Of a stretch of 64,000 nucleotides of DNA, positions 1 through 64,000 are shown piece by piece. Source of the stretch: Herbidospora cretacea (GTDB lineage Bacteria; Actinomycetota; Actinomycetes; Streptosporangiales; Streptosporangiaceae). Below the pieces are notes generated by a model that saw only the letters and a program-made list of their open reading frames with translations, made no database searches and was not told the origin of the DNA. How positions within the stretch are numbered: position 1 is the first letter of the stretch; every line of letters begins with the position of its first letter. The translations under genes and the position numbers were made by a program. Location of the stretch: positions 124,001 to 188,000 of the forward strand of contig NZ_BBXG01000003.1 of assembly GCF_001570605.1 (NCBI RefSeq). Direction: 5' to 3'.

Positions 1-1
1 C

Positions 2-313
2 CAGTCCCGCGCCCTGCGCGCGCTCATCGCGGCCGGCGAACCCCTGCGGATGACCCGCCTGGCCGAGCTCCTGGGCATCGTCCCTCGCTCCCTCACCTCG
101 GTCGTCGACGCCCTGGAGGCGTCCGGCCTGGTCGCGCGTTCCGTCGACCCCTCCAACCGGCGCTCCACGCTGGTCTCGGTCACCCCGGAGGGGCTGGCCG
201 TCCACGAGAGGGCCCGGGTGGCGCGGCGGGAGGCCGCCGCGGAGGTCTTCTCGGTTCTTTCGGACGAACAGCGCGAACAGTTGGCCTCCCTGCTCGGTCT
301 TCTCGACGGATGA
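2..313 (+). CDS. MarR-family transcriptional regulator, C-terminal part
   Basis: The frame is open from the window edge, so the true start lies upstream. What is visible is the recognition half of a MarR winged helix: a helix-turn-helix (LAELLGIVPRSLTSVVDALE), then the beta-wing (GLVARSVDPSNRRSTLVSVT) and the start of the C-terminal dimerisation helices. The D-x-R-R wing pattern is a family hallmark. MarR proteins are dimeric repressors or activators that often respond to phenolic ligands or oxidants. The ligand and targets cannot be read here. The next gene begins 34 bases downstream on the same strand. Confidence 0.9.
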   Translation, partial: QSRALRALIAAGEPLRMTRLAELLGIVPRSLTSVVDALEASGLVARSVDPSNRRSTLVSVTPEGLAVHERARVARREAAAEVFSVLSDEQREQLASLLGLLDG

Positions 314-347
314 GAAATGTCGGTGGGGTCTGGTAGGTCTTGGGGCC

Positions 348-716
348 ATGGCGGTGAGCGTGGACGAGTTCCTCAAGATGCTGGACCATCTGCCCGAGAC
401 GAAACAGGGCTTCGGCGGCGAGTGGGTCTCCATCAAGGTGCGCAACAAGGGCTTCGGCTACCTGTGGGAGCGCACCTCGACGGTCGGCCTCAAGACCACC
501 CTCGAAGAGCAGGCGGCCCTGGTGGGCGAGCGGCCCGAGGTGTTCGAGATACAGTTCACCACCGAGTCGACGGGGTGGGTGGTGGTCCACCTCGACCTGA
601 TCGAGGCCGACGAACTGTTCGAGCTCGTGACCGACGCCTGGTGCATGACCGCGCCGAAGTCCCTGGTCGACGCCCACGAGATCGTGCCGTGGCCCGTCCT
701 CTATCCCTCTCACTGA
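348..716 (+). CDS. MmcQ/YjbR family protein
   Basis: This 122-residue protein matches the MmcQ/YjbR family in length and layout. Proteins of this family have a small alpha/beta fold related to the CyaY fold and are usually annotated as DNA-binding, without a firm function. Visible features are a core with GFGYLWERTS and a C-terminal segment with DAWCMTAPKSLVDAHE, the usual helix near the end of the family. The start is ATG, but no strong Shine-Dalgarno is seen. It lies between the MarR remnant and a hypothetical gene on the same strand, so the three may be co-transcribed. Confidence 0.75.
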   Translation: MAVSVDEFLKMLDHLPETKQGFGGEWVSIKVRNKGFGYLWERTSTVGLKTTLEEQAALVGERPEVFEIQFTTESTGWVVVHLDLIEADELFELVTDAWCMTAPKSLVDAHEIVPWPVLYPSH

Positions 717-732
717 CCGAGGAGTTCCATCT

Positions 733-1395
733 GTGACCGCCGCCTGGGATACCGCGCTGACGCACGCCTTCGGGCAGCTGCTCGGCCGGCCGCTCGCCGA
801 CTTCGCCCCCGCCGCGACCTACGGCGCGTTCTACGGCGGCAACTGGCTCTACGAGACCGAGCTGCACCACCATCCCGGGTGGGTGCGCCGCGAGGCCCTC
901 TCCGGCCAGGAGACGGTCAGCCACCCCGAGGTGCTGATCCTGCTCGACGGCTACGCGCCCCTGGTCTTCGACGCGAGCCGCTCCCTCTTCGAGGTCGACC
1001 CCGCCGACTTCGACGAGGGCCTGGTCGCCTCGGTCTCGGTGTTCGCCAAGCCCGGCATCGTGCGCGGCGCCGACCTGGCCGTGCTGCTCGACAAGCACCC
1101 CGGCGAGCCGGGCTGGACGCTCTGGCAGGCGTGCATCGCCTCCGACGGCAGCCTTCTGGGGGCGCTCATGGCGGCCACCGCCATCGGCGACTCCCCGGCG
1201 ACCCTGATCCCGCCGTCCGCCGAGCCCAGTGAGCAGGCGGCGCTGGCCCACCTGGAGGCCTTCTCCGACCGGCGGTCCGACGACCTGGCCTACTGCCCCC
1301 AGCCGGGGAACGACGCGGTCATCGCGATGTGGGAGGGCGCGGTCGACCAATACGAGATCACGGTGTGGAACCTCGACCAGCTGGCCGCCCGCTAG
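733..1395 (+). CDS. Hypothetical protein, 220 residues
   Basis: I do not recognise this family. The GTG start follows a good ribosome binding site (GAGGAGTT) and begins 16 bases after the preceding stop, so the gene probably belongs to the same transcript. The protein has no signal peptide or membrane segment. It is acidic and rich in Trp and Tyr near its N-terminus (GAFYGGNWLYETELHHHPGW) and looks like a soluble cytoplasmic alpha/beta protein. The frame ends just before a strong convergent hairpin, which supports its coding status. Confidence 0.6.
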   Translation: MTAAWDTALTHAFGQLLGRPLADFAPAATYGAFYGGNWLYETELHHHPGWVRREALSGQETVSHPEVLILLDGYAPLVFDASRSLFEVDPADFDEGLVASVSVFAKPGIVRGADLAVLLDKHPGEPGWTLWQACIASDGSLLGALMAATAIGDSPATLIPPSAEPSEQAALAHLEAFSDRRSDDLAYCPQPGNDAVIAMWEGAVDQYEITVWNLDQLAAR

Positions 1396-1421
1396 GGCGA
1401 ACCGGCGGACAATGGGGAAAG

Positions 1422-1456
1422 ACGGCCGGGCACCCCCCGAATGGGCGCCCGGCCGT
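1422..1456. terminator. Bidirectional hairpin terminator
   Basis: Perfect 10-bp arms (ACGGCCGGGC at 1422-1431 and GCCCGGCCGT at 1447-1456) with a 15-base loop sit between two convergent genes. A short T run follows on the plus strand. It probably ends both the plus-strand gene set and the minus-strand PTS operon. Confidence 0.8.
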
Positions 1457-1459
1457 TTC

Positions 1460-1729
1460 CTACTCCGCGTCGAGGTCCCGCTCCAGCAGTTCCACCAGGG
1501 TCGACAGGGCCGCGTCGGCGCCCTCGCCCTCGGCCGAGAGTGTCACCTCGGTCCCGTGGGTCGCGCCCAGGGACAGCACGCCCAGCATGCTGTCGGCCCT
1601 GACCGCCTTGCCGTCGCCGACGCGGATCTTCACCGGCACCCCGGTCCCGGCCGCGGCCTGGACGAAGAGTTTGGCGGGGCGGGCGTGCAGGCCGGTCGCG
1701 GCGGCCACGGCTACTGTTCTCTCCGGCAT
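1460..1729 (-). CDS. ptsH: Phosphocarrier protein HPr
   Basis: HPr carries phosphate from enzyme I to sugar-specific EIIA proteins in the cytoplasm. The protein has 89 residues, the normal length, and shows the active-site box GLHARPA with the phosphorylated histidine at position 15. It also has SMLGVLSLGA, the region that carries the regulatory serine in Firmicutes. I chose ATG at 1729, which overlaps the dehydrogenase stop as TGATG; a GTG three bases earlier is also possible. It is the last gene of the PTS operon. Enzyme I is not in the window and must come from elsewhere. The linkage suggests this copy serves the adjacent permease. Confidence 0.93.
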   Translation of the reverse strand: MPERTVAVAAATGLHARPAKLFVQAAAGTGVPVKIRVGDGKAVRADSMLGVLSLGATHGTEVTLSAEGEGADAALSTLVELLERDLDAE

Positions 1730-2754
1730 CACGGCTCCACGGTGACTTTGATGGCTTCGCCGCGCATCACGATGTCGATGCCCTCAAGGACGTCGGTGAG
1801 CGGCACGCGGTGGGTGATCAGGTCGGCCACCGGGACCGCGCCCGTGGCGATGAGTTCGAGGGCCTGCTTGTTGTGGGCGGGGCTCGAACCGTTCGCGCCG
1901 ACGATGGTCAGTTCCCGGTAGTGGACGAGGTTCGAGTCGAGCCTGATGATCGGGTTGTCCTTCGGCAGGCCGCCGAAGAAGCTGATCCGGCCCTGCCGGG
2001 CGACCATGCCGAGCGCCTGCTCCTGGGCGACGCCCGAGGCGGCGGCGGTGATCACCACGTCGGCGCCGCGGTCCTCGGTCAGCTTCAGCACCGCCTCGGT
2101 CACGTCGTCGCCGTGCAGGGCGGCGTCGGGGTTGACCAGGACGGCCGCCATCTCCAGGCGGTCGGGGTTCAGGTCGGCCAGGATGACCCTCCTGGCTCCC
2201 CGGGCGCGGGCCAGGCGCACATGCAGGCAGCCGATCGGGCCCGAGCCGATCACGACCACGTCGTCGCCGGGGCCGACCCGGGCCAGCTCCTGGCCGTTCA
2301 GCACGCAGGCCAGCGGCTCGGCGACGGACGCCTCGGCGAAGCCGACGCCCTCGGGGATGCGGTTGACGCCGTCGACGGCCAGGACCTTCGCCGGGACGAC
2401 CATGTACTCGGCGAAGCCGCCGTCGTAGTGGTAGCCCATCGACTCCTGGTTCGGGCAGACCGTCATCCGGCCCCGCCGGCACTCCCCGCACTCGCCGCAC
2501 GGGATGGCGGCGATGATCTGCACCCTCTCTCCGGGCTCGAACGAGCCGGTCCCGGTCACGACCTCTCCGGCGATCTCGTGGCCCATGACGCGGGGCGGCC
2601 GGATGTGGTGGTGCCCGAACTTCAGGATCTTGGCGTCGGTGCCGCAGGTGGAGCAGTTGCGCACCCGGATCAGGAGTTCGCCCGGACCCGCCACCGGCTC
2701 CGGGGCGTCTTCGACCCTGATGTCGCCGGGCGCGTGGAAACGCGCGACCTTCAT
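1729..2754 (-). CDS. Zinc-dependent polyol (phosphate) dehydrogenase, MDR family
   Basis: This is a medium-chain NAD(P)-dependent alcohol dehydrogenase of 341 residues. Visible features are catalytic zinc ligands in CSTCGTD and VMGHEIAGEV, the four-cysteine structural zinc lobe CGECGECRRGRMTVC, and a Rossmann loop VVVIGSGPIGCLH. It resembles sorbitol, threonine and galactitol-1-phosphate dehydrogenases. The start is ATG at 2754, overlapping the EIIA stop by four bases. Between EIIA and HPr in one operon, its likely job is to oxidise the sugar alcohol phosphate made by the PTS. The substrate is inferred from position only. A classical mannitol-1-phosphate dehydrogenase (MtlD) is absent. Confidence 0.88.
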   Translation of the reverse strand: MKVARFHAPGDIRVEDAPEPVAGPGELLIRVRNCSTCGTDAKILKFGHHHIRPPRVMGHEIAGEVVTGTGSFEPGERVQIIAAIPCGECGECRRGRMTVCPNQESMGYHYDGGFAEYMVVPAKVLAVDGVNRIPEGVGFAEASVAEPLACVLNGQELARVGPGDDVVVIGSGPIGCLHVRLARARGARRVILADLNPDRLEMAAVLVNPDAALHGDDVTEAVLKLTEDRGADVVITAAASGVAQEQALGMVARQGRISFFGGLPKDNPIIRLDSNLVHYRELTIVGANGSSPAHNKQALELIATGAVPVADLITHRVPLTDVLEGIDIVMRGEAIKVTVEP

Positions 2755-3188
2755 GCTGTTCCCTCCATGAGAAGCCTTCGGACCTCCGCCTCGTCGGCCG
2801 TCTCGCGCAGAGCCGCGGCCGCGTCGGGGTCCATGAGAATGTCGGCCAGCTCGGCCAGCAGGCGGACGTGGCCGTCGCCCTTGGCGGCGATGCCGACGCA
2901 CAGTTTGACCAGGTCGCCGTCCCAGTCGACGCCGCCGGGGAAGCGCAGCACGCACACCGCGTCGCGGTGCACGACCTCCTTGGCCCGCACCGTGCCGTGG
3001 GGGATCGCGACGCCCTCCCCCACGTAGGTGGAGAGCGTGCGCTCGCGCTCCAGCATCGCCGCGACGTACGGCTCGGCCGCCGCCCCGACCGCCACGAGCG
3101 TCTCGCCGCACTGGCGGATCGCGTCGTCGCGGTCCTTCGCCACGCAGTCGAGCCTGATCGCGCGCGGGTCGAGCGGGATGTCAGCCAC
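2751..3188 (-). CDS. PTS EIIA component, mannitol/fructose type
   Basis: This 145-residue cytoplasmic EIIA of the fructose-mannitol family accepts phosphate from HPr and passes it to EIIB. The phosphorylation box GVAIPHGTV places the active histidine at residue 64, and the conserved arginine-rich turn RERTLSTYVGEG precedes it. The start is GTG at 3188, overlapping the EIIB stop by eight bases, so translation is probably coupled. In many species EIIA is fused to the permease. Here A, B and C are three separate genes in the order C-B-A. Confidence 0.92.
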   Translation of the reverse strand: MADIPLDPRAIRLDCVAKDRDDAIRQCGETLVAVGAAAEPYVAAMLERERTLSTYVGEGVAIPHGTVRAKEVVHRDAVCVLRFPGGVDWDGDLVKLCVGIAAKGDGHVRLLAELADILMDPDAAAALRETADEAEVRRLLMEGTA

Positions 3189-3492
3189 CGACCACGCCGC
3201 CGTTCTTGATCGCGTTGACCAGCTTGGTCACCGCCGGGTCGCCGATGAAGACCTGGAACGGGATCAGGACCGCCCCCTCCGGCGTCGTCTTCCGCGCGCG
3301 GGCCGCCAGGCCCTGGTGGGTGACGACCACGTCGGCGTCGGCCGGGATCTGGTCGACCGGCGAGTGGACGACCTCGATCCCGTTGCCCTTGAGCTGCTTG
3401 CGGAGCGTGGAGGCCAGCATCACGCTGCTGCCCATGCCCGCGTCGCAGGCGATGACGATCTTCTTGACTGCCGCGCTCTCGATGCCGGCCAT
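3181..3492 (-). CDS. PTS EIIB component, mannitol type
   Basis: This 103-residue protein carries the mannitol-type EIIB active-site loop IACDAGMGSS with the phosphocysteine at residue 16. It passes phosphate from EIIA to the sugar bound by EIIC. The start is ATG at 3492, five bases after the EIIC stop. A longer reading frame extends upstream in this frame, but that part is only the shadow of EIIC. The C-terminal segment (FIGDPAVTKLVNAIKNGGVV) is typical of the family. Confidence 0.92.
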   Translation of the reverse strand: MAGIESAAVKKIVIACDAGMGSSVMLASTLRKQLKGNGIEVVHSPVDQIPADADVVVTHQGLAARARKTTPEGAVLIPFQVFIGDPAVTKLVNAIKNGGVVGG

Positions 3493-3497
3493 GAGCC

Positions 3498-4595
3498 TCA
3501 CGCCTCCTGCGGAGTGGTGGATGTCTCTTCTTCCTGGGTCTCCTCCTTCTCGCCCCGGCCGAAGCCGAGGAGCGCCGCGGCGACCACGAAGGTCACGCCG
3601 GTGGCGACGAGGATGCCCGCGAGTACGCCGAAGTAGCCGCCCGGAGGGGTAACGGCCAGGTAGGCGAAGATGCTGCCCGGAGCCGGTGAGGCCAGCAGCC
3701 CGGCGCCCGTCGCGATGAACACGAGGATGCCGGAGGCGCCACCCGCGATCATGGCGAGGATCAGGCGGGGCTTCATCAGCACGTACGGGAAGTAGATCTC
3801 GTGGATGCCGCCGAAGAACTGGATGATGATGGCCGCCGGGGCGCTCGGCCGCAGGGCGCGCGGGCCGAAGAAGAAGTAGGCCAGCAGCAGTCCCAGGCCC
3901 GGACCGGGGTTGGTCTCCAGCATGAACAGGATCGACTTGCCGGTCTCGGTGACGTCGGCCGCGCCCAGCGGCGTCAGCACGCCGTGGTTGATCGCGTTGT
4001 TCAGGAACAGCACCTTGGCCGGCTCGATGACGATCGAGGCCAGCGGCAGCACGTTGTTGGTGATCAGCCAGTTGGCGGCGTCGCCGGCCACTTCGGTGAC
4101 CTTCTGGATGATCGGGCCGATGCCCCACACGCCCAGCAGCGCCACGGCGCCGCCGATGATGCCCGCCGAGAAGTTGTCGACGAGCATCTCGAAGCCGGCC
4201 CTGACGCGGTCGCGCACCGCGTCGTCGAACAGCTTCAGCAGGAACGCGGCCAGCGGGCCGATGATCATCGCGCCGAGGAACATCGGCACCTCGGCGCCGA
4301 CCACGACGCCCATGGTGGCGACCGCGCCGACGACGGCGCCGCGCTGGCCGTGGACCATCCGGCCGCCGGTGTAACCGATCAGGACCGGCAGCAGCACCTT
4401 GATCATCGGGTCGACCAGGGCGGCGAACATCTCGTTCGGGATCCAGCCCGTCGGGATGAACAGCGCCGTGATCAGACCCCAGGCGATGAACGCGCCGATG
4501 TTCGGCATGATCATCCCGGCCAGATAGCCGCCGAATCGCTGAATGGTGGCCTTGACCCCGGTGCCTTCCACGGGCGGGGTGTAGTCGGTGGTCAT
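3498..4595 (-). CDS. PTS EIIC permease, mannitol family
   Basis: This 365-residue integral membrane protein is the sugar channel of the PTS. It is a close match to the MtlA EIIC domain: MIMPNIGAFIAWGLITALF near the N-terminus, NNAINHGVLTPLG, ETNPGPGLGLLLAY, and the substrate-site motif GGIHEIYFPYVLMKP. Several hydrophobic helices are evident. The C-terminus ends in an acidic, threonine-rich tail of about 20 residues where other MtlA proteins continue into EIIB. An AAGGAG-type ribosome binding site precedes the ATG. Family similarity points to a hexitol substrate such as mannitol, but the neighbouring enzymes leave the exact polyol open. Confidence 0.93.
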   Translation of the reverse strand: MTTDYTPPVEGTGVKATIQRFGGYLAGMIMPNIGAFIAWGLITALFIPTGWIPNEMFAALVDPMIKVLLPVLIGYTGGRMVHGQRGAVVGAVATMGVVVGAEVPMFLGAMIIGPLAAFLLKLFDDAVRDRVRAGFEMLVDNFSAGIIGGAVALLGVWGIGPIIQKVTEVAGDAANWLITNNVLPLASIVIEPAKVLFLNNAINHGVLTPLGAADVTETGKSILFMLETNPGPGLGLLLAYFFFGPRALRPSAPAAIIIQFFGGIHEIYFPYVLMKPRLILAMIAGGASGILVFIATGAGLLASPAPGSIFAYLAVTPPGGYFGVLAGILVATGVTFVVAAALLGFGRGEKEETQEEETSTTPQEA

Positions 4596-4651
4596 GTGTG
4601 CTCCTTTCCGGGGAGCTCGGGGGGTGGAAAGGGTGAGACTGCGGGCCGCGA

Positions 4652-5590
4652 TCAGCCCCCCGACAGCGGCCGGGTCGGATCGGGTTCACACACGGTCACC
4701 CGATCACGTCTGATGTCGCCGGGCCCCGGCATGCGGCTGCCGGGCAGCTGCACCGCCGCCGTCGCCCAGGCCAGCCCCTCGACGAGGGCCGCCCGCCCGC
4801 GCGCCCCGGCGGCGAGGAACCCGGCCAGTAACGCGTCGCCCGCCCCGACGGAGCTGCGGGGCTCCTCCGCCGCGCTCTCGCCGAACCAGACGGTCCCGTC
4901 GTCGACCAGCAGCGCGCCGTCACGCCCGAGGCTCGCCAGCACGGTCTCCGCGCCCATCGCGCGCAGATTCGCGGCGGCCTCCAGGGCGTCGCCGACCGTG
5001 TCGATCGGCGTGCCGGTCGCCTCGGCCAGCTCCTCGCGGTTGGGCTTGACCAGCCGGGGCCCGGCCTGCAGGGCGGCCAGCAGCGCCGGGCCGCTGGTGT
5101 CGATCGCCACGTTGATCCCGGCCTGCCGGAAGCGGCGGCAGAGGGTGGCGTACACGTCGGAGGGGACCTGGGGTGGCAGGCTGCCCGAGGCGACCACCCA
5201 GTCGGCGCTGTGCGCGGCGGCCAGGACGGCGTCGGCGATCTCGTCGAGCTCGGCCGGGCTGAGCGTGGCCCCGGGCTCGTTGACCTTGGTGACCGTGCCG
5301 TCGGGCTCGGCGAGGGTGATGTTGGAACGGGTGGCCCCGGCGACCGGGACCATGATCATGTCGATGCCCTCGACGTCGAGCAGCTCGATGAGCCGCCGGC
5401 CCTCCTCGCCGCCGTAGGGGACCACGGCGCACGAGCGCACGTGGTTGGCGAGCAGCGCCCGGGAGACGTTGACGCCCTTGCCGCCCGGGTCGAGGTGGGC
5501 GGCGGCGGCCCGGATGACCTCGCCGCGCCCCAGCGCGGGGATCTCCACGGTGCGGTCGAGGCTCGGGTTGAGGGTCAGGGTGAGGATCAC
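4652..5590 (-). CDS. 1-phosphofructokinase-like PfkB sugar kinase
   Basis: This 312-residue ribokinase-fold kinase belongs to the 1-phosphofructokinase/tagatose-6-phosphate kinase branch. It begins MILTLTLNPSLDRTVE, has the first PfkB signature around DPGGKGVNVSRAL, and ends with the ATP/anion-hole motif SSVGAGDALLAGF, whose Asp is the catalytic base. It would phosphorylate a ketohexose monophosphate to the bisphosphate. It starts with ATG at 5590, overlapping the DeoR stop by four bases. In this operon it probably acts after the zinc dehydrogenase. No dedicated aldolase is present, so the bisphosphate would enter general glycolysis. Confidence 0.88.
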   Translation of the reverse strand: MILTLTLNPSLDRTVEIPALGRGEVIRAAAAHLDPGGKGVNVSRALLANHVRSCAVVPYGGEEGRRLIELLDVEGIDMIMVPVAGATRSNITLAEPDGTVTKVNEPGATLSPAELDEIADAVLAAAHSADWVVASGSLPPQVPSDVYATLCRRFRQAGINVAIDTSGPALLAALQAGPRLVKPNREELAEATGTPIDTVGDALEAAANLRAMGAETVLASLGRDGALLVDDGTVWFGESAAEEPRSSVGAGDALLAGFLAAGARGRAALVEGLAWATAAVQLPGSRMPGPGDIRRDRVTVCEPDPTRPLSGG

Positions 5591-6348
5591 GCGCGGACCA
5601 CCTCCGGGCCGTGGAGCGCCAGGTCGGCGGCCAGCTGGGGGTCGAGGACGGTGTCGGTGACCACCACGTCGATCTCGGCCAGGGTGGCGAACCGGGCCAG
5701 GTAGGTGCCGGCGAACTTGGTGTGGTCGGCCAGCACGACGCTGCGCTGCGCGGAAGCGATCATGGCGCGCTTGATCGCGGCCTCGGCCGGGTCGGGCGTG
5801 GTCAGCCCCTTGGCGACGGAGATCCCGTTGGTGCCCATGAACGCCACGTCGACGTGGATGTCGGCCAGCGGGCGCAGGGCCCAGTCGTCGACGGTGGCGA
5901 GGGTCCGGCCGCGGACCCGGCCGCCGATCATGATGACGTTCAGGTTGGCCCGCGCGGCCAGGATCGTGGCCAGCGGCGGCGAGTTGACGATCACCGTCAG
6001 CTCGCGGTCGGCGGGCAGCTCCTGGGCGAGCCGGTGGGTGGTCGAACCGGCGTCGATGATGATCGCGCCGTCCTGGGGGAGCTCGGCGACGGCGGCCTTG
6101 GCGATGCGTTCCTTCTCCGACGTCATGACCTCGTCGCGGGCCGCCAGGGCGGGCTCGAAGCCGAGCCGTTCGACGGGGATGGCGCCGCCGTGCACCCGCC
6201 GCAGCACCCCGGCCTTCTCGAGGGCGGTCAGGTCACGGCGCACGGTCTCGGTGGTGACGGCGAACTCCTCGGCCAGGGTCACCACGTCGACCCGACCGGC
6301 GGCGCGGGCCCGGCGCAGGATCTCCTGCTGTCGCTCCTCGGCGTACAT
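5587..6348 (-). CDS. DeoR-family transcriptional repressor of the PTS operon
   Basis: This 253-residue regulator has an N-terminal DeoR winged helix (EERQQEILRRARAAGRVDVV, then LAEEFAVTTETVRRDLTALE and LRRVHGGAI) and a sugar-phosphate-sensing isomerase-like C-terminal domain. The latter contains IIDAGSTTHRLAQEL and the late motif VVLADHTKF. It is the first gene of the operon, so it is likely autoregulated and released by a phosphorylated sugar, as known for FruR and GatR relatives. The promoter in front of it lies inside a perfect inverted repeat that is a good operator candidate. Confidence 0.92.
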   Translation of the reverse strand: MYAEERQQEILRRARAAGRVDVVTLAEEFAVTTETVRRDLTALEKAGVLRRVHGGAIPVERLGFEPALAARDEVMTSEKERIAKAAVAELPQDGAIIIDAGSTTHRLAQELPADRELTVIVNSPPLATILAARANLNVIMIGGRVRGRTLATVDDWALRPLADIHVDVAFMGTNGISVAKGLTTPDPAEAAIKRAMIASAQRSVVLADHTKFAGTYLARFATLAEIDVVVTDTVLDPQLAADLALHGPEVVRA

Positions 6349-6351
6349 GAT

Positions 6352-6432
6352 GTTGGTTTCGTCCTTGGGTGTTTGTTGTTTTATCTGTGATTACACCCGT
6401 TTTGTGTGGACGGTCAAGAGGTCGAAACCAAC
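6352..6432 (-). promoter_or_regulatory. Promoter and flanking inverted repeat of the PTS operon
   Basis: On the minus strand a -35 element TTGACC (6417-6412) and a -10 element TAATCA (6393-6388) are separated by 18 bases. A perfect 10-bp inverted repeat, GTTGGTTTCG at 6352-6361 and CGAAACCAAC at 6423-6432, brackets this promoter with 61 bases between the arms. A smaller repeat, GGGTGT/ACACCC at 6367-6372 and 6393-6398, flanks the region just downstream of the -10. The region is noticeably AT-richer than its surroundings. Two DeoR dimers bridging the arms is an inference. Confidence 0.6.
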
Positions 6433-6441
6433 CCGAAACAC

Positions 6442-9012
6442 TCACCGGCGGTCGGGGCAGGCTCCCGCGCCGCATTCGAGCAGCACCCGGGTGACGCCGG
6501 TGACCGGGTCGACGCCGAGGATGTAGAGGGCCTTGCCGGGCGGGAACCGGCGGACCCGGTCGAGGGTGAGGTCGCCCGAGGCCCCGTTCACGCCCTCGAC
6601 GCCGGAGCTGGCCAGCCAGCTGTAGACGTCGTTGGCGGGGAAGTCCTCGTCGGGGAAGTTGAGGGCGAAGGCCTCGTCGGTGGCCCGGGACGCCACCAGC
6701 ACGGCGTCGTAGGCGCCCGCCGCGTCGCCGTTGGGCGGGTAGGCGGGCAGCCCTCGGCCGGTGAGGAAGCGGGTGAAGGCGGCGGCGAAGCGGTGCTGGG
6801 CCGACTGCCGCGTCGCCGAGGTGTCGAACCCCAGGTAGGAGAACTCCGCGAAGGGATAGCGCGAGGTCAGCGCGTCGGGGTCGTCGAGGAACCCGCTCGG
6901 CATGCTCTCGGTCAGGAAACCGATCCTGGTCCCGTCGTCCCGGACGCAGTCCTTCCGGTCGCCCATGGCGTCGAGCAGCTCCTGGAGGCGGCCGGACCGG
7001 CCGGCGTAGATCACGTGGCCGCCCGACTGGGCCACCCGCTCGCAGATGTTCTGGGCGGCGTCGCGCGCGCCGGGCCCCCGGCCGGTCTCCGCGTAGTCGA
7101 CGCGGTAGGTGCGGGCTGCCCCGTAGCGGGCCTCCAGCTTGCGGGCCAGGTCCACGCTGAAGATCTCGTCGTCGGGGTGGGCCACCACGATCGCCTTGGG
7201 TTCGCGCCGCACGTCGCGGGCGTAGGCCGTCATGATCCGCGCGATCGGCTCGTTCGACGGCGACACCTGGAAGTAGCGCAGCGGGGCCGCCGGTCCCTCC
7301 ACCATCGCGCTGCCCGTCACGGAGCTGCCGACCACCAGGATCTTCCCGTCGCTGAGCTCCGTCACGGCGGCGAGGGAGGCCGGGCGGCTCTGGGTGACGC
7401 CGACCACGGCGGAGACGCGGTCGCGCCCGGCCCGGTCGAGGATCGCCCTGGTGACCTCCGGCCCGTGGCCGAAGGCGTCGCCCGGGTTGGCGAGGAGGAT
7501 CCGCAGCGCCATGTGGCGCGCGCCGGGGCGGGCGTTGAGCTCGGCCACCGCGAGCAGCGCCCCGCGCAGGCTCTGGACTCCGTTCAGCGTGGTGTTCCCC
7601 GAACCGTCGCGGACCGTGACCGGGGCGTAGAAGACCACGGCGCGGTGGGGCTTGCCCGGGTCCACGGCCCGGTTGACGGACGCCGCCACCGCCTCCAGCT
7701 CACGCAGCCGGTCACCCCCGGCGCCGGGCGGGGCCAGGCTGCACTCGATGCCGTCGGTGACCCCGACGATCTCGCCGCCCGCGACCGGACGGCACGGGCG
7801 CGGGCCCCGCGGGACCACGGTCACCAGCGCCGCGACCGTCGCCACCGCGATCCAGGGGGCGAGCGACCAGACGTAGTCGCGGCGGGCGGCCTTCCGGGCG
7901 GGCACCCGGAGGCTGGTGGCGATCCACCGCTCGGCCGCGCCGTCGTCGGCCTCCCCGGACAGCGGGGCGACGTACACGGCCGACTCCCGCTGGACCGAGC
8001 CCGCGTAGAGCGCCTCGACCCGGTCGGCGACGTGGCCGGGGCCGAGCCGGACCGCGACCGACGGCTCCTCGGCCGCGAGCGCGCCCAGCACCAGCACCGC
8101 GGACGGCTCGCCCGCGCCGACGAGGCGCGCGTAGTCGTCGAGGAACTGCTTGCACGGCGAGCCCGTGCCGCCGACGGCGTCGAGCAGCACGACGAACGAC
8201 CACCGGCGGCGCCTCCGGTACACCCACAGCCGGGAGGGCCGGGCGGCCCGGTCGAGATCGCGCAGCAGCGCCGTCACCAGCACCTGCTGCACGGCCGCCT
8301 CGGCGGTCTCGGCCCCCCGCTCGGTGATCGCCGTCGCGACGTCGAGGAGCCGCCGGTCCTGTCTCCCCAGCATCCCGCCGACCCAGCGCAGCGACCGGTT
8401 CCGGGCCAGCCAGACGCCGTAGACCCAGCGGGGGAACGTCTCGGCCAGCACCAGGACGACCCCCGACAGGAAACCGACGAACGGCAGCTCGCCGGTCCTG
8501 GTGGCGACGGCGAGCGCCGTCCTCAGCCGGCGGCGGCGCTCCAGCAGCTTCGCGTAGAGCTCGTCCCGGACGATCGCGCGCCGGTCGCGCTGGCCGGGCC
8601 GGGCCTTGTCCAGCGACACCACGTCCTGGCACGTCTCCAGCAGGGGCAGCCGCAGCGTGCCCGCGCCCTCGGGCATCGAGTTCCGCAGCTTCTCGGCGAT
8701 GACGGAGACCAGGCCGACCCTCGGCTCGGCGTCGGCGTCGCCCACGTGGGCGTGCGGCACGACCCGGCCGCCCATCGCCGTGGCGAGCTCGCCGATCAGC
8801 CGTCCGGCCGCCGGGCCGTCGAGCAGCACGGCGGGCCGGTCGCTGGGCCGGGTGGCGATGGCGGCGGTGAACTGGGCGAGCAGGTAGTGGACCCCGCGTG
8901 GGAGCGGGGCGTGGGGGCGGCCGGGCACGGGGGAGTCCCCTCGGGTCGGAGGCGTCACTGATTGGGGTGTGGTGAATACGGAGGGTATCGGCCGTCCCAA
9001 CCTCGATGTCAT
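6442..9012 (-). CDS. Membrane protein with cytoplasmic domain and extracellular periplasmic-binding-like domain
   Basis: The protein has 856 residues in three parts. Residues 1 to about 385 form an arginine-rich, probably cytoplasmic region with no Walker A motif. A hydrophobic helix (APWIAVATVAALVTVVP) follows near residue 390. The C-terminal half resembles a type 1 periplasmic binding protein of the branched-chain amino acid kind: KPHRAVVFYAPVTV, an internal SAVVGVTQSRPA, KILVVGSSVTG and RYFQVSPSN. Several cysteines lie in the outer domain. Such receptor-like fusions occur in actinomycetes, but their role is not established. No ABC permease or ATPase is adjacent, so sensing is more likely than import. 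The stop lies 94 bases from the DeoR start. Confidence 0.65.
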   Translation of the reverse strand: MTSRLGRPIPSVFTTPQSVTPPTRGDSPVPGRPHAPLPRGVHYLLAQFTAAIATRPSDRPAVLLDGPAAGRLIGELATAMGGRVVPHAHVGDADAEPRVGLVSVIAEKLRNSMPEGAGTLRLPLLETCQDVVSLDKARPGQRDRRAIVRDELYAKLLERRRRLRTALAVATRTGELPFVGFLSGVVLVLAETFPRWVYGVWLARNRSLRWVGGMLGRQDRRLLDVATAITERGAETAEAAVQQVLVTALLRDLDRAARPSRLWVYRRRRRWSFVVLLDAVGGTGSPCKQFLDDYARLVGAGEPSAVLVLGALAAEEPSVAVRLGPGHVADRVEALYAGSVQRESAVYVAPLSGEADDGAAERWIATSLRVPARKAARRDYVWSLAPWIAVATVAALVTVVPRGPRPCRPVAGGEIVGVTDGIECSLAPPGAGGDRLRELEAVAASVNRAVDPGKPHRAVVFYAPVTVRDGSGNTTLNGVQSLRGALLAVAELNARPGARHMALRILLANPGDAFGHGPEVTRAILDRAGRDRVSAVVGVTQSRPASLAAVTELSDGKILVVGSSVTGSAMVEGPAAPLRYFQVSPSNEPIARIMTAYARDVRREPKAIVVAHPDDEIFSVDLARKLEARYGAARTYRVDYAETGRGPGARDAAQNICERVAQSGGHVIYAGRSGRLQELLDAMGDRKDCVRDDGTRIGFLTESMPSGFLDDPDALTSRYPFAEFSYLGFDTSATRQSAQHRFAAAFTRFLTGRGLPAYPPNGDAAGAYDAVLVASRATDEAFALNFPDEDFPANDVYSWLASSGVEGVNGASGDLTLDRVRRFPPGKALYILGVDPVTGVTRVLLECGAGACPDRR

Positions 9013-9126
9013 GGGATTTCCGTATCTCCGGTAACGGTTCGGCGACGGTCCGTGATCGCTTTTCGATGTGAAGCCGCTGTGTCACGATCGAGGCGGCACG
9101 ACTCGTATTTCGAAATCGGCGGCGGG

Positions 9127-10260
9127 GTGCCCGTGCACGAGACGCGTGACCTACTCGACCCGGAGACCAAGAGCGACAGCGTCCTCCAGGTCATCAGGGC
9201 CCTGATGTGCCGCTCCGGCCTGCGGACCGAGCTCGCGCGCCGCACCGGCCTGTCGATCGCGTCGGTCAGCACGGCGGTGAAGACCCTCCTGAGAGACGGC
9301 GTCGCCCAGGGCGGCAAGAAGGAACCGGTGGTCCTGCTGCCCGCGGCCGGGGTTGCCGTCGGGATACAGATCGGCACCCGCCGCGCGACGGTCTCCGCCC
9401 GGTTGCCTCACTGGCGCAGCGACCAGGCGCGGGTGAGCCGCCTCGATCTGGGCCTGCGCGACGGCGCGGGCTGGCTCGACGCGGCGGCGGACGCCGTCGC
9501 CGACCTCGTCGGCTCGATCGGCCGGGGGCCGGGCGACATCGCGACCATGGGCCTGGCGGTTCCGTGGGCGGTCGACCCGCGCGACCTGTCCCCCTCGCCG
9601 CCCGCGCCGTGGTTCGCCGCCCCCGACCTGCACCGGCACCTGGAGGCGCGATTCGGCCAGGTCAAGGTGGCCGTCGACACGGACGCCCGGCTGGGGGCCC
9701 TGCACGAGCAGACCTACCACCACCCGTACGAGACCCTGCTCTACGTCGAGGCCGCCGAGCACGTCCTCGGCGGGCTGGTCGTCGGGCCGAGGATGCTGCG
9801 CGGGGCCCTCGGCCGGGCCGGGGGCGTCGGCCACCACCCGGTCGAGCCGGGCGGTCTCGACTGCTGGTGTGGCGAGAGAGGCTGTTTGGAACGTTACATC
9901 AGCGTTCCCGCGGTGCTGGAGGGGATGTACGTCAGCGCCCGGGGCCGGGGAGAGGAGCCGCCCGCCTCCATCGGCGACCTCGTCGACCGGGCCGGCGGAG
10001 GGGACCCCGACTGCCTCTGGGCCCTCACCGTCGCCGCGAAGAGGCTGGTCCGCGCCCTGCGCGCGAGCTCGACGACCCTGGAGACGCAGGCCGTCGTCAT
10101 CGGCGGCCCGCTCGCCCCGGGCCTGCGCCTGGTCGCCGGGACCTGCGAGGACGAACTCCGGCGCTCGACCTGGACGAGGCACCTGACGGTCCGGTTCGCC
10201 GAACGGGACGCCGCCGCCCACGGCGCCCTGATTCTCGGGCTCATCGGCCATCTCCGCTGA
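9127..10260 (+). CDS. ROK-family transcriptional regulator
   Basis: The protein has about 377 residues. An N-terminal helix-turn-helix (RTELARRTGLSIASVSTAVK) is followed by a ROK domain with the zinc-binding motif CWCGERGCLE. Two features of sugar-kinase ROK proteins are altered. The N-terminal phosphate loop reads GIQIGTRRATV rather than DIGxT-type, and the ExGH motif reads GVGHH, so it is unlikely to phosphorylate sugar. Starts at GTG 9127 or GTG 9133 are both possible; the frame is open further upstream without a better site. It ends only 61 bases before the lasso precursor gene on the same strand, so it may control or be co-transcribed with that locus. Confidence 0.8.
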   Translation: MPVHETRDLLDPETKSDSVLQVIRALMCRSGLRTELARRTGLSIASVSTAVKTLLRDGVAQGGKKEPVVLLPAAGVAVGIQIGTRRATVSARLPHWRSDQARVSRLDLGLRDGAGWLDAAADAVADLVGSIGRGPGDIATMGLAVPWAVDPRDLSPSPPAPWFAAPDLHRHLEARFGQVKVAVDTDARLGALHEQTYHHPYETLLYVEAAEHVLGGLVVGPRMLRGALGRAGGVGHHPVEPGGLDCWCGERGCLERYISVPAVLEGMYVSARGRGEEPPASIGDLVDRAGGGDPDCLWALTVAAKRLVRALRASSTTLETQAVVIGGPLAPGLRLVAGTCEDELRRSTWTRHLTVRFAERDAAAHGALILGLIGHLR

Positions 10261-10321
10261 GTGTCGGTAGCATCACTCTGGTCTCATCCGTATCCCACTT
10301 CACAGGCACAGGTGGTCATTC

Positions 10322-10465
10322 ATGTCAGCAGAAGGGCCCGAACTGCCGACGCCGGAGCCCGACTATGAGCCGCCTGCCCTCATCCGCCTCGGCCGGGTCA
10401 CCGATCTCTTCGGCGGCAACTCCTCCAGCGGCAACGCCGACGCCAACTCCGACTACTACTGGTGA
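10322..10465 (+). CDS. lasA: Lasso peptide precursor
   Basis: The gene encodes 47 residues. The ATG sits 6 bases after AGGTGG. The leader shows the YxxP recognition motif (YEPPALIRLG, Y15 to G24) bound by the RRE domain of lasso enzymes. The most likely core is GNSSSGNADANSDYYW (residues 32-47), where Gly1 and Asp9 would form the usual nine-residue macrolactam ring. The tail ANSDYYW carries bulky residues that could act as steric locks. The penultimate leader residue, normally Thr, is Phe30. No other acidic residue would give a standard 7-9 residue ring. Cyclase and protease genes follow directly, which makes the call strong although the gene is very short. Confidence 0.88.
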   Translation: MSAEGPELPTPEPDYEPPALIRLGRVTDLFGGNSSSGNADANSDYYW

Positions 10466-12131
10466 CTTCGGCCTGCTGATCCGGACCGTCGCGGGCCGCC
10501 TCGACGGCGGCGCGCACCTCCCCGGAGAGCCGGTATGGCCCGGCTCCGACGCGGTCAGGGTCTACGGATCGCCGCCGCCCGCCCTGTTCAGAGCCGTCGA
10601 CCGGGGACCGGAGAAGGTGCTCCTCCTCGGCCATGTCCTGGCCACCGAACGGGAACTGCGGACCGCCCCGGTGCGGGACCTGCCCGGCGCCTGCTCCTGC
10701 GTGACCGTCACCGCCGACCGGGTCGAGGTCCGCTCCGACCGCGCGGGCCAGTTCCCCCTGTTCTTCTCCGTACGCGGCGAGGAGACCCTCGTCGCCCACC
10801 ACGCCACCCTCCTGGCCGCGCTCCACTCCCGGCCCCCCGACCCCGTGGCGGCGGCCGTCCAGATCGCCTGCCCCCACGTGCTCCCGCTCACGATCGGCCG
10901 CTCCTACTTCACCGGCGTCGGGGTGCACGAGCCCCCGCCTCCCGCCGAGGGCCGTCCGGTGCGGGAGGTGCTCGTCGAGGCGGTGCGCGGGCGCGGAGCC
11001 GGGGTGACCTCCGACTTCAGCGGGGGGATCGACTCGACCTCGCTGGCCTTCCTCGCCGCCGCCCGCGGGCCGGTGGAGGCGGTCGTCTACCACCATCCCG
11101 GCGTGCCGACTGCCGACCTGGCGGAGGCCCGCCGGGCCGCCCGGCTGAGCGACCGGATCAGCCTCGACGTGGTGACCGGGGACCGCCGGACGCTGCCCTA
11201 CCAGGGCCTCGCCGAAGACCCGGAGTTGCGGCTCGACTGGCCCGCGTCCGGCCTGCTCGCCCGGCGGCGGGCGGCGCTGCGGCTCGACTGGGCCCGCGCG
11301 AAGGGCTCGCCCGCCCACCTGACCGGAGAGGGCGCCGACGCGCTGTTCCAGCCGCCGCCCTCCTCCCTCGCCGACCTGTTCAGACGCGGTGACCTGCGGA
11401 ACTGGGCCGGGCACAGCGCCCGGCTGGGGCGGATGCGGCAGGCCTCGGCGCTCGACCTGGCGGCGCGGGCGGCCCGGCTCGCGGTGACCTCCCACGGCCG
11501 GGCGCTGCGCGGGCTGAGCCGGTTCCTCGCCCGTCCGGTCGCCGCCCCGTCCCGGCCGGGGGAGGCGGTCGGCTGGTGGAGCGTGTCCGGTGAGGCCGCG
11601 GGCTGGCTGACCGCGCCGACCCGGGCCGCGCTCGCCGACCTCGCCGCCGACCGGGAGACGGCCCGGCGGATGCCCGAGGGCATCACGCCCGCCCGCCACG
11701 CCAGGCTCGTGGCGGTCCGCTCGGCCGCCGCCGCCCAGCGGTTCCTCCGCACGCTCGGCGACCGGCTCGGCGTCGCGGTGCACGCCCCCTACCTGGACGA
11801 CGCGGTGGTCGGCGCGGTCCTCGCCGGTCCGCAGCCGCGCCCCGACCCGGCCCGCGCCAAGCCCCAGTTGGCCGGCGCGCTGGCCGGGCTGGTCCCGGCC
11901 GACGTGCTGACCCGCCGCACCAAGGGCGCCTACCAGGCGGAGGAGTACGCGGGGGCCCGCGCCGCCCGGCCGGAGATCGCCGCGCTGCTGCGCGACTCGC
12001 GGCTCGCCGACCTGGGCGTGATCGACCCGGCCGCCGTCACGGCGACGCTGACCCGGCTCAACGCGGGGGCGCAGGTCCCCTTGAGCGCCCTCGGCAGGCT
12101 CGTCGCCCTTGAGGTGTGGCTGCGGCGATGA
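10365..12131 (+). CDS. lasC: Lasso peptide macrolactam synthetase (asparagine synthase-like); start uncertain
   Basis: This ATP-dependent cyclase activates the core Asp side chain as an acyl-adenylate and joins it to the core N-terminus. The asparagine-synthase PP-loop SGGIDSTSLAF is clear, as is the C-terminal catalytic region (LTGEGADALFQ and later APYLDDAVV, TKGAYQAE). Homology would be expected to begin near GDFGLLIRTVAG (about 10461), but no ATG, GTG or TTG exists there in frame. The options are ATG 10365, which places the first 101 bases inside lasA in another frame and adds a Pro/Thr-rich leader, or a rare CTG at 10473/10476. GTG 10617 would remove about 50 residues of the N-terminal domain. 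Confidence 0.85.
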   Translation: MSRLPSSASAGSPISSAATPPAATPTPTPTTTGDFGLLIRTVAGRLDGGAHLPGEPVWPGSDAVRVYGSPPPALFRAVDRGPEKVLLLGHVLATERELRTAPVRDLPGACSCVTVTADRVEVRSDRAGQFPLFFSVRGEETLVAHHATLLAALHSRPPDPVAAAVQIACPHVLPLTIGRSYFTGVGVHEPPPPAEGRPVREVLVEAVRGRGAGVTSDFSGGIDSTSLAFLAAARGPVEAVVYHHPGVPTADLAEARRAARLSDRISLDVVTGDRRTLPYQGLAEDPELRLDWPASGLLARRRAALRLDWARAKGSPAHLTGEGADALFQPPPSSLADLFRRGDLRNWAGHSARLGRMRQASALDLAARAARLAVTSHGRALRGLSRFLARPVAAPSRPGEAVGWWSVSGEAAGWLTAPTRAALADLAADRETARRMPEGITPARHARLVAVRSAAAAQRFLRTLGDRLGVAVHAPYLDDAVVGAVLAGPQPRPDPARAKPQLAGALAGLVPADVLTRRTKGAYQAEEYAGARAARPEIAALLRDSRLADLGVIDPAAVTATLTRLNAGAQVPLSALGRLVALEVWLRR

Positions 12132-12799
12132 TCTACCACCTGCTCGACGACGAGCGGGGCCTCGTGCTCGTCGACGTCCGCTCCGGTGAGTGCCACGTCC
12201 TCAACCCGCCCGGCCTGATGACCTGGAGCGTCCTCAGCACCGGCGGCAGCCGCGACGACGCGGTCACCGCGCTGGCCTCCCGCTATCCGGCCGTCCCCGG
12301 CGACCGGCTGCGCGCCGACGTCGACACCCTGCTGAACGACCTGCGGCAGGCGGGCCTGGTCCCCGGCGGCGTCGGGCCCGCCTCATCTCACGGTCCCGGA
12401 CCGGTGGCCGTGCCGATGGCGGCCGAAGCGCCGTGCCGTCCCGGGGTGAAGGCCGCGGGCTTCCTCGTGGTGGCCGCGCTCCTGCTGCTGCTCCCGTTCA
12501 AGGTCGCCCACCGGGTCGCCTCGGTCGCGGGCCGGGGGCGCAGGCCGCTCGACCCGATGCGGGCCCGGCGCATGGTGGCCGAGGTGAGCCGGGCCGCCGG
12601 GTGGTTCCCCGGCCGCGCGGCCTGCCTCCAGATCTCCCTGGCCACGGTGCTGTGGGCGGGTTTCCTGGGCCGCCGGGCCGACTGGTGTTTCGGGGTGCTG
12701 CCCGATCCGTATACCTTCCACGCCTGGATCGAGGCCGACGGCGAGCGCGTCACCACCGGCGACGAACCGTCCTACCACCGGCTGTGGCCCTTGCCGTAG
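12128..12799 (+). CDS. lasB: Fused lasso RRE and leader peptidase (B1-B2)
   Basis: This 223-residue protein combines both B functions. Residues 1 to about 80 form a PqqD-like RiPP recognition element (MIYHLLDDERGLVLVDVRSG and LLNDLRQAGLV) that binds the precursor leader. A hydrophobic segment follows (AAGFLVVAALLLLLPFKVA). The C-terminal part is the transglutaminase-like cysteine protease that removes the leader, with catalytic Cys in GRAACLQISLA and His in YTFHAWIEADGE. In most actinobacterial lasso loci B1 and B2 are separate genes. The ATG overlaps the cyclase stop (ATGA), which indicates coupling. Its 3' end overlaps the next, convergent gene by 28 bases. Confidence 0.9.
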   Translation: MIYHLLDDERGLVLVDVRSGECHVLNPPGLMTWSVLSTGGSRDDAVTALASRYPAVPGDRLRADVDTLLNDLRQAGLVPGGVGPASSHGPGPVAVPMAAEAPCRPGVKAAGFLVVAALLLLLPFKVAHRVASVAGRGRRPLDPMRARRMVAEVSRAAGWFPGRAACLQISLATVLWAGFLGRRADWCFGVLPDPYTFHAWIEADGERVTTGDEPSYHRLWPLP

Positions 12800-13791
12800 T
12801 CGATGGGCAGGGCCTGGAGGCGTTCCACCGGGATCTCCGACAGGACGAGGTACTTCTCCGGGCCGTCCGGCGAGATGATGTCCGTCGGGTCGAACAGCTT
12901 GAAGTAGGGGTCCACGCCGCCGTTGCGGGCCATGTACGGACGCGGGTCCTCGGCGTACGTCACCAGCGCGCCGCCCTTGTCGGTCATGATCAGGCCGTAC
13001 TCCTGCATCGCGCGGGCGATGGTCCGGGCCGCCGGTGAGGTGAGGGTGGAGACGTCGAAGGCCGGGTCGAGCCGGAAGCGCTGGCCCTCGCACGGGATGT
13101 CGGCCCCCTCGACGAAACCGTCGTTGCGGGAGGCGGGCCAGCTGTTGCAGTTCGCCCGGGTGCGGACGGTCACGATGTTGAGCGCGTGGTCGATGCGGCC
13201 CCGCTGGAGCTCCTCGATGCGGATGGTGAAGGCCCCGAAGGGCAGGCCCGTGGCCGTCGCGCCCAGCGGGTTGTCGAAGATGCCGGGATTGCGCGAGTAG
13301 TTCTCGATCTTGCCGCCCCAGCAGGCCGACCAGTTCCCCTGCGCGTCCTTCTCGGCGCGCCAGAAGTCCCAGTAGGTGTCGGTCGACGGCTGGTAGATGG
13401 CCACCGACGCGTCGGTGCCCTTGGAGACGATCAGGTCCGGGGGCGTCGGCACCGAGCGCAGCGAATCGGCGATGACCGGGGCCAGGTGGGGGAGGCCGAG
13501 GCAGTCGGAGAAGCGCCACCGCTGGCGCGGGGTGTGCCGGCCGACGGTGTAGATGGGCGCCGAGTACTCGTCGGTGTTGATGGCCCAGCTGCCATAGTTC
13601 TGCTCCTTGTCGAGCTTGATGTTGTCCACGATGGCCTGGGAGTTGGGGGCCAGCGGCACGTCGCGGGGCAGCTTCTGGTTCCACGGGCCCCACTTCGCGA
13701 AGCCGTTGGTCGGCCGGGGGTGGGCCTCGGCGGAGACCGGGGTCAGGATCAGCACCGTCGTGGTGATCATGATGATCGCTTTGCGCAGCAT
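12772..13791 (-). CDS. Secreted protein of unknown function, 339 residues
   Basis: An N-terminal signal peptide (MLRKAIIMITTTVLILTPVSAEA) marks it as exported. The mature part is rich in Trp, Asn and Pro and contains TYWDFWRAEKDAQGNWSACWGG plus four cysteines that could form disulfides. I recall similar secreted proteins in actinomycetes but cannot name a characterised family. The ATG at 13791 was chosen because the signal peptide begins there; the open frame upstream is antisense to nothing useful and overlaps the regulator gene. It converges on the lasso protease gene with a 28-base 3' overlap. Confidence 0.7.
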   Translation of the reverse strand: MLRKAIIMITTTVLILTPVSAEAHPRPTNGFAKWGPWNQKLPRDVPLAPNSQAIVDNIKLDKEQNYGSWAINTDEYSAPIYTVGRHTPRQRWRFSDCLGLPHLAPVIADSLRSVPTPPDLIVSKGTDASVAIYQPSTDTYWDFWRAEKDAQGNWSACWGGKIENYSRNPGIFDNPLGATATGLPFGAFTIRIEELQRGRIDHALNIVTVRTRANCNSWPASRNDGFVEGADIPCEGQRFRLDPAFDVSTLTSPAARTIARAMQEYGLIMTDKGGALVTYAEDPRPYMARNGGVDPYFKLFDPTDIISPDGPEKYLVLSEIPVERLQALPIDYGKGHSRW

Positions 13792-13832
13792 GGCGCGAGG
13801 GTAGGCGGCGGGGCCGTCCCCGGGCTTCAGGG

Positions 13833-16238
13833 TCAGACCCCAGGGATCGCGGGCCCCGACCCCAGCTCCCGCAGCTCCCGCCGCGAGGCGATGTCGAGCC
13901 GCCGGAACACGTGGCCGAGATGGAACTCGACCGTCTTCACGCTGACGAACAGCCGCTGGGCGATCTCCCGGTTCGTCAGGCCGTCGCAGGCCAGGTCGGC
14001 GACCGCGCGCTCGGCCGGGGTGAGGTCGTCGAAGGGGCGCTCGGGTCCGTCGACGGCCAGGCCCGCGCCACGCGCCAGGTCCTGGTAGGCGCGGGCGCCG
14101 ATCCTCTCGAACTCCCGGTACGCCCCCCGCAACGCCCGCTCGGCCGCCTTCGTCCGCCCCCGGAGCAGCTGGCAGCGGCCCACGAGGAGGTCGATGACCG
14201 CCCGCTCCAGCGGGAACGGGGCGGCGTGGACGCGGGCCTGGGCGAAACAGGCGAGCGCCTGCTCGTGGTCGCCGTGGGCCATCGCGATGCGTCCCCGGGC
14301 CCGGAACAGGCCCAGGCCCTCGGGGAACTTCAGGTCGTCGCTGGGCTGGCCCAGCTGGGCGAGGGCCTCCTCGCGGACCGGCCCGAGCAGGTGGGTGCCG
14401 GGTTCCCCGGCGGGATAGATCCCGGCCAGCTCGCCGGAGGCCTGGAGCGCCCAGGAGGGGTCGTCGCGGGCGCGGGCGATGGCGATGGCCGCGGCGGCGG
14501 CGTACACGCGGGCGGCGGGGATGCCGGTGGCCCTCGCCCAGCGGGCCGACTCCTCGGCGTGGGCGCCCGCGCGGACCCATTCGCCCATCGCGGCCAGCGG
14601 GTAGGCGGCCTGGGCGTGCAGCATGGCGTAGTCCCAGATCCGGCCGTTGTCCTGGGCGTCGGCGACGGCGAGTTCGCTGTGCAGCACCGCCTCGGCCAGC
14701 TCCCCGCGCCGGTAGAGGGCCTCGCCGAGGAAGCCGAGGGCCTGGCCGACCCGCAGCGGCTCGCCGCCGGCCGCGCGCTGGACGGCCAGCCGCAGGTCGG
14801 CGCAGGCGCCGTCGAGGTCGTCGCGCCAGAGGCGGATCATGCCGCGCGCCACCAGGCCGTCGAGCCCGGCCGGGGCGCCGGGGGCGTCGGCGGAGGCCAG
14901 GAACTCCAGCGCCTCGGGGGCCCGCCCGGCGACGGCCAGGCCCAGCGCCCTGGCGAACCAGGCGAAGGCGGCCACCCAGGGTTCCCTGGCGCCGTCCACC
15001 GCCCGGCCGCCGAAGGTGATCATGTCGTCGTAGGAGACGGTGATCACGCCGATGATGGCGAGCTGGGTGCTGATCCGGGCGTCGAGGTCGTCCGGGCCCT
15101 CCTCGGCGGCGGCCAGCGCGTCGAGGAGCACGGTCCGCGCCTCGGCCACCTGGCCCATGAGGAGGGTCTGGTAGCCGTGGACGTAACGGGCCCATCTGCC
15201 GGGGTCGGCGGCCAGCCAGTCGCGCAGGGGCAGCGTCCGGGCCAGGTCGCCGGCCACGAGCATCGCCTCCAGCGCGACCAGCCGGAACCGCCGGTCCCGC
15301 GTCAGCGGCAGCGACCCGGCCAGCAGCACGGCCGCCTCCTGGGTGCGGGAGTCGCCCTGCAACCGGGCCGCCTCCAGGGCGATCTCGGCCGCGAGGGCCT
15401 CGTCGGGCGGGTCGGCGGCGGCGATCCGGTGCCGCAGCGAGGAGTGCCGGGCGTGCAGCGACTTCCGCCGGGCGGCGGGGATGTCGTGGTAGACGACGCC
15501 GCGCACCAGGGCGCTGGTGAACTCGAGCCCCTGCCCGGTCCGCCGCACCAGCCCGGTGGCGACCGCCTCGGCGCAGTCGGCGGGGAAGCGGCGCCCGAGC
15601 ACCGCGCCGTCCTCCAGCAGCGTCCTGACCTCGGGGGAGCACTCCCGCAGCCGTTCGCGCACGGCCGTCGCGAACGAGCGGGGGGCGGGCAGCGGCCCCG
15701 AGCCGTAGGCGAGGGTGTGCGGGTCGAGTTCGTCGAGCAGGTGGCGGGCGTGCAGGGGATGGCCGCCGGTGTGGTCGTGCAGCCGGGCGGCCCCGGCGGC
15801 CGACAGCTCCGGATGCCCGGTGAGCGCGGCCAGCCGGATCAGGTCCTCGGGCGGCAGCCCCGTCAGCACGACGCGGTCGCCGAGCAGCCGCCGCCAGGCG
15901 TCGCCCAGGGCGTCGAGGTCGCCGATGACGACGACGAGCACGTCCGGCCGCCGGCGGATCGCCAGCCGCAGCGCGGTGAGCTGGTCGCGGTCGGCCCAGT
16001 GGGCGTCGTCGACCACCACCACGCAGTCGTGGAAGACTGGTTCGGGGCCCTCCCAGGCGAGCTCCGGTTCGTGTTCGTCGGCGGCGGCCCAGAAGACGGG
16101 CCGCTCCTGCGCCGCGGCGAACCGGCGGGCCAGCGCCGTCTTGCCGACGCCCGGTTCGCCGTCGATCCCGACCACGTGGGCCTTCGTGGCCGCCAGCCAG
16201 GCGAGTTCCGCCTCACGCCCGACGAAGATCTCCCGCAT
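13833..16238 (-). CDS. LuxR-type regulator with ATPase domain (LAL-like)
   Basis: This 801-residue protein begins with an AAA/STAND ATPase: Walker A GEPGVGKTALA near residue 30 and Walker B CVVVVDDAHWADRD. A long helical repeat region follows, and a C-terminal LuxR helix-turn-helix closes it (LTPAERAVADLACDGLTNRE, then IAQRLFVSVKTVEFHLGHVF). Proteins of this design are large ATP-dependent activators, often of secondary metabolism or sugar use (MalT/LAL group). It lies 41 bases upstream of the secreted-protein gene on the same strand and may activate it. Targets cannot be deduced. Confidence 0.9.
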   Translation of the reverse strand: MREIFVGREAELAWLAATKAHVVGIDGEPGVGKTALARRFAAAQERPVFWAAADEHEPELAWEGPEPVFHDCVVVVDDAHWADRDQLTALRLAIRRRPDVLVVVIGDLDALGDAWRRLLGDRVVLTGLPPEDLIRLAALTGHPELSAAGAARLHDHTGGHPLHARHLLDELDPHTLAYGSGPLPAPRSFATAVRERLRECSPEVRTLLEDGAVLGRRFPADCAEAVATGLVRRTGQGLEFTSALVRGVVYHDIPAARRKSLHARHSSLRHRIAAADPPDEALAAEIALEAARLQGDSRTQEAAVLLAGSLPLTRDRRFRLVALEAMLVAGDLARTLPLRDWLAADPGRWARYVHGYQTLLMGQVAEARTVLLDALAAAEEGPDDLDARISTQLAIIGVITVSYDDMITFGGRAVDGAREPWVAAFAWFARALGLAVAGRAPEALEFLASADAPGAPAGLDGLVARGMIRLWRDDLDGACADLRLAVQRAAGGEPLRVGQALGFLGEALYRRGELAEAVLHSELAVADAQDNGRIWDYAMLHAQAAYPLAAMGEWVRAGAHAEESARWARATGIPAARVYAAAAAIAIARARDDPSWALQASGELAGIYPAGEPGTHLLGPVREEALAQLGQPSDDLKFPEGLGLFRARGRIAMAHGDHEQALACFAQARVHAAPFPLERAVIDLLVGRCQLLRGRTKAAERALRGAYREFERIGARAYQDLARGAGLAVDGPERPFDDLTPAERAVADLACDGLTNREIAQRLFVSVKTVEFHLGHVFRRLDIASRRELRELGSGPAIPGV

Positions 16239-16330
16239 TCCGGCTATTCAACGGCGTCGGGGGCGGATCGCCCAATCTCGGCGGTGGCCGTACGGAGAAG
16301 GGGCTAGTACCGGGTGAACGTTTCACGGAG

Positions 16331-16356
16331 GCTCCCGGCCGCGCCGGGCCGGGAGC
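16331..16356 (-). terminator. Hairpin terminator after the CBM32-DUF1996 gene
   Basis: Perfect 10-bp arms GCTCCCGGCC (16331-16340) and GGCCGGGAGC (16347-16356) with a six-base loop sit six bases beyond the stop codon at 16363. There is no long T tract, which is common in high-GC actinomycetes. Confidence 0.7.
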
Positions 16357-16362
16357 TGTCGG

Positions 16363-17700
16363 TCAGGGCAGTTCGAAGTTCTCGGTCAGGGCCGCGCCTC
16401 GGTGGGGCTTGTAGAGGTCGTAGCCGCGCGGGTTGCACTGGAGGCCGCCGTTGATGCAGTGGCGGACCAGGGCGGCCAGGATGGCCGGGTCGTCCCAGGC
16501 GTTGAAGAAGTCGTAGTGCCACGAGTAGCCGCGGCCGCTCGACAGCCTGGCGTTCGACAGGTCTCCGCTCGCCGGGAAGGCGATCTTGAATTCGAGCATC
16601 GGGACCGCCACCGGGTGGGACGACGGGCAGTAGCCGCCGACCGGGTAGGCCATGTGGCTCTTGTGGTTGGCGCTGTCGAGGTTCACCCCATCCCAGCAGC
16701 TCGGGGCCTGGTAGCGGACGTTGACCTGGCTGCCCGCCGGGCAGTTGGCCGGGATGTCCCACTGGAAGGACAGGTTGCCGCACTCGAAGCCCTCGACCCG
16801 GCCGGGGGAGTCGCGGAACTCGGCGAGCGTGGCGGTCGGGCTGCCGACGACGAAGCGCAGGCCCTGCGGGAAGGGCACCACGCGCCAGTACTCGTGGATG
16901 CCGGACTTGTAGTAGATGACCTGGTGGCCGGTCGGGGCGATCAGCTGGTCGCCCTTGTAGAAGCTGGGGAACCAGTAAGCCGACTTGTCATGCGGGTTGG
17001 TGCACGACGTCGAGCCGTTGAGCAGCGACGACGAGGTGCTGGCCGCGTTCGTCGTGGTGTTGCCGACGAAGGTGTGCATGTGCGAGGCGCCCGGCAGGTT
17101 CGGGTAGACGATCGGGTCGTCCGGGCGGTGCTGGGTGAGTGAGCAGTTGGCCTGGAACTCGCGGTGGGTGACCGGGTCGGTGAACGTCGGGCTCGGGACC
17201 GGCTGCTGGCCGGAGCCGCCCGTGCCGTAGACCTTGAACTCCCACAGCGAGTAGCCGTAGCCGGTGCCGCGCTGGGTGCCGTAGAGGCGGACGTACCGCC
17301 CCGAGCCGGTCACGTTGAGCGTCTGGGTGCCGCCCGCGCCGGTGGTGGTGGAGTAGACGTCCGTGTACGGCCCGCCTGCTGCGGCGGAGGTCTGGATCTT
17401 GAAGGACTTCCCGTAGGCGCCCTCCCACTGGAGCACGACCTGGGAGATCGTGGCACTGCCGCCCAGGTCGACCTGGATCCACTGGGGGTCGCTGAAGGAG
17501 CTGGCCCAGCGGGTGCCGGTGTTGCCGTCGAAGGCGGCCCCGGCGGCGTAGCCGTCGCCCTCGTTCGACGAGGCGGTGGCGGGGCGGTTCTGGGAGATGA
17601 GGGCGTCGGCCGCCATCGCGGGCGCGATGACGGCCAGCCCGGCCGCGATCGTCGCCACGAGGGTGGCGACGATCAGGCTCAGGCGTATTCGTGGATGCAC
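16363..17700 (-). CDS. Secreted CBM32 (F5/8 type C) and DUF1996 protein
   Basis: The 445-residue protein has a signal peptide (VHPRIRLSLIVATLVATIAA and onward to APAMAADA). A discoidin-like CBM32 domain follows at about residues 35-155 ([32 protein letters not shown]). A DUF1996 domain then runs to the end, with the family's HMHTFVGN and YWFPSFYKG motifs and many cysteines. DUF1996 proteins are mainly fungal and actinobacterial secreted proteins of unknown activity; the CBM suggests polysaccharide binding. The GTG at 17700 is chosen for its GAGGAG ribosome site. A TGGAGAGCGCTCTCCA palindrome lies 30 bases upstream, placing it in the same putative regulon as two glycosidase genes. Confidence 0.88.
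   Translation of the reverse strand: MHPRIRLSLIVATLVATIAAGLAVIAPAMAADALISQNRPATASSNEGDGYAAGAAFDGNTGTRWASSFSDPQWIQVDLGGSATISQVVLQWEGAYGKSFKIQTSAAAGGPYTDVYSTTTGAGGTQTLNVTGSGRYVRLYGTQRGTGYGYSLWEFKVYGTGGSGQQPVPSPTFTDPVTHREFQANCSLTQHRPDDPIVYPNLPGASHMHTFVGNTTTNAASTSSSLLNGSTSCTNPHDKSAYWFPSFYKGDQLIAPTGHQVIYYKSGIHEYWRVVPFPQGLRFVVGSPTATLAEFRDSPGRVEGFECGNLSFQWDIPANCPAGSQVNVRYQAPSCWDGVNLDSANHKSHMAYPVGGYCPSSHPVAVPMLEFKIAFPASGDLSNARLSSGRGYSWHYDFFNAWDDPAILAALVRHCINGGLQCNPRGYDLYKPHRGAALTENFELP
17236..17304 (-). repeat. 69-bp dispersed identical repeat, copy 1
   Basis: On the minus strand these 69 bases are identical to 32073-32141 on the plus strand. Both copies encode the end of a CBM32 domain ([20 protein letters not shown]). 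Identity stops at a third-position difference just after the repeat. This is a shared domain segment rather than a mobile element. Confidence 0.85.
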
Positions 17701-17729
17701 GGCGTCTCCTCGGACAAGAAGGGGGGTGA

Positions 17730-17745
17730 TGGAGAGCGCTCTCCA
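17730..17745. promoter_or_regulatory. 16-bp palindrome, LacI-type operator candidate
   Basis: TGGAGAGCGCTCTCCA is a perfect palindrome 30 bases upstream of the GTG of the CBM32-DUF1996 gene. The GCGCTC core and dyad are typical of LacI-family operators in actinomycetes. Identical copies occur at 21321, 31514 and 31636, each upstream of a glycosidase gene. Confidence 0.8.
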
Positions 17746-17801
17746 AAGGAGAGTGGGCCGTGTCATCTCACCTTGTCAAGACCACGCCGGAAACATGCAG
17801 T

Positions 17802-18689
17802 TCACACAGGTTCCCCCCACACCATGTCGACCTGGTGCTCGATGGTGACGTAGCCGGCCTTGGCGAAGGCGCGGGCCATCGGGACGTTGGTGACGTCGGT
17901 GCTGGCGCGGATCCTGGGAACGTCCTCTGCCGCCAGGACCCGGGTGCCCTCGGCGAGGAGCTCGCCGACCAGCCCCCTGCCGCGGTGCTCCGGCACGAGG
18001 CCGATGTAGGCGATGATCGGGTTGTAGGCGTTCCTGGCCGGGATGACGAACCCGGCCGGCTCGCCGTCGGCGATCACGACCCGCCACCACTCGCGGGGCG
18101 AACGGTAGAGGGCCAGTTCCCCGTCGTACTGCGCCTCGGCCTGCTCGCGCGGGGTCATGGTCTTCAGTTCCGCCTGGGTGTGGGCGTCGAGGCTGGCCTC
18201 GGTGACCCTGGTCATCAGGCCGACCAGCTCCTCGCGGTCCCGTGGCTCGCGGAACTCCAGGGTGGTGGCGGCGACGGGCGTGCCGGGACGCCATTCGAGG
18301 CGGAGGCGTTCGACCAGCGGCCGGGCCCCCGCCTTCTCCAGGGTCTCCAGCCACGTCGTGTCACGGTCGCGCCAGTCGGGCGGCACGAACCGCAGGAACG
18401 GCGGCGGGGTGCCCTCGACGACCTGCGGGAACGCGTGTTCCAGCAGCGCCAGGCCGTCTTCGGGAGTGGCGAGGTCGAAGACGTCCATGAGCAGGGGCTT
18501 CTCGGTGGCGTCGCGGCGCCACCAGGCGAGGCGGGCGACGGGTTCGCCGTCGCGGAGGGCGATCCACATCCAGTCGAGCCGGCGGCGGCCCGCTTGGAGG
18601 TCGGCGTCGAACTCCGCGTTCAGCGGCGAGGGGAAACGACGGAACAGGTCGAGCTCGTGACGGCCTTCGAGCGGCCGGATCTCACGCAT
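17802..18689 (-). CDS. GNAT-family N-acetyltransferase, tandem domains
   Basis: This 295-residue protein looks like two GNAT folds in a row. The N-terminal half is degenerate (LDWMWIALRDGEPVARLAWW). The C-terminal half carries the acetyl-CoA binding segment IGLVPEHRGRGLVGELLAEG, with the R/Q-x-x-G-x-G/A loop, followed by TDVTNVPMARAFAKAGY. It resembles MshD-like tandem acetyltransferases in layout but is not clearly mycothiol synthase. The substrate is unknown. It lies between the LacI-type palindrome at 17730 and the GH3 gene, on the same strand as both neighbours. Confidence 0.85.
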   Translation of the reverse strand: MREIRPLEGRHELDLFRRFPSPLNAEFDADLQAGRRRLDWMWIALRDGEPVARLAWWRRDATEKPLLMDVFDLATPEDGLALLEHAFPQVVEGTPPPFLRFVPPDWRDRDTTWLETLEKAGARPLVERLRLEWRPGTPVAATTLEFREPRDREELVGLMTRVTEASLDAHTQAELKTMTPREQAEAQYDGELALYRSPREWWRVVIADGEPAGFVIPARNAYNPIIAYIGLVPEHRGRGLVGELLAEGTRVLAAEDVPRIRASTDVTNVPMARAFAKAGYVTIEHQVDMVWGEPV

Positions 18690-18732
18690 GGGCTTCCTTC
18701 ACGGAAGTGCCCGGTCACACCACGCCCTGTCG

Positions 18733-18775
18733 GGAGGAAACGGGCACAAAGATTGCGAACATGATTGTTTCCTCC
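18733..18775. terminator. Possible hairpin between GH3 and acetyltransferase genes
   Basis: Arms GGAGGAAAC (18733-18741) and GTTTCCTCC (18767-18775) form a 9-bp inverted repeat with a 25-base loop in the 114-base gap after the GH3 stop. No T tract follows on the minus strand. It could be a weak terminator or a regulatory site. Confidence 0.35.
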
Positions 18776-18803
18776 TTTCTGTGTTGACCCCTAGAAATAT
18801 CGG

Positions 18804-21299
18804 TCACGAGGGTGGGGACGCAACGCATTTAAGCCGCAGATCGACCACCGACCGTCCGGCGTGCACGACGAACTCCCCTTCCTCCGTACGCCACCCGTCC
18901 CCCTCCCAGTGCTGGAAGGCCCTCGGGGGGAGCGCGACGGCCACCTCCACCGCCTCTCCGGGCTCGGCCCGCGCGACCCCGAACCCGGCCAGCCACCGGG
19001 CCGGCCGCCCGATCCCCGAACCCGGCTTGGAGAGGTAGACCTGCACGACCTCCCGCCCCGGCCGCTCGCCGGTGTTCCGCACCCTGACCCTGACGTGGTC
19101 GCCGTCGGCGGCGAGGTCCTCGTAGGACCACGTCGTGTAGCCCAGGCCGTGGCCGAACCAGTAGCTCGGGGACCGGTCGGCGGTCAGCCAGCCGCGGTGG
19201 CCGACGTCCAGCCCCTCGGCGTAGACGACCCGCCCGTCCACCGGCGCGGCCGGGACCAGCGGGACGTCGCTCCAGGTCGTCGGCAGCCTGCCCCCCGGCT
19301 CCCGCCGCCCGGTGAGCACGTCGGCGACCCCGTGGCCCCCCTGCTGGCCGGGGAACCAGCACAGCAGCAGCGCGGCGGCCTCGTCCCGCCACGGCATCGC
19401 GACCGGCCCGCCCGAGTTCACCACGACCACGGTCCTGCGCACGGCGGCCACGGCCTTCACCAGGTCGTCCTGCCGCCCGGACAGGGCGAGCGAGGTCCGG
19501 TCGCAGGCCTCGCTCTCGATCTCCTCGGTGGTCCCCACGACGACGATCGCGACGTCGGCGTCCCGGGCGGCGTCGACGGCCTCCCGGATGGCGTCGTCGT
19601 CGTCCACCGCCGGGGGGTCGGCGGCCAGCACGCAGGCGCGCCCGGTGTGCGGCTCGATCGCCCGCGTGCCGGTGACCAGGACCTCCACGCCCTCCTCCAG
19701 CCACACGGAGGCGTGCCGGAACGGCGGTTTCAGGTGGACGGTGGCCGGGTCGTCGCTGTCGCACGGGACGTCCGCGTCGAGGACCCGCCGCCCGTCGACG
19801 GACAGGGTCAGCCGCCCCCACCCGGCGACGGACAGCCGCCAGTGTCCCGAGATCTCGGGACGGAGGAAGGAGCTGACCTCGACGGTCCGGGTGCCCTCGA
19901 CGACCGACGGCTCCGGCAGCCACCCGGTCCGCCGGTCCTCGACCGACAGTTCCTCGCCGTCGTCGCCCAGCATCCGCACCCACACGTCGCCGACCGGGGT
20001 CGGCCCGGCCTGGATGTCGACCCCGGGGGCGTAGACCAGGTCCGGCACGACCTTCCGCAGCCCGTCGAGGATCGAGACGACCCCGGAGGGATAGACGCCG
20101 CCGCTCCCGCCGCCCTGGATCCGGGTCCGCGCCGCGTGGGCCCCGATGACCGCGACCCGGGGCGTGGCCAGCGGCAGCAGCCCGTCGTCGTTCTTGAGCA
20201 GCACACACGAGTCGGCCACCGCCCGCCGCAGCAGCGCGAGTTCCGCCGGATCTCCGGCCGGTGGGTTGGGAATCTCCGGCCCGGTGACCTCCGGAGAGAA
20301 CCCGCCCCGGGCCCGCTGCACTCGCTCGGCGAGAGGCATCGAGGTCCCGTTGGCTTGGCTGAGCGGTAGCGGCGCTGGCGCGTCCCACGGCGCACCGCCT
20401 TCCGTCTGCGCCGCTGATCCGGGGGAGGGTTCGAATGTCGCGTCGTTCCGGGTCGAGCGCGCCGCCCGCGAACCGGTTCGTGCCTGCGTGTCGGCGCGGT
20501 GGACGCGTTCGGCCAGCAGCCTCAGGCGGGCGATCTTGTCGTGGACGGCCGCCTCGGGGACCGTCCCGTTGCGGAGGGCCTCGCGGAGCGGGTCGCCCCA
20601 GAAGTCGTTGGGCCCCGGCATCGCGAGGTCCTGGCCGGACCGGGCCGAGGCCTCCGTCGAGCGGACGCCGCCCCAGTCCGACACCACCACCCCGTCGAAG
20701 CCCCATTCGGTCTTCAGCGGGTCGCGCAGCAGCGCGTTCTCCGCCATCAGAGCCCCGTTGACCTGGTTGTACGCCGACATCACCACCCACACGCCGGCCG
20801 CCACCGCCGCCTCGAACGGCGCGAGATACACCTCCCGCAGGACCCGGGGGCCGATGACCGAGTCGTAGCTCATCCGCTCGGTCTCGGCCTCGTTGCCCAC
20901 GTAGTGCTTGGCGGTCGCCGCGACCCCCCGCGACTGCACCCCGGCGATGTAGGAGGCCCCGATCAGCGCGGTCAGCAGCGGATCCTCGGAGAAGCACTCG
21001 AAGTGCCGCCCCCCGAGCGCCGACCGGTGCAGGTTGAGGTTGGGGGCCAGCAGCACGTCGACCCCCTTGCGGCGGGCCTCCGCGCCGAGGAGGGCGCCGA
21101 GGTCGCGGACGAGGCCGGGGTCCCAGGTCGCCGCCAGGGCGGTCGGCGAGGGCAGGACGAGCGAGGTGCGCCGCTCGTCCCAGCCGGGGCCGCGCACCCC
21201 GACCGGGCCGTCGGACATGACGAGCTCGGGCAGCCCGAGCAGCGGTTCCGCGGCGGTCCGCCACACCGACGACCCGGACAGCAGCCGGACAAGGTCCAC
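18804..21299 (-). CDS. GH3 beta-glucosidase
   Basis: This glycoside hydrolase family 3 enzyme has about 831 residues and no signal peptide, so it probably acts in the cytoplasm on imported oligosaccharides. The N-terminal barrel carries GGRHFECFSEDP, AATAKHYVGNE and the nucleophile aspartate in GVVVSDWGG. The second alpha/beta domain, a PA14-like insert and a C-terminal fibronectin III-like domain (NTGERPGREVVQVYLSKP) follow. An unusual Ser/Ala/Pro-rich insert of about 60-75 residues (near 20270-20490) interrupts the region between the two catalytic domains. The GTG at 21299 was chosen because the regulatory palindrome at 21321-21336 would otherwise fall inside the coding frame; GGGGGGA precedes it. 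Confidence 0.92.
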   Translation of the reverse strand: MDLVRLLSGSSVWRTAAEPLLGLPELVMSDGPVGVRGPGWDERRTSLVLPSPTALAATWDPGLVRDLGALLGAEARRKGVDVLLAPNLNLHRSALGGRHFECFSEDPLLTALIGASYIAGVQSRGVAATAKHYVGNEAETERMSYDSVIGPRVLREVYLAPFEAAVAAGVWVVMSAYNQVNGALMAENALLRDPLKTEWGFDGVVVSDWGGVRSTEASARSGQDLAMPGPNDFWGDPLREALRNGTVPEAAVHDKIARLRLLAERVHRADTQARTGSRAARSTRNDATFEPSPGSAAQTEGGAPWDAPAPLPLSQANGTSMPLAERVQRARGGFSPEVTGPEIPNPPAGDPAELALLRRAVADSCVLLKNDDGLLPLATPRVAVIGAHAARTRIQGGGSGGVYPSGVVSILDGLRKVVPDLVYAPGVDIQAGPTPVGDVWVRMLGDDGEELSVEDRRTGWLPEPSVVEGTRTVEVSSFLRPEISGHWRLSVAGWGRLTLSVDGRRVLDADVPCDSDDPATVHLKPPFRHASVWLEEGVEVLVTGTRAIEPHTGRACVLAADPPAVDDDDAIREAVDAARDADVAIVVVGTTEEIESEACDRTSLALSGRQDDLVKAVAAVRRTVVVVNSGGPVAMPWRDEAAALLLCWFPGQQGGHGVADVLTGRREPGGRLPTTWSDVPLVPAAPVDGRVVYAEGLDVGHRGWLTADRSPSYWFGHGLGYTTWSYEDLAADGDHVRVRVRNTGERPGREVVQVYLSKPGSGIGRPARWLAGFGVARAEPGEAVEVAVALPPRAFQHWEGDGWRTEEGEFVVHAGRSVVDLRLKCVASPPS

Positions 21300-21320
21300 A
21301 GATCCCCCCGAGGCTAGGTT

Positions 21321-21336
21321 TGGAGAGCGCTCTCCA
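21321..21336. promoter_or_regulatory. 16-bp palindrome, LacI-type operator candidate
   Basis: A perfect copy of TGGAGAGCGCTCTCCA lies 22 bases upstream of the GH3 start, in the 76-base gap between this gene and the end of the NRPS operon. Confidence 0.8.
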
Positions 21337-21375
21337 TTGAAGGGATCCGGGACCTCCCCTGTCAATCCACCAGCG

Positions 21376-24300
21376 TCAATCCACCAGCCGCGCGGCCTCC
21401 TCCTCGCTCATCCCGTCGAGCTCCTCCGTCAGCAGGTCCTCGATGGTCCTGGCCAGCTCCTCGACCGTCCGGCGGAGGAACAGGTAACGGATCGGCACGT
21501 CGAGATCGATGATCGCCCGGATGCGCGCCGCCACCCGTACCGCGATCAGGGAGTGGCCCCCGACGGCGAAGAAGTCGTCGAGCGCGCCGACCCGGTCGAG
21601 CCCGAGGACCTCCTGCCAGATGTCGGCCACCAGGCGTTCGGCGTCGGTGCGCGGCTCGACGAACTCGGCCGCGCTCTCGGCCACCGGGTCGGGCAGCGCC
21701 TTGCGGTCGACCTTGCCGCTGATGGTCATCGGCATCGCGGCCAGGCGGGTCCAGAGCGCCGGCATCATGTACGCCGGAAGGATCTTCTCCAGGTGGTCGC
21801 GCAGGTCGCCGAGGTCGGCGTCGCCGACGATGTAGCCGACGAGGATGTCGCCCCGCGCGGTCACCGCCGCCTGGTCGACCCCCGGGCAGGTGAGGATCGC
21901 CGCCTCGACCTCGCCCGGCTCGACCCGGAACCCGCGGACCTTGACCTGGTTGTCCATCCGCCCGAGGAACTCCAGGTTCCCGTCGAAGCCCCACCGGGCC
22001 CGGTCGCCGGTCCGGTAGACCCGCTCGCCCTCGAACTCGACGAACCGCTCGGCGGTCAGCTCCGGGCGGCCGTGGTAGCCGTCGGCCACCCCGGCCCCGC
22101 CGATCAGCAGCTCCCCGGCCACGAACGTCGGCGCGACCCCGCCCGCCCGGTCGGCCACGTAGCAGGTGGTGTTGGCGATCGGCCGCCCGATCCTGGGCTC
22201 CCCGCCGCCGGGCGGGACCTCCCAGGTCGTCGACCAGATGGTGGTCTCCGTGGGGCCGTACACGTTGACCAGGCGGCCGAGCCGGGGCCGCAGCTCGCGC
22301 GACAGTTCCTCGGGCAGCGCCTCGCCGCCGACCAGCCCGGTGATCCCGGGGTCGGTGAACCCGGCCTCGATGAGCACCCGCCAGCCGGACGGCGTCGACT
22401 GGATGTGGGTGATCCCGGCGTCGCCGATGAGCTTGATCTGGGCCGCGCCGTCGACCGCGACGTCGCGTCCGGCGATGACGGCCCGGCCCCCGCCGATGAG
22501 CGGCAGGTAGAGCTCCAGCGCCGAGATGTCGAACGACACCGACGACAGCACCAGCCAGACCTGCCCGGGATCCGACCCGAGCAGGTCGGCCATCCCGGCC
22601 AGGAAGTTGGCCAGCGCCGAGTGGCGGATGACGACGCCCTTGGGCCGCCCGGTGGAGCCGGAGGTGTAGAGCGTGTACGCGTGGTCGTCCGGCCCCGGCG
22701 GGAACCCGCCCACCGGCTCGGCCCGCAGCGCCTCGGAGACCAGGACGACCTCGACCCCGGCGGGCAACCGCCCGGCCGGGCCCTCGTCGGCCAGCACCAG
22801 GACGGCCCCGGAGTCCTCCAGCATGTACTGGATGCGGGCCGGCGGGTTGTCGGGATCGATCGGCAGGTACGCCGCCCCCGACCGCATCACGCCCAGCAGC
22901 GCGGGCAGCACCCGCACCGACCGGTCGACGCAGACCGCGACCACCGAGCCGCGCCGGTCGCCGAGCCGCCCCGCGATCCGCGCGGCGGCCTCGTCGAGCT
23001 CCCGGTAGGTGAGCGACGTCTCGCCGTCGGAGAAGGCGACCGCGTCGGGGGTGCGGGCCACCTGGGCGGCGAACAGCCGGGGCAGCGGCACCGGGATCGG
23101 CCGCCCGGTGGCGTTCCAGGTGGCGACGAGCCGGTCCCGCTCGTCGGCGGTCATGAGGGGGAGCCGCGAGAGCGGCAGCGACGGGTCGTCGGCGATGCCG
23201 TCCAGCAGCACCAGGAAGCGTTCGAACAGGGCCTTCACGGTCGGCTCGTCGAACAGGTCGGTGTCGTAGCGGACCACGGTCACCAGGTCGCCGCTGTCGT
23301 CGCCGGCCCAGAAGACGTCGACCGCGACGTCGCAGCGCACCCACTTCCACCCGTGCGGGAACGGCGTCGCCGTCAGCCCGGAGAAGTGCTGCACGCGCTC
23401 CAGCTCGCCCGGGTGCAGGGTGAGCGTGGTCTGGTAGAACGGCGTGACGCTGAGGTCGCGGCCGATGTCGAGCTCCTCGACGAGCCGCTCGAACGGCACC
23501 CGCCGCCGCGACAGCGCCCCCAGCAGGGAGCCCATCGTGCCGCGCAGGAACTTCTGGAACGGCGGGTCGCCCGACAGGTCGCCGCGCAGCACCAGCATCC
23601 CCGACAGGCCCGCCACCAGCGCGTGGGCCTCCTCGGTGTCGCGCCCGCCGTCGGGCACGCCGACGGTCACGTCGTCCTGGCCCGAGTGCCGCGACAGCAG
23701 CACCTGGTAGGCCGCCAGCAGCAGCGCGAACAGGGTGCAGCGCGAGGTGCGGGCCACCTCGGAGAGCCGGGAGACCAGCGGCGCCGGGATCCGGAACGCC
23801 ATCTCGTCGCCGTGCCCGATCCGTTCGGCCGGGCGGGGCCGGTCGGCGGGCAGCTCCAGGGTCGGCGGGTTCGCCAGGCGCTCCTGCCAGTACGCCAGCT
23901 CCTTCGGGTCGACCTCCGGGGTCTGCTCGGCGTGCTCCCGGGCGGTGATCTCCAGCGGGGCGGGTTCGCCGCCGCCGTAGAAGACCGCCAGGTCGTCCAT
24001 GAGGACGTCCAGCGACCAGCCGTCGGCGATGATGTGGTGGACCACCAGCACCAGCACGTGCCGCTCGGGCGCGAGCCCGACCACCGACACCCGGAACGGC
24101 AGCTCCGAGACGAGGTCGAACGGCCGGTTGGTCCGCTCGGCGACCAGCCGCTCGGCCTCCTCGTCGGAGGAGGCCCGCAGCCACTCCACCTCGACCGGCG
24201 CGGCGGGTTCGACGACCAGCACCGGCCGCCCGTCGACGGCGGGGAAACGGGTCCGGAGCGTCTCGTGCCGCCGGGCCACCGAGGTGAGCGCCCCTTCGAG

Positions 24301-24411
24301 CGCGACCGGGTCGAGCGGCCCGGTCAGCAGCCGCACCCGGTGCAGGTTGAAGGCGGCGTCCTCGGGGTCGAACTGCTGGAGGAACCAGGCGCGTAACTGG
24401 GCCGGCGTCAT
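21376..24411 (-). CDS. Nonribosomal peptide synthetase module C-A-T
   Basis: The 1011-residue single module has a condensation domain (about 1-430) with an intact HHIIADGWS active site. Its adenylation domain (about 435-905) contains LYTSGSTGRPKGV, NVYGPTETT, YRTGDRARW and the catalytic lysine in SGKVDRKAL. A carrier domain (about 925-1005) carries FFAVGGHSLIAV, whose serine receives phosphopantetheine. I read the specificity code as D-I-L-Q-V-G-V-I-W-K, close to the known glycine code DILQLGLIWK, so glycine is predicted by analogy. There is no thioesterase. The ATG overlaps the glycosyltransferase stop (ATGA). Upstream extension of the frame has no support. Confidence 0.93.
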   Translation of the reverse strand: MTPAQLRAWFLQQFDPEDAAFNLHRVRLLTGPLDPVALEGALTSVARRHETLRTRFPAVDGRPVLVVEPAAPVEVEWLRASSDEEAERLVAERTNRPFDLVSELPFRVSVVGLAPERHVLVLVVHHIIADGWSLDVLMDDLAVFYGGGEPAPLEITAREHAEQTPEVDPKELAYWQERLANPPTLELPADRPRPAERIGHGDEMAFRIPAPLVSRLSEVARTSRCTLFALLLAAYQVLLSRHSGQDDVTVGVPDGGRDTEEAHALVAGLSGMLVLRGDLSGDPPFQKFLRGTMGSLLGALSRRRVPFERLVEELDIGRDLSVTPFYQTTLTLHPGELERVQHFSGLTATPFPHGWKWVRCDVAVDVFWAGDDSGDLVTVVRYDTDLFDEPTVKALFERFLVLLDGIADDPSLPLSRLPLMTADERDRLVATWNATGRPIPVPLPRLFAAQVARTPDAVAFSDGETSLTYRELDEAAARIAGRLGDRRGSVVAVCVDRSVRVLPALLGVMRSGAAYLPIDPDNPPARIQYMLEDSGAVLVLADEGPAGRLPAGVEVVLVSEALRAEPVGGFPPGPDDHAYTLYTSGSTGRPKGVVIRHSALANFLAGMADLLGSDPGQVWLVLSSVSFDISALELYLPLIGGGRAVIAGRDVAVDGAAQIKLIGDAGITHIQSTPSGWRVLIEAGFTDPGITGLVGGEALPEELSRELRPRLGRLVNVYGPTETTIWSTTWEVPPGGGEPRIGRPIANTTCYVADRAGGVAPTFVAGELLIGGAGVADGYHGRPELTAERFVEFEGERVYRTGDRARWGFDGNLEFLGRMDNQVKVRGFRVEPGEVEAAILTCPGVDQAAVTARGDILVGYIVGDADLGDLRDHLEKILPAYMMPALWTRLAAMPMTISGKVDRKALPDPVAESAAEFVEPRTDAERLVADIWQEVLGLDRVGALDDFFAVGGHSLIAVRVAARIRAIIDLDVPIRYLFLRRTVEELARTIEDLLTEELDGMSEEEAARLVD

Positions 24412-25646
24412 GCCGTCTCTCCTGAACGCAGTCGGCGGGCGAGCGCCAGGCGCTCCGCCCGGGTGAGTAGATGTCGGGCCGAGTAGGGCGTGGTGCTCCC
24501 GGCCAGCCCCTCGATGGCCTCGGCCGCCGCCCCGAGCCCGCCGTCGGCGGGCACCTGGACGCGCGGCCCGGTCAGGGCGTCCTTCAGCAGCGCCGCCGCC
24601 TCCTCGGCGGACCACCGCTGCTCGGGCAGCCACGACCCGAGCCCGGCCGCCGCGACGCGGGCGCCGTTCTCGGCCCGGTCGAAGCCGTGGGCCAGGATGA
24701 CCTGCGGGGTGCCCGAGGTGGCCGCCCGGATCAGGGTGCCGATCCCGCCGTGGTGCAGGATCGCCCCCACTCTCGGGACGACCTGCGGGAACGGCAGGCC
24801 GGGGAACCAGCGCATCCCGTCGGGCAGCGTCTGGGGCACCAGATCGCGGTGCCGCACGGCCAGCAGCGCGGGCCGTCCGACCGCCCGGCAGGCCTCGACC
24901 GCGACCTCGTAGAAGCGGTCGTGCAGCATCCGGCCGGTGCCGCCGGTGACCAGGACGGCGTCCCGGTCGAGCAGCTCCTCCGCCTCGGGCGGCAGGACCT
25001 GCTCACCCGAGGCGTCACCGAGCGGCGCGCCGGTCAGGCGGACCCGCTTGGGGGCGGGCGTCCCGGCCTGGTCGAACCACGACGGCCAGAGCGCCACGTC
25101 GAGGTGGGCGGAGGCGAACCAGGCCGCCCAGTCCTTGACGGGTGGCAGCCCGATCCCGGCCCGGATCCGGTCGAAGTGGTCGGTCATCGTCTGGGCGTAC
25201 ATGTGCGCGATGCCGCGTTCGGACATGTACTGGATCGGCGTCACCGCCACCCACGCCGCCGGGGCGTCGAGCGCCTCGGCCGCGAACAGGGTCGACACGG
25301 CGGTGGTGTGCCGCCCCACCAGGACGGTCTCGCCGGGAACGTATCGTTCCATCGTGTGCCGCGTCTCGAACGCGATCTGCTCGAACAGGCCGTTGGCCTC
25401 GTAGTACGCGCGCCAGCGCGGCAGCCCCGCCCCCAGCAGCGGGGGGGTGTCCGAGAGGTTCGCCTCGTACGCCTCCGCCGTGTCGATGGCGGTGAACGCC
25501 AGCCCCTCGCGCTCGGCCAGGTCGCGGAACGGCGCGTGGGAGAGCAGTTCGACCTCGTGGCCCCGGTCGCGCAGGGCCCGCCCGAGGGCCACGAACGGCA
25601 GCACGTCACCGTGGCTGCCGTGCGTGGACATGATCACTCGTGCCAC
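24408..25646 (-). CDS. GT1-family glycosyltransferase
   Basis: This 412-residue GT-B fold glycosyltransferase belongs to the family that decorates macrolides and glycopeptides. The N-terminus reads VARVIMSTHGSHGDVLPFVA, the usual acceptor-domain start, and the C-terminal half has the nucleotide-sugar motif GAILHHGGIGTLIRAATSGT. I chose GTG 25646 because it includes the first beta strand; it overlaps the carrier-protein stop by 13 bases. Placement between NRPS genes implies that the peptide product, or a carrier-bound intermediate, is glycosylated. No deoxysugar biosynthesis genes are near, so a common NDP-sugar is the simplest donor. Confidence 0.9.
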   Translation of the reverse strand: MARVIMSTHGSHGDVLPFVALGRALRDRGHEVELLSHAPFRDLAEREGLAFTAIDTAEAYEANLSDTPPLLGAGLPRWRAYYEANGLFEQIAFETRHTMERYVPGETVLVGRHTTAVSTLFAAEALDAPAAWVAVTPIQYMSERGIAHMYAQTMTDHFDRIRAGIGLPPVKDWAAWFASAHLDVALWPSWFDQAGTPAPKRVRLTGAPLGDASGEQVLPPEAEELLDRDAVLVTGGTGRMLHDRFYEVAVEACRAVGRPALLAVRHRDLVPQTLPDGMRWFPGLPFPQVVPRVGAILHHGGIGTLIRAATSGTPQVILAHGFDRAENGARVAAAGLGSWLPEQRWSAEEAAALLKDALTGPRVQVPADGGLGAAAEAIEGLAGSTTPYSARHLLTRAERLALARRLRSGETA

Positions 25647-25954
25647 GTGCGGTCTCCGGTGAGCGCCCGGATGTCCCCGGCCGGCAGGGCGTCGACCTCG
25701 GCGAGCAGCGCGTCGACGTCCTCGCCCTCCTCGTCGAGGATCTCCTGGATGGCCCGTGCCGCCCCGGACGCGGTCAGGTCGCCCGCGAACAGCACCTCGA
25801 TCGGCAGCACGACGCCGAACTCGCTCTCCACCCGGGCCAGGAACTGCACCATCGCGAGCGACTGGCCGCCCATGTCGAAGAAGTCGTCGTCCGGGGACGT
25901 GACCGGAATACCGAGAATGTCGCTCCAGAGCCGCATGATCCGCTCTTCGTTCAC
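25634..25954 (-). CDS. Free-standing peptidyl carrier protein
   Basis: The 106-residue protein contains a full carrier domain with the phosphopantetheine site DDFFDMGGQSLAMVQFLARV; the serine follows GGQ. An acidic tail (EEGEDVDALLAEVDAL) follows. The GTG at 25954 has a GGAGG ribosome site and overlaps the preceding stop as GTGA. There is no free-standing adenylation domain in the cluster, so it must be loaded by one of the two modular synthetases or by an enzyme elsewhere. It may hold a starter unit or the residue that the glycosyltransferase modifies. Confidence 0.9.
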   Translation of the reverse strand: MNEERIMRLWSDILGIPVTSPDDDFFDMGGQSLAMVQFLARVESEFGVVLPIEVLFAGDLTASGAARAIQEILDEEGEDVDALLAEVDALPAGDIRALTGDRTWHE

Positions 25955-28900
25955 TTTTCCTCCGTGCTGCGCGTTTTTGCATGAAGTGCTGCGAACCCGA
26001 TGACATCGTCGGGGATGGCGTCCGGAACCTCCAGATCGAAATTCCACAACCGCCGCATCCGCGTGCCGACGACGACCGCGGCCGCCATGACCAGGGCGAA
26101 GAGGACGTACATGAGAGCGATCCCACGCCCTTCCCCGGTCCCGATGATCATGCCAACCGTAGAGGCCAGAGGCCCGTGATCCGCCATCAACGGTTCAAAT
26201 AGCGCAGTCCCGTACGGGGCGATCAGCCCATAACCAATGGGCAGTGTCGAAAAGGCCACAAGCTGGTTCAGAGCGAAGACCCGGCCGTGGAATCGCTGCG
26301 GAACCTTGACCTGAATGATCGTGTTGTAGATCCCGTTCAGCACGGTCAATGAGGCGAACATCCCGAACACGCCGATCGCGATCACGACCAGGCTCTCCCT
26401 GGCCCCGATCACCAGCGCGAAGCACGACAGCGACAGCGTCGCGAGGAGCTGCCCCCGCAGCCGCAGCCGGCGCGGACCGCCCCAGAACGTCATCGCCAGC
26501 CCGCCGAGGAACACCCCGAGCCCGCCGAAGAACGTCACCCGGCCCACGTCGCCCAGCTCGGCGAAGCTGAGCACCAGCGGCGAGACCAGCAGGAACAGCG
26601 GCGACATGAAAAGGTTGACCACCGCGAAGAACAGCAGCATCCGCCGGATCCCCAGATGCCCCCACGTGTAGCGGAACCCCTCGGCCATCTCCTTGAGCAC
26701 GGTCTCGCGCCGCCGCCACGCCATCGTCCGGGGGAACCGGATGACGGCCAGCACCGAGATCGCCACGACGTAGCTGACCACGTCGATCACCAGGATCCCG
26801 CCGAGCCCGACCACGGCCAGCAGACCCGCCGCGACCAGCGGCACCACCAGCTGGGCGACCCCGGTGGCCATCCCGACGACGCCGTTGGCGTGCCCGAGGA
26901 ACCGTTTCGGCACGATCTGCGGGATCGCCGACGCGTAGGCGACCCGCTGGAAGGTGAGCGCGATCGAGAGCGTCACCAGGAGCGGGTAGACATGCCAGAT
27001 CTGTATGGTTCCAGTCCAGACGAGCAGCCCCAGCGCGAGCTGACTGCTGCCCGCCGCGATGTCCGCGCCCATCAGCACCGCCCGCCGGCTGAACCGGTCG
27101 ACGACGGCCCCCGCGAGGGGCGCGGCGAGCAGGCCCGGCAGCAGCCCGAGCACCGAGAACAGCGCGAAGTTGGCCAGTGAGCCGGTCTCCAGATAGATCC
27201 AGAGCGGGATGGCGAACTCGGTGAGCGCCGAACCGGTCATCGACACGAGCTGACCGGCGGCCAGCACCAGGAACCGCTTCATGCTGGGCGCGGGCCCGTC
27301 CGCGCCGGGCAGCCCGGCCGGCTGCCCGGGGGTGACCCGGGAGACCCCCTCGACCCACCACGTGTCCGACCCCTTGGCCCTCTGGAGGCTCGCCGAGTCC
27401 TCGACGTCCAGGTCCGGGTGGACGGTGGTGAGGATGGTGGCCAGCTCCTCGGCCCGGTATTTCACGAAGTAGTGCGCGGCCTCGTCCAGGACCACGCACG
27501 CGGTCACCTGGGACAGGCAGTGCCACTCGCGGTAGCGCTCCTGGTAGAACTCCACGACCGGGTCGCGCTCACCGGCCACCGCGATCACCGGCGCCGACAG
27601 CGGCGGCGCGCCTTCCTCGAAGAGCCGGGCGAAGTAGCGCTCGGCCTCCCGGGTGCCCCGCCGCCGGTTCTGGACGATCAGCTCCAGCTCCGCCTGCTCG
27701 AACTCGGCCACGTCCAGGCCCGCCGCGACCAGGCCGTTGATGCGGGACTGGTCGCTGCCGTGGTCCTCCAGCCACTCGCCGAACCGGGCGAACAGCCCCC
27801 GGGGCCGGGTGAACGGGAACACCCCGCCCAGGTAGATCGCCTCGGCCGGACGGCCCGCCGCCTCCAGCCTGCGGGCGATGGACGCGACCAGAGTGGTGCC
27901 CGCGCCGCAGTGGCCGTACAGGACGATCCGGCCCTCGACGGTGGCGAGGATCTCGGCGGCGGCCTCCTCGGCGACCTCCTCGAAGGGACGCGGCTCCTCG
28001 CCGAGCTCGTGGCCCGGGACGGCGATCGAGTGCAGCGCCCAGCCGGCCGGCATCGCGTCGGCCAGCGGCTTGTAGACGACCGCGCTGCCCCCGCCGTAGG
28101 GCGCGCAGACGAGCGAGGCGGTGACCGGGCGCGCCGGGGTGAGCCGGTGCAGCAGCCCGCCGGACCCCGCATCCGACCGGGCCAGGTCGCGCACGGTCGG
28201 ATGGGTGAACAACTGCATCAGCGTGATCGGGTGCCCGGCCTTCCGCATCCGGGCCACGACCTGCATGGCCAGCAGCGAGTGGCCGCCCAGGTCGAAGAAG
28301 TCGTCGGTCACCCCGACCCGCTCCAGGCCCAGCACCGCCGCCCAGATCGCCGCGATCGTCTCCTCGGCCTCGGTCTCCGGCTCGGCCAGCCCGGTCTGCG
28401 GGGGCTCGTCGGCCGAGGGCAGCGCCGCGCGGTCGACCTTGCCGTGGGACTTGAGCGGCAGCGCATCGAGCCACACCCACCGCGCCGGGACCATGTAGTC
28501 GGGCAGCCGCTCCTTCACCCACGCCCGCACGTCGGCCGCCGGGACGTCGTCGCCCACCAGGTAGGCGACCAGCCGCTGGTCGCGCAGCTCCACCACCGCC
28601 TGCATGACGGAGGGATGCTCGGCGAGCACCGTCTCGACCTCGCTCAGCTCGACCCGGTAGCCCCGGATCTTGACCTGGAGGTCGCGCCGCCCGAGGAACT
28701 GGAGAACCCCGTCGGCGGTCCACCGGCCCAGGTCACCGGTCCGGTAGACGCGGGATCCGGGCGGCCCGAACGGGTCGGGCAGGAACTTCTCCGCCGTCAG
28801 GGCGGGCTTGCCCAGGTAGCCGCGGGCCAGCCGGTCGCCGCCGAGATAGATCTCCCCCGTCACCCCGGCCGGGACGGGCCGCATGTGCTCGTCGAGGACG

Positions 28901-31179
28901 TAGACCCGCGCGCCCGGCAGCGGCCGGCCGATCGGGACGGTCGTCTGACCGGTCTGGCCCGGCGGGACCTCGTAGGTGGTCACGCCCACGGTGGCCTCGG
29001 TGGGGCCGTAGTGGTTCACCACCCGGCAGTGCTGGGCCAGCTCGCCGGCCCAGCCGATCGCCGAGGCCTCGCCGCCCAGGATGAGCAGCTCCTTCGGGAG
29101 CTCCACGTCGAGGGCGGCCAGGTGGGAGGGGGTCATCTTCAGGTAGTCGGGGCGGACCGGCCACGGGTCGGTCGACTTCGGCGGGATCAGGTGCAGGGTG
29201 CCGCCCGTCATCAGCGACAGGTAGAAGACCGTCACGCCGAAGTCGAAGGCGAGCGACTGCGGCAGCGCGAAGACCTTGCCGTCCTCGATCCCGAACCGCT
29301 CCCGCACGCCCGACAGGTAGGTGAGCACCTCCCGGTGCTGCACCGCCACGCCCTTGGGACGGCCGGTCGTGCCGGAGGTGTAGATCACGTAGGCGAGGTC
29401 GCCGGGGGTCACCTCGCTGGTCACGGGCGTGTCCGGGCCGTCGACGAGGGGGGCGGTCCCGGTGGTGCCGCCGGGCAGCGCGCGCTCGGTGACCGAGACG
29501 CGGATCCCCGAGTCGGCGATCAGGTAGGCCAGCCGGTCGTCCGGCTGCTCCGGGTCGAGCGGCACGTAGGCGGCCCCGGCCTTCAGCACCCCGAGGAGCG
29601 CGACCGCCAGGCCGGTCGACTGGTCGAGGCAGACGGCCACGCGGTCGCCGGGGCGCACCCCCAGCGACTGGAGCCGGTGCGCCAGGCGGTTGGCCCGCGC
29701 GTCCAGTTCCCGGTACGTCAGCGCGTCGCCCCCGAGCACCACCGCCGTGGCGTCGGTGACCGGCAGCAGCTCGTGCAGCAGCCGGGCGGGCAGCGGCTCG
29801 GCCGGGGCCGCGACGCCGAGGGCCAGCACCCCGGCCTCGTCCGGGACCCAGTCGACCTCCGACAGCCGGGTCCCGGGCGCGGTGGCCAGGACGGCCGTCA
29901 GCGACTCCGTCAGCCGCGCGACGGTCTCCGGGTGGAACAGGTCGGGGTTGTAGATGACCAGGCCGTCGTCGTCCCACAGGTAGAAGGCCAGGTCGAAGCG
30001 GCTGACCGTCACCTCGGGGTGGAACGCGGAGACCTTCAGCCCGTGGTCACCCGGCGGCTGGTAGCCCTGGTGGGCCAGCAGAACCTGGAACACCGCCGAG
30101 CGGCTGACGTCGCGCTCGACCCGCAGCTCGCCGACCAGCTTGTCGAACGGCAGCTCCTGGTGGGCGTAGGCGTCGAGGCAGGAGTCGCGGACCCGGACGA
30201 GGTACTCGCCGAAGGTCGGGTCGCCCGACAGGTCGGCCCGCATCGCGAGCGTGTTGACGAACATGCCCGCCAGCGGTTCGAGCTCGGGGAGCGGACGCCC
30301 GCTGACCGGGGAGCCGACCGCGAAGTCGCGCTGGCCCGACCACTTGCCGAGGGTGATCTGGAGCGCGGCCAGCATCGCCATGTAGGGCGTCACGCCCTGG
30401 TCGGCGAACCTGTTGAGCAGAGCGGTGTCCACCCGGAACCGGTGGCCGCGCCCGGTGGTGGTCTGCTCGGCCGGGCGGGGGAGGTCGAGCGGCAGCTCCA
30501 GCGGCGGCACCCCGGCCAGCCGCTCCCTCCAGTAGGCGAGGTCGCCGGCGTGGTCGCGGGTGCGTTCCCACAGCGCGTAGTCGCCGTACTGGATCGGCAG
30601 CGGGTCGAGCGCCTCCCCGGCGTGCAGGGTCAGCAGCTCGCGGAGCAGGATCTCGCCCGACCAGCCGTCGGTGACCGCGTGGTGGGCGGCCATCAGGATG
30701 ACGTGGTCGTCGGGGGCGAGCCGGACGAGCAGGACGCGGAGCAGGCCCCCGGCCGTCAGGTCGAAGGGGCGGTCCAGCGTGGCGGCCATCAGCTCGCGGG
30801 CGGCCGCCTCGCCGGCGGCCTCGGTGAACACGAACTCGGTCGCCGGGTCCTCGTCGACCACCACCTCGGGCAGCCCGTCGTCGGAGGCGAGGAAGCGCAT
30901 GCGCAGGCTCTCGTGCCGCCGGGACACCTCGGTCACCGCGGCGGCGAAGGCGTGCTCGTCGAGGGCGCCGGTGAGACGGGCCGTGAAGGGGATCGTGTAC
31001 GCCGTCGTCCCCGCCCGGTAGTGCTCCAGGAACCAGAGGCGCTCCTGCGCGTGGGAGAGGGGCGGGCTGACCTCGGGGGAGCGTGGAGCGATGGTCCCGG
31101 CGACGGCCCGGCGTTGCAGCCGTCGCGACAGAAGTGCCTGTTTGGCCGGGGAAAGACTGGTCAACAGATGACTCCGCAT
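25951..31179 (-). CDS. NRPS C-A-T-TE fused to an MFS exporter
   Basis: This single 1742-residue polypeptide has, in order, condensation (about 30-440, HHAVTDGWS), adenylation (about 460-920, IYTSGTTGRPKGV, NHYGPTEAT, YRTGDLGRW, GKVDRAAL), carrier (near 965, FFDLGGHSLLAMQ), thioesterase (about 1010-1255, LYGHCGAGTT with the nucleophile position occupied by Cys) and an MFS transporter (about 1300-1710). The MFS part resembles EntS-type siderophore exporters. I read the specificity code as D-F-T-K-I-G-H-V-G-K, close to the aspartate code DLTKVGHIGK. NRPS/MFS fusions are known in actinomycetes. ATG 31179 is preferred; GTG 31215 is an alternative. It is the first gene of the operon. Confidence 0.93.
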   Translation of the reverse strand: MRSHLLTSLSPAKQALLSRRLQRRAVAGTIAPRSPEVSPPLSHAQERLWFLEHYRAGTTAYTIPFTARLTGALDEHAFAAAVTEVSRRHESLRMRFLASDDGLPEVVVDEDPATEFVFTEAAGEAAARELMAATLDRPFDLTAGGLLRVLLVRLAPDDHVILMAAHHAVTDGWSGEILLRELLTLHAGEALDPLPIQYGDYALWERTRDHAGDLAYWRERLAGVPPLELPLDLPRPAEQTTTGRGHRFRVDTALLNRFADQGVTPYMAMLAALQITLGKWSGQRDFAVGSPVSGRPLPELEPLAGMFVNTLAMRADLSGDPTFGEYLVRVRDSCLDAYAHQELPFDKLVGELRVERDVSRSAVFQVLLAHQGYQPPGDHGLKVSAFHPEVTVSRFDLAFYLWDDDGLVIYNPDLFHPETVARLTESLTAVLATAPGTRLSEVDWVPDEAGVLALGVAAPAEPLPARLLHELLPVTDATAVVLGGDALTYRELDARANRLAHRLQSLGVRPGDRVAVCLDQSTGLAVALLGVLKAGAAYVPLDPEQPDDRLAYLIADSGIRVSVTERALPGGTTGTAPLVDGPDTPVTSEVTPGDLAYVIYTSGTTGRPKGVAVQHREVLTYLSGVRERFGIEDGKVFALPQSLAFDFGVTVFYLSLMTGGTLHLIPPKSTDPWPVRPDYLKMTPSHLAALDVELPKELLILGGEASAIGWAGELAQHCRVVNHYGPTEATVGVTTYEVPPGQTGQTTVPIGRPLPGARVYVLDEHMRPVPAGVTGEIYLGGDRLARGYLGKPALTAEKFLPDPFGPPGSRVYRTGDLGRWTADGVLQFLGRRDLQVKIRGYRVELSEVETVLAEHPSVMQAVVELRDQRLVAYLVGDDVPAADVRAWVKERLPDYMVPARWVWLDALPLKSHGKVDRAALPSADEPPQTGLAEPETEAEETIAAIWAAVLGLERVGVTDDFFDLGGHSLLAMQVVARMRKAGHPITLMQLFTHPTVRDLARSDAGSGGLLHRLTPARPVTASLVCAPYGGGSAVVYKPLADAMPAGWALHSIAVPGHELGEEPRPFEEVAEEAAAEILATVEGRIVLYGHCGAGTTLVASIARRLEAAGRPAEAIYLGGVFPFTRPRGLFARFGEWLEDHGSDQSRINGLVAAGLDVAEFEQAELELIVQNRRRGTREAERYFARLFEEGAPPLSAPVIAVAGERDPVVEFYQERYREWHCLSQVTACVVLDEAAHYFVKYRAEELATILTTVHPDLDVEDSASLQRAKGSDTWWVEGVSRVTPGQPAGLPGADGPAPSMKRFLVLAAGQLVSMTGSALTEFAIPLWIYLETGSLANFALFSVLGLLPGLLAAPLAGAVVDRFSRRAVLMGADIAAGSSQLALGLLVWTGTIQIWHVYPLLVTLSIALTFQRVAYASAIPQIVPKRFLGHANGVVGMATGVAQLVVPLVAAGLLAVVGLGGILVIDVVSYVVAISVLAVIRFPRTMAWRRRETVLKEMAEGFRYTWGHLGIRRMLLFFAVVNLFMSPLFLLVSPLVLSFAELGDVGRVTFFGGLGVFLGGLAMTFWGGPRRLRLRGQLLATLSLSCFALVIGARESLVVIAIGVFGMFASLTVLNGIYNTIIQVKVPQRFHGRVFALNQLVAFSTLPIGYGLIAPYGTALFEPLMADHGPLASTVGMIIGTGEGRGIALMYVLFALVMAAAVVVGTRMRRLWNFDLEVPDAIPDDVIGFAALHAKTRSTEEK

Positions 31180-31290
31180 TCGTAGGGGCCCTGCTTCGGG
31201 GCAGATCCGCGACACGCATCACGACCGGCCTCCGGCCGTCCGCGTCCCGCGCTTTGCGGACAGCACGAATCCGCGCCCCCCGCGATGATT

Positions 31291-31304
31291 TGGGAGCGCT
31301 CCCA
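31291..31304. promoter_or_regulatory. 14-bp CebR-type palindrome
   Basis: TGGGAGCGCTCCCA is identical to the known CebR/CelR box that controls cellulose and cello-oligosaccharide use in Streptomyces and Thermobifida. It lies 112 bases upstream of the NRPS ATG and 385 bases upstream of the glycosidase gene, so the gene it controls is unclear. Confidence 0.75.
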
Positions 31305-31513
31305 CTACGCCCTTCAGCGAGGCTATGGACGCGTTTTCCGAGGGGTCAAGGAAACGGGCGAAATTTCATTACGTTTCATGACGCCGAGGTAACGGCCTGC
31401 AGTTTCGCGCCTGATTTCCGCCGCCCTCTTGACAGCCTCCCCACGGCCCGATCTTCGTCAGATTTGGTCTTACTGCAGGTCAAAGCGGTGGTTTCGGACT
31501 GGCGATTGGAGGA

Positions 31514-31529
31514 TGGAGAGCGCTCTCCA
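31514..31529. promoter_or_regulatory. 16-bp palindrome, distal LacI-type site
   Basis: A perfect TGGAGAGCGCTCTCCA lies 122 bases upstream (centre to centre) of a second identical copy, in front of the large secreted glycosidase. The spacing would allow looping between two dimers. Confidence 0.8.
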
Positions 31530-31635
31530 CCTGCGTTGACGTCCTTTCGCGACCCTTCCGGGTGTTTCCGCGAGGTTTCCCGGCGAGGGATTGGGCCCTT
31601 GACACCTGTCAGCCGCCCGCGCGAGTCTCTTGATT

Positions 31636-31651
31636 TGGAGAGCGCTCTCCA
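31636..31651. promoter_or_regulatory. 16-bp palindrome, proximal LacI-type site
   Basis: A perfect TGGAGAGCGCTCTCCA lies 37 bases before the GTG start of the large glycosidase, where bound repressor would block transcription. Confidence 0.8.
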
Positions 31652-31688
31652 ACTCGCATAGCCCCCTGACACCCCCCAAGGAGCGGCC

Positions 31689-34600
31689 GTGTACCGCTTA
31701 GGCCTGTTCATCGCCACCCTGGTCGCGCTCATCGCGTCCGGGCTGGCCGTCACCTCACCGGCGGCGGCCGCCGACCCGCCGATCTCGCAGGGCAGACCCG
31801 CGACCGCCTCCTCCTCGGAGGGCGGCGCCTTCGGCCCCGGCGCGGCCTTCGACGGCGACCCGGCCACCCGCTGGGCATCCGGCTTCAGCGACCCGCAGTG
31901 GATCCAGACCGACCTCGGCTCGACCCGGCAGATCAGCCAGGTCGTGCTCAACTGGGAGTCCGCCTACGGCCGCGCCTTCAGCATCCAGACCAGCGACAAC
32001 GGCACGACCTGGACGAACGTCTACTCGACCACGACCGGCACGGGCGGCGTCCAGACGCTGAACGTCACCGGTTCGGGGCGGTACGTCCGCCTCTACGGCA
32101 CCCAGCGCGGCACCGGCTACGGCTACTCGCTGTGGGAGTTCCAGATCTTCGGCCCCGGCGCCACCGACCCCGGGACCGGCGCCTGCGGCACCGCCAACGT
32201 CGCCCAGGGCAAGACCGCGACCGCGTCCAGCGTCGAGAACGCCGGGACCCCCGCGAGCGCCGCGTTCGACGGCTCGGCGACCACCCGGTGGTCCAGCGCC
32301 TACAGCGACCCGCAGTGGGTCCAGGTCGACCTGGGCTCGGCGCTGCCGGTCTGCAAGGTCGTGCTGACCTGGGAGGGGGCCTACGCCACCGCGTACAAGA
32401 TCCAGTCGAGCACCGACGGCGCGACCTGGACCGACCTCCACAGCACCACGACCGGCGCCGGCGGCACCCAGACGATCAACGTGAGCGGGACCGGCCGCTA
32501 CATCCGCATGCACGGCACCGCGCGCAACTCCGGCTGGGGTTACAGCCTGTGGGAGATGGCCGTCCACTCCGGCGGCGGCACCGACCCTGACCCGGATCCC
32601 GACCCCGACCCGGGCACCTGGACCGAGGTCTGGCGCGACGACTTCACCGGCGGCTCCGGCACCTCCCCGTCGGCCGCCAACTGGCTGCTGCGCACCGGCA
32701 CCCAGTACCCGGGCGGCGCCGCCAACTGGGGCACCGGCGAGGTCGAGACGATGAGCGCCTCCACCGCCAACGTCGCGCTCAACGGCCAGGGCTTCCTGGA
32801 GATCAAGGCGCTGCGCGACGGCGCCGGGAACTGGACCTCGGGCCGCGTCGAGACCCAGCGCACCGACTTCGCCCCGCAGCCGGGCCAGATGCTCCGGTTC
32901 AGCGCCCGCATCAAGCAGCCCGACGTGGCCAACGCCCTCGGCTACTGGCCCGGCTTCCGTGCCACCGGAGCCGCCTACCGGGGCAACCACACCAACTGGC
33001 CCGGGGTCGGCGAGACCGACATCATGACCAACGTCAACGGCCGGAGCCAGCTCGCCCAGACCCTCCACTGCGGCACCGCCCCGCAGGGCGTCTGCAACGA
33101 GTACGACGGCCGGACCAGCGGTTTCGCGTCGTGCACCGGCTGCCAGACCGGCTACCACGAGTACACGCAGGTCATCGACCGCACCAAGACCGACGAGGAG
33201 ATCCGCTTCTACCTCGACGGCCGGCAGACCTGGGTCGTCAGGGAGTCCCAGGTCGGCGTGGCGGCCTGGCAGGCGGCCATCCACCATGGCTTCTACCTGC
33301 GCCTCGACCTGGCCATCGGCGGTTCGCTGCCGAACGCGCTGGCCGGTCAGACGACCCCGACGGCCGCGACCACGCCGGGGGGCGTGCTGAGCGTCGACTG
33401 GGTCCAGGTCGCCCGCCAGACCGGCGCCACCCCGGCCGCGATGACCGACCCGGCGACCCCGGCCGGGCCCTCGGTGGTCCGGGTGACCGGCACCCAGGGC
33501 AACTGGCAGCTCCAGGTGAACGGCCAGCCGTGGGAGGTCAAGGGCCTCACCTACGGCCCGCCGCAGGGCGCCGGCGACGGCTACATGCGCGACCTGAAGA
33601 ACATGGGCGTCAACACGATCCGCATCTGGGGCGTGGACGACGCCACCCCGGCCCTGCTCGACAAGGCCGCCCAGCACGGCATCAAGGTGATCGTCGGCCA
33701 CTGGCTCAACCAGGGCGCCGACTACGTGAACGACACGGCGTACAAGACCGCCGTGAAGGCCGAGATCGTGGCCCGCGTCAACGCGCTGAAGGGCCGCCAG
33801 GGCGTCTTGATGTGGGACGTGGGCAACGAGGTCATCCTGACGATGCAGGACCACGGCCTCCCGGCCGCCACCGTCGAGGCGCGCCGGATCGCCTACGCCC
33901 AGTTCGTCAACGAGGTCGCGGTCGCCATCAAGGCGGCCGACCCCAACCACCCGGTGACCTCGACCGACGCGTACACCTTCGCGTGGACCTACTACAAGGC
34001 CCACTCGCCCGCGCTCGACCTGCTGGCGGTCAACTCCTACGGCGCGATCCACACCGTCCGCACCGACTGGATCGCCGGCGGCTACACCAAGCCGTACATC
34101 GTCACCGAGGCCGGGCCCGACGGCGAGTGGGAGGTTCCCGACGACGTCAACGGGGTGCCGACCGAGCCGACCGACCTGCAGAAGCGCGACATGTACACGG
34201 CCAGCTACAACGCCATCCACAACCACACCGGCGTGGCGCTGGGCGCCACCCAGTTCCACTACGGCCTGGAGAACGACTTCGGCGGCGTCTGGCTCAACAC
34301 CCTCACGGGCGGCTGGCGGCGGCACGGCTACCACTCGCTGAAGCGGGCCTACACCGGCGTGGCCTCGGCCAACACCCCGCCGGAGATCAACTCCATGACG
34401 GTCCAGAACCAGACGGCCGTCCCGGCGGGCTCGCAGTTCGTCGTCGAGACGAACACGACCGACCCCAACGGCGACCTGATCCGCTACACCCTGATGTTCT
34501 CCAACAAGCACGTCAACGGGAACCGCGGCTTCGACCACGTGCGCTTCACCGAGACGGCCCCGGGCCGCTTCTCGGTGACCGCGCCGCAGGCCATGGGCGT

Positions 34601-35084
34601 CTGGAAGGTGTACGTGTACGCCTACGACGGCCACGGCAACGTCGGCATCGAGACGAAGTCGTTCCGCGTCGTGCCGCCGGTCGTGTCCGGCACGAACGTG
34701 GCGGTCGGCAAGACCACGACCGCCTCCACCTTCCAGGCGACCGGCGACGGCGGGCCGTTCAACCCCGCGCGGGCCACCGACGGCAGCTACACCTCGAGGT
34801 GGGCCAGCGAGTGGGCCGACCCGCAGTGGATTCAGGTCGACCTGGGTTCCAGCCAGGCGGTCAAGCACGTGCAGCTGGCCTGGGAAGGGGCGTTCGGGAA
34901 GTCGTACAAAATCCTGACCAGCACCAACGGAACCACGTGGACCGAGTCGTTCGCCACCACGACGGGTGACGGCGGCTTCGACAGCGTCAACCTGACCGCG
35001 ACCGCCAGGTACGTCCGCGTGGAGATGACGCAGCGCGGCACGGCGTGGGGCTACTCGCTCTGGGAGCTCGGAGTGTACGTCTAG
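31689..35084 (+). CDS. Secreted multidomain glycosidase: CBM32-CBM32-GH16-TIM barrel-CBM32
   Basis: The 1131-residue exported protein has a signal peptide (about 1-27) and two CBM32/F5-8C domains (about 30-157 and 165-293), joined by an Asp-Pro linker to a GH16 laminarinase-like domain (about 305-585). A clan-A TIM barrel of GH2/GH5 type follows (about 600-885), then an Ig-like segment and a third CBM32 (about 1000-1131). In the GH16 domain the catalytic signature reads GETDIMTN, keeping E442 and D444 but with Thr at 447 where the acid/base Glu should be. The TIM barrel keeps both catalytic glutamates (WDVGNE, E714; VTEAG, E807). AAGGAG precedes the GTG. It probably attacks beta-glucan such as fungal wall or plant polymer. 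Confidence 0.92.
32073..32141 (+). repeat. 69-bp dispersed identical repeat, copy 2
   Basis: Identical over 69 bases to the reverse complement of 17236-17304. It lies at the end of the first CBM32 domain of the large glycosidase and reflects recent duplication or gene conversion of a carbohydrate-binding domain. Confidence 0.85.
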
Positions 35085-35096
35085 CGGCCCCGCGAC

Positions 35097-35135
35097 CCAG
35101 GGGAACCGCCGGTCCGCGCCCGGCGGTTCCCCTGG
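35097..35135 (+). terminator. Strong hairpin terminator after the large glycosidase
   Basis: Perfect 16-bp arms CCAGGGGAACCGCCGG (35097-35112) and CCGGCGGTTCCCCTGG (35120-35135) with a seven-base loop begin 13 bases after the stop codon. There is no T tract. Confidence 0.85.
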
Positions 35136-35302
35136 AAACGGTCAAGGCCGTTCCCGGAATCGGCCGACCCCGACCGGGCGGAGCGCGCCGCGGGGGAAGG
35201 TGGGGCGACCAACCGCCTCGTCGTCGGGAACCTCGTGCGCAGCGAGGAAACCACGCGTCCCGCCTGTCCGGGGAAAGGGACGTGACCGGCCGCGCGGTGT
35301 CC

Positions 35303-35358
35303 GTTACCCGAGCCGGAGGCGCTGGTATGGGGGCATGAGGGTGTTACTTCCGGGTAAC
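35303..35358. promoter_or_regulatory. Inverted repeat upstream of polyphosphate glucokinase
   Basis: GTTACCCG (35303-35310) and CGGGTAAC (35351-35358) form a perfect 8-bp inverted repeat, 40 bases apart, ending 10 bases before the ATG. A -10-like GTATGG lies between the arms. The role is unknown; a regulator binding site is plausible. Confidence 0.4.
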
Positions 35359-35367
35359 GCTCCGAGT

Positions 35368-36606
35368 ATGAACGTTCTCGGCATCGACATCGGCGGCTCC
35401 GGAATCAAGGGCGCGCCCGTTGACACGAAAACGGGCGAACTCACGGCGGAGCGCCACCGAATTCCGACCCCGCAGCCGGCCACGCCGAAGGCGATCGCGG
35501 AGGTCGTGTCAGAAATCGTCGACCACTTCGAGTGGTCAGGCCCGGTGGGCATCACCTTCCCGGGGGTGGTGGTCGACGGAGAGATCCGTACGGCCGCGAA
35601 CGTCGACAAGTCGTGGATCGGCGTCGACGCCCAGAAGCTCTTCGGCAAGAAACTCAAGAGCGTCATGGTCATCAACGACGCCGACGCCGCCGGGCTGGCG
35701 GAGATGGCTTTCGGCGCGGGCAAGAACAACCAGGGCGTCGTCCTGGTCCTCACCATCGGCACCGGCATCGGCAGCGCGCTCTTCATGGGCGGCAGGCTGG
35801 TGCCCAACACCGAGTTCGGGCACCTCGAACTCAAGGGTAAGGAAGCCGAGTCGAGGGCGTCCGACGCCGCCCGCGACAAACGCGACATGTCATGGGACAA
35901 ATACGCCAAGCGCATCGGCCAGTACCTGCGCCATATGGAAATGCTCTTCAGCCCCGCCCTGATGGTCCTCGGCGGCGGCATCAGCAAGAAGAGCGACAAG
36001 TACCTGCCGATGATCGACCTCCGCACCCCGGTCGTCCCGGCCAAACTCCTGAACGAGGCCGGCATCGTCGGCGCCGCCCTGGCCGCGGACACGATGGCCC
36101 TGCCGTCGGCCCGCGCCACCACCACCCCGCGCCGCACCAGCCGCACTGCGACCTCCACGAGGTCCCGCACCGGCCGCGCCACGACCGGCGCCACCCGCAG
36201 CGCCTCACGCCGCTCCGCCGCGACCACCCCGAACCGGAGCTCGTCGCGCACGAGCACCACGACGGGCACCCGCAAGGCGGCCACATCCGGCACGTCCCGG
36301 AGCACGTCAGGCCGCTCGGCCACCACCGCGAGAGCCACGACGGGCCGCTCGACGTCAGGGACCTCGCGGACTCCGTCGGCGCGCTCCACCACCGGGACCT
36401 CCCGGACCTCGGCGAGCAAGTCGACGGGCACCTCCCGCACGGGCACCTCACGCACGGGCACGGGCCGCTCGACCGGCACCACGCGGGCCGGCGGCAGCAC
36501 CAACTCGAGCGCGCGCCGCACCACCCGCTCCGCCGGGGGCACCACGCGCCGGGCGGCGACGCCGACGCGGCGCTCGTCCGGCGGCTCGCGCCGCATGCAG
36601 GGCTGA
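35368..36606 (+). CDS. ppgK: Polyphosphate glucokinase with long basic C-terminal tail
   Basis: The catalytic part (residues 1 to about 245) is a normal polyphosphate/ATP-dependent glucokinase that makes glucose-6-phosphate in the cytoplasm. It shows [17 protein letters not shown], the [13 protein letters not shown] region, [12 protein letters not shown] and GHLELKG. Typical family members stop there at about 250 residues. Here the frame continues for about 165 residues of Thr, Ser, Arg, Gly and Ala with some 33 arginines and no Asp or Glu, including repeats such as SGTSRT. A terminator follows the stop, supporting the reading frame. The tail is probably disordered and may bind polyphosphate or nucleic acid. 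It would channel glucose released by the glycosidases into metabolism. Confidence 0.9.
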
Positions 36607-36650
36607 CCGAAGGGCCCGGCCGGACCGAACCGGCGGGGCCGTTATTACTC

Positions 36651-36683
36651 AGGGTCCCGGCCGGGGAGACCGGCCGGGACCCT
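36651..36683. terminator. Bidirectional hairpin terminator
   Basis: Perfect 14-bp arms AGGGTCCCGGCCGG (36651-36664) and CCGGCCGGGACCCT (36670-36683) with a five-base loop lie between the convergent glucokinase and lipid-kinase genes. T-containing sequence (TGTATG) follows on the plus side. Confidence 0.85.
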
Positions 36684-36689
36684 TGTATG

Positions 36690-37589
36690 TCAGGCGCTCT
36701 TGGCGATCGGGGCCGCTTCCGGGACGCAGAAGGTGATCGCCTTGGGGACGATCTTCACCTTCAGCTTGTCGGCCCGGCCCCGCGCGCCGCCGTCCATCTC
36801 GTACGTGGTCGGCTCCGCGAACCGGACCGTCACCTTCCTGGCCCGGGTGATGCGGAGGAAGGGCGACTCGTCCGAGCGTCCCGCCGACATCTGGCCGAGG
36901 GTGCGCGCCCACTCGATCGGCCCCTTGGCCGTGGACACGCCGACCTCCAGCCACCCGTCGTCGGGCTTGGCGTCGTCGAAGGCCTCGATGCCGCCGCCGA
37001 CCGTGCCGACGTTCCCGAACAGCACGCAGCTCGCGTCGCCCTCGAACCAGCGCTCGCCGTCGAGGTCGATGCGGGTCGCGACGACGCTCGAACCGGCGTG
37101 GCGCAGGCCCGTCCACCAGTAGGCGAGCTTGCCCATGCGCTCCTTGAGGCCCCGGTCGGCGTCCGCGATCATCTCGGCGTCGAACCCGGCCCCCGCCATG
37201 ACGGCGAAGTGCTCCCCGTTGAGCTTGCCGAGGTCGAGCCGCTCGCGGCGGCCGTGGAACCCGATGCGGACCGCCTCGTCGAGGTCGGTGGGGACGCCCA
37301 GGTTGCGGGCGAGGAGGTTGGCCGTTCCGGCGGGCAGGATGGCGACCTCGGCCTTCGAACCGGCCAGCACGTCGACGCAGCGCTGCACGGTCCCGTCGCC
37401 GCCCCAGACGAACACCAGTTCCGCCCCCTTCTTGAGGGCTTCCTTGGCCGCCTTGGGCGCCTTCTTGCTCTTGGGGACCTCATACCAGAGCAGTTCACCG
37501 TCGTGGTGCTCGGCCAGCAGCGACCGTAGCCGGTCGAGACCCGCGCCGAGCGTCTTCTTCTGATGCGCGACAACAGCGATCGTCTTCAC
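36690..37589 (-). CDS. Diacylglycerol kinase-family lipid kinase
   Basis: This 299-residue soluble protein has the DAGK catalytic fold. The nucleotide-binding motif LVFVWGGDGTVQRCVDVLAG is clear, followed by VAILPAGTANLLARNLGVP and the C-terminal beta-sandwich ending in TTYEMDGGARGRAD. Bacterial members phosphorylate diacylglycerol or related lipids, or synthesise phosphatidylinositol-type lipids. The exact substrate is not evident. The start MKTIAVVAHQKKTLG is the usual one for the group. It is divergent from a winged-helix gene, with an AT-rich 102-base gap between them. Confidence 0.88.
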   Translation of the reverse strand: MKTIAVVAHQKKTLGAGLDRLRSLLAEHHDGELLWYEVPKSKKAPKAAKEALKKGAELVFVWGGDGTVQRCVDVLAGSKAEVAILPAGTANLLARNLGVPTDLDEAVRIGFHGRRERLDLGKLNGEHFAVMAGAGFDAEMIADADRGLKERMGKLAYWWTGLRHAGSSVVATRIDLDGERWFEGDASCVLFGNVGTVGGGIEAFDDAKPDDGWLEVGVSTAKGPIEWARTLGQMSAGRSDESPFLRITRARKVTVRFAEPTTYEMDGGARGRADKLKVKIVPKAITFCVPEAAPIAKSA

Positions 37590-37691
37590 AGCGACCCGTG
37601 CTACCCCTTCCGATGACGGTCATTCGTAACCCTTAATTCCTACTTGTATAGGTGGTATTGTTTCCGGTAACTACGAGGAAAGGGGACGACC

Positions 37692-38141
37692 ATGACCCAT
37701 GCGACTGTCATCGATCTCATGGCTCGCCAGCGCGACATCGCGGGAGCCGGGGCGGAGCCCGGCGAGGGCGCCGTGCTGGGCGTCATCCCCGTTCCCGAGA
37801 CGGGCGCGTCTCTCGTCGTCGTCGGCTACCTCGTCGGCGACGCCGCCAAGGCGCCCGCGCCCCGGCGCGAGGTCCAGATCGACCGCGAGAGCCGCACCGT
37901 CGTCGCCGACGGCGCCGAGATCGACCTGACCTACCGGGAGTTCGAGCTCCTCGACTACCTGGCCGCCGCCCCGGGCCGGGTCTACAACCGCCGCCAGCTG
38001 CTCGCCGCCGTCTGGGACCGCTACGACGACGCCGGGGCACGGACGGTGGACGTCCACATCCTGAGACTCCGCCGCAAGCTGGGCCGGCACGCGGCCCGCA
38101 TTGTCACGGTCCGCAACGTGGGGTACAAGTACGCAGGCTGA
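37692..38141 (+). CDS. Stand-alone OmpR/PhoB-type winged-helix regulator
   Basis: The 149-residue protein has no receiver domain. Residues about 60-148 form an OmpR-type DNA-binding domain with VQIDRESRTVVADGAEIDLT, REFELLDYLAAAPGRVYNRR and VDVHILRLRRKLG plus the final wing IVTVRNVGYKYAG. The N-terminal 55 residues are short and variable. Without a phosphoacceptor aspartate it cannot be a conventional response regulator and may act constitutively or through a partner. GAGGAAAGGGG precedes the ATG. An AT-rich stretch (TTAATT, 17 bases, TATTGT at 37633-37661) may be its promoter. Confidence 0.88.
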   Translation: MTHATVIDLMARQRDIAGAGAEPGEGAVLGVIPVPETGASLVVVGYLVGDAAKAPAPRREVQIDRESRTVVADGAEIDLTYREFELLDYLAAAPGRVYNRRQLLAAVWDRYDDAGARTVDVHILRLRRKLGRHAARIVTVRNVGYKYAG

Positions 38142-38189
38142 AAACCATTGGCTGGAGGCCCAGGAGACCTGCCTATCCTTGAGGATGGG

Positions 38190-41100
38190 ATGAACACGCT
38201 CTCCGATCTCCAGACCCGCCTGTCCGGCCTCACGTTGCGCGACCAGCGCCGGTTGCGCCGCCGTGTCGACGGCGTGCGCAAGGTCCGCGACCCCAAGGCC
38301 CGCCAGAAGATCCTCACCGAGCTGTCCGGCGAGGTCGAGGCAGCCGAGGCGCGGGTGGCGGCCCGGCGGGCCGCGCTGCCCGCCATCGACTACCCCGCGC
38401 AACTGCCCGTCAGCCAGCGCCGGGACGACCTGCTCGACGCGATCCGCGACCACCAGGTCGTGATCGTCGCGGGCGAGACGGGGTCGGGCAAGACCACCCA
38501 GCTCCCCAAGATCTGCCTCGAACTCGGGCGGGGCGTGCAGGGCCAGATCGGCCACACCCAGCCCCGCCGCCTCGCCGCCCGCACCGTCGCCGAGCGCATC
38601 GCCGACGAGCTGAACATCGAACTGGGCGAGGCGGTCGGCTACAAGGTCAGGTTCACCGACCAGTCGAGCGACAACACCCTGGTCAAGCTGATGACCGACG
38701 GCATCCTGCTGGCCGAGATGCAGACCGACCGCTTTCTCAGCCAGTACGACACCCTCATCATCGACGAGGCCCACGAGCGCAGCCTCAACATCGACTTCAT
38801 CCTCGGCTACCTGAAACAGCTCCTGCCCAAGCGCCCCGACCTCAAGGTCGTCATCACCTCGGCCACCATCGACCCCGAGCGCTTCTCGCGCCATTTCGAC
38901 GACGCGCCGATCATCGAGGTCAGCGGCCGCACCTACCCGGTCGAGGTCCGCTACCGCCCGATCGACGACGACCAGGAGGACCAGACCCAGGCCATCGTCG
39001 AGGCCGTCGACGAACTGGTCGCCGAGGGTCCGGGCGACATCCTGGTCTTCCTCAGCGGCGAACGCGAGATCCGCGACACCGCCGACGCGCTGAAGGGCCG
39101 CCGCGAGGAGGTGCTGCCCCTCTACGCCCGGCTGTCGGCCGCCGAGCAGCATCTGGTCTTCCAGCAGCACACCCGCCGCCGGATCGTGCTGTCGACCAAC
39201 GTCGCCGAGACCTCCCTCACCGTCCCGGGCATCAAATACGTCATCGACCCCGGCTCGGCCCGCGTCTCCCGCTACAGCCACCGGCTGAAGGTCCAGCGGC
39301 TGCCCATCGAACCGATCTCCCAGGCGTCGGCGAACCAGCGGAAGGGGCGGTGCGGCCGTACGAGCGACGGGATCTGCATCCGCCTCTACAGCGAAGAGGA
39401 CTTCATCGGACGCCCGGAGTTCACCGACCCGGAGATCCTGCGCACCAACCTGGCCAGCGTCATCCTCCAGATGACCAGCCTGGGCCTGGGCGACATCTCG
39501 GCCTTCCCGTTCGTCGAGCCGCCCGACCAGCGCCAGGTCAAGGACGGCGTCAACCTGCTCCAGGAGCTCGGCGCCCTCGACGCCAAGGGCCTGACCGCGA
39601 TGGGGCGCAAGCTCGCCCAGCTCCCGGTCGACCCCCGCCTGGCCCGCATGATCCTGGAGGCCCAGACCAACGGCTGTGCCCGCGAAGTGATGATCATCAC
39701 AGCGGCGCTGTCGATCCAGGACCCGCGCGAGAGACCGGCCGAGAAACAGCAGGCCGCCGACGAGAAGCACCGCAGGTTCGCCGACAAGGAATCCGACTTC
39801 CTGACCTACCTGAACCTGTGGCGCTACCTGCGCGAGCAGCAGAAGGAGCTGTCGTCGGGCGCGTTCCGGCGGCTGTGCAAGGCCGAATACCTCAACTACC
39901 TGCGCGTGCGCGAGTGGCAGGACATCGACGCCCAGCTCCGCTCGGTCGCCCGCACCCTCGGCGTGGTCCTCAACAGCGCCGACGCCGACCCCCAGCGCAT
40001 CCACCTGTCGCTGCTGGCCGGCCTGCTGTCCCACATCGGGGTGAAGGACGTCGCCAAGAAGGACCAGCCCGGCGGGCGCCGCCCGATGACCGAGTACATC
40101 GGGGCCCGCAACGCCCGGTTCGCCATCTTCCCCGGCTCGGCCCTGGCCAAGCAGCAGCCCCAGTGGGTCATGTCGGCCGAACTGGTGGAGACCTCCCGCC
40201 TGTGGGCCCGCGTCAACGCCAAGATCGAGCCGTCGTGGGTCGAGCCGCTCGCCCAGCACCTGGTCAAACGCACCTACAGCGAACCCCACTGGGAGAAGGA
40301 CCAGGCCGCCGTGGTGGCCTACGAGAAGGTCACCCTCTACGGGGTCCCGATCGTCACCGAGCGCAAGGTCAACTACGGCCGCATCGACCCCGACCTGTCC
40401 CGCGAGCTGTTCATCCGCAACGCCCTGGTCGAGGGCGACTGGCGCACCCACCACCGCTTCTTCCACGACAACCGCAAGCTCCTCGCCGAGGCCGCCGAGC
40501 TGGAGGAGAAGGCGCGGCGGCGCGACATCGTCGTCGACGACGAGACCCTGTTCGACTTCTACGACCAGCGCATCCCCGCCCACGTCGTGTCGGGCGCCCA
40601 CTTCGACGCGTGGTGGAAGAAGGAACCCGACAAGTCGTCGCTGACCTTCACGCCCGAGATGCTGGTCAACGAGAACTCGGGCGTCTCCGCGCGCGACTAC
40701 CCCGACGCCGTCCGCCAGGGCGGCCACCGGATGAGGCTCACCTACCAGTTCGAGCCGGGCACCGAGGCCGACGGCGTGACCGTCCACGTGCCGCTGTCGG
40801 TCCTCAACCAGGTCACCGACACCGGTCTCGACTGGCAGATCCCGGGCCTGCGCGAAGAGCTGGTCACGGCGCTGATCCGGTCGCTGCCCAAGCACCTGCG
40901 GCGCAACTTCGTGCCCGCCCCCAACTACGCGAAGGCCGTGCTGGCCCAGGTCCAGCCCGGCAGCGAGCCGCTGCTCGACGCCCTGGAGCGCGAACTGCTC
41001 CGCCAGACCGGCGTGAGCGTGCCCCGCGAGGCGTGGAACCTCGACGCCCTGCCCGACCACCTGCGGGTCACCTACCGGGTCGTCGACGACAAACGCCACA

Positions 41101-42023
41101 CCGTCGCCGAGGACAAGGACCTCCAGGGCCTCAAGCGCCGCCTGGCCCCCAAGATCCGCGAGACCCTGTCGGAGGCGGCCGACACCCTGGAGCAGTCGGG
41201 CCTGACCAAGTGGACCATCGGCACCCTCCCGAAGGTCTTCGAACAGGGCCGCCTCAAGGCCTATCCCGCCCTGACCGACCAGGGGACCTCCGTCTCCGTC
41301 CGCATGTACGAGACCGCGGAGGAGCAGGAACGCGCCATGTGGACCGGCACCCGCCGCCTGGTCCTGCTCAACGTGGTCAGCCCCGCGAAGCAGATCCTGC
41401 GCGGCCTGACGACCGCGGAGAAGCTGTCGCTGTCCCGCAGCCCCCACGGGGGAGCCCCGGCCCTGTTCGACGACTGCGTCTCCTGCGCCGCCGACAAGCT
41501 CATCGCCGACGCCAAGGGCCCCGCCTGGGACGAACTGGCCTTCACCGCCCTGCTCGACCAGGTCCGCGCCGACCTCTACGAGGTGACCTGGGAGACGGTC
41601 ACCCGCGTCGAGCGGGTGCTGGGCGTCTGGCACACCGTCCAGAACAGGATGTCCGGCCCGCCCGACATCGTGGCCGACATCGAAGACCAGCTCAAGGCGC
41701 TGATCCACACCGGCTTCGTGACGGAGACGGGCTACAGGCGCCTGCCGGACCTCCACCGCTACCTGCGCGCCGTCGAACGCCGCCTGGAGAAGCTCGCCGA
41801 CGACGTCCACCGCGACCGCACCCTGATGCACCAGATCCACGACCTCGAAGACGACTACCGCGACCTGGTCGCCGGCCTGCCCCCCGCGCGCCGCAACGCC
41901 CCGGCGGCCGGAGAGATCCGCTGGATGCTGGAGGAACTGCGGGTGAGCTTCTTCGCCCAGACCCTCGGCACCCCCACCCCGGTGTCGGAGAAACGCATCA
42001 GAAAGGCGATGGCCCAGCTATGA
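38190..42023 (+). CDS. hrpA: ATP-dependent RNA helicase HrpA
   Basis: This 1277-residue DEAH-box helicase has the usual HrpA length. Motif I is GETGSGKTTQLP, motif II is IIDEAHERSLNIDF, motif III is SATID, and motif VI is QRKGRCGRTSDG. Helicase-associated, OB-fold and the long HrpA C-terminal (DUF3418) regions follow. HrpA proteins unwind RNA and, in E. coli, rescue collided ribosomes and process mRNA. ATG 38190 was chosen after a GAGG site; an in-frame start at 38148 adds only a poorly conserved 14-residue leader. The stop overlaps the next start (ATGA). Confidence 0.95.
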   Translation: MNTLSDLQTRLSGLTLRDQRRLRRRVDGVRKVRDPKARQKILTELSGEVEAAEARVAARRAALPAIDYPAQLPVSQRRDDLLDAIRDHQVVIVAGETGSGKTTQLPKICLELGRGVQGQIGHTQPRRLAARTVAERIADELNIELGEAVGYKVRFTDQSSDNTLVKLMTDGILLAEMQTDRFLSQYDTLIIDEAHERSLNIDFILGYLKQLLPKRPDLKVVITSATIDPERFSRHFDDAPIIEVSGRTYPVEVRYRPIDDDQEDQTQAIVEAVDELVAEGPGDILVFLSGEREIRDTADALKGRREEVLPLYARLSAAEQHLVFQQHTRRRIVLSTNVAETSLTVPGIKYVIDPGSARVSRYSHRLKVQRLPIEPISQASANQRKGRCGRTSDGICIRLYSEEDFIGRPEFTDPEILRTNLASVILQMTSLGLGDISAFPFVEPPDQRQVKDGVNLLQELGALDAKGLTAMGRKLAQLPVDPRLARMILEAQTNGCAREVMIITAALSIQDPRERPAEKQQAADEKHRRFADKESDFLTYLNLWRYLREQQKELSSGAFRRLCKAEYLNYLRVREWQDIDAQLRSVARTLGVVLNSADADPQRIHLSLLAGLLSHIGVKDVAKKDQPGGRRPMTEYIGARNARFAIFPGSALAKQQPQWVMSAELVETSRLWARVNAKIEPSWVEPLAQHLVKRTYSEPHWEKDQAAVVAYEKVTLYGVPIVTERKVNYGRIDPDLSRELFIRNALVEGDWRTHHRFFHDNRKLLAEAAELEEKARRRDIVVDDETLFDFYDQRIPAHVVSGAHFDAWWKKEPDKSSLTFTPEMLVNENSGVSARDYPDAVRQGGHRMRLTYQFEPGTEADGVTVHVPLSVLNQVTDTGLDWQIPGLREELVTALIRSLPKHLRRNFVPAPNYAKAVLAQVQPGSEPLLDALERELLRQTGVSVPREAWNLDALPDHLRVTYRVVDDKRHTVAEDKDLQGLKRRLAPKIRETLSEAADTLEQSGLTKWTIGTLPKVFEQGRLKAYPALTDQGTSVSVRMYETAEEQERAMWTGTRRLVLLNVVSPAKQILRGLTTAEKLSLSRSPHGGAPALFDDCVSCAADKLIADAKGPAWDELAFTALLDQVRADLYEVTWETVTRVERVLGVWHTVQNRMSGPPDIVADIEDQLKALIHTGFVTETGYRRLPDLHRYLRAVERRLEKLADDVHRDRTLMHQIHDLEDDYRDLVAGLPPARRNAPAAGEIRWMLEELRVSFFAQTLGTPTPVSEKRIRKAMAQL

Positions 42024-42670
42024 CGATCCGCTCCGTGGTGCTCGACGTCGGCGAGACCCTGATCGACGAGTCGCGCATCTGGTGGCGCTGGGCGGTACGC
42101 ATCGGCGTCACCCCCATGACCCTGATGGGCGCCCTGGGAGCCATGGCCGCCACCAACGGCTCCTACCGCGCGGCCTTCGAACTGGTCCGCCCCGGCTTCG
42201 ACATCTCCGCCGAACTGGCCGCCTGGGAGAAGGACGACCCCGACGGCCTGCGCGAGAACTTCGACGCCGACGACCTCTACCCCGACGTCCGGTCGTCGCT
42301 GGCCGCGATGCGCGAGGCGGGCCTCCAGGTCGTCATCGCGGGGAACCAGCCGATCCAGGCCTACGACCAGCTCCTGGCCATGGACCTCCCGAACGACGGC
42401 ATCTACACGAGCGCCGGCTGGGGCGTCTCCAAGCCCGACCCGGCCTTCTTCGCCAAAGTCCTCGCCGTCACCGGCCACGCGCCCGACGAGATCCTCTACG
42501 TGGGCGACCGGGTCGACAACGACGTGCTCCCGGCGCTGGCGGCGGGCATGAAGACGGCCTTGCTGCGCCGCGGGCCCTGGGGCTTCCTCCACGCCCGCCG
42601 CGACGACGCGGCCAAGGCCGACATGATCGTCGACAGCCTCACCGAACTGGCCGAGCGGCTCTCGCGATGA
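42020..42670 (+). CDS. HAD-superfamily hydrolase
   Basis: This 216-residue haloacid-dehalogenase-fold phosphatase begins with motif I VVLDVGETLIDE, where the first Asp is the nucleophile and the usual second Asp is Gly, as in dehalogenase and some phosphatase branches. Motif II is VVIAGNQP, the conserved lysine is in GVSKPDPAFF, and motif IV is YVGDRVDNDVLPA. The substrate is unknown. It is translationally coupled to hrpA through an ATGA overlap, and a strong terminator follows, so the two form an operon. Confidence 0.88.
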   Translation: MTIRSVVLDVGETLIDESRIWWRWAVRIGVTPMTLMGALGAMAATNGSYRAAFELVRPGFDISAELAAWEKDDPDGLRENFDADDLYPDVRSSLAAMREAGLQVVIAGNQPIQAYDQLLAMDLPNDGIYTSAGWGVSKPDPAFFAKVLAVTGHAPDEILYVGDRVDNDVLPALAAGMKTALLRRGPWGFLHARRDDAAKADMIVDSLTELAERLSR

Positions 42671-42676
42671 TTTGAG

Positions 42677-42709
42677 GCCCTCTCGCGCGGGAAATCCGCA
42701 CGAGAGGGC
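42677..42709 (+). terminator. Rho-independent terminator of hrpA-HAD operon
   Basis: Arms GCCCTCTCG (42677-42685) and CGAGAGGGC (42701-42709) form a 9-bp stem followed by the T-rich TATTCTTT. It separates the operon from the RloAB-like pair. Confidence 0.8.
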
Positions 42710-42736
42710 TATTCTTTGGCTGGGGAGGTGTCCGTC

Positions 42737-43966
42737 GTGCTGCTTAACTTCCGGCTGGCCAATGTGCTATCGCTGCGTGACGAACAGCAGCTCTCGCTGA
42801 TCGCCACCGATCTGAACGGCGGTTCCGCGCGCCCACTCCCCATTCGAGATGCGGGGAAGCGGCTCGCCGCGCTGCCCGTGGTGGCCATCTACGGCGCCAA
42901 CGCCTCGGGGAAGACCAACGTCCTCAGCGGGCTGGAACTCATGCGGCGAGCGGTGCTGGAAAGCGTGTCCTGGTTCAGTGAGAGCGATCTGGATCGGCGG
43001 GTCGCGTTCGCGCTCGATGACGCCGTCGCCGCCATGCCGTCCTACTTTGAGGTCGACCTTGAGATCGACGGCATCCGCTACACCTATGGATTCGAGATTG
43101 ATGACGATCGGGTGCGGGGAGAGTGGCTGCACGCCTACCCTCGTGGCCGGCGGCAGGTGTGGTTCGACCGCGCCGAAGACGAGTTCCAATTTCCCGGTTC
43201 CCTCAAAGGCGACAGGCAGGATCTCGTACGCAAAACCCGCCCCGACGCGCTCTTCCTCACGGTTGCCGCTGAATGGAACAACGAGCAGTTGCTCCCGGTG
43301 TTCGAATGGTTCCGGATCAATCTCCGGGTGCTGAGCCCGGCACGGCAGTTGCGGAACTTCAGACGTCACTCATCGGTGAGCCCATTCAGGCTGGTCCGAA
43401 ACAAGGACTACCGCGATCGGGTCACCCGGCTGCTGACAGTCGCCGATCAGGGGATCACCGGATTCGACTCGCACGCACTCGAGGATGGCGAGATCCAGTT
43501 CCTCCACGCCGGTAAGCCGCTGCGGTTCGATCAGGAATCGCTCGGAACGCGGACCTGGTTCGCCCTGCTCGGCCACCTCATCAGGGCCCTCGATCGCGGC
43601 GCGGTTCTCGTCGTGGACGAGCTCGACGCCAGCCTCCATCCGACGCTTGTCGCTGAGATCATCCGCATGTTCGACGACCCCGAGGTGAACCGGGCGGGTG
43701 CCCAGCTCATCTTCACGACGCATGACGCCACCCTGCTGAGGCCGCTTCCCGGCGGCGACCGGATTCTCGACCGCGATGCGATCTGGATGACCGACAAGGA
43801 CGCTTCCGGTGCCACGGAGCTGTATGCGGTCTCCGGACTCCAGCCGCCCCCACGCAAGGATGAAAACCTCGAACGCGGCTATCTGACGGGCCGCTACGGC
43901 GGCACTCCCCGGGTCGCTCCCGGAGAACTCGCGCGGGGATTCGCCGAGGCTGCCGGTGAGTCCTGA
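42737..43966 (+). CDS. AAA-family ATPase (RloA/AbiL-type), putative phage defence
   Basis: The 409-residue ATPase has Walker A YGANASGKTNVLSGLELM near residue 50 and Walker B VLVVDELDASLHPTLVAEI near 290, followed by FTTHDATLL. This is the SMC/OLD-like layout of COG1106 ATPases. Paired with an RloB gene it matches the AbiL/RloAB two-gene arrangement linked to abortive infection. GTG 42737 is chosen because GGGGAGG lies eight bases before it; a TTG at 42716 is the alternative. Codon use is visibly less GC-biased than in hrpA (many GAT, GTT, CGA codons), which suggests acquisition by transfer. The stop overlaps the next start by 11 bases. Confidence 0.85.
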   Translation: MLLNFRLANVLSLRDEQQLSLIATDLNGGSARPLPIRDAGKRLAALPVVAIYGANASGKTNVLSGLELMRRAVLESVSWFSESDLDRRVAFALDDAVAAMPSYFEVDLEIDGIRYTYGFEIDDDRVRGEWLHAYPRGRRQVWFDRAEDEFQFPGSLKGDRQDLVRKTRPDALFLTVAAEWNNEQLLPVFEWFRINLRVLSPARQLRNFRRHSSVSPFRLVRNKDYRDRVTRLLTVADQGITGFDSHALEDGEIQFLHAGKPLRFDQESLGTRTWFALLGHLIRALDRGAVLVVDELDASLHPTLVAEIIRMFDDPEVNRAGAQLIFTTHDATLLRPLPGGDRILDRDAIWMTDKDASGATELYAVSGLQPPPRKDENLERGYLTGRYGGTPRVAPGELARGFAEAAGES

Positions 43967-44648
43967 CAGAACGGACCGCAAGCACCGGCGCGGCTCCAGC
44001 CTCGCGGCGGGCAGACGGTTGCGGGTGGCCGATCGGGTGTTCTTCGCCGTGTGCGAGGGGCGGGTCACCGAATACGACTACCTGACGCTGTTACAGAACC
44101 TCCATGGGGCGGCCTGCTCGTTCCGGATCGACATGCCCTCTCCCGGCTCCCGCCGCGACGACATGACGCCCGACCAGGTCGCCGACTTCGCTCTCCGGGT
44201 CGCGGAAACAGACGGCGACCAGTACACGGAGATCTGGGCCGTCTTCGACCGTGACCAGCATGTCGGCATCCCCCGGGCGCTCGAACGCCTGGCACGGCAG
44301 GCGCCCAAGGTCAGGGTGGCTTTCTCCCATCCCTCCTTCGAGTTCTGGCTCCATCTCCATTTCGCCGCATACGACGTGGCGCAGAACGGTTCGAGTCAGG
44401 AGATCGTCAGGCGGCTGAACCAGCGGGACGCCTGGGTCAGGTACGGCCGCGACAAACGGATCACCGAGGCGCGAGCGGCCGATCTGGCTCCGCACATCGT
44501 CACGGCCGCCAACCGGGCGGTGAGCCTGGAGAAGAAGTGCGTCACGGATGACTGCACCCACGTACGTGCAGGAATGGCCTGTGGCCTTCTGGAGCGCGAC
44601 CCCGGAAGCGGCATGGGCGCGCTGATCGAGAGTCCCGGCATCCGCTGA
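43956..44648 (+). CDS. RloB-family protein, putative phage defence partner
   Basis: The 230-residue protein matches RloB: an N-terminal VFFAVCEGRVTEYDYLTLL segment (a Toprim-like glutamate), then IWAVFDRDQH, the motif VAFSHPSFEFWLHLHF and a late NRAV helix. The acidic residues and the FEFWL motif suggest a nuclease-like active site, as in the Toprim-related OLD and RloB families, but activity is not proven. The GTG start lies inside the end of the ATPase gene, so the two are translated as a unit. The gene stops one base from the convergent kinase gene, with no terminator between. Confidence 0.87.
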   Translation: MSPDRTDRKHRRGSSLAAGRRLRVADRVFFAVCEGRVTEYDYLTLLQNLHGAACSFRIDMPSPGSRRDDMTPDQVADFALRVAETDGDQYTEIWAVFDRDQHVGIPRALERLARQAPKVRVAFSHPSFEFWLHLHFAAYDVAQNGSSQEIVRRLNQRDAWVRYGRDKRITEARAADLAPHIVTAANRAVSLEKKCVTDDCTHVRAGMACGLLERDPGSGMGALIESPGIR

Positions 44649-44649
44649 G

Positions 44650-46212
44650 CTACTTGCGCTTCAGGGTTCCGGTGTAGGTGAGCAGGCCGAGGTCGTCGTT
44701 CCAGACGTACTCGATCGTGTCGCCCTTCGAGGTCAGTGTGACGTTGCCCGGGACGCACTGACCGCCGAGGTCGTCGAGCCGGAACATGGCGATCGTGGAC
44801 GACGCCTTGAGAAGGGTGAGGGTGCCCTTGCACGGGTCCTCGCGCCACGTTCCGCTCGGCTCACCCGCTTTGAGGCCGATCTCGATGTCGTGCTCGCTCA
44901 TCGCCGTGGTGGAGGGCACGATGTGTCCCTCCCAGGTCCCGTGGAACGCCTTCGGGATCGCCGAACCCGCCGGGCCCGCGGTCTCGGCGTCAGAAGGCTC
45001 AGCGGTCGGAGACCCGGCGGCGGGGGACTCCTCGCTGGAAGTCTCCTGGGCGGGGCTCTCCGGGGTGAGCGTCGACGCGGTCGACGTGGTGTTCGTCTCC
45101 TGGTCGGGCGCGAGCAGCGGCGGCACGACGACGACGCCGACCGCGAACAGGGCCGCGCCGAGCGCCGCGAGGACGAACGCGAGCGCCCTGCGGTTAGGGG
45201 CCTGGGCACCGGTAGAAGCGGGGGCCGGGGAGCCATGAGTGGCGTGCCCCGCCCATTCGGGCGGCTGGGTGAACTGCCGCCGGTCCGGATCACCGGCCCA
45301 TATCCCGGGCGCCGGATCGTAGGGCCCGGCCCCCGAACGCCCCTGCGCCGGATCGTGAGGCCCACCCCCCGGAGGGCCCGCCGCCCCATGGGCGGCCGCC
45401 TCGCCGGCTCTGAGCGGGTCCGGGGCCGCGCCCACCAGGGTCAGCAGCACGTCCCGGGCCGTCGGCCGGGAAGCGGGGTCCTTGGCCACGCACCGGGTGA
45501 CCAGCTCCCGCAGCGGTGACGGCACGTCGCTCACGTCGGGGTCGACGGTCATGATGCGGTGCAGCACCGAGGCGACCGAGTTCGCGCCGAACGCCGCGCG
45601 CCCGGTCGCCGCGAAGATGATGGTCACCCCCCACGCGAACACGTCGGAGGCCGCCGAGGCGGGTCGGCCGGCGATCTGCTCGGGGGCCATGTAGGCGGGG
45701 GTCCCGATGAGCCCGCCGGTGATCGTGTCGCTCTCGCTGGGCCTGGCGATGCCGAAGTCGACCACGCGGGGCCCGTCCGGGCCCAGCAGGACGTTCCCGG
45801 GCTTGAGGTCCCGGTGCACCACCCCGGCCGCGTGGATGGCCGCCAGGGCGGTGGCGGTCCCCACGGCCAGGCGCTCCAGCTCCCCGCCGGTCAACGGTCC
45901 GGCGGAGGTCACCCGCTCCTGGAGGGACGGTCCGTCCACGTACTCCGACACCACGTAGGGCCGCCGCCCGGCGACGTCGGCGGCCAGGACCCGGGCCGTG
46001 CAGAAGGGGGCCACGTTCCGCAGGGCGGACAGTTCGCGGGAGAGCGCGTGGCGGACGCCGTCGTCGGCGCCCCGCAGCAGTTTCACCGCCACCGGGAGTC
46101 CTGACGGCGCCGTGCCCAGGTAGACGACCCCCTGCCCGCCCTCCCCGAGGCGTCCGGTCAGCCGGTAGTCGCCCAGGGAGCGCGGGTCGTCGGGGTCAAG
46201 CGGGGTCACCAT
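44650..46212 (-). CDS. Membrane Ser/Thr protein kinase (PknB-like)
   Basis: The 520-residue protein has a Hanks-type kinase domain (about 15-265) with the Gly loop LGEGGQGVVYLG, VAVKLL lysine, HRDLKPGNVLL catalytic loop, DFGIAR and APEQ. A Gly/Pro-rich juxtamembrane linker is followed by one transmembrane helix (FVLAALGAALFAVGVVVVPP, near 350), a Ser/Thr/Glu-rich stalk and a small extracellular beta domain with two cysteines. No PASTA repeats are present, so the ligand is not peptidoglycan by known precedent. The target is unknown. It converges on the RloB gene. Confidence 0.93.
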   Translation of the reverse strand: MVTPLDPDDPRSLGDYRLTGRLGEGGQGVVYLGTAPSGLPVAVKLLRGADDGVRHALSRELSALRNVAPFCTARVLAADVAGRRPYVVSEYVDGPSLQERVTSAGPLTGGELERLAVGTATALAAIHAAGVVHRDLKPGNVLLGPDGPRVVDFGIARPSESDTITGGLIGTPAYMAPEQIAGRPASAASDVFAWGVTIIFAATGRAAFGANSVASVLHRIMTVDPDVSDVPSPLRELVTRCVAKDPASRPTARDVLLTLVGAAPDPLRAGEAAAHGAAGPPGGGPHDPAQGRSGAGPYDPAPGIWAGDPDRRQFTQPPEWAGHATHGSPAPASTGAQAPNRRALAFVLAALGAALFAVGVVVVPPLLAPDQETNTTSTASTLTPESPAQETSSEESPAAGSPTAEPSDAETAGPAGSAIPKAFHGTWEGHIVPSTTAMSEHDIEIGLKAGEPSGTWREDPCKGTLTLLKASSTIAMFRLDDLGGQCVPGNVTLTSKGDTIEYVWNDDLGLLTYTGTLKRK

Positions 46213-46230
46213 GCCCCAAACCGTAGACCG

Positions 46231-47760
46231 TCAGCGGATCTCGTAAATGGCGGTCGTGCCGGAAATCTCGTGACCCACCACCAGGAGCGGCTTGCGGGTC
46301 GGGCTGTCGGAGGCGGGGACGAACAGGACGCCCTCCGGGCCCGAGTCGCCGCCGGTGCCGCCCTCCACCGAACCCGTGAAGTCACGGCTGTTCACGTAGT
46401 CGGCGATCGCCGGGCGGCGGGGGTCGGTCACGTCGAAGGCCACGACGCCGCCGACGCGCTCCAGGCCGGCGAAGGCGTAGGTGCGGCCCCGGACGTCGCC
46501 GACGGCCACACCCTCGGGCTCGGGGCCCTTGTTGTCGCTGCGGCTGTCGAAGGACGTGTTCTCCTGGTCGGAGTTGAACTCGGCCGGGAGCTCCTTGGCC
46601 ACGAGCTTCTCGATCTGGTCGCCGGAGTCCCACACGAGGCGGCCGTCGGCGTCGCGGACGGAGATCGAGCGGGCGCCGATGGCGTGCAGCTCGGTGGTGA
46701 CGCCCTCGGCGTTCTTCGGCGAGGTCGAGGTGACCGTGAGGCGGCCCAGCTCGGCGTCGGCCTTGAGCGCGTCGGGGAGCGTGGTCTTGAGGTCCTTGAC
46801 GCGGGCCTCCTCGGCGAAGCACTCCCAGTCGCGGGCGTCGCCCTCGTTGGCGGCCACGACGTAGGTGCGGCCGCGGGCCTCGTAGGAGGCGAGGGCGTCC
46901 GGCTGGTACATGCCCTTGACGGGACGCGGGACGATGTTGATCTTGCCGTCCTTGTCGGAGGCGTCCAGCCCGTTGCCGGGGCGGCTGTGGTCCTTCAGGC
47001 CCAGCGGGACGACGTCCGTCACGCGGCCCGAGCGCAGGTCGACGATCGCGAGGGCGTTGTTCTCCTGGAGCGAGACCCAGGCGGTGCGGCCGTGCCTGTC
47101 GGTGGTGATGTACTCGGGTTCGAGGTCCTGGGCGGCGTTGGCCTTGGGGCCGTAGATCCGCACGCCCCGCGCGCGGAGCCGGTCCTCCTTGCCGATGTAC
47201 CGGCGGAAGTCGGCCGTCTTCACCGAACCGCGGCGCACGTCGACGATGCTGACCGAGCCCTCGGGGTCGACGTCGCCGTCGCAGTAGCCGGAGGGCTCGC
47301 CCTCGTTGGCGACGAGGACCTTCGAGCCGTCGGGGGTGAAGGTCACCATGTCGGGCAGCGCGCCGACGGTGACCGAGCGGATCTTCTTCAGGCCGGAGGC
47401 GGAGAAGAGGCCGACCGTGCCGGGCCTGGTCTTGTCGTCGGCCTGCTGGGCGACGGCGACCAGGCCGTTCTTCACGGCGACGCTGTTGGCGCCGGGGGTC
47501 TGGAGCGTGCCGACCTTCTTCGGGGCCCTCGGGTCGCGGATGTCGAGCACGTCGACGGTGCCGGCCTGGGCGTTGACGACGAAGACGCGGCGGGTCTTCG
47601 CGTCGTACGCGGTGATCTCCGACGCGCCGGCGTCGAACGCGCCCGTGGTGTGGCGGCCGAGGAAGTGCAGCGAGATGCCCTTGTGGGCGCTCGCCTCGGC
47701 GGGGGTGGCGACGAGCAGTCCGGCGACGAGCACGCCGGTGAGGAGGGTCCTGTTGTGCAT
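46231..47760 (-). CDS. Secreted choice-of-anchor I family beta-propeller protein
   Basis: The 509-residue exported protein has a signal peptide (MHNRTLLTGVLVAGLLVATP and ASAHKG) and a repeat-rich WD/YVTN-like propeller. The blades have patterns such as RRVFVVNAQAGTVDVLDIRD, DGSKVLVANEGEPSGY and RTAWVSLQENNALAIVDL. Several acidic loops (DGDVDPEGS, DASDKDGKI) could bind calcium. This matches the choice-of-anchor I family, sometimes annotated alkaline-phosphatase-like. No catalytic site is evident. ATG 47760 starts the signal peptide. It lies 18 bases upstream of the kinase gene on the same strand. Confidence 0.8.
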   Translation of the reverse strand: MHNRTLLTGVLVAGLLVATPAEASAHKGISLHFLGRHTTGAFDAGASEITAYDAKTRRVFVVNAQAGTVDVLDIRDPRAPKKVGTLQTPGANSVAVKNGLVAVAQQADDKTRPGTVGLFSASGLKKIRSVTVGALPDMVTFTPDGSKVLVANEGEPSGYCDGDVDPEGSVSIVDVRRGSVKTADFRRYIGKEDRLRARGVRIYGPKANAAQDLEPEYITTDRHGRTAWVSLQENNALAIVDLRSGRVTDVVPLGLKDHSRPGNGLDASDKDGKINIVPRPVKGMYQPDALASYEARGRTYVVAANEGDARDWECFAEEARVKDLKTTLPDALKADAELGRLTVTSTSPKNAEGVTTELHAIGARSISVRDADGRLVWDSGDQIEKLVAKELPAEFNSDQENTSFDSRSDNKGPEPEGVAVGDVRGRTYAFAGLERVGGVVAFDVTDPRRPAIADYVNSRDFTGSVEGGTGGDSGPEGVLFVPASDSPTRKPLLVVGHEISGTTAIYEIR

Positions 47761-47830
47761 GCGCGAAAGCGTGGCGAAACCCGGTGACCCCGCGCTGAAC
47801 GCGCGGTGATCCACCGGTTAACCGGACGTC

Positions 47831-49006
47831 TCAGACGATCGCCGACAAACGGATCGAATAGGCCAGTTTGCGGCGGCCCTGGTCGCTCAGGTGGATGTGG
47901 TCGCCGGAGTCGTAGGCGGCGGCGAGCTGGTCGGGGTAGGTGGGGTCGCGCAGCGCCGCGTCGAAGTCGGCGACCGCGTCGAACGCCCCGCTCCTGCGGA
48001 TCCAGTCGTTCACCTGGAGTCGCACCGCCTCCCGGTCCTCCGTCCACGCGGGGTAGCCGTAGAAGGGCGTCAGCGTCGCGCCGACCACCCGGACCCTGTG
48101 CCGGTGGGCGTACTGGATGAGCTTCTTGTACGCGTGGATGATCGGCGCCGCCGAGGTGTAGGAACCCTTGGCGATGTCGTTGATGCCCGCGTACAGGACC
48201 ACGGTCCTGACCCCCGGCTGGGCGAGGGCGTCGCGGCCGAACCGCTGGTAGACGCTCGCGCCCGTCACCGGCTGGAGCAGCCGGTTGCCCGCGATGCCCG
48301 CGTTCAGCACCGACGCCCTGCCCCCGAGCCGCTGGCTGAGGAAGTCGGTCCAGCGGCGGTTGGAGTCGGTCGGCTGGCCCGCGCCGTCGGTGAGCGAGTC
48401 GCCGATGGCGACCACGGCGGGCACGGTCGCGGGCGCGGTGACGGCCACGCGGTCCAGGAAGTACCACTGGGTGCTGGTGTAGCTGAACTTCCAGCCGTCG
48501 TCCTTGGCGGCGTGGTCGCCGGGGTCGGACAGGAAGGTCGTCGCGTACGCCCTCTCGTGGCCCGTCACCCGGGAGTGGTTGCCCGGGACGAACACGCTGA
48601 CCACCAGGTCGCTCCCGCGCGCGTAGCGGCCGGGCAGGGGATCGCTCCACACCGCCTTGCCGGCCGGGATGCGGACGTAGTTCCTCCCGCCGAAGAGCAC
48701 CGGGCGGTTGGTGCCGGTCTCGATCTCGGCGCCGTAGGCCTGGAGCCCGGCGTGGACCGACCGCAGCACGATCGCGCCCGATCCGTACAGGTTCGTCAGC
48801 CGGATGCGCAGACCCGGGCCGCCCACGGACAGGCGCACCACCATCCGCACGGTCTGCCCGCCGATCGCCGTCGGGAGCCGGTCCACCGAGGCCGACCACG
48901 TGCCCAGCAGGTGCGTCTTGGGCGCCGCGGCGGCCGGTTGCGCGGAGAGTAACCCCGCGACCAGCACCGATACCAGAACGATCATCCGGACGACCGGCCG
49001 CGACAT
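47831..49006 (-). CDS. Secreted SGNH/GDSL hydrolase
   Basis: The 391-residue exported esterase or lipase-like enzyme has a signal peptide (to about residue 27, AQPAAAA). Its N-terminal beta domain (about 30-190) is followed by an SGNH domain with block I AIGDSLTDGAG (Ser nucleophile), block II NAGIAGNRLL, block III YAGINDI and block V with DHIHLSDQG. The natural substrate is not clear; such enzymes deacetylate polysaccharides or cleave acyl esters. GGGGAGAGGG precedes the ATG. It is divergent from the NB-ARC gene, with a 135-base gap. Confidence 0.92.
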   Translation of the reverse strand: MSRPVVRMIVLVSVLVAGLLSAQPAAAAPKTHLLGTWSASVDRLPTAIGGQTVRMVVRLSVGGPGLRIRLTNLYGSGAIVLRSVHAGLQAYGAEIETGTNRPVLFGGRNYVRIPAGKAVWSDPLPGRYARGSDLVVSVFVPGNHSRVTGHERAYATTFLSDPGDHAAKDDGWKFSYTSTQWYFLDRVAVTAPATVPAVVAIGDSLTDGAGQPTDSNRRWTDFLSQRLGGRASVLNAGIAGNRLLQPVTGASVYQRFGRDALAQPGVRTVVLYAGINDIAKGSYTSAAPIIHAYKKLIQYAHRHRVRVVGATLTPFYGYPAWTEDREAVRLQVNDWIRRSGAFDAVADFDAALRDPTYPDQLAAAYDSGDHIHLSDQGRRKLAYSIRLSAIV

Positions 49007-49141
49007 CCCTCTCCCCTGAACGTTCGATCACTGAGACGCCATACATTACGGCCAATTCGCCCACGAGACTCGGACTTGCGGATGAATGGGGACAGGCGTG
49101 CTTGAATCCTGACTAGATCACCTTCCTGAGGGGACCACAGG

Positions 49142-51727
49142 ATGTCGGAAGCTCCCCGCGACGACGACGATCGCCTGCCGTCGCCGCGCCGCTCGTCCTT
49201 GGCCGGTCCGGCGGCCGTCGGCGTCGTGGCCGCCGTCGCCAGCGCCACGGCGGCCGTCCTCAACATCTGGGAGCTCCCCGTCGCCGCCGGGATCGGGATC
49301 ACCGGCGTCGCCGCCGTGCTCGCGGGCGTGCTCGCCTACGCCACCGCCGACCCCTCGGGCCGCCGCGACCGCAAGGCCGAGGCGGGCGGCACACCCATCC
49401 CCGCCGAGCTGCCCCCGGTGATCGCCCACTTCACCGGCCGGGCCGAACTGCTGACCGAGCTGCGCGACCTGTTCGCCCGCCACGACGGCGACTCCCCGAT
49501 AGTGGCCTCCCTCTACGGCCAGGGCGGCGTCGGCAAGTCGGCGCTGGCCTCCCGGTTCGCCCACGAGATGGTCGGCCGCTACCCCGACGGCCAGCTCTAC
49601 TTCGACCTGCGCGGCGCCGACGGCGCGGTCCGGCCGGAGGAGGTGCTGATGGCCTTCCTGCGGGCCCTGGGCGCCCGCCTCACCACCGACGTCGGGAGCC
49701 TGCGGGAACTGCAGAAACTCTGGTGGACGTGGACCAGCGGCCGCCGCCTGCTGATCTTCCTCGACAACGCCCAGGACGCCGACCAGATCCAGGACCTCAT
49801 CCCGACCGAGCCCCGCTGCGCCGTCATCGTCACCTCCCGCAGGTCGCTGATGCTGCGCAACACCTTCGACGAGCAGGTGACCGCCTTCACCGAGGCGCAG
49901 GGCGTCGAGCTGCTGGCCCGCCTGGCGGGCTCCGAACGGGTGGCCGCCGACCTCGACGCCGCGCTCGGCATCGTCCGGGCCTGCGACCGGCTGCCGCTGG
50001 CCATCAGCATCTGCGGCGGCCGGCTGGCCACCCGCAACCACTGGACCCTGCTCGACCTGTACGACCGCCTCGAACACGAGAGCCGCCGCCTCGACCAGCT
50101 GGAGGTGGGCAAGGAGATGGACAAGAGCGTCCGGGCCTCGCTCCAGCTGTCCTACGACGAGTGCACCGGCACCCAGCGCCGCCTGTTACGCCTGCTGGCC
50201 CGCTTCCCGGCCTCCGACGTCCCCGCCTGGGTGGCCGGCGACCTGCTCGACGTCTCCGAGGCCGACGGCGCCGACCAGATCGAGGCGCTGGTGGCCAGCC
50301 ACCTCGCCGAGGTGACCGGCCGCGACCTGACCGGCCAGACCCGCTACCGCCTCCACGACCTGGTCCGCCTGTTCGCCCAGGAACAGCGCGCCGACCACGC
50401 GCCCGCCCGCCACACCGCCATGGAACGCGTCCTGTACGGCTACCGCCGCCGCGCCGAGGCCGCCGCCGCCACCCGCTGGCCGCAGGACTGGAGCCCCCGC
50501 CCGCACGTGGCCGGCCGTTCCCCCGACGAGATCACCTGGCCCCGCATCGAGCCGACCGGCGCGGCCGTCCGGGTGCCCAAGAGCCCCGAGGTCACCTCGG
50601 GCACGTGGTTCTCCGCCGAACGCCTGACGCTGCTGTCGGCCGTGCACCTGGCCCGGCAGCTGGAGATGTGGGACCTGGCCTGGGGCATCGGCCGGGCTTT
50701 CTGCTCCCTGTGCCACTCGCTGCGGGCCTACTGGTCCGACTGGCAGGCCGTGGCCGACATCATCTGCGACGCCGCCGAACGCATGGACGACCCCCGCGCC
50801 CTCGGCATCGCCCTGCTCGAACGGTCGGCCGTCGCCGGGGGAGTCGGCCGGGGCGAGGAGGCCCTCAAGGACGCCCAGCGCGCCCTCGACCTGCTCACCG
50901 AGCAGAACGAGCCCTGGTGGGCGGCCCGCGCCATGCGCGCGGTCGGCATGACCCTGTTCACCAGCGGCCACCTCGACCGGGGCCAGGACTACCTGATCGG
51001 CGCCATCACCGCCTTCAAGGCCGAGGGAGACGGCTGGTGGACCGCCCGCTCCCAGCGCAACCTGGCCGAGCTCCGGCTGGCCCAGCGCGGCTACACCGAG
51101 GCCCGCGAACTGCTGGAGGAGGCGCTCGACACCTTCCAGCGGGCCGGCAACCGCTATTCCGAGGCGCAGACCCAGCGGGCCCTCGGCGAGGTGCTGGGCG
51201 CCGAGGCCCGGATGTGCCTGACCCGGGGCGACTCCGCGGGGGCCGAGCGCAACTTCGTGCTGGCCGGGAACGCGCTCGGGTTCGCCGTCCGCTCCTTCCG
51301 CGACCGGGGCGAGGAGTGGGAGCAGGCCCGCAGCCTGCGCGCCGCCGGGGAGATCGGCGACCCCGCGAACATGCTCACCGAGTACGCCAACGTCCGCGAC
51401 GCCAAGGACATGCTGGAGAAACTGGGCGACTCGTGGGGCGTCGCGCGGGCCGAGGTGAGCCAGGGCCGGGTGCTGGAACGCCTGGGCCGGGTCGACGAGG
51501 CGGTGGCGATGCTCCGGGGGGCCGTCCTGGACTTCGAGGCCCTCGGCGACCGCTGGTGGGCGGCGCGCGGCCTGCGCACGATCGCGGAGGTGCTGATCCG
51601 CGCCGGCCGCCCCGCCGAGGCCTACGACCCGGCCCGCCAGGCCCTCGACATCTACCAGAGCCTCGGGAACGAGGCGGGGGCGCGCCGCGCCCAGGACGCG
51701 CTCGCCCAGGCACGGGCACCCCGCTGA
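49142..51727 (+). CDS. Membrane-anchored NB-ARC/TPR STAND protein
   Basis: The 861-residue protein starts with two hydrophobic segments (GPAAVGVVAAVASATAAVLN, then an Ala/Val/Gly-rich one to about residue 75). An NB-ARC NTPase follows, with FTGRAELLTELRDLF, P-loop LYGQGGVGKSALASRFAHE, Walker B LLIFLDNAQD and the sensor TSRRSLMLR. The C-terminal half consists of TPR-type helical repeats. STAND proteins are ATP-dependent switches in signalling and phage sensing. No effector domain is visible, so the membrane anchor itself may be the output. GAGGGG precedes the ATG. The dense TPR tail would recognise the trigger. Confidence 0.88.
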   Translation: MSEAPRDDDDRLPSPRRSSLAGPAAVGVVAAVASATAAVLNIWELPVAAGIGITGVAAVLAGVLAYATADPSGRRDRKAEAGGTPIPAELPPVIAHFTGRAELLTELRDLFARHDGDSPIVASLYGQGGVGKSALASRFAHEMVGRYPDGQLYFDLRGADGAVRPEEVLMAFLRALGARLTTDVGSLRELQKLWWTWTSGRRLLIFLDNAQDADQIQDLIPTEPRCAVIVTSRRSLMLRNTFDEQVTAFTEAQGVELLARLAGSERVAADLDAALGIVRACDRLPLAISICGGRLATRNHWTLLDLYDRLEHESRRLDQLEVGKEMDKSVRASLQLSYDECTGTQRRLLRLLARFPASDVPAWVAGDLLDVSEADGADQIEALVASHLAEVTGRDLTGQTRYRLHDLVRLFAQEQRADHAPARHTAMERVLYGYRRRAEAAAATRWPQDWSPRPHVAGRSPDEITWPRIEPTGAAVRVPKSPEVTSGTWFSAERLTLLSAVHLARQLEMWDLAWGIGRAFCSLCHSLRAYWSDWQAVADIICDAAERMDDPRALGIALLERSAVAGGVGRGEEALKDAQRALDLLTEQNEPWWAARAMRAVGMTLFTSGHLDRGQDYLIGAITAFKAEGDGWWTARSQRNLAELRLAQRGYTEARELLEEALDTFQRAGNRYSEAQTQRALGEVLGAEARMCLTRGDSAGAERNFVLAGNALGFAVRSFRDRGEEWEQARSLRAAGEIGDPANMLTEYANVRDAKDMLEKLGDSWGVARAEVSQGRVLERLGRVDEAVAMLRGAVLDFEALGDRWWAARGLRTIAEVLIRAGRPAEAYDPARQALDIYQSLGNEAGARRAQDALAQARAPR

Positions 51728-51814
51728 TCAGGGGTACGGAGGGTTCATACGGGCGCCACGCCACCGACGTGTAGATCGGGCAGATTCCAGACGCGACAGA
51801 TAGGCTCATACGTG

Positions 51815-52624
51815 ATGAATGAGAATGAGCGCTGGATTGTTCTCGAAGGTGCGGTCAACGTGCGGGACCTGGGGGGTCTGCCGACCGTTGACGGCGGCCT
51901 CACCCGCCCCGGCCGGGTCCTCCGTTCCGACAACCTGCAGAGCCTCACCCCCGCCGATGTGAACCTGCTGGTCACCGAGCTGAAGCTGCGCGACGTGATC
52001 GACCTGAGATCGAACACCGAGGTCCGGCTGGAGGGTCCCGGGCCGCTCACCGACGAGCCCGACGTGGCGATCCACCACCACACGCTGTTCGCCGAGGGCG
52101 GCCTGTTCACCGACGCGGCCAGCGACGACCCCGACGAGTCGGAGGAGCTCGACGAGCGGGCGCTGCCGTGGGCCGACGCCGAGCGGCTCGACCCCGAGCT
52201 CCGGGTCACCGGCCACTACTACGGCTACCTGCGCGACCGCCCCGACTCGGTGGTGGCCGCGCTGCGCGCGATGGCCCGCAGCGACGGCGCGGCGCTGGTC
52301 CACTGCGCGGCCGGCAAGGACCGCACCGGCGTGCTGTGCGCGCTGGCCGAGGAGGTCGCCGGGGTCACCCGCGAGGCGATCGTGGCCGACTACGTCGCCA
52401 CCGGCGACCGCATCGCCGCCATCCTTGAGCGGCTCAGGTCGAGCGACACCTACCGCGTCGACCTCGACTCCAAGCCCGCCGACAGCCACATCCCCCGGGC
52501 CGAGTACATCGAGCACTTCCTGGAGATCCTCGACACCCGCTACGGCGGCCCGCTGGGCTGGCTGGCCGAACACGGCTGGACCGACGACGACACCGCCGCC
52601 CTCCGCTCCCGCCTGCGCGACTGA
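51815..52624 (+). CDS. Protein tyrosine/serine phosphatase (MptpB-like)
   Basis: The 269-residue phosphatase has the active-site P-loop VHCAAGKDRTGVL near residue 165. The Cys nucleophile and Arg lie in the C-x5-R order, and the Lys/Asp pair is typical of MptpB-type enzymes that also act on phosphoinositides. The N-terminal NVRDLGGLPTVDGG is the family signature. An acidic insert (DDPDESEELDE) is present near residue 105. TAGGCT at 51801-51806 is a possible -10 a few bases upstream, which would make the transcript nearly leaderless. GTG 51812 is an alternative start. Confidence 0.92.
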   Translation: MNENERWIVLEGAVNVRDLGGLPTVDGGLTRPGRVLRSDNLQSLTPADVNLLVTELKLRDVIDLRSNTEVRLEGPGPLTDEPDVAIHHHTLFAEGGLFTDAASDDPDESEELDERALPWADAERLDPELRVTGHYYGYLRDRPDSVVAALRAMARSDGAALVHCAAGKDRTGVLCALAEEVAGVTREAIVADYVATGDRIAAILERLRSSDTYRVDLDSKPADSHIPRAEYIEHFLEILDTRYGGPLGWLAEHGWTDDDTAALRSRLRD

Positions 52625-52648
52625 GAAGCCCTTTCTCCGTCACGGCTC

Positions 52649-52674
52649 CGCCTGGCCGGCCACCCGACCAGGCG
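52649..52674. terminator. Weak hairpin between convergent genes
   Basis: CGCCTGG and CCAGGCG form a 7-bp stem with a 12-base loop in the 64-base gap between the phosphatase and oxidoreductase genes. Confidence 0.4.
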
Positions 52675-52688
52675 CGGCCACCCGAGCC

Positions 52689-53699
52689 CTAGCGGAGGGT
52701 GATCACGCGGCCCTCGTCGGCGGACACCCGGGCGGCCCGCAGGACGGTCAGCGCCTCGGCCGCCGACTGCGGGGTCACCGGCGGCGGTCCCTCGCCCCAC
52801 AGCGCCCGGACGACGCCCTCGTAGAAGGCCCGGTAGTTCCCCGGCTCGGTCGCCACGGGCTCCTCGCCGAGGAAGCCGGGCTCGCCGTCGCCGAAGCCGG
52901 GCTCGGCCGGGCTGCGGCCCGCCCGGAGCCGGTCCTCCTGCGGGTCCATGCCCCATTTCGTGTACGCGTTCTCGGAGCCCAGCACCCGGAAGCGCGGGCC
53001 CAGGTTCGCCGCGACCGCGCTCACCCACAGGTGGGAGCGGGCCCCGTTCGCGTGGGTGAGGGCGATGAAGCTGTCGTCGTCGGCCCGCACCCCCTCGCGC
53101 CGGACATCGGCCTCGGCGTACACCGACGTCACCGGGCCGAGGAGCTGGAGGGCTTGGTCGACCAGGTGGCTGCCCAGGTCGTAGAGGAGACCGGCGAGGT
53201 CCTCGGGGCCGCCCTGCTCGCGCCAGCCGCCCTTCGGGACCGGGCGCCAGCGCTCGAAGCGGGACTCGAAGCGGCGGATCTCGCCCAGGCGGGGGCGCAG
53301 GCGCTCGATCGTGAGGAAGTCGCCGTCCCAGCGGCGGTTCTGGAAGACCGTCAGCAGCAGGCCCCGCTCACGGGCCAGCGCGGCCAGCTCCAGCGCCTCC
53401 GCGGCGGTGGCGGCCAGCGGCTTGTCGACCACGACCGGCAGCCCGGCGCGCAGCGCCTCACTCGCGATCGGCACGTGGGTGCGGTTCGGCGAGGCGACCA
53501 CGACGAGGTCGACCAGGGGATGGAGGTCGGCGGCGTGGCGGACCACCGCGACGCCGGGCCCGATGCGGGCCGCCTTCTCCGGGTCGCCCGTCACCACGGC
53601 GGCCAGCCGCAGACCGGGGGTGGCGGCGATCAGCGGCGCGTGGAAGAACTCGCCGGCCGGGCCGTAGCCGACCAGGCCGACCTTGATGTCGTCGGTCAC
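52689..53699 (-). CDS. Gfo/Idh/MocA-family oxidoreductase
   Basis: This 336-residue NAD(P)-dependent sugar or inositol-type dehydrogenase starts with the Rossmann strand VGLVGYGPAGEFFHAPLI and has VVVASPNRTHVPIA, then the catalytic VVVDKPLA with its lysine, and YDLGSHLVDQAL with the conserved histidine. The fold and length are typical. The substrate is not deducible. It ends up only four bases downstream of the PAC2 gene on the same strand, so the two are probably co-transcribed. Confidence 0.93.
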   Translation of the reverse strand: MTDDIKVGLVGYGPAGEFFHAPLIAATPGLRLAAVVTGDPEKAARIGPGVAVVRHAADLHPLVDLVVVASPNRTHVPIASEALRAGLPVVVDKPLAATAAEALELAALARERGLLLTVFQNRRWDGDFLTIERLRPRLGEIRRFESRFERWRPVPKGGWREQGGPEDLAGLLYDLGSHLVDQALQLLGPVTSVYAEADVRREGVRADDDSFIALTHANGARSHLWVSAVAANLGPRFRVLGSENAYTKWGMDPQEDRLRAGRSPAEPGFGDGEPGFLGEEPVATEPGNYRAFYEGVVRALWGEGPPPVTPQSAAEALTVLRAARVSADEGRVITLR

Positions 53700-53703
53700 G
53701 GTG

Positions 53704-54603
53704 TCACGAGTCCCGGTCGTCGCGCTCCGCCAGGAACGCCTCGAACTGGGCGGCCAGTTCGTCGCCCGTCGGCATCGGGGTCGAGTCGGCCAGCAGGTTG
53801 TCCTTGCCGGAGGTGAAGGCGTCGTACTGCTGCTCCAGGCCCGCGATGGCGCCGGACAGCTCGGCGCTGGCCTGGATCTGCTCCTCGATCTCGGTCGTGG
53901 TCTTGTCGGCGGCGTCGCGCAGGGCGTCCATCGGGAAGACCAGGCCGGTGCCCCTCGTGATCGCCTCCAGGGCGGTCACCGCGGCCTGCGGGTATTCCGC
54001 CTGGGCCAGGTAGTGGGGGACGTGGATGGAGTAGCCGAGGGCGTCGTGGCCCTTGGCGCCGAGCCGCAGTTCGAGCAGGGCCGCCACGCTGCCGGGGACC
54101 TGGACCTTGCCGAACGGGCTCACCTGGCCGTTGATCAGCTCAGGACGGCTGCCGTGGGCGGTCAGGCCGATCGGGCGGGTGTGCGGGACGCCCATCGGGA
54201 TGCCGTGGATCGTCACCATCTTGCCGATGTTCAGCCGGGTCGCCAGCATGCCGATGGCCTCGGTGAACAGCTCCCACTCGCGGTCGGGCTCAGGACCGGT
54301 GAGCAGCAGGAACGGGGTCCCGGTCAGGTCGTGGGCCAGGTGGAGCGTCAGCTCGGGCATGTCGGCCTCGACCCAGCGGTCGGTGTCGAAGACCATGACC
54401 GGCCGCCGCGACCGGTAGTCGATCAGCCGATCGACGTCGAAGGTGGCCACGACCCGGTGGTCCAGCTCCGTCATCAGGTGCCCCAGGGCCAGCCGCCCCG
54501 CTCCGCCCGCGTCGACGAAACCTTCGAAGTGGTAGAGCAGCACCGGATCGGTCAGCTCGGGGACGTCACCGTCGAGCCGGTAGAGATCCGTCGGGTCGTA
54601 CAC
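53704..54603 (-). CDS. PAC2-family (proteasome assembly chaperone-like) protein
   Basis: The 299-residue protein has the PAC2 fold: LLYHFEGFVDAGGAGRLALG at the start, TPFLLLTGPEPDREW in the centre and HVPHYLAQAEYPQAAVTALE later, with a helical acidic C-terminus. Actinobacterial members are widespread; the family name comes from a eukaryotic and archaeal proteasome chaperone, but the bacterial role is not settled. The start is ATG at 54603, divergent from the ankyrin gene. Confidence 0.9.
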   Translation of the reverse strand: MYDPTDLYRLDGDVPELTDPVLLYHFEGFVDAGGAGRLALGHLMTELDHRVVATFDVDRLIDYRSRRPVMVFDTDRWVEADMPELTLHLAHDLTGTPFLLLTGPEPDREWELFTEAIGMLATRLNIGKMVTIHGIPMGVPHTRPIGLTAHGSRPELINGQVSPFGKVQVPGSVAALLELRLGAKGHDALGYSIHVPHYLAQAEYPQAAVTALEAITRGTGLVFPMDALRDAADKTTTEIEEQIQASAELSGAIAGLEQQYDAFTSGKDNLLADSTPMPTGDELAAQFEAFLAERDDRDS

Positions 54604-54703
54604 GACTGGCAGCCTTTCTCACGGTCTGTCTTCTACAGAACCTCCGGCGGGGTGAATCGATTCCACGCCGTTTCGGGGACCCTACCGGGCGACAATAGGG
54701 CGC

Positions 54704-55102
54704 ATGGAGCCGGATCAGGAACTCGTCGACTTCGCCACCCGGCTGTTCGGATACGCCCGGGGCGGGCAGACCGCCGAACTGGTCGCCTACGTCGACGCGG
54801 GCGTCCCCGCCGACCTGCACAACGAGAACGGCGACACCCTGCTCATGCTGGCCGCCTACCACGGCCACGCCGAGACGGTGAAGGCGCTGCTCGACCGGGG
54901 CGCCGACCCGGGCCGCCCCAACGACAAGGGCCAGCTCCCGCTGGCCGGGGCCGTGTTCAAGAAGAACCACGACGTGGTCAGGGCCCTGTACGACGCGGGC
55001 GCCGACCCCCACGAGGGCCGGCCGTCGGCCGCCGACACCGCGCGGATGTTCGGCGACACGACCTCCCTGGAGATCTTCGGCCTCGGTGAAGACGGGGCCT
55101 AG
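54704..55102 (+). CDS. Small ankyrin-repeat protein
   Basis: The 132-residue protein consists of about three ankyrin repeats: GQTAELVAYVDAGVPADLHN, then GDTLLMLAAYHGHAETVKAL, then GQLPLAGAVFKKNHDVVRAL. A short acidic C-terminus follows. No signal peptide is present, so it is a cytoplasmic protein-binding adaptor of unknown partner. The 3' end overlaps the convergent STAND gene by four bases. GACAAT seven bases before the ATG could be the -10 of a leaderless promoter. Confidence 0.9.
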   Translation: MEPDQELVDFATRLFGYARGGQTAELVAYVDAGVPADLHNENGDTLLMLAAYHGHAETVKALLDRGADPGRPNDKGQLPLAGAVFKKNHDVVRALYDAGADPHEGRPSAADTARMFGDTTSLEIFGLGEDGA

Positions 55103-57207
55103 AGGTCGTCGATGACCTCCAGCTCGCCGAGGGCGACCGCGATGGTGTCCTCCAGCGACAGCGCCTGCCCGGCCGCGAACACCCGCTCGAACTCCTCCGA
55201 GCCCATGGTCTCCTTGCACTGCTTGATGGTGCGCTTGAAATCCTCGCTGAGGAAGGGCGAGCCGAGCTGGGCCAGCCCCGAGGCCCGCCAGTTGTGCTCC
55301 GAGGCGCCCAGCAGGTAGGCCGCGTGGGCCTCCTGGTGGGTCGCGGCGGCGTGCCGGGCCATCGTCTCCAGGCAGAGCAGCACACCGGGCACGTCGTGGA
55401 AGTGGCGCTTGATCCGCAGCGCCTCGCGGGCGCTCGCCTTGACCCTGTCGGTCCGGTCGGTCTCGATCTCCAGCACGGCCTGGATCCAGACGGCGTAGGA
55501 GCGGATCCACAGCTCGCCCCGCTCGTTGCAGATCTTCAGGCAGTCCTGGACCAGGGTCTCGGCCTCGTGGTAGTCGCCCTGGTAGGTGAGCACGAGGGCC
55601 AGCTCGGCCACGGCCGGGAGCAGGCCGGGGTTGAGCTCGCGGCCGCTCTTGTGGAACTCGATCGCCACGCCGAGCAGCGCGGTGGCCCGCTTGAAGTCGC
55701 CCTTCAGCATGGCGCTGGTGCCGAGCATCTTGGTCGCGAAGATCACCGCGCCCGAGTCGCCGACCTCCAGCGCCTCCGAGGAGCACTTCTCGGCCGCCTC
55801 GGTCGCGCCGTCGTGGTCGCCCTGCATGTTGCAGACGTAGGCGAGCGTCCACAGCGCCCGGCAGCGCTCCTTGCTGGCCTGGCGGGAGATCTGGAGCGCG
55901 CGCTCCAGGTAGTGGCGGCCCTCGCGCATGAAGCCGCAGGCCACCCACATGAACCAGAGCGAGGAGAGCAGTTCGAGGCCGATGCGGACCTCGCCGGGCA
56001 CCGACAGGCAGTAGTCGACGGCCGTGCGGACGTTGTCGTGCTCCTGGCGCATCCGGACGAACCAGTGGACCTGGCGCGGGCCCGACCAGGCGTGCTCGCC
56101 GCGTTCGGCGAGCTGGAGGTAGTAGTCGCGGTGGCGGCGGCGCAGGTTGTCGGTCTCGCCGAGCTTGTCGAGCCACTCCTCGCCGTAGTCGCGCAGGGTG
56201 TCGATCAGGCGGTAGCGCTGGCCCGAGACGGTGTTGTAGCTGAGCAGCACCGACTTGTCGACCAGGCCGGTGATGACGTCCATGATCCGGTCGGGCGGCA
56301 GCGTGTCGCCGGCGCAGACGTAGCGCGCGGCGTCGAGCTCGAAGTCGCCCGAGAACACCGACAGGCGGGCCCAGAGCAGCCGTTCGGCCGGTTCGCACAG
56401 CTCGTGGCTCCAGCCGATCGCGGCCCGGAGCGTCTGGTGGCGCGGTAACGCGGTGCGGGAGGCGCCCGCCAGCAGGGAGAACCGGTCGGTCAGCAGGCCG
56501 AGGATCTGCTCCACCGACAGGGCGCGCAGCCGGACCGCCGCCAGTTCGATCGCCAGCGGGATGCCGTCGAGCCGCACGCACAGCTCGGCGACGGCGGTGA
56601 CGTTGTTCTCCTCGACCGTGAAGTCGGGCACCACGGCGGTGGCCCGCTGCCGGAACAGCTCGACGGCGTCGTTGTTGTAGGGCGACTCGCCCGGATCCTC
56701 GCCCGGCACCTGCAGCGGCGGGATCGGCACCACCGACTCGCCGGCGGCGTCGAGCGAGCGGCGGCTGGTGGCCAGCACCCGCAGGTTGGGATTGCGGCTC
56801 TGCAGGTCCTCGATCAGCTCGGCGCAGGCCGAGACCATGTGCTCGCACGTGTCGAGGATGAGCAGCACCTTGCGCTCGCCCATCCAGTCGGCCAGCGAGT
56901 CGCCGCCGGGACGGCTCGACTGGTCGGCCAGGCCCAGGGCGGTGCGGACGGTGTGGTGGAGCATCGACGCGTCCTGCAGCCGGGCCAGGTCGACGTACCA
57001 GATGCCGTCGTCGAACTGGGGGCGCAGCTGATGGGCGACCCGCAGAGCGGTCCGCGTCTTGCCGACGCCGCCGATCCCGGTCACCGTGACCAGTCGCGAC
57101 TGCTGGATGCGCTGCCTGATCGTCGTCAGCAGCCGCGACCGCCCGACGAAGCTGGTGAGCTCCGCCGGAAGATTGCCCTCTCTGCGCCTACCTGCTGGGG
57201 TCGCCAT
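55099..57207 (-). CDS. STAND/NB-ARC ATPase with TPR region, no DNA-binding domain
   Basis: The 702-residue protein begins with LPAELTSFVGRSRLLTTIRQ, a P-loop TVTGIGGVGKTRTALRVAH and Walker B KVLLILDTCEH, then ATSRRSL and the GxPLAIELAAVRLRAL helix. TPR-like repeats follow. Close relatives annotated as LuxR-type regulators carry a C-terminal helix-turn-helix, and SARP relatives carry an N-terminal one. This protein has neither and ends at VALGELEVIDDL. It may need a partner for output. Start ATG 57207 is followed by a short basic leader. Confidence 0.88.
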   Translation of the reverse strand: MATPAGRRREGNLPAELTSFVGRSRLLTTIRQRIQQSRLVTVTGIGGVGKTRTALRVAHQLRPQFDDGIWYVDLARLQDASMLHHTVRTALGLADQSSRPGGDSLADWMGERKVLLILDTCEHMVSACAELIEDLQSRNPNLRVLATSRRSLDAAGESVVPIPPLQVPGEDPGESPYNNDAVELFRQRATAVVPDFTVEENNVTAVAELCVRLDGIPLAIELAAVRLRALSVEQILGLLTDRFSLLAGASRTALPRHQTLRAAIGWSHELCEPAERLLWARLSVFSGDFELDAARYVCAGDTLPPDRIMDVITGLVDKSVLLSYNTVSGQRYRLIDTLRDYGEEWLDKLGETDNLRRRHRDYYLQLAERGEHAWSGPRQVHWFVRMRQEHDNVRTAVDYCLSVPGEVRIGLELLSSLWFMWVACGFMREGRHYLERALQISRQASKERCRALWTLAYVCNMQGDHDGATEAAEKCSSEALEVGDSGAVIFATKMLGTSAMLKGDFKRATALLGVAIEFHKSGRELNPGLLPAVAELALVLTYQGDYHEAETLVQDCLKICNERGELWIRSYAVWIQAVLEIETDRTDRVKASAREALRIKRHFHDVPGVLLCLETMARHAAATHQEAHAAYLLGASEHNWRASGLAQLGSPFLSEDFKRTIKQCKETMGSEEFERVFAAGQALSLEDTIAVALGELEVIDDL

Positions 57208-57336
57208 GCCGCCTCACGGGGGGTGTCGCGTTCCGGCTTGCACCTGCTCCGGCATCGTACCTTTAGAGGGATTTGCCTGTGGGGAGCGTTGGGGAGATAC
57301 CTCATCCTGTGGTGCCCCTTCGCTAGGCTGGGAACC

Positions 57337-57504
57337 ATGTCTGAGCCGCAGCCCGATGAACTGCGCCCGGTCGACCTGTCCGACGACGGCCTACCGGTGC
57401 TTCCCGACCAGACCCTCGACGACACCGATCACGGGTGGGGCGAGTGGCGGGAATCGTCCGACGACATCTCCCGCTTCCTGGAGGACCGCCCGCCCCACTG
57501 GTGA
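57337..57504 (+). CDS. Small acidic actinobacterial protein, 55 residues
   Basis: The protein is acidic (about a quarter Asp/Glu) with the segment LPDQTLDDTDHGWGEWRES and the C-terminal EDRPPHW. I recall similar short proteins ending in this way in many actinomycetes, without known function. TAGGCT (57324-57329) lies seven bases before the ATG, a spacing typical of leaderless transcripts, and no ribosome binding site is visible. It ends two bases before the convergent terpene cyclase stop. Confidence 0.75.
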   Translation: MSEPQPDELRPVDLSDDGLPVLPDQTLDDTDHGWGEWRESSDDISRFLEDRPPHW

Positions 57505-57506
57505 CC

Positions 57507-58616
57507 TCACCTGACCGCCAGCTGGTCCCACCACCAGGTGATGGCCGGGAGCGGCAGGGGTTCGAGGCGGTCGTCGCTGGCGCGCTCCTTCCATGATCCC
57601 GGCATCGCGACCGGGTCGGCCGCGACGCGGTCGGTCGGGTTGCGGGGGTCGAGGTAGCGGCCGGTGCTCATCGCCCAGGCCAGATAGCCCCTGATCCACT
57701 CGCCCAGGCCGTGGACGTAGCGGCCGAGCGCGGGGGAGGCGTCCGCGCGGACCTCGTCGCCGACCTTGAGGAACAGGGTCATCACCCGGTCGCGCATGCG
57801 GACCGCCTCGGCGGAGGCCTCCTCGACCGACAGGCCGCCCGAGGTCAGCACGCTGACCAGGTTCTGGATCTGCGGATAGCCGTAGCGGTGCTGGCGGTAG
57901 GACTCCTTGTTGAAGGAGATCAGGTCGTTGTCCCAGGCGATGATCGCGTTGGCCATCTCGGTGAGCGCCCGTACCCTCGAGTCGGCCATGTCATCGGCGC
58001 TGACCTCGTAGCCGGCGCTGATGTCGACGAACATCACGCTGGCCCCGCAGGCGCTGGCGTTCAGCCACATGGTCACGTAGTCGTCGACGGCCGGGATCCG
58101 GCCCTCCAGCCGGTTGGCCGTCTCCCAGATCAGCCCGAACAGGTACTTGCGCTGCTCCTCGACCCAGCGGGCGAGCTGCACCGGGGTCGCGGCCTTCTCC
58201 AGGCGTAACCGGATGTCGCGCAGGCCCTCGGCCCAGGGGTCGTCGGTGAGGATCCTCGCGGTGGGCGCCTCGACGATGCGGGTGAGTTTGCTGACGAACT
58301 GCACGAAGGCGTCGAGAGACATGTCGTGCACGCGTTCGTCGCAGTACATGTCGTCGAAGGTGAACAACCAGAAGACGTAGTCGGCCGCCAGGCGCAGCCC
58401 TTCTCCGCGTCCGTGGGGCAGCGCCAGCGCGGCGCAGTGGCCGATGCGCTGGGCGGCCAGGTATTCGCGTTGCTCGGCTGATCGGAAGAGTCCGAAATCA
58501 TCCATCCATTTGACCGTGGCACGGTCCACTTCATCGGCTTCGGGGGAGATGGCGTAGGGGAAAGGACAGTAGAACGAGGGGACGTCCAACCGGGGCGACG
58601 AAACGACGCTGGTCAC
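57507..58616 (-). CDS. Type I terpene cyclase
   Basis: This 369-residue class I terpene synthase has the metal-binding aspartate motif FTFDDMYCDE near residue 90, the NSE triad NDLISFNKE near 230, and the RY pair in STGRYLDP near the C-terminus, so it should be active. It would cyclise a prenyl diphosphate, probably farnesyl diphosphate; the product cannot be predicted. GTG 58616 with AAGGAC upstream is preferred, since the longer frame adds 51 poorly conserved residues. No prenyltransferase or P450 is adjacent. Confidence 0.92.
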   Translation of the reverse strand: MTSVVSSPRLDVPSFYCPFPYAISPEADEVDRATVKWMDDFGLFRSAEQREYLAAQRIGHCAALALPHGRGEGLRLAADYVFWLFTFDDMYCDERVHDMSLDAFVQFVSKLTRIVEAPTARILTDDPWAEGLRDIRLRLEKAATPVQLARWVEEQRKYLFGLIWETANRLEGRIPAVDDYVTMWLNASACGASVMFVDISAGYEVSADDMADSRVRALTEMANAIIAWDNDLISFNKESYRQHRYGYPQIQNLVSVLTSGGLSVEEASAEAVRMRDRVMTLFLKVGDEVRADASPALGRYVHGLGEWIRGYLAWAMSTGRYLDPRNPTDRVAADPVAMPGSWKERASDDRLEPLPLPAITWWWDQLAVR

Positions 58617-58724
58617 GAGCAGGTCCTTCCGGTTCGTCTGGCCGGGCCCGACAAAAGTGGGACGGCATTGGCACGGTCCCGGAGCGCAGGAGTTTTCGGC
58701 CCGGTGAGTTGTGTGGGCGTGATT

Positions 58725-58753
58725 GCGCTTAATTAAAGCGTCCGAGCTTAATT
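58725..58753. promoter_or_regulatory. AT-rich repeats upstream of the terpene cyclase
   Basis: Two copies of GCTTAATT (58727-58734 and 58746-58753) lie 19 bases apart in an AT-rich patch within the 186-base gap upstream of the cyclase. The first is part of the palindrome TTAATTAA. Such spacing, about two helical turns, suits a regulator dimer; promoter elements could not be fixed. Confidence 0.4.
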
Positions 58754-58802
58754 GAGCCTTTTGTCCCATCGATTCCTACACGAAATCGGAGGACTGTCAA
58801 TG

Positions 58803-59648
58803 TCAGGAAACGACGTCCTTGCGGCGGAACCGGCGGAACGCGAAGGCCAGCAGGACGGCGGCGTACGTCACCGCGACCGCGGCCCCCTTGATCATGCCGC
58901 TGTAGTCGGGCACCGGCGCCAGGGCGTCCAGCCAGGCGGTGTTCCAGAAGGTCGGCAGGAACTCCCGCAGGCCACCGAGGGCCTCCACGGCCTGCAGGAT
59001 GGTGCTGACGATCACCAGGCCGACCGCGCCGCCGACGGCGCCCAGCGGCGAGTCGGTGCTCACGGACAGCAGGAACGCCAGTGATGCGACGACCAGATTG
59101 CTGACCATCGCGTACAGGATGACGATTCCGAATTTCGGCAGCACGTCGGCGGCCGGGATGAGCTCGCCGGTGCCGGGCACCCGGATGTCGTGCCAGCCGA
59201 ACGCGATCGTGCCCGCCACCACCGCCATCACCGGCACGACCGTCACGGCGGCGGCCGAATAGGTCAGCGCGACGATCAGCTTCTGGCGCAGCAGCCGGTC
59301 GCGCGGGATCGGCGCGGCCAGCAGATAGCGCAGCGACGACCAGTTGGCCTCGCTGGCCACCGTGTCGCCGCAGAACAGCGCCACCGCGACCATCAGCAGG
59401 AAGCTCGCCGACACCGACAGGGCGAAGGCGGCGAAGTTCAGCCCGCCCTCGGTCGCCAGGTCGGAGATGCGCAGCCCGTTGCCGCCTCCCCGGTTGTTGT
59501 TCGGGCCGAACTGGAAGGCGATCACCAGGATCCACGGCAGCGCCGCCAGCAGCGCGAACATCACCATCGTGCGCCGCCGCCGGAACTGGCGGACGAACTC
59601 GACCCGGAGCGGGAGCGTGCGCCCGGGCGCGTAACCGGTCGCGGTCAA
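58803..59648 (-). CDS. ABC transporter permease
   Basis: This 281-residue integral membrane protein has about six hydrophobic helices (TMVMFALLAALPWILVIAF, FLLMVAVALFCGDTVASE, VVPVMAVVAGTIAFG and others), typical of ABC-2-type permeases that pair with drug- or antibiotic-export ATPases. The only workable start is TTG 59648, overlapping the upstream stop as TTGA, so translation is coupled to the ATPase fusion gene. It therefore almost certainly forms one transporter with that protein. The substrate is unknown. Confidence 0.85.
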   Translation of the reverse strand: MTATGYAPGRTLPLRVEFVRQFRRRRTMVMFALLAALPWILVIAFQFGPNNNRGGGNGLRISDLATEGGLNFAAFALSVSASFLLMVAVALFCGDTVASEANWSSLRYLLAAPIPRDRLLRQKLIVALTYSAAAVTVVPVMAVVAGTIAFGWHDIRVPGTGELIPAADVLPKFGIVILYAMVSNLVVASLAFLLSVSTDSPLGAVGGAVGLVIVSTILQAVEALGGLREFLPTFWNTAWLDALAPVPDYSGMIKGAAVAVTYAAVLLAFAFRRFRRKDVVS

Positions 59649-62215
59649 GCCTTTTCTCCGATCAGGTCGAGGAACACGTCCTCCAGGCGGGTGGAACCGT
59701 TGAGCGCGCCGCGGCTGAGCAGCTCGGTCACCGGCCCGGCCGAGACCAGGCGGCCCCGGTGCATCACGACGGCGTGGCTGCAGGTCTGCTCGACCTCGCC
59801 GAGCAGGTGGCTGGAGACGATGACGGTCCGGCCCTTCGTCGCGTACGCCCGCAGCACCCGCCGCATCTCGGCGATCTGGGGCGGGTCGAGCCCGTTGGTG
59901 GGTTCGTCGAGCACGAGCAGGTCGGGCAGGCCCAGCATGGCCTGGGCGATGGCCAGGCGCTGCCGCATGCCCTGGGAGTAGGTGCGGGTGGGCCGCTCGA
60001 CGGCGGCGCCGAGACCGGCGATCTCCAGCGCCTCCTCCATGTGGGCGTCGGCGGCCGGGCGGCCGGTGGCCTGCCAGTAGAGCTTCAGGTTGTCGCGGCC
60101 CGTCAGGTGGGGCAGGAAGCCGGGACCCTCGACGAAGGAGCCCAGCCGCGACAGGACCGGCGCGCCCGGCACGACCTTCTCGCCGAAGATGCGGATCTCG
60201 CCCTCGTCGGGGTGGATGAGCCCCATCATCATCCGCATCGTGGTCGTCTTGCCCGCGCCGTTGGGCCCGAGCAGGCCGAGGACCTGGCCCTTCTCGACCC
60301 GGAACGACAGGTCGTCGACGGCCCGGTGGCCGTTCTTGTAGTGCTTGGTCAGGCCGGTGATCTCCAGCGGCACCTCGGCCAGCGCGGCGTCGGGCGCGAT
60401 GGCGGCCCGGCGCGGCCGTCCGGTCAGCAGGATCACCGCCGCCGCGAGGACCGACACCAGCGGGAACGCCCACGTCCACCAGGCCGGCCCGGTGACCGGC
60501 GCGGCCAGCCCGGCGTCGACCGGCATCGTCAGCGTGGTCGAGCCCAGCCCCACCCGGTGGACGCTCGGCTGAGACGGCAGCGCGTAGGCCATGTCGGTCG
60601 TGGTCACCGACAGGCGCAGCACGTGGCCGGGCTCGACGCGGCGGTCGATCGCCGGGAGGGCGACCTTCACCGGGGTGCCGGCCGGGGTGGCGGTCACGCG
60701 CAGGGGCGCGGCCAGGCCGCCGGGGAGCACCGCGAGCTGGCCGGAGGCGGCGTCGTAGAGCTTGGCGAACAGGGTGACCTCGCCCTCGCCGTACACCTTG
60801 ATCTCGGCGGTGGGCGAACCGGTCACGGTGAGCGCGGTGTCGAGCGGGCGGGTCTGGAAGGTCGCGACCTGGCCCGGCAGGTCGAGCGAGGCGCCCGCCG
60901 AGCCGCCGCCGCCCGCGCCGCCGCCGAGCAGGCTGCCGAGGCCGGGCACCGAGGAGATCGCGGCCGGGCTGCCGCCGGGCGGCGTGGCCACCTCCTGGTC
61001 GGGGCCGAGCAGGTCGAGCCGCGTCGTCACGGTCCCGCCGAGCCCGGCGTAGGCCGCGCCCTCGGCGTGGAGCAGCACGTTCTGGCGGGTGCCGGGGTCG
61101 CGGCCGCCGTCGCGCGAGACGGTGAAGCCCTCACCCGTGGCCGCGCCCGACTTCTTCAGGTGGGCGTCGAACCAGTTGAGCGTCTGGGCCAGGACGAAGT
61201 CGGCCTCGGCGTCGCCGCCGTCGTGGCCCCCGGCGATCCAGGCGACCTCGACCGGCGCGCCGGTGGCCGCGATGGCCTTGGCGTTGAGGTCGGCGTGGCC
61301 GAGCGGGAACAGCGAGTCGCGCTGGCCCTGGATGATCAGCGAGGGGACCTTGATCCGGCCCTGCACGGAGACCGGGCTCGACCTGCGGAGCAGCTCGATC
61401 GCCTCGGGCGTGGCCTTCCCGGTGGCCGCGATCTCCTGGTAGACCGTGCAGATCGCCGGCAGGAACCGGCCGCACTGCGCCTGCTCGGGGGTGATGCCGT
61501 CGGGGGCGGGCTGCCCCGAGGAGCCGCTGAGGAGCCGGGCCAGGCCGTCGGCCTGCGTCGAGGGGTTGAGGCCCGAGCCCCCGGCGCTGAAGAAGATCCC
61601 GGCCCACATCTTCTTGAACACGCCCTGGGCCGGACCGGCGCCGGACGCCTCGGGGAAGAGGGCGTCGGCCAGGTCGTACCAGGTGATCGACGGCGCGATC
61701 GCGTCGACGCGGGGATCGTTCGCGGCCGTCATCAGGGCGATCGCGCCGCCGTAGGAGCCGCCCGCCATGCCCACGCGCGGGTCGCCCGCGGCGTCGAGCA
61801 GCACGCCGGGCTTCTTCGCCAGCCAGTCGATCAGCTGCCTGACGTCCTTGACCTCGTAGTCGGGCGAGTTGAGCGCGATCTCCCCGGTCGACCGGCCGAA
61901 CCCCCGGGCCGACCACGTCAGCACGGCGTAACCCTGCTCGGCGAGCTGCCCGGCCTGGTCGCGGACGCTGTCCTTGCTCCCGCCGAACCCGTGCCCGAGC
62001 AGCACGGCCGGAGCCTTCCCGCCGCCAGCGGGCGCGAAGTAGGAGGCGTCGATCAGGACCTTCTGGTCGTCGGCCGGCCCGTCGACGACGGGGATCACGA
62101 CGTCCTCCCCCTGGGGCGGACCGTCGGACGGCCAGACCAGCCACACGATCGCGGCCACGGCGACGAGCACGGCGGCCAGCACGGCGAGGCCGCGCCGGCC
62201 CCCGAGAAACGTCAT
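59645..62215 (-). CDS. Fusion of extracytoplasmic alpha/beta hydrolase and ABC ATPase
   Basis: The 856-residue protein begins with a signal-anchor helix (GLAVLAAVLVAVAAIVWLVW). A CocE/X-Pro peptidase-like hydrolase follows (about 45-560), with VLLGHGFGGSKDS, nucleophile GMAGGSYGGAIAL, a late aspartate region and GGHDGG histidine, plus a C-terminal jelly-roll domain. A second helix (WWTWAFPLVSVLAAAVILLTG) leads to an ABC ATPase (about 615-856) with GPNGAGKTTT, signature YSQGMRQRLAIAQ and LLVLDEPTNGLDPP. Topology puts the hydrolase outside and the ATPase inside. The fusion suggests that export is linked to hydrolysis of a peptide or ester substrate. It overlaps the GH3 stop (ATGA). Confidence 0.92.
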   Translation of the reverse strand: MTFLGGRRGLAVLAAVLVAVAAIVWLVWPSDGPPQGEDVVIPVVDGPADDQKVLIDASYFAPAGGGKAPAVLLGHGFGGSKDSVRDQAGQLAEQGYAVLTWSARGFGRSTGEIALNSPDYEVKDVRQLIDWLAKKPGVLLDAAGDPRVGMAGGSYGGAIALMTAANDPRVDAIAPSITWYDLADALFPEASGAGPAQGVFKKMWAGIFFSAGGSGLNPSTQADGLARLLSGSSGQPAPDGITPEQAQCGRFLPAICTVYQEIAATGKATPEAIELLRRSSPVSVQGRIKVPSLIIQGQRDSLFPLGHADLNAKAIAATGAPVEVAWIAGGHDGGDAEADFVLAQTLNWFDAHLKKSGAATGEGFTVSRDGGRDPGTRQNVLLHAEGAAYAGLGGTVTTRLDLLGPDQEVATPPGGSPAAISSVPGLGSLLGGGAGGGGSAGASLDLPGQVATFQTRPLDTALTVTGSPTAEIKVYGEGEVTLFAKLYDAASGQLAVLPGGLAAPLRVTATPAGTPVKVALPAIDRRVEPGHVLRLSVTTTDMAYALPSQPSVHRVGLGSTTLTMPVDAGLAAPVTGPAWWTWAFPLVSVLAAAVILLTGRPRRAAIAPDAALAEVPLEITGLTKHYKNGHRAVDDLSFRVEKGQVLGLLGPNGAGKTTTMRMMMGLIHPDEGEIRIFGEKVVPGAPVLSRLGSFVEGPGFLPHLTGRDNLKLYWQATGRPAADAHMEEALEIAGLGAAVERPTRTYSQGMRQRLAIAQAMLGLPDLLVLDEPTNGLDPPQIAEMRRVLRAYATKGRTVIVSSHLLGEVEQTCSHAVVMHRGRLVSAGPVTELLSRGALNGSTRLEDVFLDLIGEKA

Positions 62216-64000
62216 ATCTTGAGCCTAGTGGGGCTGACTGAGAGTCCGCTGAGGACCCGGTAGGCGCCCGGCACGGCCTCCCAGCCCCTCTCGGTCCAGA
62301 CCTCGACCGCCCGGCGGGGGATCTCGACGGTGACCGAGACCGTCTCACCCGGCTGTGCCGCGCAGGTGGTGAAGGCGGCCAGCCAGCGGGCCGGGCGGTC
62401 GCCCGGCTCGTCGGGGGCCAGGTAGACCTGGACGACCTCCCGGCCGGGCCGGGGGCCCGTGTTCGTCAGGGTGACGGTCACCTCCAGGCCGTCGACGGCG
62501 ATCTCGTCGTAGGACCAGGTCGTGTAGCCGAGGCCGTGGCCGAAGGGGAACGCCGGGGCGGTCCCGTGGCGGTCCCAGGCGCGGTAGCCGACGAACCGGC
62601 CCTCGTCGTAGCGGAGCACGCCCTCCTCCGGTGTGACGTTGATCACCGGGCAGTCGGCGAGCTCGGCGGGCCAGGTCGTGGGGAGGCGGCCGCCGGGCTC
62701 CGCCGCGCCGGTGAGCACGTCGGCCAGGGCGTGGCCGCCCTCCTGGCCGGGGAACCAGGTCAGCAGGATCGCGGCGACCTCGTCGCGCCATGGCATCTCG
62801 ACCGGCGACCCGGCGTTGACCACGACGACCGTGCGGGGGTTGACGGCGGCGACCCGGGAGACGAGTTCGTCCTGGCGGCCGGGCAGTTTCAGGGAGGTGC
62901 GGTCGAAGCCCTCGCTCTCGACCTCCTTCGAGGTGCCGACCACGACGACCGCCACGTCGGCCTCCCGGGCCGCCTCGACGGCCTGGGTGATCATCCGGCC
63001 GGTGGTGGGGCGCGGTTCGCGGTGGCAGAGGGCGAAGCCGACGAAGAACGGCGGCTCGGGGGCGTGCCGGACCGTGTGGACCAGGCTGACCACCACGGGG
63101 CCCGGCAGGTCGGCGAGGACCTCGTGCTGGGGCGGGAAGAAGAACCCGGCCAGGGGGTCGTCGGCGTCCGGGCGGACCGCGCCGTCGAAGAGGGTCCTGC
63201 CGTTGGCCTCCAGCGTGAAGCGGCCGACCCCCTGGACGGCCAGGGTGTTCCAGCCGGGCGCCGCGTCCAGGACGCCGCTGATCTCGACGGTGTGCAGCTC
63301 CTCGTAGGGGACCGGCAGCGTCCCGAGCCACAGCAGCGCGCCGTCCTTGAGGGGGAACTCGCCGAGCACCCGGCCCGCCGCGTCGCGGGCGGTCGCGGTC
63401 GCCGCCATGACGGCCGGGGCGACCGTCGCGCTCGCGTCGGCGCCCCGGCTGTACGCGACGTCGACCCCGGCGGCCGTCAGGCCCTCCAGCGGCGACACGG
63501 TGTGGTCGGGGAACACCATCGCGCTCCCGCCGCCGGTGACGCGCGGGTCGGCGGCCGGTCCGCCGATCAGCGCCACCTTCCGGCCGGGGTCGAGCGGCAG
63601 CACGCCGTCGTTGGTCAGCAGCGTGAACGACCGCGCGGCGATCTCCCGGGCCAACGCCGCGCCGTCCTCGGACTCGCGATCGGCGAGGTCGACCCGGGCG
63701 AACAGCGCCTTCAGCCGGGCCACTTTGAGGTCGAGAATCTCCTCCGGTACGAGCCCCTCCAGCACCGCCCGCGCCAGCGGCTCCCCGTAGACGCTGCCCG
63801 GCCCCGGCATGGCCAGGTCGAGCCCGCCGAGCGCGCACCTGACCGCGTCGCGGGCGGCGGTCCAGTCGGACATCACGATCCCGTCGAAGCCCCACTCGCC
63901 GCGCAGCACTCCTTCGATCAGCCCGGCGTGCTCGCACATCGGGACCCCGTTCACCCCGTTGTAGGCCGCCATCACGCCCCACGGCGCGGCCTTGCGCACG
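62212..64000 (-). CDS. GH3 beta-glucosidase, N-terminus beyond the window
   Basis: At least 596 residues are present; the start lies outside. The catalytic barrel part shows AAYNGVNGVPMCEH and the nucleophile Asp in GIVMSDWTAA. The second domain, a PA14-like insert (FTLEANGRTLFDGAVRPDAD) and a C-terminal fibronectin III-like domain (NTGPRPGREVVQVYLAP) follow. It is a paralogue of the GH3 gene at 18.8-21.3 kb but lacks that enzyme's Ser/Ala/Pro-rich insert. Its stop overlaps the hydrolase-ATPase start, so it may share a transcript with the transporter genes. Confidence 0.92.
   Translation of the reverse strand, partial: VRKAAPWGVMAAYNGVNGVPMCEHAGLIEGVLRGEWGFDGIVMSDWTAARDAVRCALGGLDLAMPGPGSVYGEPLARAVLEGLVPEEILDLKVARLKALFARVDLADRESEDGAALAREIAARSFTLLTNDGVLPLDPGRKVALIGGPAADPRVTGGGSAMVFPDHTVSPLEGLTAAGVDVAYSRGADASATVAPAVMAATATARDAAGRVLGEFPLKDGALLWLGTLPVPYEELHTVEISGVLDAAPGWNTLAVQGVGRFTLEANGRTLFDGAVRPDADDPLAGFFFPPQHEVLADLPGPVVVSLVHTVRHAPEPPFFVGFALCHREPRPTTGRMITQAVEAAREADVAVVVVGTSKEVESEGFDRTSLKLPGRQDELVSRVAAVNPRTVVVVNAGSPVEMPWRDEVAAILLTWFPGQEGGHALADVLTGAAEPGGRLPTTWPAELADCPVINVTPEEGVLRYDEGRFVGYRAWDRHGTAPAFPFGHGLGYTTWSYDEIAVDGLEVTVTLTNTGPRPGREVVQVYLAPDEPGDRPARWLAAFTTCAAQPGETVSVTVEIPRRAVEVWTERGWEAVPGAYRVLSGLSVSPTRLKI

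Follow-up and report, generated by a model that had tools for sequence, protein, structure and literature searches.

A predicted lasso peptide locus of Herbidospora cretacea with a near-invariant core and a linked ROK-family gene

The window analysed here, a stretch of 64,000 nucleotides from the soil actinobacterium Herbidospora cretacea, carries on its forward strand what is, as predicted from its genes, a genuine lasso peptide locus. The precursor A, identified from the open reading frame list and by its homologues, has an ATG start and encodes 47 aa (10322–10465), comprising a leader (10322–10414) and a core, GNSSSGNADANSDYYW (10415–10462), for which residue invariance in 25 loci predicts an isopeptide bond between Gly1 and Asp9 and a seven-residue tail. 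It is followed by the lasso cyclase C (10365–12131; 588 aa if ATG 10365 is the start), the frame of which differs from that of A where both overlap and the domain of which begins at about 10464, and by a fused protease B (12128–12799), which starts at ATG 12128 and shares an ATGA overlap with C. PF00733 identifies C as an asparagine-synthetase-like cyclase (77.1 bits, cut-off 21), and the single open reading frame of B, ending at 12799, combines an RRE (PF05402 PqqD, 48.6 bits, cut-off 23.4) with a transglutaminase-like cysteine protease (PF13471 Transglut_core3, 67.9 bits, cut-off 26), and also matches NCBIfam NF033537 lasso_biosyn_B2 (74.2 bits, cut-off 33); the RRE weakly matches TfuB1 (6jx3_B, E 0.047). 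The precursor frame, the cyclase and the fused RRE-protease of the preliminary description are thus all borne out. Its view of a compact locus is incomplete, since the conserved unit starts 5′ of the precursor with a ROK-family regulator gene (8962–10260), and C probably overlaps the precursor.

The leader displays the YxxPxL motif at −17 to −12 (Y15, P18 and L20, with the core from G32), in the spacing given for lasso precursors in PMC10368454, and ends in Phe(−2)-Gly(−1). Gly32 is assigned as core residue 1 because it is the sole candidate boundary that gives the −17 spacing; a core starting at Gly31 would place Asp at position 10, and a boundary with T27 as the −2 residue would leave no acid at ring positions 7–9. 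The core thus begins with Gly and has Asp at position 9, and its ring reads GNSSSGNAD, with GNAD at core positions 6–9. Against NCBIfam lasso_leader_L3 the precursor scores 18.5, narrowly under the cut-off of 19. The 25 related loci, here referred to as Gly6 loci, represent 15 distinct cores with the pattern G-x4-G6-x2-D9-A-N-(S/A)-x-(Y/F)-Y-(W/Y), in which G1, G6, D9, A10, N11 and Y15 are invariant. The core boundary and the Gly1–Asp9 ring proposed earlier agree with the leader spacing and with the invariance of G1 and D9, the ring itself remaining a prediction.

The precursor is present in all seven genomes examined for the genus and in 18 further genomes. C comes next to every copy and is followed by B or, in L153, by the RRE part of B and then the contig end. 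The core is near-invariant over the 25 loci, which come from two families, and among the seven same-genus copies 7 of the 16 core codons vary synonymously while none alters a residue; conservation in 25 genomes with residue-preserving core changes leads us to reject a chance reading frame. In 17 of 22 loci, ROK, C and fused B were the only families shared among same-strand proteins with 100 aa or more. Neither a search of viral contigs with the exact DNA pattern nor a tblastn search of plasmids returned a match.

The upstream gene is a member of the ROK family (PF00480, 87.9 bits, cut-off 22.9), with an N-terminal winged-helix region and a C-terminal ROK domain; its N-terminal helix-turn-helix (HTH) matches are weak (HTH_24, 21.0 versus a cut-off of 21.9). 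The open frame runs from TTG 8962, and the true start is uncertain and probably later, e.g., at GTG 9127 or 9133. A ROK gene on the same strand immediately precedes the lasso genes in 25/25 Gly6 loci, which were found via the cyclase or the precursor and not via ROK, but in 0/16 of the loci that carry DTAD at core positions 6–9 (DTAD loci); the linkage also held in all three loci fetched once the pattern had been seen. In a quick tree, a single branch (SH-aLRT 100) splits the lasso-linked ROKs from the unlinked ones, 29 proteins sampled solely from the window's genome, and the ROK and C trees have their main branches in common. Similar to NagC, Mlc and RokB, the protein joins an HTH region to a ROK domain with a C-x-C-G-x2-G-C motif; unlike these, the lasso-linked ROKs form a group of their own that accompanies lasso genes, and the linked ROK scores far under the Mlc and NagC equivalog cut-offs. 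Putative ligand residues are kept in 17/17 other linked ROKs and changed in 8/8 of those from Herbidospora and Nonomuraea cavernae, and ligand control may therefore differ in the genus Herbidospora. No shared operator was found among exact 6-base palindromes in 14 ROK–A intergenic regions.

Given the observed gene content, conservation, phylogeny and spacing, we consider it probable that these genes form a four-gene lasso-peptide module of ROK regulator, precursor A, cyclase C and fused leader peptidase B, and that the ROK protein would serve as a dedicated transcriptional regulator of the lasso genes, its ancestral ligand probably being sugar-like. The chemistry, like the regulation, the function and the start of C, is given here as we infer it. 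The RRE half of B would recognise Y(−17), P(−14) and L(−12) of the leader, and the cysteine-protease half would cut after Gly(−1), with a −2 pocket shifted to accept Phe. C would then use ATP to activate Asp9 and link this residue to Gly1, so that the ring closes around the threaded tail, with Tyr14-Tyr15-Trp16 as putative plugs. The predicted product is a lasso of 16 residues, nine in the ring and seven in the tail, with an expected [M+H]+ of 1689.641 and [M+2H]2+ of 845.324 (a linear core of 1706.645 less one water) if unmodified further.

For C, the best named NCBIfam model is NF033561, the albusnodin/ikarugamycin family macrolactam cyclase, and the score of 244 bits, below the curated cut-off of 300, places C outside that family. 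An acetyltransferase belongs to the albusnodin gene set, but is absent from the families common to the 17 Gly6 loci compared. No solved structure matched C at E 0.001.

There is no ATG, GTG or TTG for C at the precursor stop, and the nearest one upstream, ATG 10365, sits inside the Tyr(−17) codon of the precursor. In 8/8 Herbidospora/N. cavernae loci the nearest canonical start is an ATG at −98, with GGAG 7 nt 5′ of it; in the window this candidate ribosome-binding site (10354–10357) falls within the leader Pro-Glu codons. Because the nearest C start lies within the precursor behind GGAG, A and C probably overlap by ~100 bases in different frames, and translation of C in the genus Herbidospora probably begins at an ATG within the precursor gene. 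Further possible starts lie upstream in 7/8 of these loci. Selection for the internal ATG stays unproven, since TAT is hardly a rare codon, encoding 29 of 106 Tyr residues in the C and B genes, and the part of the C frame within the overlap varies freely where core codons vary synonymously. The latter would also fit re-initiation at the precursor stop from a non-canonical codon (CTG/ATT/ATC) in place of ATG 10365, as would the CTG just 3′ of the stop in seven Herbidospora copies and the additional ATG at +22 in one locus (L016). However, the aligned codons in N. cavernae are CTC CTC, with CTG only three codons further, and the ATG with GGAG is found in 8/8 loci, which makes re-initiation possible but clearly less likely than the internal start. 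A sequencing error at the A–C junction is dismissed, as the same frame occurs in eight genomes, and inspection by eye showed no slippery sequence shared by the copies that would allow ribosomal frameshifting from GTG within TGGTGA.

The near-constant core and the same type of regulator in the relatives sampled suggest a conserved function. We know of no established natural role for many lasso peptides. Because the core is near-fixed across genera and no conserved exporter or immunity family was found nearby, a conserved signal or a ligand for a specific target is the more likely role, rather than a fast-evolving antibiotic. An ordinary antimicrobial lasso peptide, next to a ROK gene that is conserved but passive or encodes a general carbon-catabolite regulator, would be in line with the common antimicrobial activity of lasso peptides (PMC8498205), with the abundance of ROK proteins (30 matches in the window's genome) and with the effect of RokB on novobiocin production (PMC4856308). 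We regard this as a credible but minority explanation: the core is near-fixed in 25 loci from two families, no exporter or immunity family is common to at least 30% of the 17 loci compared, and linkage in 25/25 loci together with a common ROK group speaks against a passive neighbour.

In the lassimiditides cellulonodin-2 and lihuanodin, Asp9 closes the ring (PMC13001092), as predicted for the window core; the likeness was judged through the DTAD loci, which carry the signature motif of this class, rather than through the full cores of the two peptides. DTAD loci resemble Gly6 loci in their related cyclases and, for the most part, in a core of 16 residues, and many share A8 and N11 with them. 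This could point to an unmodified lassimiditide that, apart from the loss of Asp6 and the methyltransferase, would work just as cellulonodin-2 and lihuanodin do, which we hold to be unlikely, as the two groups differ in cyclase, B architecture and regulator, with no intermediate seen. Instead of D(T/S)AD, Gly6 is found in 25/25 loci, where it replaces the modified Asp6, and with neither Asp6 nor a PIMT-like methyltransferase found in the stretch examined, membership in the lassimiditides is rejected. By phmmer (E 1e-3), such a methyltransferase was detected in 0/25 Gly6 loci, with L153 cut downstream, versus 14/16 DTAD loci. B is fused in 24 and split in none of the Gly6 loci, in contrast to 0 fused and 12 split in DTAD loci, the two B domains not being detected together in 1/25 and 4/16, respectively. 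The two DTAD precursors without a PIMT match, L049 (cyclase undetected at E 1e-3) and L056 (cyclase only partly matched), are kept in the counts, and L057, L111 and L116, which fit neither core pattern, and precursor matches without flanks (e.g., G317 and G630) lie outside both. The cyclase tree, which excludes L049, L055, L056 and L116, does not place all DTAD cyclases on one side of a branch, as L112 joins L111, a possible long-branch artefact; being unrooted, it does not separate methyltransferase loss from ancestral absence.

At leader position −2, Thr is usual, though not strictly defining, and the window precursor has Phe. The preliminary description was right about this residue, which is however less exceptional than it looked: the 25 Gly6 loci carry Thr (12), Phe (8), Ala (3) or Val (2), so that Phe belongs to a trend, and DTAD loci carry T/I/V. 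A hydrophobic residue likewise replaces Thr(−2) in the Ile(−2)/Val(−2) precursors of Bradymonas and others, in which BsfB1 and BsfB2 are split and every cluster found by the authors has a kinase or phosphotransferase (PMC10368454); Gly6 loci differ in having Phe/Val/Ala at −2, a fused B and only ROK, C and B as shared families. No characterised Phe(−2) precursor was found in the main texts of open-licence papers, PMC10368454 among them. Decay or silence of the locus in the genus Herbidospora, with the changed ROK ligand residues and Phe(−2) as signs of loss, is very unlikely given seven of seven intact genus copies, core residues that stay constant despite synonymous drift, and full-length C and B domains.

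The earlier statement that the core is not among characterised lasso peptides stands in the literature searched, with the addition that GSSSSGNAD, a sister ring, appeared in 2019 as a prediction for Streptomyces fildesensis So13.3 (PMC6522549). That ring is identical to the ring of two Gly6 loci (L102 and L103) and differs from GNSSSGNAD of the window; the passages on this peptide list other regulators and no ROK gene. For the Gly6 subfamily, the main texts of the open-licence literature yielded no product, function or ROK link.

Taken to its full extent, our reading is of a ROK–lasso module, patchy in Actinomycetota, with a near-invariant peptide that would be a signal or ligand and not an antibiotic, a cognate ROK protein that would sense either the peptide or some linked sugar, and a C that would have been re-started inside the recognition motif of the precursor in the Herbidospora lineage; all of this jointly is rather improbable. 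If true, one stretch of DNA in that lineage would encode the N-terminus of C along with the core peptide and the motif by which the leader is bound. Having no methyltransferase found, the Gly6 group offers a natural counterpart against which to compare the aspartimide-bearing lassimiditides, and Phe, Val and Ala at −2 suggest naturally occurring proteases of changed specificity, which may be useful in lasso engineering. The near-fixed core and the co-inherited regulator provide a concrete handle, by which the ligand of the regulator and the role of the peptide can be tested together.

The open frame of the 47-residue lasso precursor (A) spans 10322-10465 on the forward strand, and is followed by the cyclase frame (C), with a match to Asn_synthase (PF00733) within 10464-12131, and by a protease gene (B, ending at 12799) in which PqqD (PF05402) and Transglut_core3 (PF13471) are matched in one ORF, together with the NCBIfam model lasso_biosyn_B2. 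The precursor, cyclase and fused RRE-protease named in the preliminary description were thus all found, and its identification of a lasso peptide locus is right; against lasso_leader_L3 the precursor scores 18.5, just under the cut-off of 19. Comparison of the window's cyclase with those of five other Herbidospora loci (L010-L012, L014 and L016) revealed an insert of variable length immediately before an 'LDWPAPG' segment; by eye, it contains imperfect repeats of that segment in some Herbidospora copies, and the window's copy is short.

With the cyclase as query, eight loci were found in 84,980 species genomes, i.e., six in Herbidospora and one each in Nonomuraea cavernae and [Actinomadura] parvosata. 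Precursor profiles built initially from these eight found matches in all seven genomes of the window's genus, in 27 of 341 of its family and in 26 of 345 at order level (mostly the same genomes); a class-wide sample of 394 genomes yielded 7, a second family 12 of 297 and, at E 1e-6, a large genus of that second family 4 of 323. Two main groups emerged when the loci taken further were read with the Y(-17)xxP motif as a ruler. The first, termed Gly6, comprises 25 loci in 25 genomes including the window, of which 12 belong to the window's family and 13 to the second; their cores, in 15 distinct versions, follow G1-x4-G6-x2-D9-A10-N11-(S/A)12-x13-(Y/F)14-Y15-(W/Y)16. The second, termed DTAD, comprises 16 loci with G1-x4-D6-T7-A8-D9, then mostly x-N-x-x-x-Y. 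In a cyclase tree with arbitrary root, a branch (98/97) separates all 25 Gly6 cyclases from the rest, and 12 of the 13 DTAD cyclases included form a separate group (98/99), the thirteenth, of locus L112, joining L111. Three loci, L057, L111 and L116, lie outside both core patterns; L057 (contig G025:C44), with a differing precursor (core GQYASEHADDGDGAGYWSQPV) and PIMT-like methyltransferase matches on both sides, may represent another methyltransferase-associated lasso type. One Gly6 locus, L155, carries a ring cysteine in its core GSSPSGCADANAQYYY and a C-terminal Tyr replacing Trp, and the core of L154 differs from it only by Ser for Cys.

The YxxPxL motif has been placed at leader positions -17 to -12 (PMC10368454, in the portion available), and Gly32 is the sole choice for core residue 1 that fits this spacing in the window's precursor, which puts Asp at position 9. 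Because G1 and D9 are invariant in 25 of 25 Gly6 loci while the core's other acid, at position 13, is replaced outside the genus (16 of the 18 loci there have Gln, the other two His), the predicted Gly1-Asp9 isopeptide is supported, short of proof. The core is identical across seven same-genus genomes, where 7 of its 16 codons vary synonymously only, with no residue change; of 17 leader codons, three vary synonymously and two change the residue. At position -2, the Gly6 loci carry Thr (12), Phe (8), Ala (3) or Val (2), and the DTAD loci Thr (9), Ile (6) or Val (1); the Phe, one of the features for which the precursor had been called unusual, is therefore real and among these loci occurs solely in Herbidospora and N. 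cavernae, but its oddity was somewhat over-read, Phe being one of several replacements. Judged from the sequences, the oddity is a family trait.

The two groups differ in gene anatomy. RRE and protease matches share one ORF in 24 of 25 Gly6 loci, the B gene of the remaining locus, L153, running off its contig, and occupy separate ORFs in all 12 DTAD loci with both detected (one or both were undetected in four). None of the 25 Gly6 loci yielded a PIMT-like methyltransferase (the downstream side of L153 lies beyond the contig end), against 14 of 16 DTAD loci, and a whole-genome PF01135 search is consistent with these counts among the matches listed. The two DTAD precursors that lack a PIMT match, L049 (genome G114) and L056 (G101), have an absent (E 1e-3) and a partial cyclase match, respectively, and are possibly interrupted lassimiditide loci. 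According to the available parts of PMC13001092 and PMC10787088, lassimiditides carry DTAD at core 6-9; a PIMT homologue aspartimidylates Asp6, and the ring is closed by Asp9. The window's peptide has the predicted ring position, Asp9, in common with them but lacks both of their defining features. B is split in the actinobacterial lariatin, sviceucin and streptomonomicin clusters, as far as the accessible text of PMC5067487 goes. A literature search with core fragments returned one relevant paper, PMC6522549, the available part of which reports an unknown lasso peptide of S. fildesensis So13.3 with the ring GSSSSGNAD, identical to that of loci L102 and L103.

Directly upstream of the precursor, on the same strand, lies an ORF (8962-10260) matching ROK (PF00480, 87.9 bits) with a weak N-terminal winged helix. 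In all 22 Gly6 loci first examined, and in all three fetched afterwards, the precursor has this ROK gene ahead of it on the same strand; no ROK match was found in the 16 DTAD loci. This linkage was not a selection criterion, because loci were recruited via the cyclase or the precursor. Instead of ROK, DTAD locus L052 has an HTH_31/DUF5753 gene upstream, a family found directly upstream in 8 of the 14 DTAD loci compared. After removal of five near-identical Herbidospora loci, 17 of the 22 were compared, counting ORFs of 100 aa or longer and families present in 30% or more of the loci; ROK, C and fused B were the only families shared in this sense on the same strand, and the families shared on the opposite strand overlie these genes and appear to be their mirror frames. 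Every cluster with Ile/Val(-2) found by the authors of PMC10368454, in the part available, also encodes a kinase or phosphotransferase, whereas our comparison, of shared families and not kinase-specific, gave no shared family beyond these three. Downstream of the lasso genes, on the opposite strand (13836-16238), lies the gene for a large regulator of LuxR type, with AAA_16 and GerE domains; the 17 loci shared no family of this kind.

The 25 linked ROKs form one group in a quick tree (SH-aLRT 100), apart from 29 other ROKs, all of the window's 8.28-Mb genome, and their tree echoes that of the cyclases in its main branches, the placement of L106 and L110 on the other family's side included. The C-x-C-G-x2-G-C motif is kept in all 25. 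Putative ligand-site residues, DND and E-(I/L)-G-H, are kept in 17 of 17 linked ROKs outside Herbidospora and N. cavernae; in all eight of the latter they read D(T/A)D and (G/S)-(V/I)-G-H, and a small-molecule ligand may therefore have been lost or changed in this branch. A ROK regulator, RokB, influences novobiocin production (PMC4856308, in part available), and a search pairing lasso peptides with ROK gave unrelated co-mentions only in the portions available of the two papers inspected (PMC10293955, PMC13381572). Dedicated control of the lasso genes by ROK is likely.

At the start of the cyclase gene, a GTG overlaps the precursor stop in three Gly6 loci (L105, L106 and L110); the seven Herbidospora copies and N. 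cavernae have no ATG, GTG or TTG there in the cyclase frame. In all eight, the nearest upstream canonical start is an ATG at -98 nt, formed by the Tyr(-17) codon TAT and the G of the following codon; a GGAG stands 7 nt upstream of this ATG. In L009 the open frame holds no other canonical start; a further GTG lies 30 nt upstream in N. cavernae, and the remaining copies have others only at least 293 nt upstream, ahead of the precursor gene, apart from an additional ATG at +22, just within the cyclase domain, in L016. The simplest reading of these sequences is that a frame change at the 5' end of C in the common ancestor was bypassed via an internal start, which would give C an N-terminal extension of ~33 residues rich in Ser, Pro, Ala and Thr. 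The weak points are that TAT encodes 29 of the 106 Tyr residues of these genes and that the extension sequence is unconserved, and C could conceivably be translated from a non-canonical start instead. Initiation within the precursor gene is nevertheless the probable course.

Taken together, a ROK-controlled module would produce a 16-residue lasso closed between Gly1 and Asp9 and not tailored further. That the product is made as a lasso is very probable; a conserved, non-antibiotic role of the peptide is a tentative suggestion. What is new is the Gly6 subfamily itself, together with its link to ROK and a cyclase gene that probably overlaps the precursor.
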